DNA of 64,000 nt from Aldrovandia affinis. Its lineage: Eukaryota; Chordata; Actinopteri; Notacanthiformes; Halosauridae. A program made the position numbers and the translations under genes. The number at the start of each line of letters is the position of its first letter. The stretch's first letter is position 1. Below are positions 1-64,000 of the stretch, piece by piece. Location: NCBI GenBank assembly GCA_029706075.1, contig JAINUG010000109.1, positions 2,865,501 to 2,929,500 of the forward strand, in the 5' to 3' direction. The notes beneath the pieces were generated by a model. It saw nothing but the letters and a program-made list of their open reading frames with translations. It was not told where the DNA came from and did no database searches.

Positions 1-262
1 GTTGTGCCCTGCTGTCTGCCGATCCCCTAACTGTTTCAAGTTTTTGCGGATGTCAGATGTGGGTCAAGTTGTGCCCTGCTGTCTGCCGATCCCCCTAACT
101 GTTTCAAGTTTTTGCGGATGTCAGATGTGGGTCAATTTGTGCCCTGCTGTCTGCCGATCCCCTAACTGTTTCAAGTTTTGCGGATGTCAGATGTGGGTCA
201 AGTTGTGCCCTGCTGTCTGCGGTCCCCCTAACCGTTTCGAGTTTTCGGACGTTCAGAACTTG
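1..262. repeat. Tandem satellite, 66-68 bp units
   Basis: Four consecutive units each begin near TTGTGCCCTGCTGTCTGC, at positions 2, 69, 137 and 203, so the spacing is 67, 68 and 66 bp. The units are about 90% alike by eye and the last is the most diverged. The array runs off the left edge, so its true length is unknown. The open frames on both strands here come from the repeat and show no protein family. Confidence 0.9.
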
Positions 263-1010
263 TGGGTCAGGTCTTACCATGTTATTCTGTGGGCTCTCCA
301 AGCTCTTCCGCGTTCTCGGACGCTCAGAACTTTGGTGATGTCCGGTCATAATAAATTATTTACTTGTCACTTACTAATAAAAACCTTTGCTCGCTATTAA
401 GCGCTTTTCATTTGGTTTTGGTTTGTTCAGTCGTTGAGACTGTTTTCGGGTGACAACCTTGTTCTGTTGGCTCTCCTAGCCTTTCACGTTTTCGGAAGTT
501 CAGAACTATTGGTTCAGGTATTTACATAATACTTATTTAAATTGTACCTTCATTTGAAACCTTGCTCGTTTGTTATGGGCTTTTGTTGGGTTTCGTTTGT
601 CAGTCACTTCGACTGTTTCGGGTTGCAATGTGGTTCTGTGGCTCTCCTAGCTTTTCGCGTTTTCTGACGCTCAGAACTTTTTGGTGTTATGTAAACAAAG
701 GAACATGTGTAATTGTACCTACTTTAAGAACCCTTCTCGCTATTAAGCGCTTTTCGTTTGGGTTCCTGTTGTTCAGTCTGTTAGACTGTTTCCGGGTTAC
801 ACCATGTTCTCTCGGCTCTCCTAGCCTTTATTGTTTTGGGAAACTCGTGTCTTAACTTACGAACTTATTTAGTTTGTACCTATTAAAAAGAACCTTGCCC
901 GCTGGCCGGTGCTTTGACTCAGGTTGCTTTTGTTCAGTTCGGTTCGACTGGCTCAGGTTACAATCTGGTTCGTTTGGCTATCATAGCCTTTGTGTTTACA
1001 GACACTTGGA
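262..1010. repeat. Degenerate satellite, about 170 bp units
   Basis: The anchor GGCTCTCC (GGCTATCA in the last unit) recurs at 292, 469, 640, 814 and 976, giving spacings of 177, 171, 174 and 162 bp. Other shared blocks follow in the same order: a CGTTTTCGGACGCTCAGAAC-like block, a TTGTACCT block, ATTAAGCGCTTTTC and GTTCAGT...GACTG. One part of the unit resembles the 66-68 bp repeat just upstream, so the shorter unit may be a sub-segment amplified separately. No coding signal. Confidence 0.8.
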
Positions 1011-1876
1011 GTAACCACCCGTTGGGTGTGATTTTCCGTTCCTCCCTGGTCATTATCTTCCCTATTTCTCTGTTTTGCAGAGCTAGTGGTTAGACTGGTT
1101 CAGTCTAACTTTTTGATCCCCTAGGGTTTCTGCGAGTGGCGCCTACCACCACCAACCCTTACACATGACATCACACACAATTACAGAATTTGACTTATAC
1201 CATTTTTTTGGGGGGGCGGGGGGTAATAAAGTAATATACTACATTGTATTAAAGCAACAAATACAATTAGTAAAATATGTAATTATTTTGTTTTGTTTTA
1301 GTAAGTTATGGTCACTAATTTGGTTCAATTTAAAAAATATATATTATTATTATTTTTTTTGCTGGCTGCTTGGGCCCCCCCTAGCGGCTGGGCCCCAGAA
1401 AGCTTTCCCGTTTCCCCCTTATGTGCGGGCCTGGCTATGCCCCAATTCAAAGTGGCTGAATGGTTGTTCTGGTGTTGTCCAGCACACCCTACAGCTGATT
1501 CTCAATTATTTCAATTTTAAATAGTCAAATAAAGGACTACTATATTACCCTAACAGCTCAACCACCCTAATCTCTTTGAAAAGGTTTGTTTAATTAACAA
1601 TTCCACAATATCACAGCTAATATGTTACATTTTCTACTTTTGAACCTCAGGATTTTGACACGTTACAATACTGACCTCCAGTGGCAAATTGTTGTTACTA
1701 CCACAGCAGAGGGAAAAGCGGGGAAGAGAGATAATTGAGCAAGATGAAAATGAGACACTCAAACGCAGGGGCGTTTCCTGCTTTCCTGTCCTAAACATTT
1801 GAAGGAGCGACAGAAATCCTGTAGCTTGACAGAATATACTGCTCACGCCAAATATTGTGAATTTGACACACATATA
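1011..1876. other. No gene seen
   Basis: Contains a T/G homopolymer patch near 1204-1224 and a GC-rich patch at 1370-1440 with GGGCCCC-like words. I see no gene, tRNA or clear transposon end. Confidence 0.5.
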
Positions 1877-1878
1877 TA

Positions 1879-2604
1879 CAGGTAACTACCAAAATAAAGG
1901 AAACACTTGGTTCTCTGTGGTGCAGTTAGCACTAGAGCACAGAAGGTCTCGGGTTCGAATCCAGGCCGGGGGCCTTAGGTTGCATGTTCTGGGTTTTCAA
2001 TCGGTTTCTTGGGGCAAAGACATACTGGCTAAAGAGTCTAAATTGCCCATTGAGTGACTACCTGTCCAGGGTGTATTCCTGCCTCTCGCCCGGAACGCAT
2101 GCTGGGATAGGCTCCAACCCCCCGACCCTGACCAGGAATAGCGGCTAGACAATGGATGGATGGATAAACACTTGAGTAAATGATGGTATAATGGTATGGT
2201 GTGCATTTTCCTGGTATGGTTTGGGTTCACTCAACTCCTTAGAGGGAAAGGTAAACACCAATAAATACAAAAGCATTCTGAGTGATCACCTTCATCATAT
2301 TAATGAAGCATTTCTCTCCTGGTGGGAGTTGTCTCCTTCAGGATGACAATGCCCCCATCCACAGGACACGAGTGGTCATTGAATGGTTTGATGAGGATGC
2401 AACCATCTGCCATGGCCATCTCAGTGACCAGATCTCAACCCAATTGAATACTTATGAGAGATTCTGGAGTGGCTGAGCATTTTTCCACCATCAGTAAAAC
2501 ATCACATTTCTTGTGGAAGAATGGTGTTGCATCCCTCTTATAGAGTTCCATAAATTCAAGCTGTTCTGGTGGCTCTGATGGCTCTTTATTTAGGCAGTTA
2601 CCTA
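1879..2604 (+). mobile_element. Tc1-like element, family A, decayed, hosting a SINE
   Basis: The left end CAGGTAACTACCAAAATAAA pairs with an inverted right end GGCAGTTACCTA, and TA dinucleotides flank both ends (1877-1878 and 2605-2606), as in Tc1/mariner insertions. Plus-strand frames between 2200 and 2480 still show transposase relics: GKVNTNKYKSILSDHLH, a second-aspartate block DDNAPIH, and a degraded PIEYL-type glutamate block. Stops and frameshifts rule out a functional product. A SINE splits the 5' part. The family is also present at 5.9 kb, with partial ends at 30.4 and 50.5 kb. Confidence 0.75.
1910..2165 (+). mobile_element. tRNA-derived SINE with (ATGG)n tail
   Basis: The head is tRNA-like: a GTGGTGCAGT A-box area and a B box GGTTCGAATCC, followed by CAGGCCGGGGG. 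The body is shortened relative to the longer copy at 18.4 kb. The tail is L2-like and ends in TGGATGGATGGAT. A 9 bp direct repeat AAACACTTG at 1901-1909 and 2166-2174 is a target duplication, so the SINE inserted into an existing Tc1-like element. Confidence 0.85.
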
Positions 2605-2643
2605 TATATAACTGCACTCTAAATCATTTACAGCCCAAATGTC

Positions 2644-2645
<2 letters not shown>

Positions 2646-2723
<78 letters not shown>
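2646..2723. repeat. (AG)n microsatellite
   Basis: About 39 uninterrupted AG dinucleotides. Confidence 0.98.
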
Positions 2724-2725
<2 letters not shown>

Positions 2726-3445
2726 GTTCATGATTAACCAGACTGTGAATTTAATTAATTGATTATTTGTCCTTTTGCTTGTCATTTATGCAGTATTCTA
2801 GTAATGTTGCGGAAATTATACCCATACTTATACATCAGCTGGTACACGCAAGCGTTCTAGTTTTCATGTTTTATTTGCACAATAATTGGTCTAAAAATCA
2901 CAGCGGCTAGAGGCAACACAAATAGGTTGCCATGGATACAAACGCTTGTTATATATTTATTTTTAACACTTCCAAAAGACAGAGAAAAGATCGAACTAAA
3001 TCAACCCTTATGTCGCATTTTTGTAAGGTAGTTTAGACACCGATGAACAGTAACAACGTTGATGTAGATGCTCAGCAATTAACTGATTTATCTCGAAAAT
3101 TGAATTTAGACGAACGGTTGGAATGAGTGAGTGAAATTCGCGTTAGATTGTTTCCGGCTTCAGTCTCCTTCTGAGGCTCAATAAATATGCAGTTCGTCTG
3201 TCGCCTGTGGTACCGGGTCTGACAAATCGACTTCATTCGCGAGTTAGCATGGCGGGCATAAGGGTGGGGTGGGGGGGACTCTATATTTCCATATCAAATG
3301 TAATATCTTATAATTGACTCTACTCCTCACTGATATTTGAGATTAAATCTTAATGTAGAAACCAAGAAACTGTTCTCCTCCCACCAGACTACACCAGCAA
3401 TTACTGGAGAGGAGTAACTTATGCAACATAGATTTACATGCAGTA
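2724..3445. other. No gene seen
   Basis: Unique-looking sequence. The 3000-3260 part is richer in CpG than its surroundings. No reading frame, RNA gene or transposon end is recognised. Confidence 0.4.
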
Positions 3446-3446
3446 T

Positions 3447-3526
<80 letters not shown>

Positions 3527-3573
3527 GCACAGACTTGCATACAATCACACATAAACACACACATATACACACA
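3447..3573. repeat. (CA)n microsatellite
   Basis: A near-perfect CA run to 3524, then an interrupted CA-rich stretch up to the hAT-like element. The open frames of alternating His-Thr or Cys-Val are artefacts of the repeat. Confidence 0.97.
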
Positions 3574-3789
3574 CAGGGGCGTGGCACACAATTCTGGGCC
3601 CTATACATATGCAGTCTTGTGGGCCCCCTTCCCATCTTGATCCATGACTCTCACGCATCTTTATAAAAAAATTAATTGAATCAATAACAACTATACACAT
3701 GAATCTATAGTGGTTATTAGGCTAATCGCTAATGAACTGCTTATACCACATTTAAACAAATAATTAGTAAGATTAGTAAGATTCTCTGG

Positions 3790-4041
3790 CTATAGTCCTG
3801 GGTCCTCTGGCAAATACCCTTCTGCATTCCCCTTACTTTTTTCCACTACCTCCTCTGTCTTCTCCTCATCCTTCTCACTACCCTCAGAGCAACCTTCATT
3901 TTCCTTGCTCTCTTCACCTCCATCATCCTCTTCACTAGTCCTACTGCTACTCTCTGCCTCTTCTTCCTGCTCACTCTCTGCCTCGATCACATCTTCTTCC
4001 TGCTCACTCTCTGCTACAAGGACAGGCCCCTCTACAAGCAT
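3790..4041 (-). other. Acidic open frame inside the hAT-like element, 83 codons
   Basis: This minus-strand frame is extremely rich in Glu, Ser and Asp, with two repeats of an ESEQEE block near residues 10-28. It starts with ATG and ends shortly after EDPGL. I recognise no family. It could be the leftover acidic N-terminal tail of a transposase or a captured exon, or a purine-rich repeat that happens to be open. The purine bias of the strand alone would give this composition, so coding is doubtful. Confidence 0.25.
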
Positions 4042-4289
4042 GAAGCATACAGGATTGATATTAGCCTCTTAACCTGCTTATAATATACAATGAAACAGGC
4101 TACAGGCTAGATTCTGCTTAATTTACCAGCTAGCTAGCTAACTATCATAATGTAGCTAGCTATGTTAGCTTGTCTTGTTATAGAACTGGATCAAATGAGT
4201 CTTCAAAAACAAAGTTTTAATGCATTTCACCATCACCAGTAGTATGTTTGCCCGCATTTGCGATTGCTTTCAGCCAGTAGCGAGAGTGA

Positions 4290-4385
4290 AACTGAAATGA
4301 GATTAATCGCGATTTTTTTTTAAAGAACGCGTTATCCATTTGAAATTAATCGCATGCGTTAACGTGTTAATGTTGACAGCCCTAG
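4290..4385 (-). mobile_element. Terminal fragment of a second DNA element
   Basis: Read on the minus strand it starts TAGGGCTGTCAACATTAACA and continues with repeated GTTAACGC/GCGATTAA words, an end type I associate with dispersed fish DNA transposons. Only one end is visible, so it is truncated or inserted as a fragment within the larger hAT-like element. The family assignment is from memory. Confidence 0.4.
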
Positions 4386-5281
4386 TTCAATCGAAACAAC
4401 GTACCGATATTAGCTTAAACCACTCTTAAACAGTGTTAGCAAGTTGCTTACCTTTCTTTTGAAAGAAATGATCTTGAAACAAAAGCTGTGATTCAATAAC
4501 ATAAATGTCCACAACTTTCTTAAAAATAAAGATAATTGCATGACATTTTCAGTAATTACAGATTGAAGCATTCTAAAAAAAGATATGATATATCTTCATT
4601 TGAATTATCTGAAATTACATTACATAATCAATTAATCACATCATTACATGTTGCGCATATGCCGCGACACGGCAAAAACACGGCAGGCAGTGAGCATTTG
4701 GGCAAAGATATCTCACATTCCGGGTAAAAAATATAGCATTTAGACAGATTTCAATTTCAATGAAATTTCACCAGAGTCTGTCTCTGAAGTGTAGCGTATG
4801 ACCAAACCGAGCAATGTTTAATCAAATTTCGGACACAAGATGGAGGATCGAGTTTTCAACTACGTTATATCACACACATATGGTGAAAAAACCCCCAGAC
4901 AGCCCTTGAAAAGCCTGCATTTTTGGGGTATGGCCATAGTCTCTCGTAATCGCTCGCACAGGGACACAGGCACATCTAGCCCGCCGCTGCGCACGGGAAT
5001 TGTAACATACCTACTTAGTGCAGGGGGGCGGACTAAACCATTTGCGCTTTTGAGAAGGGAGAGGGGAGGGGGCCCAGAGAGCCTCCAATATTTTTATGGA
5101 TACAAAGTTCAGTCTCTCAACCTATTTATTCAGCCAATATAATTTAGTAATGACACTAATTACTTAGAAATTTAAAATTGCAGACAAATGTTTTTTTCTT
5201 CATTCCAGGCTTTTCAAGGGCCCTCCCCCACTTGGGGCCCTAGGTAGTCAGTTCCCCTTTTCCCCCGCTACGACGCCCCTG

Positions 5282-5492
5282 TACACACACACACCTACAC
5301 ACACACACACCTACACACACACACACAAACTCACACACCTACGCACATGCACACACACTTGCATACAATCACACATACACACACACACATATACACACAC
5401 ACACCTACACACACAAACTCACACACCTACGCACATGCACACACACTTGCATACAATCACACATATCACACCTATGCACATGCATACACACA
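5282..5492. repeat. Interrupted (CA)n with longer direct repeats
   Basis: CA-rich DNA containing a repeated block of about 80 bp with the words CACACCTACGCACATGCACA and CTTGCATACAATCACACATA (near 5333-5373 and again near 5423-5465). It continues the microsatellite into which the hAT-like element inserted. Confidence 0.85.
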
Positions 5493-5915
5493 CACAAGTG
5501 GATTTTTTGATATATCCAACAAAAGAGCCTACCAGGCAACTCTGGGCCCTGAGGGTTTGATGCAAGCTGACATTAATATTGCTGGCTGGTCCTGCAGGAA
5601 GTTTCTGTATCCTTCCCAATCTAATAAAGCCAGATAGATGTTTAGCTACACATCCAATTAAATCAATCAGGTTTAAGCAGTGCACAGCGGGTTGCGGCTA
5701 TCACAGGGCCTCTCACAGAAGAGCACAGGCTTCTGTTACACTCCAAATGACATTACTGAGCACAGATTCAATCCCCACATCTTATTCTTAACTCAATCTG
5801 AGGGGCTGATTAAATTTGTCTGATTACGTGTAAATTAGTCCAAATTACCAACTTATTCGTACATGAGTTGCAAGTGGTTGAGGATTTCTAATGCTGTGGA
5901 GGAAAAACCAAGGTA

Positions 5916-6443
5916 CAGGTAACTGGCAAAATAAAGGAAACACCAATATGAAATGTCTTAATAGGGCTTTGGGCCACAACAAGCCATAACAGCTTCTACA
6001 AGTGTCTGAGACTCTATTGGAGGGATGTAACACCATTTTTCGATGAGAAATTCCATTGTTTGGTGTTTTGCTGATGGTGGTGGAAACACTGTCTCAGGTG
6101 CCACTGCAGAATCTCCCATATGTGTTCAATTGGGTTGAGTTCTGTCTGGTGACAGAGATGGCCATGGCATATGGTTTACATAATTTTCATGCTCCAAAAT
6201 CATTCAGTGACTGGGGATTGGGGGCATAGTCATCCTGGAAGAGACCATTCCCATCAGGATATAAATGCTTCACCATAGAATGAAGGTGATCACTCACAAT
6301 AGCTTTGTATCTATTGGTGTTTACCTTGCCCTCTAAGGTGTTGATTGGGCCTAAACTATGCCAGGAAAATGCACCCACACCATAACAGAGCCACCAGAAC
6401 CTTTCATTTACTCAGGTGTTTCCTTTATTTTGGCAGTTACCTA
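5916..6443 (-). mobile_element. Tc1-like element, family A, second copy
   Basis: The left end CAGGTAACTGGCAAAATAAA and right end TTTATTTTGGCAGTTACCTA are inverted copies of each other. A TA precedes the left end. The minus strand carries transposase relics: GPINTLEGKVNTNRYKAIVS and the degraded second-aspartate block FQDDYAP. At about 530 bp it is much shorter than a 1.2-1.6 kb autonomous element. It is opposite in orientation to the copy at 1.9 kb, and the two share the internal GKVNTN.YK.I.SDHLH block. Confidence 0.75.
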
Positions 6444-7072
6444 TTAACCTGCTGTGTAGAACCTAAGATAAGACAGGCTCTTTGAATTAGCATACTCATT
6501 GATTTAGTATCAAAACAATATACATTGGGAGAGTGTCAAACTGTCTTAATCCTCCAACTGAGTTCTGATTTTGTGGCAAAGGGAGCGATTTTGGGCATAT
6601 TTCAGAAAGTGTTGAACTATCTGGAGTCTCAGGCTTCCAAACCCATACCACGCTAGCCTTCACAAAAAAGCTCAAATTGCTCAAGGCATGATTTTCTAAT
6701 GCGATGCCATCACCGTAAAGAATCAATTTTCAAAAGAAACTGGTAGAATGAACAAAACTAGAAAAAACAAACAAAAAAACAAGCTAAAGCAACTGTGTGC
6801 TTGATTATAATCGTGAAGGTTCTGCTCAAGTAGAGAGACATCTAGCCGGCATATTTTTCCAGGATCACGGCAAACTTGTGTGAAAGTGCCTCTGAGTTTT
6901 CTTCTGTTCTGTACCAGTGACACAGATTCTAAATGGACTGAATACAGGCGTAGGAGGGGCATCTGCTGTGAACAGCCTGTGGATGAGAAAGCCTGGCTTT
7001 GGGCCTAGCTTATTAATATCTTATTAAAGCTGAAGAAGCTGGGCTGCTGGGTGGCTCATCCTGGACCCTTGT
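6444..7072. other. No gene seen
   Basis: Unique-looking sequence up to 7020. At 7021-7072 it shows a GGGCTGCTGGGTGGCTCATC block also found, inverted, at the ends of the repeats near 54.86 and 61.05 kb. Confidence 0.45.
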
Positions 7073-7360
7073 CTAGTGTGTGGATGAGCCCCATGGTCTG
7101 CATCCTGCTAAGGCATTGTTCTAGTGTGTGGATGAACCACACGGTCTGTATCTTGTTAAATCACTGTTCCAGTGTGTGGATGAGCCCTACAGTCTGCATG
7201 CTGTTAAAGGACTGTTCTAGTGTGTGGATGAGCCTCACGGTCTGCATCCTGCTACGGCAATGTCCTAGTGTGTGGACGAGCGCCACGGTCTGCATCCTGG
7301 TAAGACACTGTTCTAGTATGTGGACAGTCAGCCACATTGTCTGTGTCCCATTGCACACCA
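7073..7360 (+). repeat. 48 bp minisatellite, six units
   Basis: The block CTAGTGTGTGGATGAGCC (CCAG in one unit) recurs at 7073, 7121, 7169, 7217, 7265 and 7313, exactly 48 bp apart. The monomer continues with a GGTCTGCATCCTG block. Because 48 is a multiple of three, the array stays open in frames on both strands and gives spurious repetitive proteins. The same monomer, inverted, forms the array at 58.5 kb. Confidence 0.95.
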
Positions 7361-7435
7361 GCGACCCCTGTTGGTCAATCAGGCACCTGACATCACATTT
7401 CAGAGGAGAGCACATGCTTGAATACGATTGGGATA

Positions 7436-7601
<166 letters not shown>

Positions 7602-8024
7602 GGCATTTATGCATTTGTGACTGCACTTTTTCTGTTTTGCATGGGCGCAGGTTGAGGAACATCAGACTAAGACCCAGAAAGGCACTGGCCGGTGTGTTTT
7701 CACCCTTCTTAGCTTCTTCTTCTGTGCAGAGATGTGGACGTGGGATGTGGAACAGCGCAAAAGACCAGCAACCTCAATGAAATGCATCATCAATATATAA
7801 AATCTTAGGTTTTTTTTAAAATTAATTAGCAAAAAGTTTTAGAGGTTTTTTTATTTGACATTAAAGAGTATTTTGTGTTGATCAGTGGCAAGAAATCCCA
7901 ATTAAATCAATTTTGATTCCATGAAGTAAGAAAGTAAAATGTGAAAAATGCCAAATGGGTGAATACTTTTTACCCACTATACCTGCTTATCACTTATCCA
8001 CAGTAACATTTACAGCTTAAACTT

Positions 8025-8175
8025 AATGTGCTATACTTTATATACAGCTGGCTATTCACTGAAGTATTTGAGCTAAAATGCTTTGCTCAAGTGTATAATG
8101 GCAGTACCCCAGTAGGGAGTTTAACCTGCACTTGGGCTGCTCCGAGTCCTCAACCACCACACCACACAATCTGAC
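8025..8175 (-). mobile_element. tRNA-derived SINE, family B, diverged copy
   Basis: Read on the minus strand it shows, in order, TGTGGTGTGGTGGTTGAGGA, a GCAGGTTAAACTCCC B-box area, TGCCATTATACACTTGAGCA and CTTCAGTGAATAGCCAGCTG. These are the family B landmarks seen at 43.7, 55.3 and 63.4 kb. It is the most diverged of the set and its tail is not clear. Confidence 0.65.
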
Positions 8176-8289
8176 CGCACAAGCCACATAGTCTATGGCT
8201 CATCAGTATCCATAAACAACCTACACTCCATCATGGCTATGGTGACATACAACATATTCAGGCTCCAATCAATCAATCAATCAATCAGA

Positions 8290-8408
8290 TTCATGTCTGT
8301 GTGTGTGTGCAAATATGTGTGTGAATGTTTGTGTCTGTGTATGGATGTGTGTGTGTTTCTGTGCGGGTGTGTGAGTTTTGCACGTGGGCCTGTGTGACTC
8401 TGCACATA

Positions 8409-8439
<31 letters not shown>

Positions 8440-8440
8440 A
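8290..8440. repeat. Interrupted (GT)n microsatellite
   Basis: Several GT runs separated by short interruptions, the longest near 8408-8436. Confidence 0.9.
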
Positions 8441-8525
8441 TTATTGCACGGATCATCATTTGCTAATCTGTATCAGTTTAAAGCACTTTGAAGAGAATCA
8501 CACCAAAGTTCCAAGGCCGAAATTA

Positions 8526-8605
8526 CCATATATATTGGGGGACACATCAAAATGTCCCCCCCAATATATAGCCTAGCTGATATAAATAAAAAAATGTCCC
8601 CCCCA
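8526..8605. mobile_element. Hairpin fragment of a DNA element
   Basis: The word ATATATTGGGGGACA is followed about 8 bases later by its near-perfect complement TGTCCCCCCCAATATAT, and the TGTCCCCCCCAAT word then appears a third time. I associate this TTGGGGGGGACA motif with a dispersed fish DNA transposon, but only the fragment is present. Confidence 0.4.
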
Positions 8606-10365
8606 ATGTTGACTCCATGGTTACGGCCTTGCACCAAACCAACTGTGCCACACCTGAGCCTGTGCTTTTCTATGCATTTATCCCAGTCTCTGGAGAAGGC
8701 AGAGGTAGGGGGGGGATATTTAAAGAGAGCTGACAGAAGGTCCCAGCAGTCAGGGCAGCGGGGTCAGACTGCTGATTGGCTCGCCCCTGTGAGATCACCT
8801 GTACCCTCAGGACTGCCAGGTCTGCCAGTAAGAACCACAATGTGTTGTGTAAGATAGAACTTTTCAGGAACTCGAGGGTCCAGTTCTCCCCAACCGAGAC
8901 ATTTCTGAGACTGGTGACACAGTTATGTAGTCATGGCATTCCTCTTTGTGCTGGCTTATCCCAAGCCCATGCCCATATCCCCCCGCCTGGGGTTACAAAT
9001 GTGTTACCGTAATTTTGGCAGTTACCTTTATGTAGATAGATATGAGTATTAGATAGGTACTGGAGGTAGGTAGATGAATAGATGTATAGATGTGTAGATA
9101 GAGTCTATAAAAGCCTTTACCATTTCAGTTGTTAAATCTTTTATGCGTAATCAGAACTCGTAATCAGAAAACTTGAAATTTATTTCAAGTTTTCAGAGGA
9201 AAATAAAAGTCAGTACTGGATCAATATTGAGTGATAAATATTGGGATATAGTTTTGTCAGTACACCAATAACACATCACCTCAATTGTTCATCATGATTA
9301 TAAATGCTCGATGTGCACAACCAAACATTTTCCCTGTGTTTCTTTACCCCCAAATTGTCATGATATGCACATTAAGCAAATGAACAAGTAAATCTCTAAA
9401 AGTAGCCCCAAAAATGTCATACTCTATGTTTGAGGAGGACACAAGAGAGATGGGTTCAGGCTCACAGAAGGGCAGACTTTACAAGGTCAGGACCTTTGAC
9501 CTTTGAACTCTGTTTAAGCATGCCAGCTTCTGATCTGAGCTACAAAAGTTCAGGTCCCAGTACGTCCGATCTGCCTCCACTCCTCAAACATGGAGAGACA
9601 GGATGAGTGAGAGAGAGAGAAAGAAAGGGGGATTAAGAGGTAGAGAGAGAGAGAAAGAGAGAAATAAAGGGAGAGGGAGAAGCAGAGAGAAGGCGGCACA
9701 TCAACATTTGACACGTTGTTGTCTTTTAAGGAAATACAACCACTGTGTTTATTGGAACATATAGAGATTGCTTTGTCGGGAAAGCCTAGCGGCGTGTGAT
9801 GTATTGGAGGCCACTATAAAGCACTCCATCAGCCCCCCACCCCCCACCCTCCACTCCCCTCTCTGCTGGCTCCATCTGTCAAAGTGAAAGCTGGAGGCAA
9901 TAATGCAGAGGAGAAATATTCTGGGGAAAAGGGGGGAGGGGGGGTGAGCTGATGTTGTATTTGAGCATGTAAACAGGGAATGATCTGAATTATCCATCTT
10001 ACCAGACTCAGGGGAGGGAGTGCGGGCAAGTGGGACTCACTCTGTGAGAGGGTTTCTTCCTCCAAAACTCATGCCTTACTGCAAGACATCTATAACACAG
10101 TTAAGAGTTCATATTTTCTTTACATTTTGAAAAAATTGATTTATTTTTATTTTTTACATTTTACATTATAAATTTATTTTATAAGTGGGCCCTGTGAAGA
10201 ATGTGTTGAGGTTTGTCCTGCTATAGGCTAAGGAACAAAAACCATGTTAAATCAACTGTCAAATGTGGCATATGATATAACAACTGCATGCTTTTAAATA
10301 TGGGTTGTCAAGTTTTTCTGTCATGAGACAGCAACCCTCAAACCCCCCAACTTTAAAGGAAATGT
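8606..10365. other. No gene seen; GATA-like and GA-rich tracts
   Basis: A short TTTTGGCAGTTACC end of the family A Tc1-like element lies at 9012-9027. Degenerate GATA/TAGA repeats follow at 9034-9105, a GA-rich tract at 9605-9690 and C/G-rich tracts at 9830-9950. No gene is recognised. Confidence 0.5.
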
Positions 10366-10369
10366 GCAC

Positions 10370-10880
10370 ATTTGGTCTCTTGATATCTCAGTCTTTGAAA
10401 AATACTTGGAAGTAGCACTTGATCAAAGTCTATCAGGATCTAAGCAATGTGCTATAGCAGTGAAAAAGACCAACAGGATGCTGGGATATATAGCAAAAAG
10501 TATTGAGAATTGATGCTGTATAATTTAGATTATTGTGTGTAGTTCTTGGCGCCACACTACAAGATATAGATACTCTTGAAAAAGTCAAAAGAAGGGCAGT
10601 TAGGTTCGAAAGGTAAAAGTTACAAGGAAAGACTTAAGACACATCATCTATTCCAGTTTAGCAAAAGCAGACTAAGCAAGGATTTGATTGATTTGTTTTG
10701 AAATTCACAAAAGGGATTAACAAAGTGAACTACCAAATATTTTTTTCAGGTTGAGTTCAGTTCACAGAACAAAAATCAATTTTAAATTAGTTAAAGGTAA
10801 ATTCTGAACTGATATCAGGAAGTAAAAGTGTTTTTGTACAGTACAGTAAATACTGTGTTGTCAATGCGTCGAACATCAGG
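10370..10880 (+). pseudogene. CR1-like LINE reverse transcriptase remnant (C-terminal part)
   Basis: Plus-strand frames with several shifts and stops contain YLEVALDQSLSGSKQCAIAV, KKTNRMLGYIAKS, a DTLEKVKRRAVRFER block and KFTKGINKVNYQIFF. This order (thumb, connection, then a region rich in basic and aromatic residues) is that of the C-terminal third of CR1-type LINE ORF2. The catalytic palm is absent, consistent with 5' truncation. The copy is old. The clade is judged from memory of typical CR1 motifs. Confidence 0.6.
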
Positions 10881-10904
10881 TTAGGTCAGGTAGTAGAGTC
10901 AGAG

Positions 10905-11118
10905 ACACTTGGGGTATTCAAGTCCTGGAGGGCCACAGTGCCTCCAGGGCTCTGCAACGCTGTATGCTGGTTTTCATTATTTCTCAGCACTTAATTTATC
11001 TTAATTAATCAATTAAAGCAGTTGATTACACATTTAACTCACCTCACCTGGTTTCTTGTATGTAAACTGATTTTAAAATTAAAACAAAAAACAGGATTGA
11101 GAACCCCTGCTCTAGACT
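10905..11118 (+). repeat. Dispersed repeat ending GAGAACCCCTGCTCTAG
   Basis: Sequence containing CAAGTCCTGGAGGGCCACAG, TAATTAATCAATTAAAGCAG and a terminal GAGAACCCCTGCTCTAGA, words I recognise from a widespread vertebrate or fish interspersed repeat. No coding capacity. There is only one copy in the window, so the assignment rests on familiarity. Confidence 0.45.
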
Positions 11119-12128
11119 GTACGTAAATGACAAGCCTAGAATAGCCTGTTCTTGTCATCATGTATTCTTAAGTGGGAAGTTGCAGTTCCATATGCTACAG
11201 TAGAGGGGCAGCAGAGTGCACAGTATGCAGGAATCTGGCAGGTAGGTGTGGAGCCAGTGATGCTCTGTTCAGTACAGTGAGAGACTGTCCTCAAGCAGGA
11301 CCTGCCATAATGTGAACTCTTCTTTTCAAAGAAGAGAGGGAGGAACTACAAACCTGTTCTGTTGACCCTTATGGAAAAGGCAGTTAAGTAAGATTCTGCA
11401 AGTTCTCTGAGGAAAGCACAAATGGAAACAGTCTCCCTTGCACAGTCACATTCTAATTTTGCAGACCTGGAGGAAATGGATCCACCTTGTTAAATTACAC
11501 AATATCCAGCATACCAACCTTCTAATCCCAATGATATTCACTCTGTTCTTTCTTGTGAAAAAAAACAAGAAACACAATTTATAATGATAAATGATAATAT
11601 AATAGTATAATCAAATAATAATAAATCCCATCTCTTGATTATTGTTGATAGTGGAGTTGTCCTGGTGATGTTAATGTCTGTTCCTGACTGGAGGATGATC
11701 AGTCACATGGGCCCAGGGGGACAGGGTCATTCTTCCTGGTTCAAAGGTCACCGCCACTCTGATCAATTTGCATTTGTGGTTCATGACATTTCATCTCTTG
11801 ATTATGAACTAATACTTAACACTAATAATCAATAACTCATAAAGGTCAACATGCAACAGATAATCCATATTACAGTCCTGGCTTTCAGTGATACTGCCAT
11901 TACATGGTTGTCTAACCAACATTCAATTATTCTTATGGAGAGATCTACTGCCAAACTATATGGAGCCAACTGTAGAACTATTCAGCAATGGAACATGTTT
12001 CTGGAATCTGTAAAAGACTACGTAATCACATTTGTAAAGTAATGAATGTAATTTGTCTGTCAATAATGTATGTATGTGTATGTAAGTGTATGGGCATATA
12101 CACTATGAATGGTCATTCCCAGTGTATA
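11119..12128. other. No gene seen
   Basis: AT-rich sequence with short open frames that show no recognisable domain. TGTATG words occur at 12065-12090. Confidence 0.4.
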
Positions 12129-13605
12129 CACTACTGGTCAAAAGTTTTAGAACACCTCAATTTTTCCAGTTTACGCAGTTAAATGTTTAATTGTACTCTG
12201 AAATTAAAGCATAGAACAAATAAACAATTGGAGATAAAAAAGAAATCATGGAATCGTTTTGTTTAACAAAATGTAATCTACATTTTTGACTCATGAAAGT
12301 AACCACCTTTTGCAAATATAACACACTCATGACATTCTTTCTACAATGGAAATCAAATACTGTTTGGAAAGTTCTTCCCAACACTGTTGCAGAAGTTCCC
12401 ACAAATGTTTTGCACTTATAGGTTGCATTGCTTTCACCCTTCTGTCCAGTTCATCCCAAACCAGCTCAATGGGGTTTAAGTCTGGAGACTATGCTGGCTC
12501 CGTGATAAGAAACCTACCGTCTTGTTCTTTTCTTCTAAGGTAGTTCTGACATAGCCTGGAGGTATGTTTTGTGTCATTATCGTGCTGTAGGATGAACCCC
12601 TGACCAACTAGACATAGACCAGAGGGTAATGCATGGTGCTGCAAAATGCTGTGGTAGCCCTTTTGGTTCAGGGTGCCAGTCACTCTGTGCAAGTCACCGA
12701 CTCTGGATCCAGCAAAAGAGCCCAAGACCATCACGCTTCCTCCTCCATGTTTGACAGTTGGTGTCACACACTGAGGAACCATCCTTTCACCTACTCGACG
12801 GGGTACAAAAAACCTGCCTGATGAACCGAAGATTTCAAATTTTGATTTATCGGTCCATAAGACCTTCTTACAGTCTTTAGTAGTCCACTGGCGGTGTTTC
12901 ATGGCCTAGGCAAGCCTCTTTTTCTTATTTTGCCATCTTAGCAATGGCTTTCTTACTACCACTTGACCTGTCAAACCTGCAGCTCAAAATATTCTCTTCA
13001 CAGTTGAAACTGAGACTTCCTTACTTCGACCAGTGTTAAGCTGTGCTTGATGCTGTTATCCTGTGAGCCGCCTATCACGCAAGCTGTTGACTCTCAGAAA
13101 CTTGTCTTCTGATTTTGTTGTGGCTTTGGGTCTGCCAAACCTCTTCCTGTCAGAGTTTCCTTCAGTTTCCAAGTGCCTTTTGCTGGTGTAGGAAACTGTA
13201 CTCACTGACACCTTGGCTTTCTTAGCAATTTTTCTAAAGGAAAGACCTACACTTTAAAGGGTTATGATGGTCTCTCGGTCTTCCTTTGTTAATTGCCTTT
13301 TTCTCACCATTATGATAGCAATATACTACTTCCTGCAGTGCAATATTGTCCAAATAATGCTTCAGAAGGTGTAGTAACACAGTTTGTTCCAACACTGCTT
13401 TTTTATAGACAGAGGGTTTGTAAGTAATGAACAAAAGTTGGGACACCTGTAGGAATTGTTTGCATCAACTTTCAAGGCTTAATTTACTTCCATTGCTGCA
13501 GAACAGCTGTAAGTTGTTAACCCATTACTTGTTCCCTGAAAAGGGCCTTTACTCTGAAATTTACATTATTTTTCAGTTTTTGGTAACCTAAACTTTTATA
13601 CGTAG
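12129..13605 (-). mobile_element. Tc1-like element, family C, longest copy
   Basis: The left end CACTACTGGTCAAAAGTTTT follows a TA dinucleotide. The right side ends in the subterminal word CAGTTTTTGGTAACCTAAAC, and the outermost right terminus is missing or too diverged to see. The length of about 1.48 kb is close to full size for Tc1-like elements. A broken transposase lies inside on the minus strand. This is the least deleted of the five family C copies in the window. Confidence 0.85.
12330..13310 (-). pseudogene. Tc1-like transposase pseudogene, family C
   Basis: The minus-strand start is ATG at 13308-13310 (MVRKRQLTKEDRETII), followed almost at once by a stop. Downstream come a helix-turn-helix region with GRPKATTKSE, then the DD34E catalytic core: VLWTDKSKFEIFG holds the first aspartate, FILQHDNDTKHTS the second, and SPDLNPIELVWDELD the glutamate. 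The last block is in a different frame from the second-aspartate block. The protein would cut and rejoin DNA at TA sites. Several frameshifts and stops make it inactive. Confidence 0.85.
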
Positions 13606-14550
13606 ATATATATTGTTATAAAAACTTGTTCACAAAAAAAAGATGCAACAGATGAGCTGTATTTTGATGGATGACAAAACCAGTCAGACAAAAACAGGCT
13701 CATTGGAATAGATCTTAGAACCGGTTTCCAAAGGACCTGCTTATAATAACAATACAACAAATATTTATTGCAAGGAAATACTTTCTGCCCGCAGATTCAC
13801 ACAAACAAAGGAAAGTAAATACAATTCAATAATCAAGCGATAGACAGCCTGGGTTATGTGCTGACTTTAAAGAGACAGGATTCCAATTAAAATCAGGCTT
13901 TGCAGTGCCATGGAGAAAGACTTAAAAGCAATTCGGAAGCAATCTCATTAATGGAATTTTATTTGTGTGGAAGTCTTTGGTCAGCTACCACATGAATAGC
14001 CAAACATTTATTATGTATTAATCATGCCAATCTTACAATTTGCCAGTAATACACAAATATCCAAAGGCTTGAAAAAATAATTACACGCTTTTGATGACGT
14101 TGATATGGGCAGGATATTAAATATAGATCAATTTGAATTCCAAACACTTTAATCTGCCTGAATGAATATTGTTTGTTTATTTCTATGCTTATAATGTGGC
14201 ACATTGCTTTTGAAGGCATAGAGCCTTTTTAAAAGTGAATAGATTCACATGACTACATGCAATGCAACTGCTACCACAGACAGGATCAACTCTACTTTGG
14301 AGCCATGTAGAAGCTTCGTTCTCAGACCCAGTGATGCACATCACCAAGATGGATGTCGACCCACCGCCGCCACGCCCGCCATAAACCCCCGTCTGCAGCA
14401 ATGCGGCCCCGAGGTACAGTAAAGGTTTTTATTGCAGTGCTGCGTAAATCTAAAACGCTGTCTCAAACCAATCTGAGCAGACGAGTGTTGCACGCACTGA
14501 GCGACGGGCCTGTTTAAAGGCTCACATGAGGCACGCCACACAGACAGGAG
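13606..14550. other. No gene seen
   Basis: Mostly unique-looking AT-rich sequence. The stretch 13650-14220 has mixed composition and no repeats I recognise. Confidence 0.4.
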
Positions 14551-14552
14551 CG

Positions 14553-14632
14553 GCCGTGTGGTCATACCGGCTGAGGACCTTGGACTGCAACTCAGGGGTT
14601 GCACGTTCAAATCCAAGCTGCACTGCACTGTC
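14553..14632 (+). mobile_element. tRNA-like SINE head fragment
   Basis: Contains GCCGTGTGGTCATACCGGCT followed by TGGACTGCAACTC and a B-box-like GTTCAAATCC. The spacing is compatible with a tRNA-derived SINE head. No LINE-type tail follows, so it is a fragment. Confidence 0.45.
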
Positions 14633-15640
14633 GGAACAATCAATTATCAATTAAATCTCCGAATTTGTTGATAGGCAGAGCAATCTGGTGGATCAACCTT
14701 CATCAAAATATACAATTTAAAATTAACAGCTGGTTTATTCAGTTACAACAGTTAGACAAAATATTCAATGTCCAATCTACAGATGTAGGTTCACCTACCT
14801 TAACAAATACTAAATTGGAACTTCCAATATGTAGGGTTTAGTTCTGTCTCCTCACATATGGAACATTTATTTCAGTTTGACAATTAAGTTGAGGCTTGCA
14901 GGCAGTAACTGCTGTATCTAGCCAATTGTGAACCCACCACTTTCAGGGAAAAATTATTGCTACCATTTCACAAGCTTGCCAAACCAGGCTTGTCTCTCTC
15001 CAAATGCAAAACACACACAGCCGAGGTGTTAGCTGGCATCAGCTCTTACAAGATAAAAACAGGACAGAGAAACAAATAGGATTCCCACCAAAATCTAAGC
15101 ATCGTGTCACCAACATGTCAGACTTTAAGTGTTGAGGGGGGGAAGGGGTTGGCTCACTCCCTTCATAGCCCATAATTTACAATTTGGGGGGATTTCCAGC
15201 GCAAGCCAGGTTCAGACCTTTTTATATTTTTGTTTTGGATCACTTACAACCACAATATATATTTTTAAGGTTGCCATTGATATGCTCCTCTCATGTTGAG
15301 AATCGGGGCGATATCAAACATCACTATGGCCTGGGGAAGTCAGCTTCGTTTATACCGAGATGCTGGTTGAGCTGATATTTGGAGGGGCATAATATTCTCA
15401 TGATATGCTACCAAGAGAAGAGGCCAATCATACCATGTTGACCTCTGCTTTATTTTGGCAGGCCATAATTATTTTCTCCATGATCCATAATTCCTGACTC
15501 ATAGGTAGAAATTGTGGGGTGTGGCACTGGTTCACCACCGCTACATACCCAACTGCCCTGGCTTCACTCACAGAGCCATAAACCTGCCAAAGATGGCCCC
15601 ACTCTGTCTGCCTGTGCAGGATGACTAAAATGCACCTCCC
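14633..15640. other. No gene seen
   Basis: AT-rich sequence with short open frames. No domain, RNA gene or mobile-element end is recognised. Confidence 0.4.
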
Positions 15641-15644
15641 CAAC

Positions 15645-15765
15645 AGCACTGTACCCTTGAGCAAGGCACTTAACCTAAATTGCTTCAGTAAAATAAATGG
15701 ACAGTATGTAGCTGTCTAAGTTGTTCTGGATAGGGGTATCTGCTAAGCAGAAGACGACAGTACTG
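15645..15765 (+). mobile_element. SINE family B, 3' fragment
   Basis: Shows GTACCCTTGAGCAAGGCACT, TAACCTAAATTGCTTCAGTA and a decayed end GGATAGGGGTATCTGCTAAG, matching the body and tail of the SINEs at 43.7, 55.3 and 63.4 kb. The tRNA-like head is not recognisable. Confidence 0.75.
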
Positions 15766-17472
15766 TAAAGACAGGGGTGGGATGTGTGCGTGTGTCTTCA
15801 AGGTGACAGCACTAAAAAAACAAGGCATGGCATTCCTTCTCCAGGTTCAAGATGTTGGGGTGGATTTCTTGAACCCTTTAGTGATACAGTGTCATCAATC
15901 CACAGCAGGTGCTCCTCGACAGCCACTTCTCGTGATTAGGACAGTAACTAGGATAATAAAACCTGAAGCACACATTCACCTAAAACGCAAGTGGGTATAC
16001 AGCTAGCCATTACACAGTGTTCAATTAAAACGAACTGGAAAAGACGGCTCTGCATTCTTGTCTCCAGATACTGGACATTTAAAGTCTAGTACATTTTGAA
16101 AATGTGAGTGTTTTAACTGAACGCTCACTTCTGTAACCCTTTGGGCATCCATGTATGAGTATCTGAACATCTGAACATCAATCCCTGCATTATGAGGCAT
16201 CTTTTATCTTCACTCACTTGTAATCACGCCACTGAAAAATTATTTTGCAATCTTCGTTATGGAACCGCAATCCTGTGCATCAAGCTTTAAATTTGATGCA
16301 AGTGACCCCAAAGGACCAGCCTGTGAACCCCGGGTCAGTGAGGGGGGTTTCTTCTTTGAACCACCCAATCCCGCGCCTCTGGTTGCATTCCTCAGGTCCA
16401 CCCCCCCAGCCCCCGTAGTCACCCCAAAACCCCACAATGGTGCATTTGAACAGTACTTTCTGCTTTATTTATTGATTTATTTGTACATGGATAAAACATT
16501 TTCAGGAGACAAACAACAGACAAACTGTCTGACTTCCCTGTTCTGCAGTGTTGATAGAAAATATAAAGGTAATAGAAGAACGAAAAGATAAAAGGTAAAA
16601 GGGGGATGCAATGGAGAGAAATAACTTTCCAAGAAAAAAAAAAATCCTCACTGTGGGTCACAAAGAAATCAACAGAAAGATGACTGTGACAGCGCAGCGC
16701 TATCCCACAGACCGCCAGTAATGTTTCTCCTTAATGATCTGCTATACAGACACACTTTAGCCAGGGAGACTTCAAGAGCTTACATTTCTACATAATATGC
16801 ACCCATACCAGGGCATATTGGACCGACACATGAAACAAACACGTTTTTGTTTCAGGTTTCCCTGCACAAATGAGCAGCCATTCACACACTACCCCAGGGG
16901 AGACATTAAAGCTGATTGTAGCCCTTCTACAGGGAAAATTGGTTTCATTTCACATTTCATCCATTTCACATCGCAGGATATTTGACCAAAGCCATGCAGG
17001 TTTAACGCCTCACGCAGGCAGTCAACACAATTAGTCCCAGCTCTGCCTGGGAATGGAGCTGGCATAAGCACCATGCCTGATCCATTACACCCTGTACACA
17101 CTATATAGGGGATAAGCTTTGTAATTGCGTGACCGTTTCCATAAATAATATACATTCATTAATTTACTTGTGAGGGCTGAAACCTGGATGTGAGTTATGG
17201 TGGAGGTTAATGAATGGAGCTCACCATGCATAGTAGAAGTGGTATTATTCTACAATAAATGATACTGCTATAGGCTTTAAATCATCATTCATTAAATTCC
17301 CCAGTCCGCGTGCTTTCGGTAAAGTGATAAACATTAAGGCGATATGGAACTCGTACCCGTGGTATATCATGAATGTTGGCATGGCTTAAAGGGGTGTTGT
17401 TAGGCACAATGTGAAGTGGAGTGCAGGCCACGGGTTCGAGTGCCATATCACTTTTAAACATATAAACATATA
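15766..17472. other. No gene seen
   Basis: An open stretch at 16259-16440 is proline-rich in one frame but shows no domain, splice-site context or repeat. The rest is AT-rich and unremarkable. Confidence 0.4.
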
Positions 17473-17630
17473 CACTACTGGTCAAAAGTTTTTGAACACC
17501 CTCATTTTCCAGTTTTTACTGAAATTTAAGCAGTTCAAGTCCAGTGAATAACCTGAAATGGTAGAAAGGTAAGCGGTAAACTGCCAGAGGTAAAAAATAA
17601 AAAAGTTTAGGTTACCAATAATTTTTTTTA
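17473..17630. mobile_element. Tc1-like family C, solo end fragment
   Basis: CACTACTGGTCAAAAGTTTT follows TA at 17471-17472. The family C subterminal words follow (GCAGTTCAAGTCCAGTGAAT, ACCTGAAATGGTAGAAAGGT, GGTAAACTGCCAGAGG, GTTTAGGTTACC). The transposase and the other end are absent. Confidence 0.85.
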
Positions 17631-17639
17631 TATCAGGGA

Positions 17640-17845
17640 TTCAGATTCTCCGTGGAGTGAATTTTGTATGTTTGCAAGTTTGTAGAACTGCATGTCACAA
17701 ATGCCACTCGTCGAAGCCATGCGATCACTATGCAACAGTATGTATGTATTGTCCTACATTTTCTAGCAACTGTATGTATTGCCCTACATTTTCTAGCCAC
17801 CGGTACATATACGTATTCCTTTGGTGATACGGAGAACCTGAACAA
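17640..17845. repeat. Small inverted repeat enclosing a 30 bp direct duplication
   Basis: The arm TTCAGATTCTCCGTGGAGTG near 17640 is imperfectly complementary to the segment ending ACGGAGAACCTGAA near 17840. Between them a 30 bp unit starting GTATGTATTG is present twice (17742 and 17772). The arrangement resembles a very short non-autonomous element, but no target duplication was confirmed. Confidence 0.45.
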
Positions 17846-18421
17846 ACAATTTATATAGTTATATGTATATAGTTATCAATAATAAATAAAATGTACTGTT
17901 GCATATTAACCCATATCCACCTAATGCATTATTCTGTATAAACATGGTGTGTATGCCTAGCCACATAACACACCAATTCACACTCAGCCAACCTTCAGTC
18001 TAAAACTTCCCTCTTGGAAATGGAAAGAGAAACAATAGGCAAATTATATATAATTGGGAAGAGCATAAAATTATTTTTATTTTGATGTACAGTATAAACT
18101 GATGTGTTATGCCCAATCACAAAACAGTTGCAATTGAAAAACCTCATATACAAATTATGAACATTTCAAAATATGTATTTGTACATAATTTATAATAATA
18201 GATAATATGTGGAGATATATGGTATGTCATATCAATAAAACATTTTAACAAATTGGTGTTATTATATACATGACATACAAATATGTGTGTAAATTATGTA
18301 CAGATAAATTCTTACAATCTTACATTTATTTGTCAAATCTACATTTATATGTAACAATTTTTAAATTTGACGTGAAGAGTTATATTTCAATGAATTGTGT
18401 TCGTATCATTCCATGCAATGT
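17846..18421. other. No gene seen
   Basis: Very AT-rich sequence with many ATATG/TATAA words and no recognised feature. Confidence 0.4.
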
Positions 18422-18435
18422 CACAAGTTCATCTC

Positions 18436-18794
18436 CATCCATCCATCCATTATCTAGGCCGCTTATTCCTGGTCAGGGTCGCGGGGGGCTGGAGCCTATC
18501 CCAGCATGCGTTCCGGGCGAGAGGCAGGAATACACCCTGGACAGGTCGCCAATCCATCGCAGGGCACACACACCATTCACTCACACACTCATACCTACGG
18601 GCAATTTAGACTCTCCAATTAGCCTAACGTGCATGTCTTTGGACTGTGGGAAGAAACCGGAGTACCCGGAGGAAACCCACGCGGACACGCGGAGAACATG
18701 CAAACTCCGCACAGAAAGGCCCCCGGCCTGGATTCGAACCCGAGACCTTCTTGCTGTGAGGCGACAGCGCTATCCACTGCACCACCGTGCCGCG
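18436..18794 (-). mobile_element. tRNA-derived SINE with L2-type tail, long copy
   Basis: On the minus strand the element opens CGGCACGGTGGTGCAGTGGA, a good A-box region, then has a B box GGTTCGAATCC, a body with AACATGCAAACTCCGC-type words in antisense, and a tail ending in (GGAT)n. A 14 bp perfect target duplication CACAAGTTCATCTC flanks it (18422-18435 and 18795-18808). At 359 bp it is longer than its relative at 1910-2165, which lacks much of the middle. The open frame across it on the plus strand is accidental. Confidence 0.92.
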
Positions 18795-18808
18795 CACAAG
18801 TTCATCTC

Positions 18809-19359
18809 ATTCTTCATTTTATTATTAGTTTCAATTTTGTGCGTGCCTTTTGTTTGTTGTGTCTGTTGGGATCCTGTTGAGTTCCTACTGCTTTCCTGTA
18901 GCAAGTTTGTTGATAGAGAAGCAATTTCGTCTTTGTATTATGAGCTTTATTGTAACCAATGCAAGCATTTAGGATAGCAATGTCAAGCATGTACTAAATT
19001 ATTTTATAGTACAACTTTATTGACTTTGTTTGTCTCTTGTAACAGGCAATTGTTTTGTCAGGAAAGTCTACACCCCCATGTGTTTGTTATATCATGATAT
19101 AATATTTGGACGTTGCACCTCAACACGCATTTCAATTTCATTTAATTTTTTTGGTGAATGAAGGGTTTGCGCGGTCTACAGAAAATTCTGTAGTTTGGCG
19201 GATATGGGTTAAGTGCAGTGTAATTTTATCGTATGATTCCTGAGTGATTGGTGCAATAGATTGTACTCGCATTATGATCACCTGCAGCCTTGTGTGAGCC
19301 ACAGTCATAAGACTGGAAACCCAGGGTTAAGCCCAAAGTTAGCTCGCTAAGGAAAGGAC
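18809..19359. other. No gene seen
   Basis: AT-rich up to about 19230. The last 100 bases may be the decayed upstream part of the LINE that follows, but no motif is readable. Confidence 0.4.
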
Positions 19360-20953
19360 TGGTAACAGGAGCCGTCTTTGTTGATCTGTCTGCCACGTAT
19401 GACACTGTGAACCATCGCCTCCTCCTAAAAAAGACCTTGGAGTTGACAAAAGACCTGGCACTCACAGACCTCATTGGAGCCCTCCTGAAAGATAGGTGCT
19501 TCTTTGTTGTCCTGAATAACAAGCAAAGTCTCTGGCGACGACAACGGAATGGCCTACCTCAAGGTAGTGTGTTGGCCCCACTACTATATAACATCTATAC
19601 CAACGACCAGCCAGGGGCGTGTTTAGGGGGTGGACTAGGGTGGCACGTGCCACACCTGGAATCTGATTGGCCACCCCAGGTGCCACCCCAGATGCTGCGG
19701 GCGCACCGGGCGCAAAATTTAAGATGAAGAAAAAAAAACACAGTTAGGGCAGCAGTCCTGAACCCTTTTTTGCATTCGGATGCATACACCCGCCCCCGGT
19801 CCGCGAAATAAATGAACGGGTCTCAGCTTTTATTCGCGTACACCCCCGGTCAGTGTCCCCCACCCCCGGTCAGTGCCCCACTTGGGCCAATGGACCAGAA
19901 CACTGAGCGTTTCATCTATGCCGACGATCTCTGTGTAACATCCCAAGAGAACATGTTTGAAGCAATAGAAGTAAACCTCACCACAGCCTTAGATGAGCTA
20001 CTCCTCTACTACGAGCGCAACCACCTACATGCTAACCCTGCAAAGACCCAAGTCTGCTCTTTCCATCTCAGGAACCGTGAAGCCAACCGACCTCTTAACA
20101 TCAAATGGTCTGGAACACCACTTGAGCACTGTACCCATCCTGTCTACCTTGGAGTAACCCTGGACCGTACTCTCTCCTTTAAGGAGCACATCAAAAATAC
20201 AAAATACAAAGTCGGTTCCCGAAACAACATCTTACAGAAACTGACCAACCCCAAATGGGGAGCCACAGCACACACATTAAGATACACTGCTCTGGCTTTG
20301 TGCTATTCCTCTGCGGAATATGCATGCCCTGTTTGGGAGAGATCAACCCATGCCAAGAAACTTGACCCAGCATTGAACAACACCTGCCGCCTGATCACTG
20401 GCTGCTTGAAACCCACCAACACAAGCAACTTGCACCTCCTCGCTGGCATTGCCCCTGCTGATATCAGACGGGAAGATGCCAGCCGAGTCGAGATAACAAA
20501 AGCTACTAGTGATGAACGCCATCTCCTCCATGGATGTCACCCTCCGGCCCAGCGGCTAAAGTCAAGAAGAAGTTTTCTTAGCCATGTCCAGCCCCTAACA
20601 AAGTCCCGGGAAGAAACCAGAATCCAACTCTGGATGGAAAAGCTTGAAAATGACCCCCCTCCAACTGTCATAGGAATACCCCCCACTGAAGACCTTCCCC
20701 TGGCCTAGAAGCACCATGGGCTCAGTGGAAAACACTCAACCGCCTGAGAACGAGAGCGGGAAGGTCAAAAGCTGCTCTGGCCAGATGGGGCTACAAGACT
20801 GGCCCAACCACCTGTGAATGTGGTGAAGCAGACCACACTATGGAGCACTGCCTTGTCTGCTCTCTACTACCCAACCCTTGCAGCTCAAAAGACCTTGCAG
20901 TGTTCAACAAAAATGCAAAGGGCTGTGTACAGAAATGGGAAAATGTGATATAA
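19360..20953 (+). pseudogene. Non-LTR retrotransposon (LINE) reverse transcriptase, interrupted
   Basis: The frame reads through reverse transcriptase motif A (FVDLSATYDTVNH, near 19378), motif B (NGLPQGSVLAPLLYNIY, near 19550) and, after a 288 bp insertion, motif C (FIYADDLCVT, near 19915) with its YADD catalytic pair. Thumb and connection regions follow (YLGVTLDRTLSFKEHIKNT). A TAG at 20706-20708 ends that frame. The C-terminal part continues in another frame to a stop at 20951, carrying a CxCG...H...C motif (CECGEADHTMEHCLVC) typical of LINE ORF2 ends. The N-terminal endonuclease is missing, so the copy is 5' truncated. I place it in the jockey/CR1-like superfamily but cannot name the clade. 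Confidence 0.88.
19611..19898. mobile_element. 288 bp insertion inside the LINE reverse transcriptase
   Basis: GACCAG occurs at 19605-19610 and again at 19893-19898. The intervening block has no reverse transcriptase similarity and separates motif B from motif C. Its length is exactly 96 codons, and the reverse transcriptase frame is the same on both sides. It begins CCAGGGGCGTG, close to the CAGGGGCGT end of the hAT-like element at 3.6 kb, but has no matching right end. It includes a short run of A at 19729-19738 and a tandem CACCCCCGGTCAGTG word near 19840-19880. Confidence 0.75.
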
Positions 20954-21239
20954 ACACCACGCTTCAAAGAAACGAAAAGAAGGAGCTCGCTAACCCACCA
21001 ATCCTGCTTTGTGAAACAGTGCTCTGGATCTCTCCATTTTGCATGTGGTTGGCTGTGTTATAAATGCCACCCCTTTTGTGTGCATGTGCTCATAGCTCAA
21101 CCAGAAAAAACAGGGCTGACAGAACGAGTTGATAACCGCTATCGTTAGGCTTTGTGTAGCAAGCTAACCCAAAGATACCCTGACTATGATGAACTTCCTT
21201 TGTGAGACAGTCCCTTACACACACAGTGCATCAACACAT
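20954..21239. other. No gene seen; LINE 3' flank
   Basis: May include the 3' untranslated part of the LINE. It ends at the ACAT target site of the Gypsy element. Confidence 0.4.
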
Positions 21240-21876
21240 TGTAGCGCCCAAGTAGGCGCATGCTATGGTGTCATTGTGGAGGGGAAATACCTCTCCGCTC
21301 GCTGGCTCGACCCTTGTGCAGAATTGGGAACCCTGGGACTAATTCCCCAGCTGAAGTGCATAAGCGCGATTACGAATTGTTAAAAGGTGTGCTTTCACAC
21401 AGGTACGGGGTTGGGAGTAGGTAAGAGATTGGGTGGGTGAGAGTTTGGCGAGAGAAAGAAAGAGAAAGAGTTTTGTTGGAGAGAAAAGACTGCGTGTTGA
21501 ATTAACACCACTTTGTTCTTTTGAAAGTTTGTTTGTGATTATTATTTTGTGGCAATCGGACAGATTACCTTTGGATAAACGACAACGGATTGGACGACGA
21601 CGACGATGAAGGATTTACCCCAGAACAGACAACGACAGCGGAATTGGATCACGGAAAATACAACAACGAGAGCGAAAGTTTGTGGACATTGTTGAATTTT
21701 CAGTGACATTGTTTGTCAATTTCCCTACACGGGAGCAGCATTTCCATCCGCGGAATCCTCCGCTGTAATTAATAAATCTCATTTTGCTTTTGAACTGTCT
21801 CCATTTTGCCATTATTCATTGATTAAGTTATCGATTATTGGTGAAATGGAAATCCCACACCCTTGGTTGCGCTACA
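21240..21876 (+). repeat. 5' LTR (637 bp)
   Basis: Bounded by TGTAGCG and CGCTACA and closely matching 24585-25176. It contains AATAAA at 21771-21776, a candidate polyadenylation signal, in a block of about 45 bp that is absent from the 3' LTR. A GA-rich tract lies near 21450. Confidence 0.93.
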
Positions 21877-21960
21877 TTCAGTGGAGATAAATAAATAAAT
21901 AATAAATAATAATTAAATAAATATTTAAGTTAATAAATAACTTACTCTGTACAGTGTGAA

Positions 21961-22850
21961 ATGGAGCCGTTCATTAGACAGCTAGAGAAAAGTCACGCTG
22001 CGCAGCTGGCGCACAACCAAACGCTGCTGGATGAGGAGCGGCAGCAGACAACCCTTCTGCGCAAGGAAGTAGCGTGGCTGTCAGCCACCACAACCTCCCG
22101 CCGACCAAACCCCAGTGCATTCATTGTGAAGATGACCGCGGAGGATGCCGTTGAGGTGTACCTCCAAACCTTTGAGCGAACGGCAACCCGAGAAGGGTGG
22201 GCTCCAGGGCAATGGGCCGGGTTGATAGCTCCATTCCTGTCCGGGGCAGCTCAGCACACGTACCAGGATCTGGACGAGGTCCAGGCCGCAGACTACACCG
22301 TCCTGAAGAGGGAAATTCTGCGTCGCGCAGGGCACAGCCTCATCGGCCAGGCACAAAGGTTTCACGATTGCACTTTCAACGCCACCTTACCACCCCGAGC
22401 CCAGATTCATCACCTGATCCGCCTGGCCAAGAACTGGATGACCATGGAACCGGCTGCCCTAATGCCAATGGAACGATTTGTCATTGACAAATGTTTACGC
22501 TCCCTACCATTTGAAGCCAAGAAGTTAGCAAGCCAGGCAAGCCCCCAGAGCGCCGACGAACTGGTGGAGCTGGTAGAAGAATACCAAGCCGCTGTAGAGG
22601 TCCTGCGCAGCAGCCGACCTGCCTGACCCGAACCTGAGAAGCCCAAAGCCTCGGTCCAAGCACGGGAAAAACCGAAACTGGACGGGATGACCGGGGCCAG
22701 GTTCAGAGAAGGTAACCGGGCACCTGCTATGGCAATGCCCCTTCATGAACGAAGACCGCCGGGCATGTTTTGACTGTGGAGAGGTGGGACATATCTCTTG
22801 GAATTGTCCCCGACGGGACATGGTGATGCGGACCGCATCCGCCACAGATA
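21961..22850 (+). pseudogene. Gag pseudogene of the Gypsy element with a zinc knuckle
   Basis: ATG at 21961 lies 84 bases after the 5' LTR. The first 221 codons encode a Gag-like protein: a helical, Gln/Glu-rich N-terminus (residues 1-45), a capsid-like region (LYLQTFERTA-type block and AQRFHDCTF), and a run of LVELVEEYQAA near the end. A TGA at 22624-22626 interrupts it. After a frameshift near 22735 a nucleocapsid zinc knuckle is readable, CFDCGEVGHISWNC, with C-x2-C-x4-H-x4-C spacing that would bind RNA. The sequence then breaks into the large deletion. The TGA could have arisen from CGA by C-to-T change. Confidence 0.85.
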
Positions 22851-22919
22851 CCCCGCCCGCAAAACCCTGCGGGTTGCTGCTGTCCTGCTGGGCCACCGAG
22901 GGTTGGCGCTGCCTTCCCT

Positions 22920-23165
22920 CTTCATCCGCGAGCATATGAAGGAGGCACAGGAGACGCAGCAAGGCATCTACAATCGTGGGGCGCGGCTCCGTGAATTTCA
23001 GCCCAGGGATCAGGTACTGGTGCTCGTCCCCACATCCGAGTGCAAGTTCCTTGCCCGCTGGAAAGGACCATATGAGGTCCTAGAGAAAGTGGGCGAAGTT
23101 AATTATAGAGTAAGTCAACCCGACCGACGCAAGAAAACTCAGCTGTATCATATTAATCTGTTGAA
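22920..23165 (+). pseudogene. Integrase C-terminal domain (GPY/F type)
   Basis: The frame contains IREHMKEAQETQQGIYN, FQPRDQVLVLVP, then KFLARWKGPYEVLEKVG and YHINLLKQWH. This is the C-terminal integrase region with the GPY module, ending in the conserved INLLK.W linker. The zinc-binding and catalytic DDE parts of integrase are missing, removed with the protease by a deletion whose junction lies between about 22850 and 22920. The frame continues directly into the reverse transcriptase, so integrase precedes reverse transcriptase within one polyprotein. Confidence 0.88.
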
Positions 23166-23229
23166 ACAGTGGCATGTCAGTGACCAGGTCCCAGAGGGCG
23201 GACCACAGCCGTGTTTTACAGCCAGCCAG

Positions 23230-24357
23230 GTGGACGGGGTTCCGCTAGGGGAGCAACTGAGCGTGGCCCAAAGACAGGAGCTACGGGAGCTGCTGGGCCG
23301 CCATCGAGATGTCTTCTCGATAGACCCGTGAGAGACCGACGTCATCGAACACCACATCGTCACTCCCCCGGGAGTCAAGGTAACACAGCGGCCATACCGC
23401 ATTCCAGAGGCGCGGCGTGAAGCGGTGCACCACGAAGTGCAGGCGATGTTGGCAGCCGGGATCATAGAGGAGTCCCGTAGTGAGTGGTGCAGCCCCATAG
23501 TCCTGGTCCCCAAGCCTGATGGAACCATCAGGTTCTGCAATGATTTTAGGAAACTGAATGAGGTTTCAAAATTTGATGCGTACCCCATGCCTAGGGTGGA
23601 TGAGCTGATCGAGCGGCGCGGGACAGCTCGATACATCAGCACGCTGGACCTGACGAAGGGGTACTGGCAGATGCCCCTGACAAGGGAATCCAGGGAGAAG
23701 ATGGCGTTTGCTACCCCGGATGGCCTATATCAGTACAGAAAACTGCCATTCGGGTTGCACGGGGCCCCTCCCACGTTCCAGCGGATGATGGATCAGATAC
23801 TGCGGCCCCATCGACAGTATGCCGCCGCATACCTGGACGACATCGTCATCCATGGTGAAGACTGGGGAACCCATCTCAGGCAGATACAGGAGGTGCTGCA
23901 TGCACTAAGAGGGGCGGGGCTGACAGCAAACCCCCAGAAGTGCCACCTTGGGCTACAGGAGGCAGAGTACCTGGGCTACACCATTGGCCGAGGGTTGGTC
24001 AAGCCCTAAGCGGCCAGGATCGACTCGATTCGGAATTGGCCCCACCCCATGACACAGAAACAGGTGCGTACATTCATCGGGCTGGCCATTTATTACAGGC
24101 GATTTATCCCCAACTTTGCCTCCCTGGCTAGCCCGTTGACCGACCTGACCAGAAAAAAGTTGCTGCAACAGGTGGAGTGGACCAAGACCGAGGAGACCAC
24201 ATTCCAGCACCTCAAGGCAGTGCTCTGTTCCGGACCGGTACTGGTCACTCCGAACTTTCAAAAGCCCCTGCTGGTTCAGACAGATGCGTCCGAGACTGGA
24301 ATCGGGGCGGTCCTGTCTCAAGTACAGGGGGGTGAAGAACACCCTATGATCTATTAG
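23230..24357 (+). pseudogene. Ty3/Gypsy reverse transcriptase and start of RNase H
   Basis: It is in the same frame as the integrase remnant, broken only by TGA at 23329-23331 and TAA at 24007-24009. Motifs in order: VPKPDGTIRFCNDFRKLNE, STLDLTKGYWQMPL (first catalytic Asp), LPFGLHGAPPTFQRMMD, AAAYLDDIVIHG (YLDD catalytic pair, near 23826-23850), and a connection with VRTFIGLAIYYRRFIPNF. RNase H then begins with LLVQTDASETGIGAVLSQ and stops at HPMIY, where a deletion starts. Both stops fit C-to-T changes (CGA to TGA, CAA to TAA), suggesting decay by point mutation of a once intact frame. Confidence 0.93.
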
Positions 24358-24540
24358 GACGAAAATTCACATTGGTAACAGATCATGCCCCGTTGGTGTG
24401 GATGTCAAAGAACCGCGAGAGTAACGTGAGGGTAACCCGCTGGTTTCTGTCCTTACAACCTTTTAATTTTTATGTGCTCCACAGGTCCGGCGCCAACCAT
24501 GGCAACGCGGACGCCCTCTCACGGAGAGAAGCCCTGTGGT
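24358..24540 (+). pseudogene. RNase H C-terminal part after an internal deletion
   Basis: After a short deletion the frame changes and resumes with LGRKFTLVTDHAPLVWM, which carries a conserved RNase H Asp, and ends HRSGANHGNADALSR. The junction falls at a small TAT/TTA overlap. Roughly 30 residues of RNase H are missing compared with relatives. No integrase follows. Confidence 0.85.
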
Positions 24541-24570
24541 GCCAGGCCGCTCCCCCTTCCGGGTTGGAGC

Positions 24571-24584
24571 TGAGGGGGAAGGTG
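24571..24584 (+). other. Polypurine tract
   Basis: TGAGGGGGAAGGTG lies immediately upstream of the 3' LTR, the expected place for the plus-strand primer. Confidence 0.75.
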
Positions 24585-25176
24585 TGTAGCGCCCGAGTAG
24601 GCGTGTGCTATGGCGTCATTGTGGAGGGGAAATACCTCTCCGCCGCTGGCTCCACCCCCACGCAGAATTGGGAACCCTGGGACTAATTCCCCAGCTGAAG
24701 TGCATAAGCGCGATTACGAATTGTTAAAAGGTGCGCTTTCACACAGGTGCGGAGTTGGGAGTAGGTAAGAGATTGGGTGGGCAAGAGTTTGGCGAGAGAG
24801 AGAGAGAAAGAGAAAGAGTTTTGTTGGAGAGAAAAGAGCGCGTGTTGAATTAACACCGCTTTGTTCTTTTGAAAGTTTGTTTGTGATTATTATTTTGTGG
24901 CAATCGGACGGATTACTTTTGGATAAACGACAACGGATTGGACGACGACGACAAAGGATTTACCCCGGAACAGACAATGACAGCGGAATTGGATCACGGA
25001 AAATACAACAACAAGAGCGAAAGTTTGTGGACATTGTTGAATTTTCAGTGACATTGTTTGCAGGCCGAATTTCCCTACTCGTTTTGCTTTTGAACTGTCT
25101 CCATTTTGCCGTTGTTCATTGATTACGTTATCGATTATTGGCGGAGTGGAAACCCCACACCCTTGGTTGCGCTACA
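24585..25176 (+). repeat. 3' LTR (592 bp)
   Basis: Begins TGTAGCG and ends CGCTACA. It matches the 5' LTR with scattered substitutions and lacks about 45 bp around 25077, the block that holds AATAAA in the 5' copy. Confidence 0.93.
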
Positions 25177-25199
25177 ACATAAACACTCCACTCCCTTGC

Positions 25200-25345
25200 T
25201 TTCTCCCTCTCACATACACCACGCACCTGCACACACACCTCTCTCCTTCTCACATGGACCACAAACCTGCACACACATACATACACTTCTCCCTTTCTGG
25301 CACACACCACACACCTGCACACACACACCCACACACCTGTCTCCT

Positions 25346-25429
<84 letters not shown>

Positions 25430-25450
25430 CACACCCCTCTCTCTATACAA
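25200..25450. repeat. CA-rich region with (CA)n core
   Basis: A perfect CA run at about 25354-25421, preceded by imperfect repeats of about 60 bp with CACCTGCACACACACCTCTC-like words. Open frames here are repeat artefacts. Confidence 0.93.
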
Positions 25451-27769
25451 ACATTGTGATACATACATACATGTACATACTGTACAAATATAATATTATT
25501 TACATATCCAATCTCCACGCCCACTCCCCCTGCAGATCTGAATAATAATAATGATAATAATATAAAACATGTGATGGCCATAACTAGGCAATAAACCATT
25601 TTACTGAAGACACTTCCAATTTTGCATAGCCATCAAGGCACAGCCTTGCATAAGACAAAAACAAGAACAGGCCATTCTAACTTGGTTTGGAATTAAAAAG
25701 TGTAAGTTTTGTTGTGATTACAAGTTTTGTTGTTGTTGTTGTTGTTGTTGTTGTTTCCAGGTTTGGGAAACTTTTAAATGACACGATGTAGTTCCCCTTT
25801 TGTTCTCTCTGGAGCAGGAAGGTCCTGATGCAAGATGCGGGTGGCTCACTTATAACTGGAGCTGGATGTGCTGTTAAAAGTAAAAATAAACGTGTTGCTT
25901 GTTCTCCCAGAGGCTCTGACGAACATTGGCTCCCCCTTATAAGGAATATTGGATTGAACGTGATCGGCAACAGAGGGGGGAAAAACAGTGTCCTTCTGCT
26001 CGCTCTGATGAGTCAGCGCCATGCTCCGATAGCAGAGAGGCCTTCTGCAGCGCAACGTCAAGAGCCAATCGAAAAGCACAACAACCACCAGCTGACCAAC
26101 CATGGCCATCTGACCGTTTCAGTGCCTCAGCGAAGATACATGAAGATACACGAGAAACTCGAATAAGAGGCAAAATTATGGTTTGAATGACTCTTCAAAT
26201 CAAATGAGACCAAATCAAGTTAGAGCATGTATACCTTATATACAAGAGTGTACAGCATGCATGATGCCTATTATAAGCATAGTTCAAAATACTACAAGAC
26301 ATAAGCAAAAGGCACTACTTTGTTGAGAGCCTGATTAATGTATGAATGTATGAAATAAGTTAGTGCTAGTATAGGACTGCAAGTATTCATATTCTCTGGT
26401 TAGGACTATCCCAAAGTTATATATACACATTCATCCATAAAATAAAAGCATTCAATGCGTGCAAGCAGGCTTAATTTATTTCAACACACTGTGCAAAACC
26501 AAATATGCATGCTGCAAGATTTTAGATTATTCACTGTTTTATTTTTATGCAGTCTCCACCTTTCACTGACATCAAACAATGCAAAGGAGCCAGGATTAGT
26601 CAACGCATAAAATATTATGTAACATATATTTTTGAAAAGATCAGCTTCTATATCTTCCCATTGTTGTTTTTGGATGGAAAAAATCATACTGATTGGATAA
26701 CACTGGTGCATCTCAAAATAAACAACACCCCTTCCAGAAGGGACACAGACTTTATAGTTTCTACAAAGAGTGCAAAGTTCAATCAAGCTCAGTGGACATC
26801 AGGCTTCGTACTGTTCCCATCCGTCGACTGTCTTATCTGGTGGACCAATAGATGGCCTGTTCTCCATAATGGCCACACAAACGCTTTAATGAGGTAACAA
26901 TAATGTTGCTCTTTGAAAAATGTCATGCCTCTGTGCCATGCTGCATTTTTATTTATGAACATGGAAATTATGTAATCGACTGTCTTTCCCTCTCTATGCT
27001 GGAAAATGTTGGCGGACTCCCAGCTTCTGTTAAACGTGGATGCACATGAAGATGAACACCGCTTCTTGTCTTGAGGGGAAAAACATGCTCACGCATTGAT
27101 CAGTTCTGCGGGGAAACCTTTTACCCTGAACAATACATTACTGCCTATTAAAGCAGCAACCTTTTGGCATTTATGTCTGTTTCGCTGTGAGCTGTGAGCA
27201 TCCAAATGGCAAATATAATGGGAGTCAATTGTCAATTAATTCACAAAGACAAACTACACACCATCAGCAAAGCCATGTGGATGGATCGACAAGACATATA
27301 GTAAGTATTACATCATGAAATTATGGATTTTGGTCCATGATTTTTAAAGAGTGCCCCATTAATCTCTGGGGCTATTACTTAATAAATAATAACTTATAAT
27401 ATGTTCCTCTCAGGTAATACCCCCCTAGCCTTGGTGACATTTGGGGGATTATGTTATTACTCTCTCATAGGACAGTACATTTACTTTTTGTGAGGTAAAA
27501 GAGAGAGTTGCATTTCTCTTATAGATTTACACAATATGATGGTCATTCTTATTGTTTTAAGACACCTTTTTACTCAATTTTAACTGAACATATAACAAAA
27601 CCACCTATCTTTAGGAGTTTGACATTCAAGGAATGAAAGACAGGAACCTGCCTTATCAGCTTTGGTGGTATGCCGAACAGAGGGATGGTTTTACTAAGGC
27701 ACAAGAGACCGGCACAAATGTGCACAGAAGGAATGGGCCACAGGGGGTGCTCCTGAACGGAGCAGCTGG
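25451..27769. other. No gene seen; includes (TTG)n at 25728-25755
   Basis: Contains a TTG run of about nine units. The remainder is unique-looking, with an open frame at 25828-26166 that shows no family. No mobile-element ends are recognised. Confidence 0.45.
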
Positions 27770-27774
27770 CTGAG

Positions 27775-27990
27775 GACCGTTTGTGTGGTGCAGTGGTACA
27801 TGATTTGTTTGGCGCTTTTAACCAGTACATAGTCACAAAGCAGTTTTACAGTGTATGGAGCCTTAACACCTCTGCTCCCCCCAGGCCAAGGGCACGCCAA
27901 GGGCAACAGTGGCAAGGAAAAACTCCCTGAAGGGCACAGGAAGGAAGAAACCTTGAGAGGAACCAGACTCTTCTGGCTGGCAATTAGGGA
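27775..27990 (+). repeat. Dispersed repeat with CAAAGCAGTTTTACA and AGGAAAAACTCCCTGA words
   Basis: Contains GTGTGGTGCAGTGG, CACAAAGCAGTTTTACAG, GCAACAGTGGCAAGGAAAAA, CTCCCTGAAGG and CCTTGAGAGGAACCAGACTC in the order I know from a very common fish interspersed repeat. No coding capacity. Confidence 0.55.
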
Positions 27991-30364
27991 AGATTAGGGA
28001 AGAAAATAAAGAAACAAAGAAACAGGCAACAAAAAAGTTCAACCTGCATAATGTGCAGTTTTGAAAAAGAACTGCAAAAGTTTGGTCTATGCAATACGCA
28101 GTGTAAGCTTGAGAAGAGGATAAATTGGTTCTTTGCTTCGTGAATTATTATTTAATTTTAAATAATATGGGGTTGGAAGCCTGAGGCATGTACTTTTGTC
28201 AAATGTGTTACTATGGAAATGTGTGTAGAGTCTATACACAGTGTTTTCTTGAGTTTGGTGTTAAGTATAAACAGTATTGTAGAGGCCCTGAATCATTTAG
28301 CCAAATTAACTTTAAAACACTCTCAGAACTTCAATAGAGTCATTGTTATCTGTAGACCAATTACAGTATATAATATATAAAGCAAAATGTAAGCATTACA
28401 CTTGTAATTTTATGATTACCCAGTGGATGCATATGATTATACAGTATCTAATGTTAGGTGCCCAGCAATAATACTTATAACTATTTAATAGAATTCAGAG
28501 TGCTGAAATCAAAATAAATCAAAACACCTCACACACTGATGGAGCCCCTCCACAGCGAGTGAAATTTGTAATAAAAAAAAATTAAAAAAATCATCCAAGT
28601 ATGTTGTCATTAACTATCACAATAATGACATTTAATTGGGAAGATTATGTTAAAAAAATCTGTCCTTTTATTTCTCAACCACAGAATGATATGAATGTGC
28701 CCTCAGGCTATCAATATTAATTATTGTTAATATATTTAGTGTTCTGCTCTTTCTGTTTGCGAGGTGCTGCATTTTTGTTTGCTTGCTGTTACTCGTCTGA
28801 AGTTTAAAATATGTTATTATAACACTTCACCTGAGCCCTTTCAAATATTTTAATTTCCATGTGCTCGTATGTAAAATCTAAAATATATAGTATTTGTCAT
28901 GGAAATATTAACAGACATTGGTCAGCATTCCTCTGTATTCCAGTTAGTCATGGCTCTTCAACACACTGAAGGTAGACAATGCCCACAGACACTGATCCAG
29001 GATCAGGTAATCCCTGAGCTCTCCCTGACAACCTCTCCCTGACAACCATTTGTCAGGGAGAGATGCGCGATGACTTTGCCTATGAGGTCACGGCTCACAA
29101 GGGTGACCAACTGACCCAGAAACAGGAAGTGGTGAAGGTTGACATTAATGGTGAGGAAGTGAGGAGAGTCTGTGGTTTTTCCTCAACAATAGAATCTTTA
29201 CTGTGGACAAGGAATTGAATGGCACGTAATGAGTTACAGCCCCAATTAACTGGTGAGGTATTATATCGGAGTTTAATCTCACAGCTAGAAGAAGATTTTT
29301 CAAAGAGGTTGCTATTATTGTTCACTGCAAGGGGCTTTAACTGAATTAGCAAAGCCACTATTTAAAATATGTTTCTCCAAGAACAGTCTACATGCAAGTT
29401 ATAATCCTAATAAGTATAATTAAGTACAGAAAAAACTATGTACTTTTACTAAAATATCAATGCACAGCCAGGGACACATTTTTTGTTAAATTGAGGCATT
29501 GAGAATATTAAGCATTCTGATAACATATGCACAAGAAAATGCAGAGGGAGGCCAAGGCCATCCCCAATGCAAATACACTCCGTGAAAATAAATTGTGTTT
29601 AATTACAAAAGCCAGTCTGTCAAATATCATCTCACTCCAATGTAATCAACTAGCTCTATCACATTCAAGTTTAATCTTAGTAAGCCACTGCAAACACCAT
29701 ATTAATCCCTTACTGAATAAAGCCATCAAGGTCAGGAGAAATGGATTGCAAAATAAAAATAGAATATTACAAAGGTCATATATATATATATATTATAATA
29801 AAGATCATTCTAAGGTTATGACATGTTCTGCAAATAATTTGGCTCTTCCTTCCCCCCCACAATGAAGAACATAAGAGAAGATATTATGTGCACTGTTGAT
29901 GATCGGTGCAATTTAGTTGAAATGCAAAATAAATGCAATGTTTTTTAAAATAGACTTATTTAAATAAAAATACATTTAAACTTTATTTTGAAGGCTATGC
30001 AGATTTGTTACATCTTTGTAAGCTTTTTGCTTTCCATTATCATAAATGAACTGCACACTGGATCAATTATATGTTTTTATAATTGTGTGAATATTAATCA
30101 GTCTCAAAGAGTGCTGACATTCTCAGTTTATCAAAAATAAAAAAAGAACAGTACAGTGTTGGAAATAATTTATTGCTTCAAAATGCTTTCACCATTTCAT
30201 TTAGGGGCAGCAGTGTCCAATACCAGATAGTGTTTAATCAGCCGAAGACACAGACAGCTGAGGAGGAATAATTTCTGCTTACGTTCTGCAGTCCGTACTG
30301 TAGCCTCTGCCAGTGGAGTCTGAGAAACCCAGGATGAGGATGCCAGATTAAAATATATATGGTA

Positions 30365-30390
<26 letters not shown>
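27991..30390. other. No gene seen; hairpin and AT repeats
   Basis: AT-rich, unique-looking sequence. A perfect 13 bp hairpin sits at 29033-29062 and short AT runs near 29778 and 30338-30398. Confidence 0.45.
29033..29062. repeat. Perfect 13 bp hairpin
   Basis: CTCTCCCTGACAA, a four-base loop CCAT, then TTGTCAGGGAGAG. The left stem word also occurs once more directly, just upstream at about 29019. This is visible from the sequence; no function is implied. Confidence 0.9.
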
Positions 30391-30398
<8 letters not shown>

Positions 30399-30401
<3 letters not shown>

Positions 30402-30472
30402 TAACTGCCAAAATAAAGCAAACACAAACATAAAGTGTCTTAACAGGGCGTTGGGCCACCATGCCTATCAGA
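30399..30472 (+). mobile_element. Tc1-like family A, solo left end
   Basis: AGGTAACTGCCAAAATAAAG followed by AAAGTGTCTTAACAGGGCGT and TTGGGCCACC, the same order as at 5916-5980. It abuts an AT microsatellite on the left and Gypsy integrase sequence on the right. Confidence 0.75.
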
Positions 30473-30483
30473 TGGATGGTCCT

Positions 30484-31200
30484 TAAGTCATCTGGGAGCT
30501 GCTAAATTGGAGGCAGCCCTGCTCCAGGGATTATACTGCCTGGGACTGAGTGCGGGACTGGACCAGTGAGTGTGGCCAGTGTGCCATCTTGAAGGCTGGA
30601 CCCAAAGGGAGAGCTTCCCTCATCCCCCTCTCCACCTCTTACCCATTGGAGGTCGTCACCTTGGACTATCTGTCACTGGGCCGCCCCAGGAATTGTTACC
30701 CCTACCTGCTGGTGCTGACAGACCTGTTTTCCCAGTATGGGTGGGCAGTCCTTGTGAAGGACCAGAAAATGGTGTGAGCAATGTGGGAGACAGTGGTCTA
30801 TCAGTGGAGCTCTCCAGAGAGGTTTTTGAGTCCTCCTTAGGAGGTGGCGAGGAGGAGCAGTCTGTGTTGACAGGGTGCTATGCCCGGTTCCCGGTGGAAG
30901 TGACTCTGGGGGGTACCCCCTCCTACACAGAGGTGGAAGCTCGAGGGGTGGTGGACCACCTTCAGGTACAATCAGGTGCAGGAGTGGGTTGGGTGCTTGC
31001 AGCAGGACAAACAACAATATGATCAATGCGCATGGGATATTCCACTGAGAAGTAGGAAATGTGCTGTGCAGAGTGCAGTGCGTATAGGTGGGTTAAGTGG
31101 GTTGCCGACCGGGGTCTGACTGTGGTGAAGCTGACTTGCCCTGCTTCTACGGCTCATGGACATCACCTGCTACAGGGGGAGAGTTAGTGCTGTAGGGCAA
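30484..31200 (+). pseudogene. Ty3/Gypsy-like integrase remnant
   Basis: A frame near 30484 gives GAAKLEAALLQGLYCLGLS, part of the integrase zinc-binding region. A second frame from 30550 gives RDWTSECGQCAILKAGPKG (the Cys pair), VVTLDYLSLG (first catalytic Asp area) and LLVLTDLFSQYGWAV. After KDQKM the similarity fades, and the tail to about 31200 is only loosely element-like. No LTR was found nearby. It is an orphan fragment, unrelated in position to the element at 21-25 kb. Confidence 0.7.
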
Positions 31201-31399
31201 ACCAAGGGGATCGGGATCAGGGTGCAAGCAAACTGTCTGTCTTAATGCATTTTTAAAATTTTACTTACCTGTCTGCATGCTGTTTAGGTCACGCTGTGGA
31301 TGGAATCCTGAATTACAAAGGAAAGGGAATCTTAGTGGAGGGTAGCTGGGGTTTGTCCTGCACCTGACACAGACAGGACCACATACACTGAAAAATGTA

Positions 31400-31460
31400 T
31401 GCAGTCAGTACTTTAAGTCGCTTTGGATAAAAGCGTCTGCTAAATGACATATGCTATGCT
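31400..31460 (+). mobile_element. L2-type tail fragment
   Basis: TAAGTCGCTTTGGATAAAAG then CGTCTGCTAAATGACA, the terminal word shared by the L2 copies and SINEs of this window. No body precedes it. Confidence 0.7.
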
Positions 31461-31699
31461 ACATTAATTATGGAGTAATGAATCCTGGATATTGGAGGGA
31501 TAGTCAGCACAGTGCATGTCTAACAAAATGAGTTAGGTCTATGCACATTATTTTAATTAATAATGATATTAAAACAATCAAACAAACTGAACTCCCTATT
31601 GAACTGATTTGTTAAAGTCTGAAACCACAGCATAATAATCCTTCCTTACAATCATTAATACAAAAAACAATGTGTAATTTGAATGTACAGGGATAACCT
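31461..31699. other. No gene seen
   Basis: AT-rich spacer between two L2-type fragments; nothing recognised. Confidence 0.4.
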
Positions 31700-32556
31700 A
31701 CATTTACATTTTATATTTTAAGCATTTAGCATATGCTCTTATCCAGAGCGACTTACAAGATGTGCATTAATACATGGTAAGATCAATCATTGTTCGTGCA
31801 AGAGATCACTGCAGTAATACAGCAATAGACATCATATCTGCATGCATGCAGCTGCATACCATACCTGTAACACCGGGAAAGAAAAGGTAACAGATATTAT
31901 TATTTTATTATTTTATTATTTTATTATTTTATTATTTTATTATTTTATTATTTTATTTAATGAATTAATTCATTTAATTAAATTATTTTTGGGACAGTTT
32001 TAAACATAGATACATATTCCGAAGATAGGTATTAAGCATGTCAGCAGTGGTGATGACAATTAGTTAAATGTACAGCTTTCAATGGTAGTGGAGTCTGAAG
32101 AGGTGGGTTTTGAGTCTCTTGTGTAAAATGGACAGTTATTTTGCGGTTCTGACCGAGCACAGAAGATCATTCCACCACTGAGGGATCAGGACAAAGAAGA
32201 GGCGAGACTACGAGGAGCAGGTGCCTAGGGCCCAGAGGGAAGGGACAGTCAGTTTGCCAGAGGAGGCAGAGCGGAGGGGTCTGGCTGGGGTGCAGGGTGT
32301 GATGAGTGTCTGGAGGTAGGAGGGAGCAGTTCCTCTAGCAGCTTGATAAGCCAGCACTAGTGATTTAAATTTGATGCGTGCTGTGATAGGGAGCCAGTGC
32401 TGAGAGGTGAGTAGTGGGGTGACATGCGTGAAGTTTGGTTAGTTGAACACTAGCCGTGCGGCAGCATTCTGCACCAGTTGCAGTGGCTTGATGGCACAGG
32501 CCAGTAAGCCTGCCAGCAGGGAATTTCAGTAGTTGTGCATGTTGCCTAATGTATCT
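31700..32556 (-). mobile_element. L2-type LINE, 5'-truncated 3' end
   Basis: Read on the minus strand it matches the L2 copy at 36.3-37.05 kb: AATTCCCTGCTGGCAGGC, GCCTGTGCCATCAAGCCA, the CAGAATGCTGC block, the GTATGGTATGCAGCTGC block and the terminal GTCGCTCTGGATAAGAGCAT-like tail. It keeps only the last part of ORF2 plus the 3' untranslated region. An 8 bp ATTATTTT repeat (about 31894-31958) interrupts the untranslated region. Confidence 0.85.
31894..31958. repeat. (ATTATTTT)n microsatellite
   Basis: About eight units of an 8 bp repeat inside the 3' region of the truncated L2. Confidence 0.9.
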
Positions 32557-33335
32557 TGCCGTTAATGATGGAAAGACAAACCATGTGTGGTTTGTTTCTG
32601 GTACATTCAAACTGATTCAACAGATTGATATCACATTTTATTTAGGATGTTGACAAGAAAGGAGAGCAGAAAAGTGCATTATAGTAAATTGCTGAGACAA
32701 AGGGAATCTTAGGCACTTAAATGAACAAATAACACACCTCTCAGCAGAAAATGAGATACTAAAAATCATTCTGACTTGAGAGGGTTGGTCTTTTTCAACA
32801 CACCTTCAATACCTACAGACCCCCAGAGCTTGGATTGACCTCAGCCGCAGCCAAAGAAGCAGGCACCCAGAAGAGAATCGGATTCTTTCAAATTCCCCTC
32901 TAATCCATAAAAATATTCAACTTGACCTTAAAATCCCTGAATATGTTTTTAAAATATCATTTATTTTCCTTTAAGCCTTTCTGATCCATTGTCATCTATG
33001 GGGGTAGAGGTGGGGGTGGGGTAGGAGGTACTAATTTCTTTAGGAACTATTTTCAGAGTCTTATGTAAAAGGGAAAATATGATGTCAGCAGTCCTGGGTT
33101 TATCTCTGTGTCCCATGGTGTATATTAGTTGAAGAGCAACCGTTCAGTGGGGGTGGCAGGGGGGGTGGGGAGGGCTGTGTGTTGGGGGGGGCTCACAAAC
33201 AGAAAAACTCAACAGGGAAAAAATCTGGTAGGTTATTTATTTTCTAGTTTATAGCTGGCTGAGATGGTTCTCTCTCAAGGTTATCTATTTGTCTGCTTCA
33301 GGCTCCCTGAAAATGCAAGACTGTGCCCTAGAACT
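32557..33335. other. No gene seen
   Basis: Unique-looking sequence with G-rich runs near 33000-33030 and 33145-33190. Confidence 0.45.
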
Positions 33336-33790
33336 GGGCCCTAGTAGGTCTGTGCTCAGGAGCTGCAGATCTGTGTCCTGGGCTGTAGGTCTGTGCCCAG
33401 GTCATGTTTGTCTGTACTTTAGAGCTGAAGATATGTGCCCTGGGTCTGCAAGTCTGTGCCCTAGAGTTGATAGTCTGTGACCTGAGATGCAGTTCTGTGT
33501 CTTGGAGCTGTAGGTCTGTACCTTGGGTTTGTAAATATATGCCCTGGGTTCTGTAGGTCTGTGCCCTGGTTCTGCAGGTCTGTGCCCTGGGTTTGTAAAT
33601 ATATGCCCTGGGTTCTGTAGGTCTGTGCCCTGGTTCTGCAGGTCTGTGCCCTGGTTCTGTAGGTCTGTGCCCTGGAGCTGCAGGTTTATGCTCTGGTTCT
33701 GTAGGTCTGTGCCCTGATCATGCTTGTCTGTACTTTATAGCTGTAGGTCTGTGTCCTGGTTCTGTAGGTCTGTGCCCTGGTTCTGCCCCA
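33336..33790. repeat. Minisatellite, about 21 bp unit
   Basis: Repeated GGTTCTGTAGGTCTGTGCCCT with variants such as GAGCTGCAGGTCTGTG and GGTTTGTAAATATATGCCCT. A longer block of about 60 bp (GGGTTTGTAAATATATGCCC onward) is itself duplicated near 33523 and 33590. No coding capacity. Confidence 0.9.
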
Positions 33791-34499
33791 ACTTCCAAAC
33801 CCAAACTTCAGCTCACCTCTGTCCAGGCTCATGTGACTCCGCCCTCCCTCCCTCTTTCATTCTCCACGTAGCCAGCGGACAGGCACCACAATGGCCCCAC
33901 CCGAGTGTTTAATCAAATCAAACTGACAGGGATAGGACTGCTTAGCCTCGCACCCATCCCTCCTCCAGGCCCGTAAATATTGATTACGGGTTAAAGGCAA
34001 TTAAAATAATGGAGAGAGGAGGCTGGAGGATACCGCCAAAGTATTCTTGGCATGGTGGACACTTACTGCCAAGGCCCAGTGAGTGAGTCTCTGATTTAAT
34101 GACCAGCTCAGTCTTACAGGAATAAAGCATTTAATATGCCTCCCTTTGATAATATACATTCTGTGGAGGAGAGTCTGCTCCACGGCGGAATCACACACAA
34201 AGGCCCAGGGCTGCATTTTTTAATGGAGACCAAAAAAAGCAAAGTGAGTCTTTAAGACAAAAGCCTCCCTGGACATTAAAAGCCAAAGCGATAATATAAA
34301 TAAGCAACGCTTAGCATTTAAATCACAACTTACCCAGCAGTACACACCATATGCTGTTTTGATGAAGAACAGACCGAATAATGGATAGATACTATCACAT
34401 AAGGTAATCTAGCATACACATGTCCACTTGTCAAGCTTTCATTCATCTATTACATGAACAATATGTTAGAATAAGAGTGTGAAATGTATGGAATTTTAA
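33791..34499. other. No gene seen; candidate conserved segment
   Basis: The stretch 33985-34225 is balanced in composition, free of recognisable repeats and unlike the surrounding transposons. It might be a conserved non-coding element, but this cannot be judged without alignment. Confidence 0.3.
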
Positions 34500-34512
34500 A
34501 TGATGCTGAGAT

Positions 34513-35360
34513 TTACATCATAGAAACAGGAACAGAAAAAACAAGGAATGAGTCCAAAAAAAAAGACATAACCAAACAAAAAAAACAGTTAAAACAATTA
34601 CAGTCAGACATAGGAAGGTTTAAGATCATACTTCTAAACTGTCCAAAAGGAATGAAATAATCAATATTTAGGACACGCTGCAAAATGTTCCATGAATCTG
34701 GGGCGCTAAAACTAAAAGCAGTCCTTCCAAATTCAGTCCTAAACCGAGGCACCTGGAGCACAAGGCAGCCATTTGAGCGGGTCTGATGTAGACCAGCAGA
34801 CCAGTCTAGTTAAGAAGATATATAAGGTGGCAGTTTTTCAAGCAGGGCTTTGTAGATAAACAAGTACCAATGCCTATCACGTCTTTCTGACAGAGAAGAC
34901 CACCCAACCTTTTCATACAGGGTGCAATGATGGGTACCATACACATAACCATTAATACATCTGAGGGCAGAGTGATATACAGAATTCAGGGATTTGAGGG
35001 TGGAGGCAGATGCATGCCTATAAATCACATCACCATAATCCAGAACTGACAGAAAAACTGCTTCAATAATCATTTTCCTACTAAACATAGGAAAGTTGGT
35101 TCTGTTTCTGTACAAGAACAAGTACAGATGAGCGTGACAACTAGTTAAAGATTAAATTATATCATTAATATAAATAATAAACAAGACTGGACCCAAAATA
35201 GATCCCTGGGGAACACCCTTTGATATTGGTAAAAACTCAGAATGGATATTCCCCCGGTTCACAGATTGCTGTCTCCCAGAAAGGTAATTCTGGAACCAGG
35301 CACAACCATTTGAATCAAAACCAACATTACAAAGTCTTTGTAAAAGCAAGGGGGTCAACA
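34513..35360 (-). pseudogene. LINE reverse transcriptase, C-terminal half
   Basis: Motif B SKGVPQGSILGPVLFIIYIND lies at about 35150-35215. The following YADD region is not readable, so a deletion probably lies near 35125-35150. Then comes the thumb/C-terminal region with LDYGDVIYRHASASTLKSL and RDRHWYLFIYKALLEKLP (34810-35121), and finally VPRFRTEFGRTAFSFSAP (34690-34760). Several frame changes. Confidence 0.82.
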
Positions 35361-35367
35361 GTATCAA

Positions 35368-37056
35368 CTTGTTCAATTTTTTCACTCCCACTGTCCCACC
35401 ACCTGCCCTCTCGATCCCATTCCTTCCCCACTCTTCCAGTCCATTGCTATGGACATCCTCCCCGTTGTCTCCAATGTTATCAACTCCTCTCTTTCCTCTG
35501 GCTCTGTCCCCTCTTCCCTCAAAAGCGCCCATGTCGTCCCCCTCCTCAAAAACTCTCTGAATTTTGCTGTCATTTCCAACTATCGACCTGTCTCTCTCCT
35601 CCCTTTCCTCTCCAAAACACTAGAGCGGGCTGTCTATAACCAACTGTCTGCTCATCTCCTACAGAAGGAGCTGCTTGATCCTAACCAATCTGGGTCCCAA
35701 TCCCTTAGCTCCATCCTCCTCCTCCTCGACCTGTCAGCTGCATTTGATACCATGGACCACCAGATCCTGCTCTCATCTCTCATCGAGATGGGAATCTCTG
35801 ACATGATTCAAGTCCTAACTGGCTGACTGGTCCTACCAGGTGGCCTGGAGAGGATCCCTCTCCTCTCCCCACACACTCTCTACCAGAGACACACAGGGCT
35901 CGATGCTAGGCCCAGTCCTATTTTCCCTGTACACTAAGTCACTTGGTTCCGTTATCTCTGGTCATGGTTTTTCTTACCACTGTTACCATAGCATATTAAA
36001 CTTACCATGCTGACGACACTTTCTTTTCAACTCTTTCTCTCCTTCTCTCCATCTGAGACGCAGGTCCCGGCACGGATCTCTGCATGCCTGGCTGACATCT
36101 CTGCCTGGATGTCCACCCACCACCTGAAGCTGAACCTGGGCAAGACTGAGCTGCTCTTCCTCCCAGTGAAGGGCTCCCCGATGATTGATGCTTCAAAAAC
36201 CGTGGAAGGCTCCATAGTGTCTCCGTCCCAGTCTGCTAGGAGTTTTGGAGAGACCCTGGACGACCAGCTATGCTTCTCGGGCCACATAGCAGCGATCACC
36301 CGGACCTGCCGATTCTCCTCACCCAAGAGGCCACACAACTCCTGGTCCAGGCCCTGGTGATCTCGTGTCTGGACTACTGCAATTCCTTGCTGGCAGGCCT
36401 ACTGGCCTGTGCCATCAAGCCATTGCAACTAGTCCAGAATGCTGCCGCACGTCTGGTGTTCAATCAACCCAAGTTCACCCACGTCACCCCTCTACTCTCC
36501 TCTCTGCACTGGCTCCCCATTGCGGCACACATCAGACTCAAATCACTGGTGCATGCCTTTCAGGCGGCTAGAGGAACTGCTCCCCTTACCTTCAGACACT
36601 AATCACACCCTACACCCCAGCCAGACCCCTCCGCTCCGCCTCCTCTGGCGCCCGGCAGCCACTCCTCGCAGTCTCGCCTGTTCTCTGACGCCTCGGTGGT
36701 GGAACGACCATCCGCAATCGGTCAGGACCGCGGAATCACTTGCGATCTTCCGCAAGAGACTCAAAACCCACCTTTTCAGATTGCACTACCACTGAAGTCT
36801 GTACATCTAGCCAATTGTCATCACCACTGCCGATTTGCTCAACACTCCTTGTATATGTATCCTTGCCTTCTCATTTAATAAATCATTTAAAAAAATTACT
36901 AACCTTTTCCTTCCCTGTCTTACAGGTATGGTATGCAGCTGCCTACAATGTTGTCTATCGCTGTGATTAGTTCCTACCATGTATTACTGTAATGCATATC
37001 TTGTAAGTCGCCCTGGATAAGAGCGTCTGCTAAATGCTTAAAATGTAAATGTAAAA
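35368..37056 (+). mobile_element. L2-type LINE, 5'-truncated, nested in another LINE
   Basis: Flanked by AGTATCAA at 35360-35367 and 37057-37064. The plus strand encodes ORF2 remnants: SNYRPVSLLPFLSKTLER and LLLDLSAAFDTMDH (motif A), a decayed ADD block near 36010, SAWMSTHHLKLNLGKTELL, VISCLDYCNSLLAGL, QNAAARLVF and LLSSLHWLPI. Frames change at several points and a segment between motifs A and C is lost. The 3' region ends TCGCCCTGGATAAGAGCGTC then TGCTAAATGC and a TAAATGTAA tail. This tail is the one shared with the SINEs of the window. Confidence 0.92.
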
Positions 37057-37658
37057 AGTATCAAATGCTTTTGAGAGATTGACAAAAAGTGCAGCACAGT
37101 GTTTTTCCTTATCTACAGCTGAAACAATATTGTTTGTGACTAAAGTGACAGCGGAGATGGTACTATGACCTGTTCAAAAGCCAGATTGAGGTGGACTTAA
37201 AATATAATTACTGTGGAGAAATACCATGAGTTGATCATTTACCAATGACTCTAGGATCGTTGCTAATTTGTAAATCTGCCTATAATTATTTAAATCGCTC
37301 TTTTCTCCTCCCTTATATAGGGGAATAACATGAGCTCTTTTCCAAACCCTAGGGACTAAACTGGTAGAAATAGAGAGATCAAAAATATGAGTTATTTGCT
37401 TTGTGATGAGTGGAGCAGAGAGGTGAAGAAAAAAAGGATCCAGGTTGTCCTCACCAAATTATTTCCTAGAATCAATAGTTTTGGAGAGCCTCAAAGACTA
37501 CACTACAAGAGACTGGTTCTAAAGTAAATTTAGGAGCATGGTTTACAGAATGAGCATAACCATTTTTAGTAGGAGGGGATTCTAAGTGCTCATCAAAAGA
37601 TGACCAGCTGCTGCAAAGTGTTTATTAAAAGCTGAGCAAATCTCTTTTTGTTCCAATA

Positions 37659-38874
37659 TTAAACATCGTTAGATTTGACGCGAGTGGGAAAAGAGGTAGG
37701 GGCTTTATTTGTATTTGAATTTACTACCTTCCAGAATTGTGCAGGATTAGAGTAAGAGCTAGTAATTAAATCTAAGTAATAGTCTGATTTGGCTTTCCTT
37801 ACAGCGGAAGTACATTTGTTTCTAAGTTGCCTAAAAACATTCCAGTGGGATGCATCCCCAGTGCGTCTAGCAAGAAGCCAAGCTCTATTTCTAGACATGA
37901 ACAGAGTTGACAGTTCAGGGGAAAACCAAGGACTTGATCTGTCCTTCACTCTAAGCTTTTTGAAAGGTGCATGTTTATTAACAACTGAGAGGAAGGTCTT
38001 TATAAAGTAATCCAATGCCAATTCAACATCAGGGATTTCAGATGTGTAATGAATATCATTTAAAAAGGCTTGTTCATTAAATGTTTTTTTATTTTTATTT
38101 CTCTTAACAACAACTCTAGGTTGTGTGTGCTTCAAGTGTGTATTCCGACTACATGCTATACGGCAGTGATCACTTATTGCAAGGTCGAAAACGCCAGATG
38201 CCACAATTTTGTCACTCCTATTTGATAGAATTAAGTCAATTAAAGTGGATTTTGTGAGATTTTTTAGATTTGGCCTGGTGGGTTCATTGATCAGCTGTGA
38301 TAGACTGAGATTGCTGCAAACCTCCTTAAAATAGTCTGAAGCATTAGAAAACCAATCAATGTTAATATCACCCATAACTAACAATTCCGAATTGGCATAT
38401 TGAGAAACTAAGTCTGCCATTTTATCAATGGAGCTAACATCAGCTGAGGGGGGGCAATATATCCATACTACAATGATAGAATCATTAAAACCTAGATCTA
38501 TTTTCAGGCGATAAATTGAAAACATTTTGGTTCAGTAACAACAGATAGGATTGAAACTGAAAGACAGGATTTGACATATAAGCCCACGTCACCTCCCTTA
38601 TCCATTCTGTCAATTCTGAATAAATTGTATTTGTCTATGGCCACATCAGAGTCACTACTGTTTTTTTTAGCCATGTTTCGGTGAGCACCAGAATGTCTGG
38701 ATCTGCCTGTGAAACTAGTATATTTAAATGATCTAATTTCTGAGCCTGGAGCAAACTTCTAATGTTCAGATGAAGAAAACCCAAGCCGACCCTGGAATTA
38801 AGCATGTGCAGATTATTTAGGCAAATAGGAGCCATGTTAATTGCAGGGGCTAAGATAAGTTTGGTGCCCTGCAA
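37659..38874 (-). pseudogene. LINE endonuclease domain and linker, pseudogene
   Basis: An AP-endonuclease-like domain is spread over two frames. The first part, 38635-38874, has HLNIRSLLQAQKLDHLNILV and LVLTETWLKK (metal-binding Glu region). The second, 37659-38525, is an open 288-codon stretch with YCPPS, LLVMGDINIDWF (catalytic Asp/Asn), STLIDLILSNRSD and AISDHCRIA (the SDH motif). A linker follows with SSPWFSPEL and RRTGDASHWNVFRQLRNKC. The domain would nick target DNA to prime reverse transcription. A stop and frame break between the two parts make it non-functional. Confidence 0.88.
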
Positions 38875-38880
38875 AGAAGA

Positions 38881-39465
38881 GAGAGAGAGGTGTGGGGCTG
38901 TAAGAGGACCGTAATTAAGTTTGATTTAATTACTGTACGTTCTGAATATTGTTTGATGTGTCTAATAGTAATTCTAACAGGAATTAGGGCCCAAGCCTGA
39001 ATTTAAACTGGACGGGCTTTGGAGTTGTTTTGAGATCAAAACTAAAAGAAATGCAAATTAAAATGTGGAATTGTAAATCAAGAAATTAAGTTCAAATGTT
39101 TAAAAAGTATTTTTGAAATGGTTCCTTTGCAGTTTGCAAGCAATGGGCACGTTTCTTTGATCATGTTTATTTGATGACGCTATTGATTTTTCTCCTTACA
39201 AATTTCTCTCCCGCTCTCCATTTTTTTGGTTTTCGAGTTTGCCACTTTTTTTGCATGCAGGTGAGGTTAGATTATGGAGGTGTGTCAATGCATAGAGATT
39301 AAACTGTTTAATCTCTATAGCTGTGTCCCAAACCATGTGTTTCTTATAAATGCTGAAAATAATGTTTTCACAGAACAATATTAATATTGGTTTTGGTATA
39401 TAATTGTATTTGGTACATATGTTAAGAAAATAATTTTGTAAAGTATGTGTCCTGTATTTAAAAAA
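38881..39465. other. No gene seen
   Basis: AT-rich sequence that may hold the untranslated 5' part of the minus-strand LINE. Nothing else is recognised. Confidence 0.4.
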
Positions 39466-39549
39466 CACATACACACCCACACATACATATACAAACAAAC
39501 ACACACATACACACACATACAAACACATGTACACACACACACACACATA

Positions 39550-39635
<86 letters not shown>

Positions 39636-39685
39636 CACAAACAAACACATCATACACACACACACATACATATACTCATATATAC
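39466..39685. repeat. (CA)n microsatellite, compound
   Basis: The longest CA run is at about 39553-39618, with interrupted CA/CATA flanks. The open frames on both strands are artefacts. Confidence 0.96.
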
Positions 39686-39932
39686 ACAAACACACACATA
39701 CAAATGTATCCACAACCCAGGTTTTTATGGATAATTAAAGGACCTGTGTGAGCTGGCTTTTATACCTCATGTATATATACAAGTCTGAGTTTGCATTATT
39801 TGGTTCTAATTGCTGTTGTGGTGTGGTGCCATGGTGTGCCAAGCTGCATATATGAACATATCACTTCAAGTGACAAAAAACATCCCCACAGCACAAATTC
39901 TTTACACCATGTTGTGATTTATCACAAATCCA

Positions 39933-40836
39933 CACTACCAGTCAAAAGTTTTAAAACACCCCCATTTTCCAGTTTTTACTGAAATGTAAGCAGTTCAAGT
40001 CCAGTGAATAACCTGAAATGGTACAAAGGTAAGCGGTAAACTGCCAGAGGTTAAAAAAAAAAAAGTTTAGGTTACCAAAAACTGAAAAAGAATGTACATT
40101 TCAGAGCTATAAAAAAAGGTATGAGTAACCGTAATGAGTTAACGTGGGATAACAGTCATTCTGTGCAAGTCGCCGACTCTGGATCCAGCAAAAGAGCCCC
40201 AGACCATCACGCTTCCTCCTCCATGTTTGACAGTTGGTGTCACACACTGATGAACCATCCTTTCGCTTACTCAACGGCCTACAAAAACCTTTCAAAATTT
40301 ATAGATTTCAATTTTTGATTCATTGGTCCATAAGACCTTCTTCCAGACTTCAGTAGACTACTGGAGGTGCTTCATGGGCCAAGCAAGCCTCTTTTTCTTA
40401 TTTTGCCATCTTAGCAATGGCTTTCTTACTGCCACTCAACCTGTAAAACCTGCAGCTTGAAGTCTTCTTTTCACAATTGAAACTGAGACTTCCTTACTTC
40501 GACCAGTGTTAAGCTGGGCTTGAAGCTGTTGTCCTGTGAGCCGCCTATCACGCAAGCTGTTGACTCTCAGAAACTTGTCTTCTGATTTTGTTGTGGCTTT
40601 GGGTCTGCCGGACCTCTTCCTGTCAGAATTTCCTCTAGTTTCCAAGTGCCTTTTTATGGTTTAGGAAACTACTCACTGCCAAAAAATGTATATTATTTTT
40701 CAGTTTTTGGTAACCTAAACTTTTTAGGTTTACTGCTTACCTCTGTACCATTTCAGGTTATTCACTGGACTTGAACTGCTTAAATTTCAGTACAAACTGG
40801 AAAATGGGGGTGTTATAAAACTTTTGACCGGTAGTG
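39933..40836 (-). mobile_element. Tc1-like family C, deleted copy (904 bp)
   Basis: The ends CACTACCAGTCAAAAGTTTT and AAACTTTTGACCGGTAGTG are inverted, and TA follows the right end. The long terminal inverted repeats extend about 170 bp, with the words GTTCAAGTCCAGTGAATAAC and GGTAAACTGCCAGAGG on the left and their complements on the right. On the minus strand the helix-turn-helix part of the transposase remains (GNSDRKRSGRPKATTKSEDK and VSIVKRRLQAAGFTG). The second-aspartate and glutamate parts of the catalytic core are deleted. Confidence 0.9.
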
Positions 40837-41780
40837 TATATGGACACATTCTGCTATATAAGAGATAGTCTGCCAATGATACCACCATCAATTACATAAT
40901 ATAATAAACTGTAATGAAGCCTTTATAAGCCATTTATAACTCCCATATTCTCTGACATTGAAAGTATTTCAATACCCACCGCCCCCCCTGCGCCATCAGC
41001 ATCTCCATGCAGTCTGTGACTGCTGTAGCTCTGCCCATGCACCTATCATTTACATAGGCCTAGGGGAATATATACACAATTCTAATGCATACCAACACAT
41101 TATAAACTATACATCAACTATACACCAGAAAACAGCGTCCTGAAGTGCCCAATTTGACATACTTGTATGAAGAAAAAACAAAAAAACTAAAACACATTTA
41201 AACACAGACCAGCTTCAGCATCATTAACAACAACAGAACACACACACACAAACACATACAACACAACACACAACACAATACACACAGCACGCACAGCACA
41301 ACATCCTTGAAAGGAAAAATAGTGGTTAGAAGGTCAGCCCAACCCCCAGCATCATCAAGAGTTCACAAGACATTTTTCAGAGACAGAGAGGGGGAGGGAG
41401 AGAGAGGGAGAGAGAAGATGAAGGGAGATGAAGACTCACAGAAGATAAGGAGATAGGTGATGGAGAGAAAAAGGGAAAGTAAGACAGTAATGGAGAGACA
41501 GAGATGGAGAAAGACAGAAATGAAGATGGAGGGAATGAGATAAGCAGGGCCTGGCTGGAGGACTGAAGCAGGAGATCTAAAGTCTAGATTTCTCCCTCCA
41601 ATATCTCCAAGGTCACTGTGGGCCCCAGAGAGGCCCCCGCTGTAACTATGTAGCACTCATCCTGCAGTACTCCTCTCGCAAGATCTCACTGTGGCTGGAG
41701 AAATCAGTCCAAACGCTGGACAACAATATATATTCACAACCATAGTTTTTAATTTCATGTTATATATTTATATATATATA
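40837..41780. other. No gene seen
   Basis: Contains CA- and AACA-rich words near 41240-41300 and a GA-rich tract at 41380-41530. No gene is recognised. Confidence 0.45.
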
Positions 41781-43288
41781 CACTACCGGTCAAAAGTTTT
41801 AGAACACCCCCATTTTCAAGTTTTTACTGAAATTTAAGCAGTTCAAGTCCAGTGAATAACCTGAAATGGTACAAAGGTAAGCAGTAAACTGCCAGAAGTT
41901 TAAAAAAAAGTTTAGGTTAGCAAAAACTGAAAAATAATGTACATTTTTTGGCAGTGAGTAGTTTCCTACACCATCAAAAGCCACTTGGAAACTGGGGGAA
42001 ACTCTGACAGGAAGAGGTCTGGCAGACCCAAAGCCACAACAAAATCCGAAGACAAGTTTCTGAGAGTCAACAGCTTGCGTGATAGGCAGCTCACAGGACA
42101 ACTGTGAGGGACTGGACAAGGACCCAGGCGCAGACCAGGATATGGCAGGGAAGGAACGTTTATTGATCAATCCAAGTTCAAAGCCAGTAGTCAGAGTCAG
42201 AGAAGGTACAAGAACAAAATCCAAAAAGAGAAGTCAAGGGCAGTCCAAAGATCAAAACCAAATAAGCAGATAAGCAAACAAAACAGAATCAGGCAAAAAC
42301 TCGGAGTCAAACAAAAGGGGTGTCTCGGAAATCACAAAAACTCAGGCTTACAAACAATCGGCACTGGGAAATTTGATCAACGTTCTGACATCAAACAAGT
42401 TCAAACAAGGAACTTAAATACAAACGGGGAAGATAACACAAGAGGAATCAGGTGTGACTGGGAGGGGAGAAGGGCAACAACACAGGTGAGAACAATTAGG
42501 ATCACTAATACAATAACAAGAGAAGACAAAAGACTGGGAAGCACATAGACACAATGAAAATAAATGACCTGGAAGAGCAGGTAGACACGTGCACAGTTCG
42601 GAGGGGAGGAGCGCCTAGATAGAAAACGCGTGCAGAAAATACGATAGGAGACAAACACACAGGGATAGGAAAATGAAAGAGAGAATGATAGCAGTAGATA
42701 GAAACACAAGATAATTAGTAATTATTAAATGTTAGTAACGTAATCAAAATCCCTAACATTAGTAGATTAGTTGGTTAGTACTATTTACACCTAGCTAATA
42801 TGTACAGATAGAAAGAAAGAAAGAAAGAAAGAAGGAAGTAAAGGAGATATAAAATAAGGCAGAAACCCGTATAGCCGAAATCACCTGAATAGTGCAACAA
42901 CGAAGCCAAGGAGTGGATTACCGAATAACAAGGAACACAGGCAGATGAGGAAACTGACGTGAATGATAAGATAATACTGAGAAAATAATAAAATACAAAA
43001 ACAAGCAGAACAGAAAATAGCAAAACATAACAAGCTCTTTTTGCTGGATCCAGAGTTAGCAACGTGCACAGAGTGACTGTTAATCCACCTTAACCCATTA
43101 CCCATTTTTATTACTCTGAAATTGACATTACTTTTAAGTTTTGGTAACCTAAACTTTTTTTTACTTTTTTTTTACCTCTGCCAGTTTACCACTTACCTTT
43201 GTACCATTTCAGGTTATTCACTGGAAACTGTTTACATTTCAGTAAAAACTGGAAAATGGGGGTGTTCTAAAACTTTTGACTGATAGTG
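41781..43288 (+). mobile_element. Tc1-like family C copy with foreign interior (1.5 kb)
   Basis: The ends CACTACCGGTCAAAAGTTTT and AAACTTTTGACTGATAGTG are inverted and flanked by TA. The left arm runs through the helix-turn-helix part of the transposase and breaks after CTCACAGGACAACT near 42104. Family C sequence resumes at about 43031 with TTTTGCTGGATCCAGAGT. The 0.9 kb between is unrelated to the family, and the matching transposase stretch is missing. Orientation is opposite to the copies at 12.1, 39.9 and 57.3 kb. Confidence 0.88.
42105..43030. mobile_element. Foreign insert inside a Tc1-like element, unidentified
   Basis: Starts GTGAGGGACTGGACAAGGAC and has CCCAGGCGCAGACCAGGATA and AACGTTTATTGATCAATCC near its left side, words I associate with the ends of dispersed fish repeats. 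It contains short GAAA repeats near 42810-42835. No protein domain, LTR pair or clear target duplication was seen. It could be an insertion accompanied by deletion, or filler from a repair event. Confidence 0.5.
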
Positions 43289-43690
43289 TATATATTCATT
43301 TTACTTTGCTTTTGTTTTGTATAGTTTGTTCGCTTGTTGTCTTTCCTTCATTTTCTCTTTTTCTTTCCTTCCCTCTCATTGTACTGGCTCAGCATAATTA
43401 TAATTATTTATTGTTAGCAGCTGAATTTTTGGTGGGGTTGTTTGAGGGTTGTTGTTTTTTTACCTCTCCTGCACTTGTATGCTCTTTTCCTTCATATTTC
43501 AGATGCATTTCATTAAAATTTGTATGCGCAAATAAACAAACAAAATAAACAGAAACAAAAATAACAGACAATGAAGGAAGCAATCTTAAAACGCAGAGTA
43601 TAAGCTGACTCCAGAACCCTTTGGAGTAATAGAGAAGCTAAACCCACCTCTACCCTTTTTTTCAGGAGTGTTTTGACCTGGGAACCCCCA
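43289..43690. other. No gene seen
   Basis: T-rich then A-rich sequence without a recognised feature. Confidence 0.4.
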
Positions 43691-43694
43691 TTAA

Positions 43695-43905
43695 GGCCTG
43701 ATCAGTGTAGTATAATGGTTAGAGAATCAGGCTTGTAACGCAAAGATTGCAGGTTCTTTTCCCAGGTGGGGCATTGCCATTGTACCCTTGAGCAAGGTAC
43801 TTTACCTGAATACCCAGCTGTATAAATTGATTGTATGTTAAGAAATGTAAACTGTGTAACTCTGGAGAAGAATGTCTGCTACATGCCTAAATGGTAATTG
43901 TATGA
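43695..43905 (+). mobile_element. SINE family B
   Basis: tRNA-like head GTGTAGTATAATGGTTAGAG with a decayed B box, then the body words CATTGTACCCTTGAGCAAGG and CCAGCTGTATAAATTGATTG, and a tail ending GTCTGCTACATGCCTAAATG. Family B copies also lie at 8.0 (minus), 15.6 (fragment), 55.3 and 63.4 kb. Confidence 0.88.
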
Positions 43906-45185
43906 TATTAAACCAATTGATTAGAATACAGTTATCTTGATAATAAGCTTGTATTATAACAGGGAAGGAAAAGAGGAATGATACAATGAGTCAACTAATG
44001 AATAAATAAATTAGCAAATGAGAGGAAGGAAGGAATGTCATTATTTGCTTTGATTCAAATATGGTATGGTGTCGGACTGTGTGTACTTGTTGATTTCCCC
44101 ATCTTCTGTTATTGTCAATCCGTTTTCTGATGTGCACACACACACACACACACACACAGGATCATGTTATGTGTGTCAGGGGAAAAAATCCCAGCTGGCA
44201 TTTAATGTTCTCACAACGTTCATTAAACATTCATGACAATGCTGTGGATATAGCCGTCACTTTCATGATTGCAACATGCACAATGACTGCAACTGTATGT
44301 CTTTATGATACATGAACTCTGTTTTTACCAGGCAGAGGAATCTGCAATGTTTCAGATACTACCTAGTACCCATATCATATTTTATTCAGACAATTTTTAA
44401 GTGATAATTTCACAATTGACTGCCTTGCCATACAGCCAAGTCCAGGCGTGACTGCAAGCTCATTGCGGTTCCCGTGTGTGTCTTAATACAACACATTGTC
44501 CTATCCCCACTGGCAGATTCCCACACTTCACAGTACAGAGTGTGTATGCATGTGTGTGTGTGTGTGTGTGTTTGTATGTGAAAATAATTATTTGAAATAC
44601 CCTTTAGACACTGGTAACATTTCTGCAGACTACTGCACGTTCTGGTTATTAACATGTTTCATTGAAAATGTTCGGGGATCTGCAGAAATGTTCTCAAATT
44701 GTACTAGTTCAAGTATTTTCACATACATGGTGTGTGTGTGTGTGTTTCGATATTGTTTTGGTTGAGATTTCCTACCAGACGTCTGGATATGAAAATAAGT
44801 AATGCCAGCATTGGGATTGCAGTTTGAACAATTTCCACTTTCTTCCTGCCAGAGAAGAGAGAACAGAAGGAAATGCCATTCCCTGAACATGATTCCTTGT
44901 CCATGTAAAAGATTGCTCCAATTGTTATGTCTGAGGATTTTAACCTAAAACACCTGTCGGAAAGAAGCCATTTAGAGGCCAGTGAGAGGGGGTTTACAGC
45001 TTCTCTTTTCTTTTAATGAGAAAACGTGAAGTCCTTTTAAAAAGGGAGATCCAAAGCCTGTGGTCATTTCCTGCTGTCAGTTAACAGACTATCTGAGGAT
45101 CATCTCAATTCCAGTTCCTGTGTATTGTCAAATTTCCTTAGGAATGGGTTGCTCTTCTATTGTAGAATCCATATTACCTCTCTCT
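43906..45185. other. No gene seen; (CA)n at 44133-44158 and (GT)n at 44550-44571
   Basis: Two short dinucleotide repeats and an otherwise unique-looking sequence. Confidence 0.5.
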
Positions 45186-45187
45186 CT

Positions 45188-45320
45188 GAATTCAATTCAA
45201 TTCAAAATGCTTTATTGGCATGACCAGATGGCTCTCATATTGACATATTTGCAATTACAGACATATCACATTGACAGATTTACATGAGACACAGAAAGGT
45301 ATACATTTTCAGACACAACA
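45188..45320 (+). repeat. Dispersed repeat starting (AATTC)n then GCTTTATTGGCATGA
   Basis: TTCAATTCAATTCAAAATGC followed by TTTATTGGCATGACCAGATG. I associate this opening with a common fish interspersed repeat. Its right limit is uncertain. Confidence 0.5.
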
Positions 45321-47034
45321 CACAATATGACATTAATGAACTCATAATCAAGCTATGAGCAGTCAGCTCTTGCCCCTCAAATTATACAGGTGGTTGCATA
45401 TTGTGCTGCCAATTTTGCACATTCTCTCTTTTCCTGATAAAGGAACAGTTGGTGTTGTTTGAGATTTGTACATTCGTGGGAATATATTTATACATTTTGG
45501 GTAATATACTCTCTTGCTCTCTCTTTCTCTCATTTTTGGATGTATCCTATATAGAATTGCCAACCGTACCATTAAGAATGCCAGGAGAGGATGTCCATTA
45601 TTTGATAAATACAGGCAGCTGAAAAATGAATTTCACTGAACAGACTGGTATAAGCAGTGAACTGGGTACCCATGATCCTTTGGCAGGGAGGAATGAGGAT
45701 AGTTCTTGTTTCGCAGCGGTTTCTGTGAATATTTATACAAAATTACAAGATTCTTTGAAGGGATTATTGCTAAATGAAAGGAGTTATGTCCAGTTTTGAT
45801 CAACACCTTATCTTTTAAATTTTTGGTAGATTTAATATGCTGGACTAATATGCTTTTGTGGACACTCCCTAAATGCCCTGGCTGAACTGGCGTAGGTGGA
45901 AGTTACCTTTTAGCGCTGATCTGAAGTCAGCTTTTCGTTTTTATTCCTAATTGTTAAGGCTAGGTTTTGGGTAGAGTTAGCTGGTCCTGTATCAGTGCAT
46001 AGGGGCAACTTCGAGTAACAATCTCGAGTAGCTGAACTGTCCACAGCATAGCTAATATCACCTGCACAATGACTGACTGGATAATGGTGCCTTTGGAGAT
46101 AAATGCAGTGCTGTCCTATGCCCATGATCCTGACTGCTTCATAATTGTACAGTAGCACATCACAAGAACAAGAAAATAACAGTATCACATAAACAACAAC
46201 TGCTATATCCCATGAACAAAATGAAACATTGTGTACGTCTTTACAAGGGCGGGTTCCATAAGGGAACTGCATTACGCGTATTCTGTTGTAAGATGTTGGC
46301 CATTTTTTTAAAGCCAATTTTCTAAAGCTGAAAGTCCTTTCTTAAAGCATTTTTGGGCTTAAACTAGTAGCAACAGATGGCTGCACTGAATACCTATTGA
46401 TGCTGATGAGAGCGTCTTCAAGTCGGTGGATAGAGAAGGAATTAATTTTTGGCAGATGCATCCTCTTGACTTAGTGTGATACTTTCAGTTGATGTCAAAG
46501 CTGCAGACTAACTGAATAGCAATAGTGTATGTCAGAGCTGACATCAAAGTCCCCAAGTACAAAGCTATAGTTGCCCTTTCGATGGAGAAAGTGGCTGACC
46601 CCTTCAAAATGTTTGGAGCGGCTACGTGGAGGTTGGGTGGCTAGGTAAATGTTTGTCACCCCCAGCACTTCAATGACAGTTTGATTAGTTCCCTTGGCTC
46701 GGGACTTTGGTCTTTAGCTATCTGCGTTAATTGTATTGCTTGCCATGCAGGCCGGCCGGCGAAGGGCATGGTTTGAAACCTGCAGCAGACCTAACCCCGT
46801 TACATGGGCACATAAAGCACGGCCGGCAGAGGAAGAAATGATGTCCATTGTTATGAATTGTGAGGCAGTTTTGACAATAACTGCAAATTTTATCTAATTC
46901 CGTACGTGTATGTCAATTTGTTGCATAAAATGTAGCTAAGTGCAATTGCAGCAGTATTCATTACTGGATCTTACCATTTTTAAAGGAAATGGCTCCCTGT
47001 GTTCCCCCAGATGGTGTGTATTGTCCAATCACAC
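45321..47034. other. No gene seen
   Basis: Mixed AT-rich sequence; a GC-rich palindromic patch GGCCGGCCGGC lies near 46752. No gene is recognised. Confidence 0.4.
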
Positions 47035-47125
47035 TTATTGAAAGTATAACAAACCTCCAATCACATTTATGGTAAGTGTAACAAACATCCAATCATGGTT
47101 ATTGTAAGTGGAACTCAGTGGGAAC
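47035..47125. repeat. Short tandem repeat, about 42 bp unit
   Basis: The words GTATAACAAACCTCCAATCA and GTGTAACAAACATCCAATCA are successive imperfect copies followed by a third partial copy. Confidence 0.7.
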
Positions 47126-47249
47126 AGATTGCAGAAGGTAATGGTGGAGAGTGATGTCATCGGTGGGATGTTTGGTTTCACAGAATGATGTGGCACGGAG
47201 CAGTGCCCTTCAGTGATGACTGAATGATGATTTTTTTCCAACAAATTAA

Positions 47250-47385
47250 TCCAGCATTGTGTGTGTGTGTGCATTTGTGTGTGTGTGTGTGTGCATGTGT
47301 GTGTGTGCGTGCACGTGTGTGTGTGAGGGTATGTGTGTATGAGTGTGTATGTGACTGTGCAGTGAGTGTGTGTGTGCACATTCCA
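47250..47385. repeat. Interrupted (GT)n
   Basis: GT runs separated by short interruptions, ending in a CATTCCATTCCATTCC repeat. Confidence 0.9.
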
Positions 47386-47397
47386 TTCCATTCCAAT

Positions 47398-47630
47398 CAT
47401 TTAGCAGACACTTTTATCCAAAGCGACTTACAGAAACTGCATTCAGCTTGAGTAGATAAACAACCACATTGCGCTATAAATTCAAACACATCATTCCTCA
47501 AGTAAGCAGCATAAACAACACAAGTGCTAAAGGAAATTATCAACAATAAAATCCATTTTATTTTATTTTTTATATAGGGATTGGTGGGTTAAGATCCAAA
47601 GTGCAGTCTAAAGAGGGGCGTTTTCACGTG
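47398..47630 (-). mobile_element. L2-type 3' end fragment
   Basis: On the minus strand it ends GTAAGTCGCTTTGGATAAAA GTGTCTGCTAAATG. The GTCTAAAGAGGGGCGTTTTC word near 47610 parallels the GTCTGAAGAGGTGGGTTTTG word in the truncated L2 at 32.1 kb. No reading frame is left. Confidence 0.7.
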
Positions 47631-47639
47631 TGTGCACGT

Positions 47640-47775
47640 GCGTGCGCGTGTGTGCATGTATATGTGTGTGTAAGTGTTTGCGTGTGAGGGAATGCTTGTG
47701 TGTGGTTAGTGTATACATGAGAGTGCATTTGAGTGTGTGTGTGCGTGCATGTGTGTGAGTGCATATGTGTATGTA
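47640..47775. repeat. Interrupted (GT)n
   Basis: GTGCGTGCGCGTGTGTG-type sequence with many interruptions. Confidence 0.85.
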
Positions 47776-48084
47776 CCAGTGGCAACTCTACAACAGGTGA
47801 AGTTGGGGCCTGGGGAGGGGGGAGGGGGGTTACTCCTCTGATCTTGATCTTCTCTGACGCTCTGGTGATAATGCTGACTGCCCCTGCTGCTCTGATGATG
47901 TTATGGTGATGATGTTGCTGTTGTGCTGTTTGTGCTGTTTGTGTTGCTGTGCCATCATGTCATGATGCCGTATTGTACTTGATATAGAATAATTTCCTAA
48001 TAGACAATACGGTTCTCTAAATAAGCATAGTTACTTAACTAGAGTCTTCCCCTGAGCAAGAGCTCGAATCCCCTGTGTTGAGTC

Positions 48085-48265
48085 AGCTTCATTGGAGGGC
48101 AGGTGGTGCACTAGTGATTCCAGAGGCATATATACTATACACCCTGGGGGCAGACAGCTAATCGCAGCCCCCAATTGGGACCCGAATGGGCAAGAGCTGG
48201 GCTTGAACCTAGGATGCAGTGGGCAACCTGCACTTACAACAAGTACTTTTACTGGTTACCAAATT
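48085..48265 (+). mobile_element. SINE-like repeat
   Basis: GGTGGTGCACTAGTG near the start, then CCCCAATTGGGACCCGAATG and GGGCTTGAACCTAGG (a B-box-like word). The segment at 54.96-55.03 kb carries the complement of the CCAATTGSGACCCGAATGGG-type block, so two copies of one family may exist. Confidence 0.5.
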
Positions 48266-49106
48266 CGGGAGCCCCCATGGGCATATTTTGAGATAATAGG
48301 GGATGAAGGGGGGAAATGCAGGTTCTCTGGCCGGCATCCCCTGTGTGTAGTTCAGCTTTAGCCGGTGCACTGGGGGTTGTAGCAATAGCACAGCGAGCTA
48401 GCTTAGCTTCAGCCAAGGCATATCCCACTGGCTCCCTACAGATCCCATAATCCTTTTATCCGGCTGGAATTCCCCTGGACCGTTTGAGGTAAACCACCTT
48501 GAGGGTTGAACCAATTGGGGGATGAGAGCCTCAGATGTACAGTGCTGTGCCCTTAGTTGCCCTACCTCGCCCCAAGCAGGATCATAGAGAGACAAGCCGT
48601 TGCCTCTGTGGTGGGAAGAGAATCATTTTGCACCCCCAGGTCACTTCCTTCTCTTATCAAACAGACTCCAATCGATGACTATTAAAAAACAGAGGCCTGC
48701 TGAACCCGCCCCCACATTTTAACCTGCCATTGATTTCCCTTCCCTTCCATGTCTAAAATTAGACACACTCAGACAGTGCTCAGTCCACTGGACAGCCAGT
48801 ATAGAAGAGTCTTCTATGCACCTGCTATGCAAATAACAAAACAATAGCCATGGGTGAAGGCAGTGTCATAAGATCAAAGATTGGTGGAGTTACCATATGC
48901 TACCTGTAACTCGCTGATTTAAACCAATCATTTTGATTTGTTGTGAAGATTAATACCTATTGATTGGATTGGCATCAAATTTCGAAGGAGAGCGCTAGAA
49001 CAGTGCCTTAATAGAATGAACCACAAAAGAGCCCAATCAAAAAATCATGTTGGAACAGGGAGGTCAGGACTAGAGGATAGTCTTTCATTTTTTATTTATT
49101 TATGAA
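48266..49106. other. No gene seen
   Basis: Unique-looking sequence. A CTAGAACAGTGCCTTAATAG word at 48986-49010 recalls the 48 bp minisatellite monomer. Confidence 0.4.
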
Positions 49107-49272
49107 GTGGAAATGAGTTTGAGCACTAAACGGAATCTGTCATGTGAAATTCATTATCAGGTTCAATCTTCTTATTTGTCCACCTGGAGCAGATTGATGT
49201 GGAAATGAGTTTGAGCACTAAACGGAATCTGTCATGTGAAAGTCAGTTCTTTCTGGAGCAGATTGATGTGGG
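49107..49272. repeat. Tandem duplication, 92 bp spacing
   Basis: GTGGAAATGAGTTTGAGCAC recurs at 49107 and 49199. The CTGGAGCAGATTGATGTGG part recurs at 49183 and 49253, so the second copy has lost about 22 bp. The near-identity of the shared parts suggests a recent event. Confidence 0.93.
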
Positions 49273-50369
49273 AGTAAACTTTAACATGGTGACCAGCTGA
49301 CGACACTGCACTGCTCACACACCATCCAAGGCAGTCAAAGAGTGATGGAGAGGATCCACATCCAAATGACACAAAACACAATGCAACATTTCATAAGCCT
49401 GGTCTGGAAACAGCAGAGAAATCTCACTGCTCGACATGTTGTCCTCAACACCCTTCTAAAATCAAGCAACAAATTCTATTGTTGTCATCCCACCCACATT
49501 TTATTTTCATTGCTTACATAAAAGTGGCCAATCTTTATAAAATATCTGATCTTGATCAAAAAAATCTTAAGGCTTGATTTCAGGACAAAATAAATTTGTG
49601 TTAAGATTTGAATTTAGGATTTACCGTTGACCTAACAATAATCCAAAATAAAATACATATTTGTGAGAGTTTAGTTCAAATGTTAAAAATTGTGCAAGAA
49701 ACTTGGAGTAAAACTGTTAAGATTAATCATTTCCATTTCTCTTTCCTAAGGGGAATTTTACAATTTCATTTTTAAACGATTTAAAGCTTCAAAATGCAAT
49801 TTTCTGTAAATTGGATCCAGCATATGTGACAGAGCTGGTGAGAATATCAGTAGGTCTTGGATTAATATTGAAGATTTAAGTGAGATTTTGAGTGATTTAG
49901 GCAGTTACAATGGCCATGAATCTTACTAACCATAGGCCAGGACAGTGCTACCTAACAGATTCATGCTAAATAACATATAATTTAAAATAATCCCTGAATT
50001 TAGTCTAATTGGACAGACCGCAGACTTTTGTGTAAGAGTTTAAAGACATTATTACGTCTATATCTGCCCTGCCACTAAATCCCACATAATCTAAAAACCT
50101 GCCAGGCGTTATGTAAGATCATTTATGAAATACCTTCCATAAAAAATACACTCTTACTGACTTGTAACCAAGCAACATAACCCTTAGTTTCCTGTGGAGC
50201 GACTGTGACGGTGCCAGGCTGCTCGGCTTTAATCTTTTTGTATTATTTATGCAAAAGTTCTGGCATTTTGTGGGTCTGTGTAACTGGTTAGGGATTGCTT
50301 TCTTATAATATCAAACAATGGCTTGCATGAAAAACCTGATTGAATGCTGCCTTCATATTTCTATGCAGG
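49273..50369. other. No gene seen
   Basis: AT-rich and unique-looking; no repeat or gene is recognised. Confidence 0.4.
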
Positions 50370-50516
50370 GGGCACTAAAATGGCCCTCACCTTGGCTAGC
50401 AGAGTCCTAGCCAGGTGGAGGGGATTCATTGGAGAGACTGAGCCTATCCACTGGTACCAGCCATTTAAAGATCCATGATTTACTCAAGTGTTTTGTATTT
50501 GTATTTTGGCAGTTAC
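50370..50516 (+). mobile_element. Tc1-like family A, right-end fragment
   Basis: GATTTACTCAAGTGTTTTGT followed by GTATTTTGGCAGTTAC, the right terminus of the family A elements. Upstream similarity is weak. Confidence 0.55.
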
Positions 50517-51204
50517 GTACATATACTGTACATGCAATATTTTATTTTTATTATTATTATTATTATTATTGATTATATCAGCAATCTTCCTCAGAAATGA
50601 ATTTTGTTTTATAATTTCTTACATTAATTTGTAAAGGGACTAATGTTTCCACCATTTTGACCATTGTAAACCAGAGTGGTATTCAATCCCACCGCTGACA
50701 ACAAGTCTGCAGGTGACTAAACGCTGCTGAAAGACAGACAAATTTCCTGTTCCTTGACTTGGGTAGTTGACGTATTTCCTTTAAATGATTAGAGGGAGAA
50801 AGAAACACAAGAAACAGTCATCACCAATATCTAAAAAGAAAAACTGTACACACTGCTGAGTGTATGTGGGTTTGTGCCCCCCCTCCCCCTGTTTTTGCCT
50901 GGGTTGTGGGAGCATAACCTTTGAAAACTTCAGATGACATTTAAACACACACACACACAAATACACATACTCACGCACATGTAAACACCTCCTACACACC
51001 AGATTCCGAGATATTCGCGGTGAATCGCGATTGTGTCCTGTCCCCCATCCTTGATTGTTGGAGAATGCCAAAAGCTGAGGGACTGAGCCAGGCAGTTGTC
51101 CTGTGGTGATTCACATCCACCCCCCATGCAGTCATGGGTCATGGGTTAGAGTCCCCTCCTGCCCCCGACACCATACCCACTATGTCCTATCATTAGTGAG
51201 TGCC
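50517..51204. other. No gene seen
   Basis: (TTA)n at about 50546-50570 and a short CA run near 50945-50958. A GGGTTAGAGTCCC word at 51143 is B-box-like, but no convincing SINE surrounds it. Confidence 0.4.
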
Positions 51205-52737
51205 CTGTCATGGCAAAATGTGACCAGGTGCGAAGAATGTGTCCGGGTGACGTCATCGGAATTCTTGGAATGTAGTTGCTATACCAACACGACGAGCTAG
51301 CATTCCTAAAACCAGAAGTAAGCCTAAGAGAGTTTCACGTTTTATTCTATGACATAAATTACACACGTTCATATCTCAACCGTGAATTTTGAAGCTGTTA
51401 TGTGTTTTTAAAAAGTAAGCTGCTAACAAGTTGCTACATTAAAACTACAACTACATTACAGCTAGGTGGCTAGCTACGAATAAGCATTGCTTGCTCAGCT
51501 GTACATCTAGCTAGCTGGCTAGCTACGAACATAATATATAAATTGCCTGCAGCTGGCTAGTATTTCTGAAATGTAGCTACAGCTAGCTGGCTAGCTACGA
51601 ACATAATATATGAATTATAATATAGATTATATTATAATTATATAGCCAGCTAGCTACGAAGATAATAATATGCATTGTCTGTTCAGCTGTACAGCTAAGT
51701 TGGCTGCCTAGCTACGAATATAATATATGGATCGCCTGCTTAGATGGCTAGTATTTTGTGTCACTTTGTGTAATTTTAGGTAGCTTTTGGCTCTGCCAGG
51801 TAGTGAAAGGTGCAGTCAAGCTACGAACATATTGCCTACTCAGCAGGCTAGCACGCAACTGAAATTATAGGGGAATTGGTCAGATTAAGCTAAAATATAC
51901 AGCTAGCGAGCTGGCTAACTACGAACAAAATAAATGCATAGCCTGCTCAGCTTTGGTCTCCTGATTTGCTGTCAAACTAGCTATTGAAACAGCCATGATC
52001 ACCAGCGAGGTTACAGCAGAGATAGCTAACAGAGAAAAAGGATTATAGGCTGAGAACAATGACCAAGGCTTGTTAAAAAATGTACATTATTGCTTTATGG
52101 GTATGCATAATCTGACCAATTCCCCTATAATTTCAGTTGCGTGCTAGCCTGCTGAGCAGGCAATATGTTCGTAGCTTGACTGCACCTTTCACTACCTGGC
52201 AGAGCCAAAAGCTACCTAAAATTACACAAAGTGACACAAAATACTAGCCATCTAAGCAGGCGATCCATATATTATCTTCATAGCTAGCTGGCTATATAAT
52301 TATAATATAATTATATATTATAATTAATATATTATGTTCGTAGCTAGCCAGCTAGCTGTAGCTACATTTCAGAAATACTAGCCAGCTGCAGGCAATTTAT
52401 ATATTTTGTTTGTAGCTAGCCAGCTAGCTAGTTGTCCAGCTGAGCAAGCAATGCTTATTCATAGCTAGCCACCTAGCTGTAATGTAATGACGTTTAATTA
52501 TTCCAGTTGTAGTTTGAATGTAGCAACTTGTTAGCAGCTTACTTTTAAAAAACAGCTTCAAAATTCATGGTTGAGATATGAATGTGTGTAATTTATGTCA
52601 TAGAATAAAACGTGAAAATCTCTTAGGCTTACTTCCGGGTTTTAGGAATGCTAGCTGGTATAGCAACTACATTCCAAGAATTCCGATGACGTCACCCGGA
52701 TACATTCTTCGCACCCAGACACATTTTGTCATGACAG
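51205..52737. mobile_element. 1.5 kb foldback-type palindromic element
   Basis: The left arm 51205-51887 (683 bp) is closely complementary to the right arm 52108-52737 (630 bp) around a spacer of 220 bp. The outer ends are CTGTCATGGCAAAATGTG and its near-complement CACATTTTGTCATGACAG. The inner limits are CAGATTA and TAATCTG. Within each arm a GGCTAGCTACGAA(C/T)ATAATATAT-type sub-repeat recurs several times. A TGACGTCA octamer lies near the outer end of both arms. No open frame or transposase, and no clear target duplication. Long inverted arms made of short sub-repeats are a feature of foldback elements; the assignment is by architecture only. Confidence 0.85.
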
Positions 52738-53408
52738 CTCCCGTCCTTGCCCACACTCAACGCCACAGATGCCATATGCACCGCTTCTACAAACCCTTGC
52801 TGGGTTCTTGGAGAGGTGGTGGACACAAATCCCTGCCCAACAGACAAGCTTATGAACTAAAAACTCAATCTGTTTAACACATTATTATAAGGTTATTATG
52901 ATCAGGTTATTTTTAGTCAGCATGTTGTGGTCTATTTTCGCCCCCACTGGCCTTCCAAAATAAATGAAATTTGGAGGTGGGTGGGTGGGAGGATGAATGA
53001 TGGGGAGGAAGGAGACGGTGTCACTGTCACAACCCTCCTCATTGATTGGGGAAAGCACAGACAAGCACACAATCTTGTCATTCACATGCTTTTGCTATTT
53101 TGGGCCATAATAATAATAATAATAACAATGTTTATTATGATCCATAGTAATGGCACAATAAGCATCATTGTGGGCTTATGATTATTATGATTAAGATCAA
53201 CATGTTATGGTGTAGTTTGGGCCCACTGGTCATTCCAAATAGATAACCTTCTTCTCACTTTAAAATGTGGTGGTGGCAGGGAGGAAGGAGAATATATTCA
53301 TAAGCCTGTCCAATTGCCGCATCAATTGCAGAAAGCGCCGACAAGCACATGCTTTTCCCAGTCCCCTAGTTGAGCTCACGCAGTCATTGTCTCAAAGGAG
53401 AACATTTT
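52738..53408. other. No gene seen
   Basis: Two partly similar blocks lie near 52915-53000 and 53195-53290 (CATGTTGTGGTCTATTTTCG versus CATGTTATGGTGTAGTTTGG, then GCCCCCACTGG versus GCCCACTGG). They look like an old duplication of about 280 bp, each copy followed by AGACAAGCACA or GACAAGCACAT. No gene. Confidence 0.5.
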
Positions 53409-54640
53409 GGGCCCTATTTTGGTGAATTAGGACGGTGTCGGTAACGCAGATGCAAAGCGAAGACGGTGACACTTTAGAGCGTGTCTAATGCAATTTCGGT
53501 AAATTCGTGACTTAGGATGATAGCGCACCTCGCTATCAAAAGAGAAGAGCGAGGAGGTGCAGAAAAGTTGGTATACCAATCAGAGGGGGAAAACAAGGCA
53601 AGGCAAGGCAAGGCAAGTTTATTTCTATAGCACATTTCATACACTAGTGCAACTCAAAGTGCTTTACATAAAAACATTTAAAAGGCATATTTTAAAAAGC
53701 ATTTAAAAACACATAAAACAGAGCATTTAAAAAGGCACTTTAAAAGATTTTATAATAAACAGATAAAAGAAGAGCAGAATATAAAGGCACACATTAATTT
53801 GTTATTTTCATGATTTGAGTTTATATTTTGAGACCTACATTGTTAAAAGAAAGTGTTTTATTTTACCATCTATTTTTTTCCTTATTTGTAGGCTTTCCAA
53901 CTTAAAAAACAACGTTTATTTTCTTCTAACTTAATGTAATTGTTAAATGGAAAGCAATAAATAACAAACTCACAACTGCAACTAGGCCTGTTTCATTTAT
54001 GTTCATCATGCAGTAGGCCGACATGCATCACCCTGGAGTGTACATCACAAACCACCTGGATATTAATGGAGTGGACCCCCTTCCGATTCACATAAATGAT
54101 ACCATGGTCAGATGGTGCGCACAACTGTATCTTACTGAACGGTAGCGATGGATGGCCTGCTGGCTTCAGTCATTCATGTCCGTGCATTGAATAACCACAA
54201 GCTGTGGTGAAATAGTTTTTAGCTTAATTGATTACGCTTGCAAGTTACCCATGGATTGGATGATTTGCCTCAACCTGGGGGGAAATTAACAATATTCACA
54301 AAACATTCTCATGTGATTTCAGATAACCTTATGTTCATATGTGCACATCAATAAGGTCACCAAATTGCACAGAGCGCCAGCGTTTGCGCTAAGAGGTGGT
54401 CTAGTTGGACGTTAACGTAAACTCATTATTTGACACCAGACTTGCATAGCGCTGACTGTTTTCACTGTCACACCCCCTATTGCACTGCCCAACCCATAGT
54501 CGCGCAAACGCCTTCATTGCGCACCACGAAATTGCCAAACTCGGCGGAGATGGGAAATATTCTGTTTTCGACAGACGAAACTGGCAATTCGCCAGCGCTA
54601 GGGCATAATGCCGCTTAGCGCCGGCACGAAAATAGGGCCC
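53409..54640. mobile_element. Non-autonomous DNA element with GGGCCCTATTTT ends (1.2 kb)
   Basis: A perfect 12 bp terminal inverted repeat GGGCCCTATTTT is present at both ends, with TTT directly outside each. The subterminal regions are rich in GCGC/CGCT words (for example TTAGCGCCGGCACGAAAATA on the right). Such ends fit a non-autonomous member of a cut-and-paste superfamily such as PIF/Harbinger or hAT. A 3 bp flank would favour Harbinger, but TTT is not its usual target. No transposase. It hosts another repeat at about 53595. Confidence 0.7.
53595..53800 (+). repeat. Dispersed repeat starting (GGCAA)n
   Basis: AAGGCAAGGCAAGGCAAGGC then AAGTTTATTTCTATAGCACA and CAAAGTGCTTTACATAAAA. I recognise this order as a very common fish interspersed repeat, and it appears inserted in the GGGCCCTATTTT element. 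Confidence 0.6.
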
Positions 54641-54654
54641 TTTATGTTCACCTT

Positions 54655-54870
54655 GTGCAGGCAGACTGTGGTGGTCACTGGTGCATGATAACATATGGCC
54701 ATCTTGCCGACTGAAACCCTCCAAACTCACCCTGGGCAATGCTATGACTGATTATACGTCGCTCTGCAGGGCTGCTGGCCACAGTTGTCAATGGAACGCT
54801 CTGGATTCACTAAAATCCACACACTGGAACAGTGTCTTAACTAGATGAGCCACCCAGCAGCTCCTTGCTC
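54655..54870 (+). repeat. Dispersed repeat family D, copy 1
   Basis: Contains CAGGCAGACTGTGGTGGTCA, CTGGTGCATGATAACA, GGGCTGCTGGCCACAGTTG and CCACACACTGGAACAGTG, ending GATGAGCCACCCAGCAGC. The same order is found at 60.83-61.06 kb. Its tail matches the 48 bp minisatellite monomer. Confidence 0.8.
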
Positions 54871-54949
54871 AGAGAAAAAACTATCTGTTCTGCCACAACC
54901 ATGACTGCTCTGGATCAGACTGGCACATTGTGACCTGATAAGAATGCAC

Positions 54950-55060
54950 ACACAAGGGACCAGCCTAGCCAAGAGTCCCATTCGGGGACGGCAATTGGTT
55001 GTCCGCCCCCAGGGGGTGGGGGGAAGCCAGCATGAGTTTGAAGCATGCGAAAACACGGCT
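54950..55060 (-). mobile_element. SINE-like fragment
   Basis: On the minus strand the segment reads CCCCCTGGGGGCGGACAACC then CCCGAATGGGACTCTTGG, similar to the SINE-like repeat at 48.15 kb. Confidence 0.4.
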
Positions 55061-55329
55061 CTGTGTGTGTGAGTTTCGAGTATAATTGGCCAACAAATTG
55101 AGGGAAAAACAGGAAAAAATCTGCAATAAAAAAATAAGCACACACAGCAGGATGTTAGCGGTTTGCCGAGTGACTCGCTTCTACCTCTGAGAATAACGTT
55201 TCAGTCACATATCCTGTTGGGCCATGGCCGTCTAGCCTGTTTCATTCCTGTGAAAGAGTGGAATTCATCGCCCATCACAGCCCAGGCACGTGTGTCTGTC
55301 TTGGACCCCAGCTCTGTTCATGGAAGGCG

Positions 55330-55545
55330 GTAATGTAATATAATGGTTAAGGAGCTGGGTTCAGAGCTGAGGTTGCAGGTTCAATTCCCAAGTGGAGCAC
55401 TGCTGTTGTACGCTTGAGCAAGGTGCTTAGCCTGAATTGCTTCAGTAGATATCCAGCTGTATAAATTGATTTGTATGTAAAGAAATGTAAACTGTGGAAC
55501 TGGATAAGAGTCCCTGCTAAATGTAAAGCGTAATAGGAGAGCGGC
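55330..55545 (+). mobile_element. SINE family B
   Basis: tRNA-like head AATGTAATATAATGGTTAAG with B box GGTTCAATTCC, then TTGTACGCTTGAGCAAGGTG, TTGCTTCAGTAGATATCCAG and a tail GGATAAGAGTCCCTGCTAAA. The ends are clear, but no target duplication was identified. Confidence 0.9.
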
Positions 55546-55714
55546 ATGGAAAATGTGAAAGAATATGTGTCAGAGCTGAGAGGAATCAGTCTGGTATCGT
55601 TTTTAAAACAGGCATGTTAAATAACAGGCCCTAACAGCTGAATCAGGGTCAGCTTACTCAAGCCTCATCCCAGGAAGCAAGTACCTATCAGAATGCCGTT
55701 GGCAACAGCTGTCA

Positions 55715-56030
55715 GCTTTAGTGACTGGGGGTTAGGATGCATGAAGCTTGAATAAGATGATCCTGGGTCAGTTTTAATGATTTGGGGTTAGGATTCCAGC
55801 TAGTGAGCGTACCGTGCCCCACAAGAAGCCTGCTGTCGGCACAGTACGCTCACTAGCTGCTTAGTCAAGCCTCAACCTTACCTAAAATTGCTAAAACTGA
55901 CCCAGGATCAACTTACTCAAGCTTCATCCTAACCCCAAATCACTCAAACTGACCCAGGATCAGCTTACTCAAACTCAGGATCAATTTACTCAAGCCTCAT
56001 CCTAACCCCGTCACCCCAGTAAGCTGATCC
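55715..56030. repeat. Inverted and tandem repeat cluster around a 21 bp hairpin
   Basis: Core hairpin: AGCTAGTGAGCGTACCGTGCC (55798-55818) pairs with GGCACAGTACGCTCACTAGCT (55838-55858) with one mismatch and a 19-base loop. Outside it, a block with GATCCTGGGTCAGTTTTA and GGGTTAGGAT on the left is repeated in inverted orientation on the right, where the complement ACTGACCCAGGATCA recurs more than once in tandem. The GGGTTAGGAT words are not telomeric arrays. No target duplication was confirmed. Confidence 0.85.
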
Positions 56031-56335
56031 TGGGCCATTATATGTAGCATTGTCTGTGATATTCTTGTGTGTGCAACATGAACAATAAAAATGGATGCAG
56101 ACAACAGGCTTGAGTTAATGCTTTCTTTACTGTAAGCTTGCACACGTACATGTTCACAGTAGCTGCGTTCTGAGACCACTACTCAATCTCTGCAGTATCT
56201 ATATATACCATGCAATGCCGTATACTGCCGTATTACTGTCGTAAATCACACATCTCACTATAGACATTAAACATTACATTGCCCATTTAAAATCTCTTCT
56301 TAAGCACTATATTTGATTGACAATATATATATATA

Positions 56336-56485
56336 TATGTCATTTAGCAGACGCTTTTATCCAAAGCGACTTACAGTAGTGAATACATACATTTTTCAGT
56401 ACATGTGGTCCCAGTGGGAATTGAACCCACAACCTAAGCGTTGCCAACGCCGTGCTCTACCAACTGAGCCACACGACAAGTATGA
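56336..56485 (-). mobile_element. tRNA-derived SINE, family E
   Basis: On the minus strand: TGTGGCTCAGTTGGTAGAGC (a good A box), then GGTTGTGGGTTCAATTCCCA (B box), then the L2-type tail TAAGTCGCTTTGGATAAAAG CGTCTGCTAAATG. The head differs from family B, while the tail is of the same kind. The head still looks tRNA-like, but without a correct acceptor fold I call it a SINE and not a tRNA gene. Confidence 0.88.
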
Positions 56486-57284
56486 GGCACACCCCAAAAA
56501 ACACAACAGTTGCACCAAGCTTCTCGTCAACATGACGTGCCACATGAATATGGCTTAATCCTTGGACTGTGGGACTTTGTTATCTATTTATTAACTTATT
56601 TCTTTATTTTTTGTGTAGATGTTCACTCTGACCTGAATGCAGGGCCCTCTCTCTCCTCCCTTTTGAGAGGCAGAATGAAATAGACTGACTGAAGAGGGCT
56701 CTCAGGGAGAGAGGAGGAGCAGATGCAGTGATGGCTTGGACAGTAATGGCGCCCACAGTGGAGGCACTGTGGCCCTGGCACTTGAAGGCTGGATGTAGAA
56801 GGAAAAGAAAGGGCCAACGCATCCTCCAGTCCAAAAAATCTGTCAAAATGAAATCATTAGGAGGCCGAGGGAGATGGGGAGGGGTGGGTAGCATGTGGTG
56901 GAGTGCCCAGGATTGCACAGATGACTTGGCAGCAAATAAAGCAATGTACAAAAAATGATTTTGGGAGCTCCAGTTTAGGCCGGGTTTAAAAAAAATAAAT
57001 AAGGCAAATAGAGGGTCAGCCTCGATTTGCACCTGTCCCTGATTTCCCCCGAAAAGACCAGATTAAGATGAAAAACTGGTTTTGGACCCAATCATCTCTC
57101 GGACTCCTGCAGACATGAAAGTGTCCCTTACAGATGTGCTATGCAGTATGCATTTCTTACGTCAGCGTTTACATGGCCAAGATTGTTTTTGTTTTTTTCC
57201 CAAATCAGATATTTCCAGTCAGCAGCATTAAACTACATTTGAGAATCTGAATTAGGTGTTACGGTATAGAAATATTAGCAATTA
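56486..57284. other. No gene seen
   Basis: A mixed-composition stretch at 56600-57040 has open frames on both strands but no recognisable protein family. Confidence 0.4.
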
Positions 57285-58145
57285 CATTACCGGTCAAAAA
57301 TTTTAGAACACCCCCATTTTTCCAGTTTTTACAGAAATTTAAGCAGTTCAAGTCCAGTGAAAAACCTGAAATGGTACAAAGGTAAGCGGTAAACTGCCAG
57401 AGTTATTTAAAAAAAGGCCCTTTTCAGGGAACAAGTAATGGGTTAATGTGGGTTAACAGTCACTCTGTGCAAGTCACCGACTCTGGATCCAGCAAAAGAA
57501 CCCCAGACCGTCACGCTTCCACCTCCATGTCTGACAGTTGGTGTCACACACTGAGGAACCATCCTTTTGCCTACTGGATGGGGTACAAAAACCCTGCGTG
57601 ATCTACCGAAGATTTCAAATTTTGATTAATCGGTCCATAAGACCTTCTTCCAGTCTTCAGTAGTCCACTGGCAGTGCTTCATGGCCCAGGCAAGCCTCTT
57701 TTTCTTATTTTGCCATCTTAGCAATGGCTTTCTTACTGCCACTCGACCTGTCAAACCTGCAGTCTTCTCTTCACAGTTAAAACTGAGACTTCCTGAGACC
57801 AGTGTTAAGCTGTGCTTGAAGCTGTTGTCCTGTGAGCCGCCTATCATGCAAACTGTTGACCTCAGAAACTTTTCTTCTGATTTTGTTGTGGCTTTGGGTC
57901 TGCCAGACCTCTTCCTGTCAGAGTTTCCTCCAGTTTCCAAGTGCCTTTTGATGGTGTAGGAAACTACACACTGCCAAACAATTAACATTATTTTTCAGTT
58001 TTTGGTAACCTAAACTTCATTTTTTAACCTCTGGCAGTTTACCGCTTACCTTTGTACCATTTCAGGTTATTCACTAGACTTGAAGTGCTTAAATTTCAGT
58101 AAAAACTGGAAAATGGGGGTGTTCTAAAACTTTTGACTGGTATTG
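57285..58145 (-). mobile_element. Tc1-like family C, deleted copy (861 bp)
   Basis: Left end CATTACCGGTCAAAAATTTT, right end AAAACTTTTGACTGGTATTG, with TA on both sides. The terminal inverted repeats continue inward with the family C words. Minus-strand transposase remnants between 57626 and 57988 include GNSDRKRSGRPKATTKSEEK and WTTEDWKKVLWTD (first-aspartate block). The rest of the catalytic core is missing. Confidence 0.9.
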
Positions 58146-58458
58146 TATGTGGCAGAAAGCAACAACGTCAACTCATACGGGTTTAGTCTTGACCGCCAGA
58201 TTTACAAAAGGATTGCTACTGCTTTTGGAACATGAAAGCAGTCTACGTCAGATTTACTAAAGGGTTGCAATGGGTCAAATCCCATTTATTTATTCATATA
58301 TTCTCCTACCGCAAAATTGTGAATGAGGGTGTTTCATTTCTGTGATTTTGTCATTATAACCACTCTTAGTAAATATGTTGTTAATATGTCTGTATCCATG
58401 ACCACAAAATATTGACTGCTGTAGCACTGTGGCTATGTCCTTAGTAAATCTGGCCCTG
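58146..58458. other. No gene seen
   Basis: Contains an imperfect repeat of TTTACTAAAGG/GATTTACAAAAGG words near 58200 and 58260. No gene. Confidence 0.4.
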
Positions 58459-58459
58459 A

Positions 58460-58835
58460 GTGCCTTAACAAGATTCAGACTGTGGGGCTCATCCATACAC
58501 TAGAACAGTGCCTTAACGGGATGCAGACCGTGGGGCTCATCCACACACTAGAACAGTGCCTTAACCGGATGCAGACTGTGGGGCTCATCCACACACTACA
58601 GCAGTCTTAACAGAATGCAGACCATGGGAATCTTCCACACACGAACAGTGCCTTAACAGGATGCAGACCGTGAGGCTCATCCACACACAAAAAAAGGTCT
58701 TAACAGGATGCAGGCTCTGAGGCTCATCCACACAGTAGAGCAGTGTCTCAACAGACCATCGGGCTCATCCACATACTAGGATAGTGCCTTAACAAGTTGC
58801 AGACCATGGGGTTCATCAACAGACTAGTTAACTTA
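58460..58835 (-). repeat. 48 bp minisatellite, second array, inverted
   Basis: TAGAACAGTGCCTTAAC starts at 58501 and 58549, 48 bp apart, and weaker copies continue to about 58830. The unit is the complement of the 7.1 kb array (GGATGCAGACCGTGGGGCTC then ATCCACACACTAGAACAG). Later units are shortened or diverged. Confidence 0.92.
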
Positions 58836-58983
58836 ATCTTGAAAAGATGTGAATTCATTCTCATAAGGTTCTTGTGCATGTCTAGAGAAGACTAGTTTTA
58901 TAAAAGCTTGAATTCTGAAATGTTTTCTTTTTTGTTTGCTGGTTGTGCATACTAAACAAATACTGTACGTACATACATACATA

Positions 58984-60161
58984 CACTATATGGCCAAATG
59001 TCAGTGGACACCCCTACTAATTATTGAGTTGTGTTTCAGTCACACACCCATTGCCAACAGGTGAATACATTCCAGCACATAGCCATGCAATCTCCACAGA
59101 CAAACATTTAGAGTTCAGAATGGTTCGTAAAGAGCTCAGTGACTTTAAACGCGGCACAGTCATAGGATGCCACCTTTGCCACAAGTCAGTTCGTGAAATT
59201 GCTGCCCTACTAGATGTGCCCCGTTCAACTGTAAGTGCTATTATTGTGAAGTGGAAGCGCCCAGGAGCAACAACAGCTCGGCCACGAAGTGGTAGACCAC
59301 GCAAACTCACAGAGTGGGGCCGACAAGTGCTGAAGCACATAGCGCGTAAAAATCGCCTACGTACTGTATCATCTGCTGCATCACTCACTACACAGTACCA
59401 AAATGCCTCTGGAAGCACCATCAGCACAAGAACTGTGTGTCGGGAGCTTCATGGAATGGGTTTCCATGGCCGAGCAGCTGCACACAAGCCTCACATCACC
59501 ATGCGCAATGCCAAGCGTCGGCTGGAGTGGTGTAAAGCACACCGCAACTGGGCTCTGGAGCAGTGGAAACGTGTTCTTTTGAGTGATGAATCACGCTTCA
59601 CTATCTGGCAGTCTGATGGACGAATCTGGGTTTGGTGGATGCCAGGAGAACACTACCTTCCGGAATGCATAGTGCCTACTGTAAAGTTTGGTGGAGGAGG
59701 GATAATGGTCTGGGGCTGTTTCTCAGGGTTTGGGATAGGCCCTTTAGTTCCAGTGAAGGGTATTCTTAATGCTACAGGATACGAAGACATCTTAGCCAAT
59801 TGGGCGCTTCCAACTCTGTGACAACAAAGCCCCTGTGCACAAAGAGAGGTCCATAAAGACATGGTTAGACAAGTTTGGTGTAGAGGAACTCGATTGGCCT
59901 GCACAGAGCCCTGCCCTCAACCCCATCGAACACCTTTGGGAGGAATTAGAATGCCAATTGCGAGCCAGGCCTTTTCGTCCAACATCAGTGCCTGACCTCA
60001 CAGATGCTCTTTTGGCTGAATGGGCACAGAAGAGTGGCAGCGGTCATAGCCGCAAAGGGAGGTCCAACTCCATATTAATGCCCATGGTTTTAGAATGGGA
60101 TGTCCAACAAGCTCATATAGGTGTGATGGTCAGGTGTCCACTGACTTTTGGCCATATAGTG
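58984..60161 (+). mobile_element. Tc1-like element, family F, nearly full length (1178 bp)
   Basis: Left end CACTATATGGCCAAATGTCA and right end TGACTTTTGGCCATATAGTG form the inverted repeats, and TA flanks the element (58982-58983 and 60162-60163). One copy is present in the window. It carries an almost complete but damaged transposase. Its ends are unrelated to families A and C. Confidence 0.95.
59120..60078 (+). pseudogene. Tc1-like transposase pseudogene, family F
   Basis: ATG at 59120 is chosen because [16 protein letters not shown] matches the usual Tc1-type start; an earlier in-frame ATG at 59024 lies nearer the terminal repeat. The paired helix-turn-helix DNA-binding region with [10 protein letters not shown] spans about residues 1-110. 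The catalytic core follows: [11 protein letters not shown] (first Asp, near residue 155), DNKAPVHK (second Asp) and SPALNPIEHLWEEL (Glu, 34 residues after the second Asp). A TGA at 59819-59821 follows a small deletion just before the second Asp, and a further deletion removes part of the C-terminus before a stop at 60076-60078. The enzyme would be inactive. Confidence 0.92.
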
Positions 60162-60163
60162 TA

Positions 60164-60824
60164 TATAAATACATAAAGGAGAAGGAAAAACCTGTGACAA
60201 AATATTCCACAATTTGTTTTGAACCCTGATTCTTTATTTTGGTTCCTCTGTGTTTGTTTTCTCTTGAGCTCAGTGCCATTTTAGTTCACAGAGATCCATA
60301 TAATGACAAGTGGAAGTTTCAGACCTTTCTGTGAGCCCAGACCTAAACAAAGAAAGACACCCCCTCAAAGCAAACACATGCCTTTTCTCGATTTATCTGA
60401 GAACTGGCTTCATGACTGTCAAGGCCCCCACGGTTCAAAAAAAAATAAATGCTCTGAGTATGGAGAAACAGCATCATTTATTGCCGACAGATGTGTTGAA
60501 GCATGCAGATGAAGCTAAAGAGGTATTCAATAAAAAGGAAAGAAAAGATACCCTCTGTGTCCCTTTGGACTGTGTGGTTCCTAATTCATGAGATCAGTTG
60601 TTTTTGCGATTCGTGGGACACAGAGAGAAACAAAAACAGGTGTTGTTTTGAATTGTGTGCTCATTTTTTTTTACACCCATAAATCATGCTCAATTTGGAT
60701 GCAATACCTCAGGCCTGCTGGGCACTTACCCTGGACTTACAATCGCTCTCTTTATAGAGCATGTTAATTTTGGTCAGTTAAGCTTGCACAGCCATGAGTC
60801 AGAGGAAGACACTTCATGTACGGC
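60164..60824. other. No gene seen
   Basis: AT-rich and unique-looking; short open frames show no domain. Confidence 0.4.
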
Positions 60825-61060
60825 TTTATACAGGCAGACCATGGGTGCCCGATTGACAAGCGGGAGTCGCTGGTGCATGACGAGACAAGGACCATCCGAC
60901 CAACTGAATCCCTCCCTCCCTGATGCTACCACCAATTATGCGTTGCCCCAAGGGGCTGCTGGCCACAGTTGGCACTAACATGGTCTGGATTCAATACCAG
61001 ATCATGTGGCTCATCCACACACTAGAACAGTGCTTTAACAGGATGAGCTACCCAGCAGCC
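60825..61060 (+). repeat. Dispersed repeat family D, copy 2
   Basis: CAGGCAGACCATGGGTGCCC, GGTGCATGACGAGACAAGGA, GGGGCTGCTGGCCACAGTTG, then CCACACACTAGAACAGTGCT and GATGAGCTACCCAGCAGCCC. It matches the copy at 54.65-54.87 kb across its length, with the same tail as the 48 bp minisatellite. Confidence 0.82.
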
Positions 61061-63429
61061 CCCACCTACATATATAGCTATTGTGTTACTCCAAATTGCA
61101 TAAAAGATAATAGTGCCGACATAAATAAATCAAAATCTACACAAAACTGTCATGTATATAATGTCCTACCACCACAGTTTCATACACAGTGAACCCTAAT
61201 ATCCATATGAAAAAGAATGTTCTAAAAACTGTTGCCTAAATACTACAAGAATGTTAGCTCATGACAATAACACCTCGACTGTCATATGAGTGCCACATGA
61301 ATGCTGGGTAAAGGTCATGTGAGTTCAGCTAACTGCACCGCAAATCTAGTTTGAGGCATGAATCAGGAAATGTTATGACTTCCCTTCATCATTGAAAACT
61401 AAATGGCATATATATAAAACTTTAATGTTTTACTAGTTGTGTTTCTTAATGTATGTTGACTATAATAACCTTCACCCCCAATAAATAAATAAATAAATAC
61501 ATAGATCAATAAAATAAAAGTTGTGATAATGGTGACAAGGTCATCAAAAGGTGCAATCATTCTGAGGTACAGCTGCTGCCTCCACAATACTGCTCCATTT
61601 CATACTGTGTTAGAGAAGAACCCCCCATGGAGAATCTTTGGGGTGAATTAATTACACTGACAGATTATCCCTGTTTCCTGTATGCAATTACATTCTTAAC
61701 TGTTTCATTTTTATCATTTATGTCATCCCTTGTCCTTTTAAACCTCAGTCCACATGGGTGGACCTTTAGGCTGTTTTTGTATTTTTTCTCGGTTAAAGCG
61801 ATGCCGTTTCACTGCCTGATGCAGAGTGCACAGACTGCAGTAAGTAAGTTCAGTGCCATATGCCCCCCACTTTTCATCTGTCTTTAATTTTTTAAGCTGG
61901 CCATGAAAAAATAGGCGTGAGTTAATTTATGGCGTTGTTAGCGAGAGGCTGAAATTGAGACTGGCCGCCCTGAACACCGCTGAAACGGCACAGAGCCGTG
62001 AAAATGGAAGCCTCATCACTGCGGATAATGGCCTCTTTATCTGCTGCGGCTGATTGCTCCTTTGCATTTATTTAAAGTACTAAACCAGTGGTCTGTTTAA
62101 ATGTATCTCCCCCCCCCCCCAATCTATGAACTGTTCAGCTGAATAAATCCACATCTGTACTTTCCAAGGGCAACAATCTATGTTAAAATATGAAATTAGA
62201 AATAAATGTTAAAAATGTATTTCATATCTCAGATCAGATAATACATCAACTAATATATTGCATTCATAGTAACTGTATGAATACATTATGTATATTTACA
62301 TATACAGTATATGATGTACATTTTATTTAAAAAATATATAAAAAATATATATCCGTACTGTGCGTATCATGAAAGTTAGGCATTTAACTGCGTAAGTGAA
62401 AGTGATGCATTTTTTAACAATTGAAGCATTTTGCAATACATAGTGTATTGTTTGTTTGATATTAAATGTGTATGGGTGGGTATGTGTTTGGATTTTATAA
62501 TCCCCACATTCTCAGCAGACGATCAGCAGACAAACATATTTTTATCATACAGACAAGAAGAACAGAATGACAATCACTAACTAGCTAGATAACCAATTAA
62601 AGGTGTTGTCAGTTCTAAACTAGATGCCAAGCATTGCATTTTTGACATGAACATAAACATAATTGTTACAATGTTATTTTGGCTAGCTAGCACTTGAACT
62701 CCAATTTTAATCATAAATGTAAACTACAACTTGCAAATGCCCTTTAGGAAGTTGTGTCAGTGCAGCCAGTGCTCTGCCCAGGGAAAGAAGAATGAAGATA
62801 ATTGGATTATCAGAGCTGACTTCTGGGGATGAGCCTCCTGTTACAGGACTATCGTTGTAAAGCACACACAATAACCATTTGCCTTAAACCATGCAGACCT
62901 CAAGTTTGTACTCCTGCAAGATGATATCAATGACACATGGCCACACATGAGGTAAACACATCATTAACAGGGATAGACAGATATAGCTGCAGAGCTGGTG
63001 TGGATCCAAGATACCCAGATCATTGATTCATCATTTTCTCCTAATTGGTTTAACTGGTTTCATTACACCCAGCATGATCAGAAACCCTGGCCTTGACTCA
63101 AGAATGAGGCATGCCGTCTGTGATGGTTTCTGCACTGTACACAACTTCCTGTTTATCAGGGCAGCCATTTTGTACAAGTTTATTTTTAGTCTGACATATT
63201 AGGAACATTCAGTAATATTTTGATGTTGTTCTTTGGGGACCATGAGAGACCCCACTCATGGATAAAGATTTCAATTGCAATCATTTTCTGGTGGAACCAC
63301 ATACAGCAATGGCTGGTCTAGATATCCAGCATGAACAAAGCCAATGGTCTACTAAAATTATAGGGGCTTATATTTGAGCTATTTCATATTGCAGCATGCA
63401 CACATTATGGCATCAATCATGCAATAGGT
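61061..63429. other. No gene seen; possible conserved segment at 61895-62075
   Basis: (TAAA)n at about 61481-61500 and a C run at 62109-62120. The stretch 61895-62075 is balanced in composition, repeat-free and includes an octamer-like ATTTGCAT variant. It might be a conserved non-coding element, but that needs alignment. Confidence 0.35.
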
Positions 63430-63625
63430 GGTAGTGTAGTATAATAGTTTGGCAACTGGGTTTGTAATGGTAAGGTTGCAGGTTCAATCCCCAGGTGGGA
63501 CACTGCCATTGTACACTTGAGTAAGGTACTTAACCTGACTTATCTCAGTTAATATCCAGTTGTATAAATGGATTGTAAACTGTGTAAGTTGCACTAGGTA
63601 AGAGAATCTCCTAAATGCCTAAATA
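63430..63625 (+). mobile_element. SINE family B
   Basis: tRNA-like head GTAGTGTAGTATAATAGTTT, a good B box GGTTCAATCCC, then TTGTACACTTGAGTAAGGTA, AATATCCAGTTGTATAAATG and a tail AAGAGAATCTCCTAAATGCC. It is the best preserved head of the family in this window. Confidence 0.9.
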
Positions 63626-63879
63626 TGTTTCATTTGACTGGTGTGACTGTCAGTGGAAAGTGTATTATACTGTGTAAGTTTTATGTGTATTTCATGACCC
63701 ACTGCACTACAGAATATGACATTACCTATTTAGTCTATTTTGTGTGGATAGAGGTCTTCAATAAGACTGATTTGATTCCTTCCACCTAGAATTGATCCCG
63801 CCAATGGACCCTACCGAAGGAGAGAAGGGAAAGAATGGCCTCAGCTCAGTGAACCAAATTTTGTGTATAAATTATATCA
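63626..63879. other. No gene seen
   Basis: Short unique-looking spacer before the terminal minisatellite. Confidence 0.4.
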
Positions 63880-64000
63880 CTTGTTGTTCAGTGAGCTAAT
63901 CATATCGCTTGTTGTTCAGTGAGCCAATCATATCCATTGTTGTTCAGTGAGCCAATAATATCGCTTGTTGTCCAGTGAGCCAATCATAACACTTGTTGTC
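63880..64000 (+). repeat. 28 bp minisatellite, runs off the right edge
   Basis: Successive 28 bp units starting CTTGTTGTTCAGTGAGC at 63880, 63908, 63936 (ATTGTTG variant) and 63964, with a fifth starting at 63992. A degenerate unit may precede them. The true array length is unknown. Confidence 0.93.

Follow-up and report, generated by a model that had tools for sequence, protein, structure and literature searches.

The palindrome at positions 51205-52737 of the window (the whole 64-kb stretch of Aldrovandia affinis DNA that was analysed, 64,000 nucleotides) is very probably a non-autonomous foldback cut-and-paste DNA transposon. It would belong to a dispersed family, called the T family here, with a terminus of about 100 bp (CTGTCAYGSCARAATGTGTCC...), a 2-bp target duplication and the target TGG|NN|CCA. 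The first-pass annotation of this DNA had likened the palindrome to foldback elements, and this reading held up: the arms are dispersed in the genome, the ends are exact and sharp in unrelated flanks, 2-bp duplications are found and sister elements have empty sites. All of these, and the target, are direct observations on the T family.

In a local alignment, the left arm (51205-51890, forward strand, 686 bp) was paired with the reverse complement of 52737-52105, the right arm (52105-52737, reverse strand, 633 bp). The two are identical at 591 of 612 aligned bases (96.6%), with 95 gap columns, and an inverted repeat of such length and identity cannot have arisen by chance. The spacer between them measures 214 bp (51891-52104). 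When compared with the first-pass annotation, the palindrome and its placing stand, and its lengths of 683 and 630 bp for the arms and 220 bp for the spacer are replaced by these values. With 686 and 633 of the 1533 bp in the arms, most of the element is long inverted repeat, as in foldback elements. One gap in the alignment is a stretch of sub-repeat size, 58 bp long, found in the left arm only (51662-51719, forward strand). The terminal module T occupies about 100 bp at the left end (51205-51304, forward strand, starting CTGTCATGGCAAAATGTG), and its right copy (52647-52737, reverse strand) is without 9 bp that the left copy has. The module is common to the T elements compared, and their flanks diverge directly outside it. 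No stop-to-stop frame of at least 110 aa overlaps the element, in agreement with the earlier remark that the palindrome holds no transposase. Most of the left arm, folded as a single strand, gave a modest signal (z -1.97, 20 shuffles).

The arms contain internal direct repeats, another feature of foldback elements, and the several short copies per arm described earlier were recovered both in the repeat listing and in the block counts. In the repeat search, a 20-nt GCTGGCTAGCTACGAACATA-like block recurs directly seven times, with six copies in the left arm and one in the spacer; the right arm holds related copies that run the opposite way. The GGCTAGCTACGAA-like array of the left arm lies at 51465-51831 (forward strand; six 20-nt copies, repeat family D4), and the same sub-repeats lie inverted in the right arm at 52164-52481 (reverse strand; inverted pairs and repeat families D1/D6). 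When up to two mismatches on both strands were allowed, the element had 12 matches to a 13-nt GGCTAGCTACGAA-like block and the rest of the window had 0, compared to 4 in all over three single-base shuffles of the window. Such blocks number 2 to 18 per element in 25 of the 27 complete T elements treated below; the other two, L053 and L065, have none, which we count against the best explanation. The AATGTGTCCGGGTG-like motif is found 0 to 6 times per complete element and once in the window copy, and the majority sequence of the terminus has the AATGTGTCCGGGTG motif twice.

The arm, the spacer and the terminus were then searched in the window's own 1.22-Gb genome, and the resulting copy counts are lower bounds, being taken from the best candidates or from one pattern. 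The left-arm query gave 982 candidates, and all of the best 40, which were scored, matched. The first-pass annotation had proposed this search, with arms found only at 51205-52737 as the mark of a local inverted duplication; since the arms are present elsewhere, that mark is absent. The matches were of three sorts, namely those with the outer arm end, those starting at arm position ~100 and those starting at ~253. Within their various flanks, the outer ends begin with CTGTC, less often with GTGTC, and the flanks differ directly outside. For the spacer query (231 bases, 124 candidates), 11 of the best 40 matched all 231 bases and 1 further match reached position 193, these 12 including the window; the remaining 28 stopped at 157-159. 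Because the spacer is matched over its whole length elsewhere, the foldback is repeated as a whole and not by its arms alone. The terminus query gave 486 candidates, and the best 40 all matched at 92-100%. A 27-bp terminus pattern with up to two mismatches was found at 196 places (93 + 103) and a 21-base pattern at 144 exact places (69 + 75); the reversed control gave 0 in each case. Many T termini have no listed partner, a second point counted against the best explanation. An exact search for the left-terminus 27-mer in viral and prokaryote collections gave 0 matches, which is uninformative for a fish. None of six strings, five from the terminus and one for the block, is printed in the papers covered by a literal text search, which says no more than that, and the titles and abstract starts of the literature on teleost foldback elements and 2-bp duplications named no family that could be matched.

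The fetched loci yielded 27 distinct complete elements, each bounded by termini in both orientations, that range from 413 to 4550 bp and include the window copy. They were picked by their matching ends; a locus fetched twice was counted once in both the complete-element and the duplication counts, and ends whose match starts beyond the first 5-6 terminus bases were left out. The complete 844-bp element L075 is outside the 27. One-base variants of the ends occur: GTGTC in L056, L067 and L074, GACAC in L017 and L055, and GACTG in L071. Of the 27 elements, 21 are flanked by an exact 2-bp target duplication, compared to a mean of 3.85 and a maximum of 12 in 10,000 permutations of the right flanks, and none of the 27 has a duplication of 3, 4 or 5 bp. 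The six elements without an exact duplication (the window copy CC/CT, L016 CG/TG, L063 GG/CC, L064 GG/AG, L065 TG/CA and L067 CG/CA) also count against the best explanation. The 21 exact cases set the place of the dinucleotides at the window copy, CC at 51203-51204 on the left and CT at 52738-52739 on the right, which differ by one mismatch and form a degenerate 2-bp duplication. The earlier statement that there is no obvious target duplication holds for the window copy; the family does produce one of 2 bp, and its dispersed copies carry target duplications as foldback elements do.

The target is palindromic, TGG|NN|CCA, and its middle two bases are doubled. In the 21 exact-duplication targets, the two bases before the doubled pair are G in 19 and 19 cases and the two after it are C in 19 and 21, with T and A outside them in 15 of 21 each. 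GG stands at -4,-3 in 45 of 58 termini and T at -5 in 33 of 58, with GG at 4.9% in the window; the 58 termini are not independent sites because an element's two ends share one target. Its exact ends, together with the 2-bp duplication and the sharpness of the palindromic target, make the T family easy to annotate and offer a handle on its enzyme. Two arrangements of T ends are recorded here as side observations. The 2430-bp T element at L065:84-2513 is flanked by 12-bp sequences that are perfect inverted repeats of each other and not a target duplication, and it is possibly nested in another palindrome. At G000 C1213:1321632-1321728, two T termini face each other with their outer ends, 43 bp apart, and the elements run opposite ways.

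For the empty-site test, the two flanks of each of the 21 elements were joined across a single dinucleotide, and the genome was searched with the joined sequences. Among the best 40 of 2620 candidates, uninterrupted matches to the joined flanks were found for at least 5 of the 21 elements (L006, L058, L062, L070 and L074). Seven empty sites were fetched. All align with one dinucleotide and without a gap at the junction, and between 41 and 47 of the 47 shown bases are identical; in empty site L083 the dinucleotide differs by a base. A weak match (74%) overlapping the L061 junction was not counted. The joined flanks of the window copy matched only themselves in the same genome, so that no paralogous empty site was found for it there, which is another point against the best explanation.

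The terminal ~100 bp is the part common to T elements, and it is all that L053 and L065 have in common with the window arms. The inverted arms range from 21 bp in L070 to 686 bp in the window copy, the longest of those measured; in L054, L063, L066, L067 and L074 the best-scoring inverted pair is internal, and no terminal arm length is given for these five. As arms of about 20 to 686 bp occur with the same termini, the foldback stands at one extreme of a graded series, and this series may record how foldback arms grow. On the other hand, five arms with one terminus (L011, L012, L014, L015 and L018) have matches that all end within 672-682, just short of the window arm end, and the match of L041, a class B copy in the terms used below, ends in the same interval. 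This common inner boundary of the five one-ended arms is not accounted for by the transposon model and is a point against it.

No transposase of the family's own was found on either strand of the T elements with frames listed (L053-L057, L059, L061, L063 and L065); the frame listing covers part of the complete elements, and for a further set of loci open frames were listed on one strand. This result, too, counts against the best explanation. In the apparently one-ended L075-L077, no recognisable transposase of an autonomous partner was seen in the frames by eye. Two T elements carry other coding sequence. The 4550-bp element of L057, with an exact TT/TT duplication, contains gag-like frames with a zinc knuckle, judged by eye, at L057:1337-3537, and the family may thus acquire sequence from elsewhere. 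At L054:990-2096, a Tc1-transposase-like frame (by eye) lies within a T element together with its own inverted repeats of ~229 bp, and it looks like a nested Tc1.

We account for the element as follows. A transposase supplied in trans by another element would bind the termini and excise the element, which would then be joined across a 2-bp stagger between the GG and the CC of the target. How far inward the inverted repeat extends varies between copies, and its 686 bp here produce the foldback look. The arms likely grew when one side served as template for the other, in post-excision repair or through gene conversion. Among candidates for multiple transposase-binding sites, the repeated blocks and the AATGTGTCCGGGTG motif rank first, by analogy with Galileo, an element of the P superfamily in Drosophila whose arms, according to an extract of PMC3688188, contain multiple transposase-binding (THAP) sites. 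The same extract describes further likenesses: Galileo has long inverted repeats with internal repeats, and a terminal segment of ~40 bp is conserved between families whose long arms are family-specific. Unlike the T family, with its 2-bp duplication and no transposase found, Galileo has a P-superfamily transposase and a longer duplication. Tetris / DAIBAM of the Drosophila virilis group is also similar, being, according to PMC4079207, a non-autonomous foldback whose repeat end also occurs in a miniature element, with variable tandem repeats further in and no autonomous partner found; it differs in its 220-bp repeats, insect host and sequence. Galileo is reported to have caused inversions (PMC3688188, in extract). 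Long near-perfect palindromes such as the one in the window would be plausible rearrangement hotspots.

The features of the T elements were compared with those of known superfamilies. The 2-bp duplication of the T elements does not agree with the P superfamily, in which it is 7-8 bp (7 bp in Galileo). Helitrons have neither long terminal inverted repeats nor target duplications, and the T elements have both. The T ends sit in TGGNNCCA and not in the TTAA of piggyBac, the duplicated dinucleotide is the TA of Tc1/mariner in 1 of 21 elements, and the 3-bp TWA duplication of PIF/Harbinger is not that of T elements. The 2-bp duplication is also too short for MULE/Mutator foldbacks (4-10 bp, partial text of PMC10045372) and for hAT (5-8 bp, partial text of PMC4482050). 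A palindromic duplication of 8-10 bp, TGTCATGRCA, which would point to hAT or P, was considered and rejected because its bases belong to the conserved terminus of copies elsewhere. The PHIS superfamily at large, with duplications of 0-4 bp according to PMC10045372, accommodates 2 bp; the targets of its groups PIF/Harbinger and ISL2EU do not fit, and a PHIS group without a name may. ISL2EU resembles the T family in a 2-bp duplication within a short palindromic target, but its target is A|AT|T and its termini are usually GG (PMC4482050, in excerpt); with TGG|NN|CCA and CTGTC here, it is ruled out by target and termini.

A finer version of the best explanation places the T family in the CMC (CACTA/EnSpm-Mirage-Chapaev) group, moved by an EnSpm-like enzyme, and we regard this as a tentative possibility. 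CMC elements make 2-4 bp duplications in the excerpt of PMC4482050, a range that includes the 2 bp found here. The T family also resembles Plavaka A of the CMCT group, which in the extract of PMC12730594 is fungal and has 2-bp duplications and TGT..ACA ends; this sequence lies one base inside the T-family ends, whose terminus is CTGT..ACAG. According to the same extract, however, CMCT termini are mostly CA..TG, compared to CTG..CAG in the T elements. Transposase_21 (EnSpm) is found at 4 places in the genome, but none of them is close to a T end among the T ends listed. The Plavaka model had no match in the genome, nor in any control genome, and is therefore uninformative.

Part of the element is found in a second kind of transposon. 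The stretch from arm position 100 to 833 (51304-52037, forward strand) is common to the T arm and a TTAA-flanked piggyBac family of the same genome (class B/C loci) at 90-97% identity. It takes in the first ~147 bp of the spacer, and the last ~67 bp of the spacer is found only in T elements among the scored places. The 12 class B copies have the arm from position 100 on, mostly to ~833, preceded by ~142 bp of different sequence with TTAACACTAGGAGCGCC at its outer edge; TTAA lies at or near this edge in 11 of 12, L021 being cut short. Downstream frames in the class C loci L044 and L036 match DDE_Tnp_1_7, a transposase domain of piggyBac type, with E values of 7.1e-28 and 1.4e-12. The arms had also been considered as derived from a LINE 5' UTR, as suggested by L041, and this was rejected: the LINE-like frame stands behind one copy, and two class C copies lead to the piggyBac-type transposase. 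That the element itself is a derivative of this piggyBac family, moved by its transposase, is improbable. In favor of such a derivation are the shared stretch and the window arm, which is nearest to class C (99% over 287 columns) in a tree where the groups are mixed. Nevertheless, none of the 27 class B/C loci examined has the terminus T, the T elements have a 2-bp duplication in TGGNNCCA instead of the TTAA edge of class B, and T elements of other terminus subtypes contain pieces of the sub-repeats without a long shared stretch.

Two transposon families therefore share one module. The tree was built on arm positions 400-686 with 44 rows (17 T-element, 12 class B and 15 class C), after one of 45, L009_2 (82.8% identity), was dropped. 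The labels are mixed on the best tree, where T elements need 10 changes; shuffled labels need 13.7 on average, with 7 of 500 shuffles as low as the T elements, which are therefore partly clustered. Good support is found for 2 of the 40 inner branches, which force at least 2 label changes, and the bootstrap is not settled. Since the inner module is also in the piggyBac family, one lineage handed it to the other, perhaps repeatedly. The blocks are present in T elements of several terminus subtypes, which suggests T to piggyBac as the more natural direction. We regard the module as a clear case of sequence sharing between different cut-and-paste transposons. A bolder proposal is that a vertebrate transposase lineage not yet described, with the TGG|NN|CCA target and the 2-bp stagger, moves the T family, and that the sub-repeat module was exchanged more than once with the unrelated piggyBac family, so that one cis module is common to two transposase systems. 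We offer it as speculation that is rather unlikely as a whole.

The first-pass annotation also described mirrored octamers near the outer ends and an ETS-like site in the right arm, from which a bidirectional promoter or enhancer was suggested. The sites were confirmed. By octamer search and terminus alignment, TGACGTCA lies inside the left T at 51248-51255 and inside the right T at 52687-52694, and CTTCCGG lies at 52632-52638 (forward strand), in the right arm only of the window copy; the names CRE-like and ETS-like are motif labels. The octamer occurs exactly twice in the 64-kb window (0.45 expected under a first-order Markov model). It is very doubtful that the element, through these sites, works as a bidirectional promoter or enhancer of host genes. 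The idea draws on the octamer's position 44 from both ends and its presence in the column-majority sequence of the terminus. Against it, of the 58 termini whose coverage extends to query base 75 or further, 23 have an intact TGACGTCA (41 of 58 have TGAYRTCA), and the ETS-like site is in one arm. The CpG of the octamer is kept at 0.69 for C and 0.83 for G, compared to 0.95/0.84, 0.88/0.90, 0.83/0.81 and 0.76/0.90 for the other four in the majority sequence; of the five, it has the lowest C and the lowest C-times-G product but not the lowest G, and all these figures include mixed-in subtype differences. TGACGTCA is part of the conserved ~100-bp terminus with no sign of being kept, and its presence can be explained without a host function.

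The reading of the palindrome as a local inverted duplication of host sequence and not a mobile element, which the inexact duplication and missing paralogous empty site of the window copy would favor, is refuted by the dispersed copies with sharp common termini in unrelated flanks, the 21 exact duplications among 27 complete elements and the empty sites of 5 sister elements, and its probability is negligible.

Several other repeats were seen in the window. A 48-bp tandem repeat with the same unit is found at 7072-7324 and 58459-58827, 51 kb apart and in opposite orientation. Two copies of another repeat, at 39932-40841 and 57283-58148, have inverted ends of ~110-124 bp, and a Tc1-like frame (by eye) is inside the second copy at 57626-57994. 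The stretch 21240-25176 resembles an LTR element: its end repeats match in two pieces, at 94% and 92% identity, and gag-pol-like frames, by eye, lie between them. A second, weaker palindrome at 55711-55953 (76% self-complementary) overlaps a 52-bp tandem repeat. UnaL2 LINE 3' ends were also found, and they fit a fish host.
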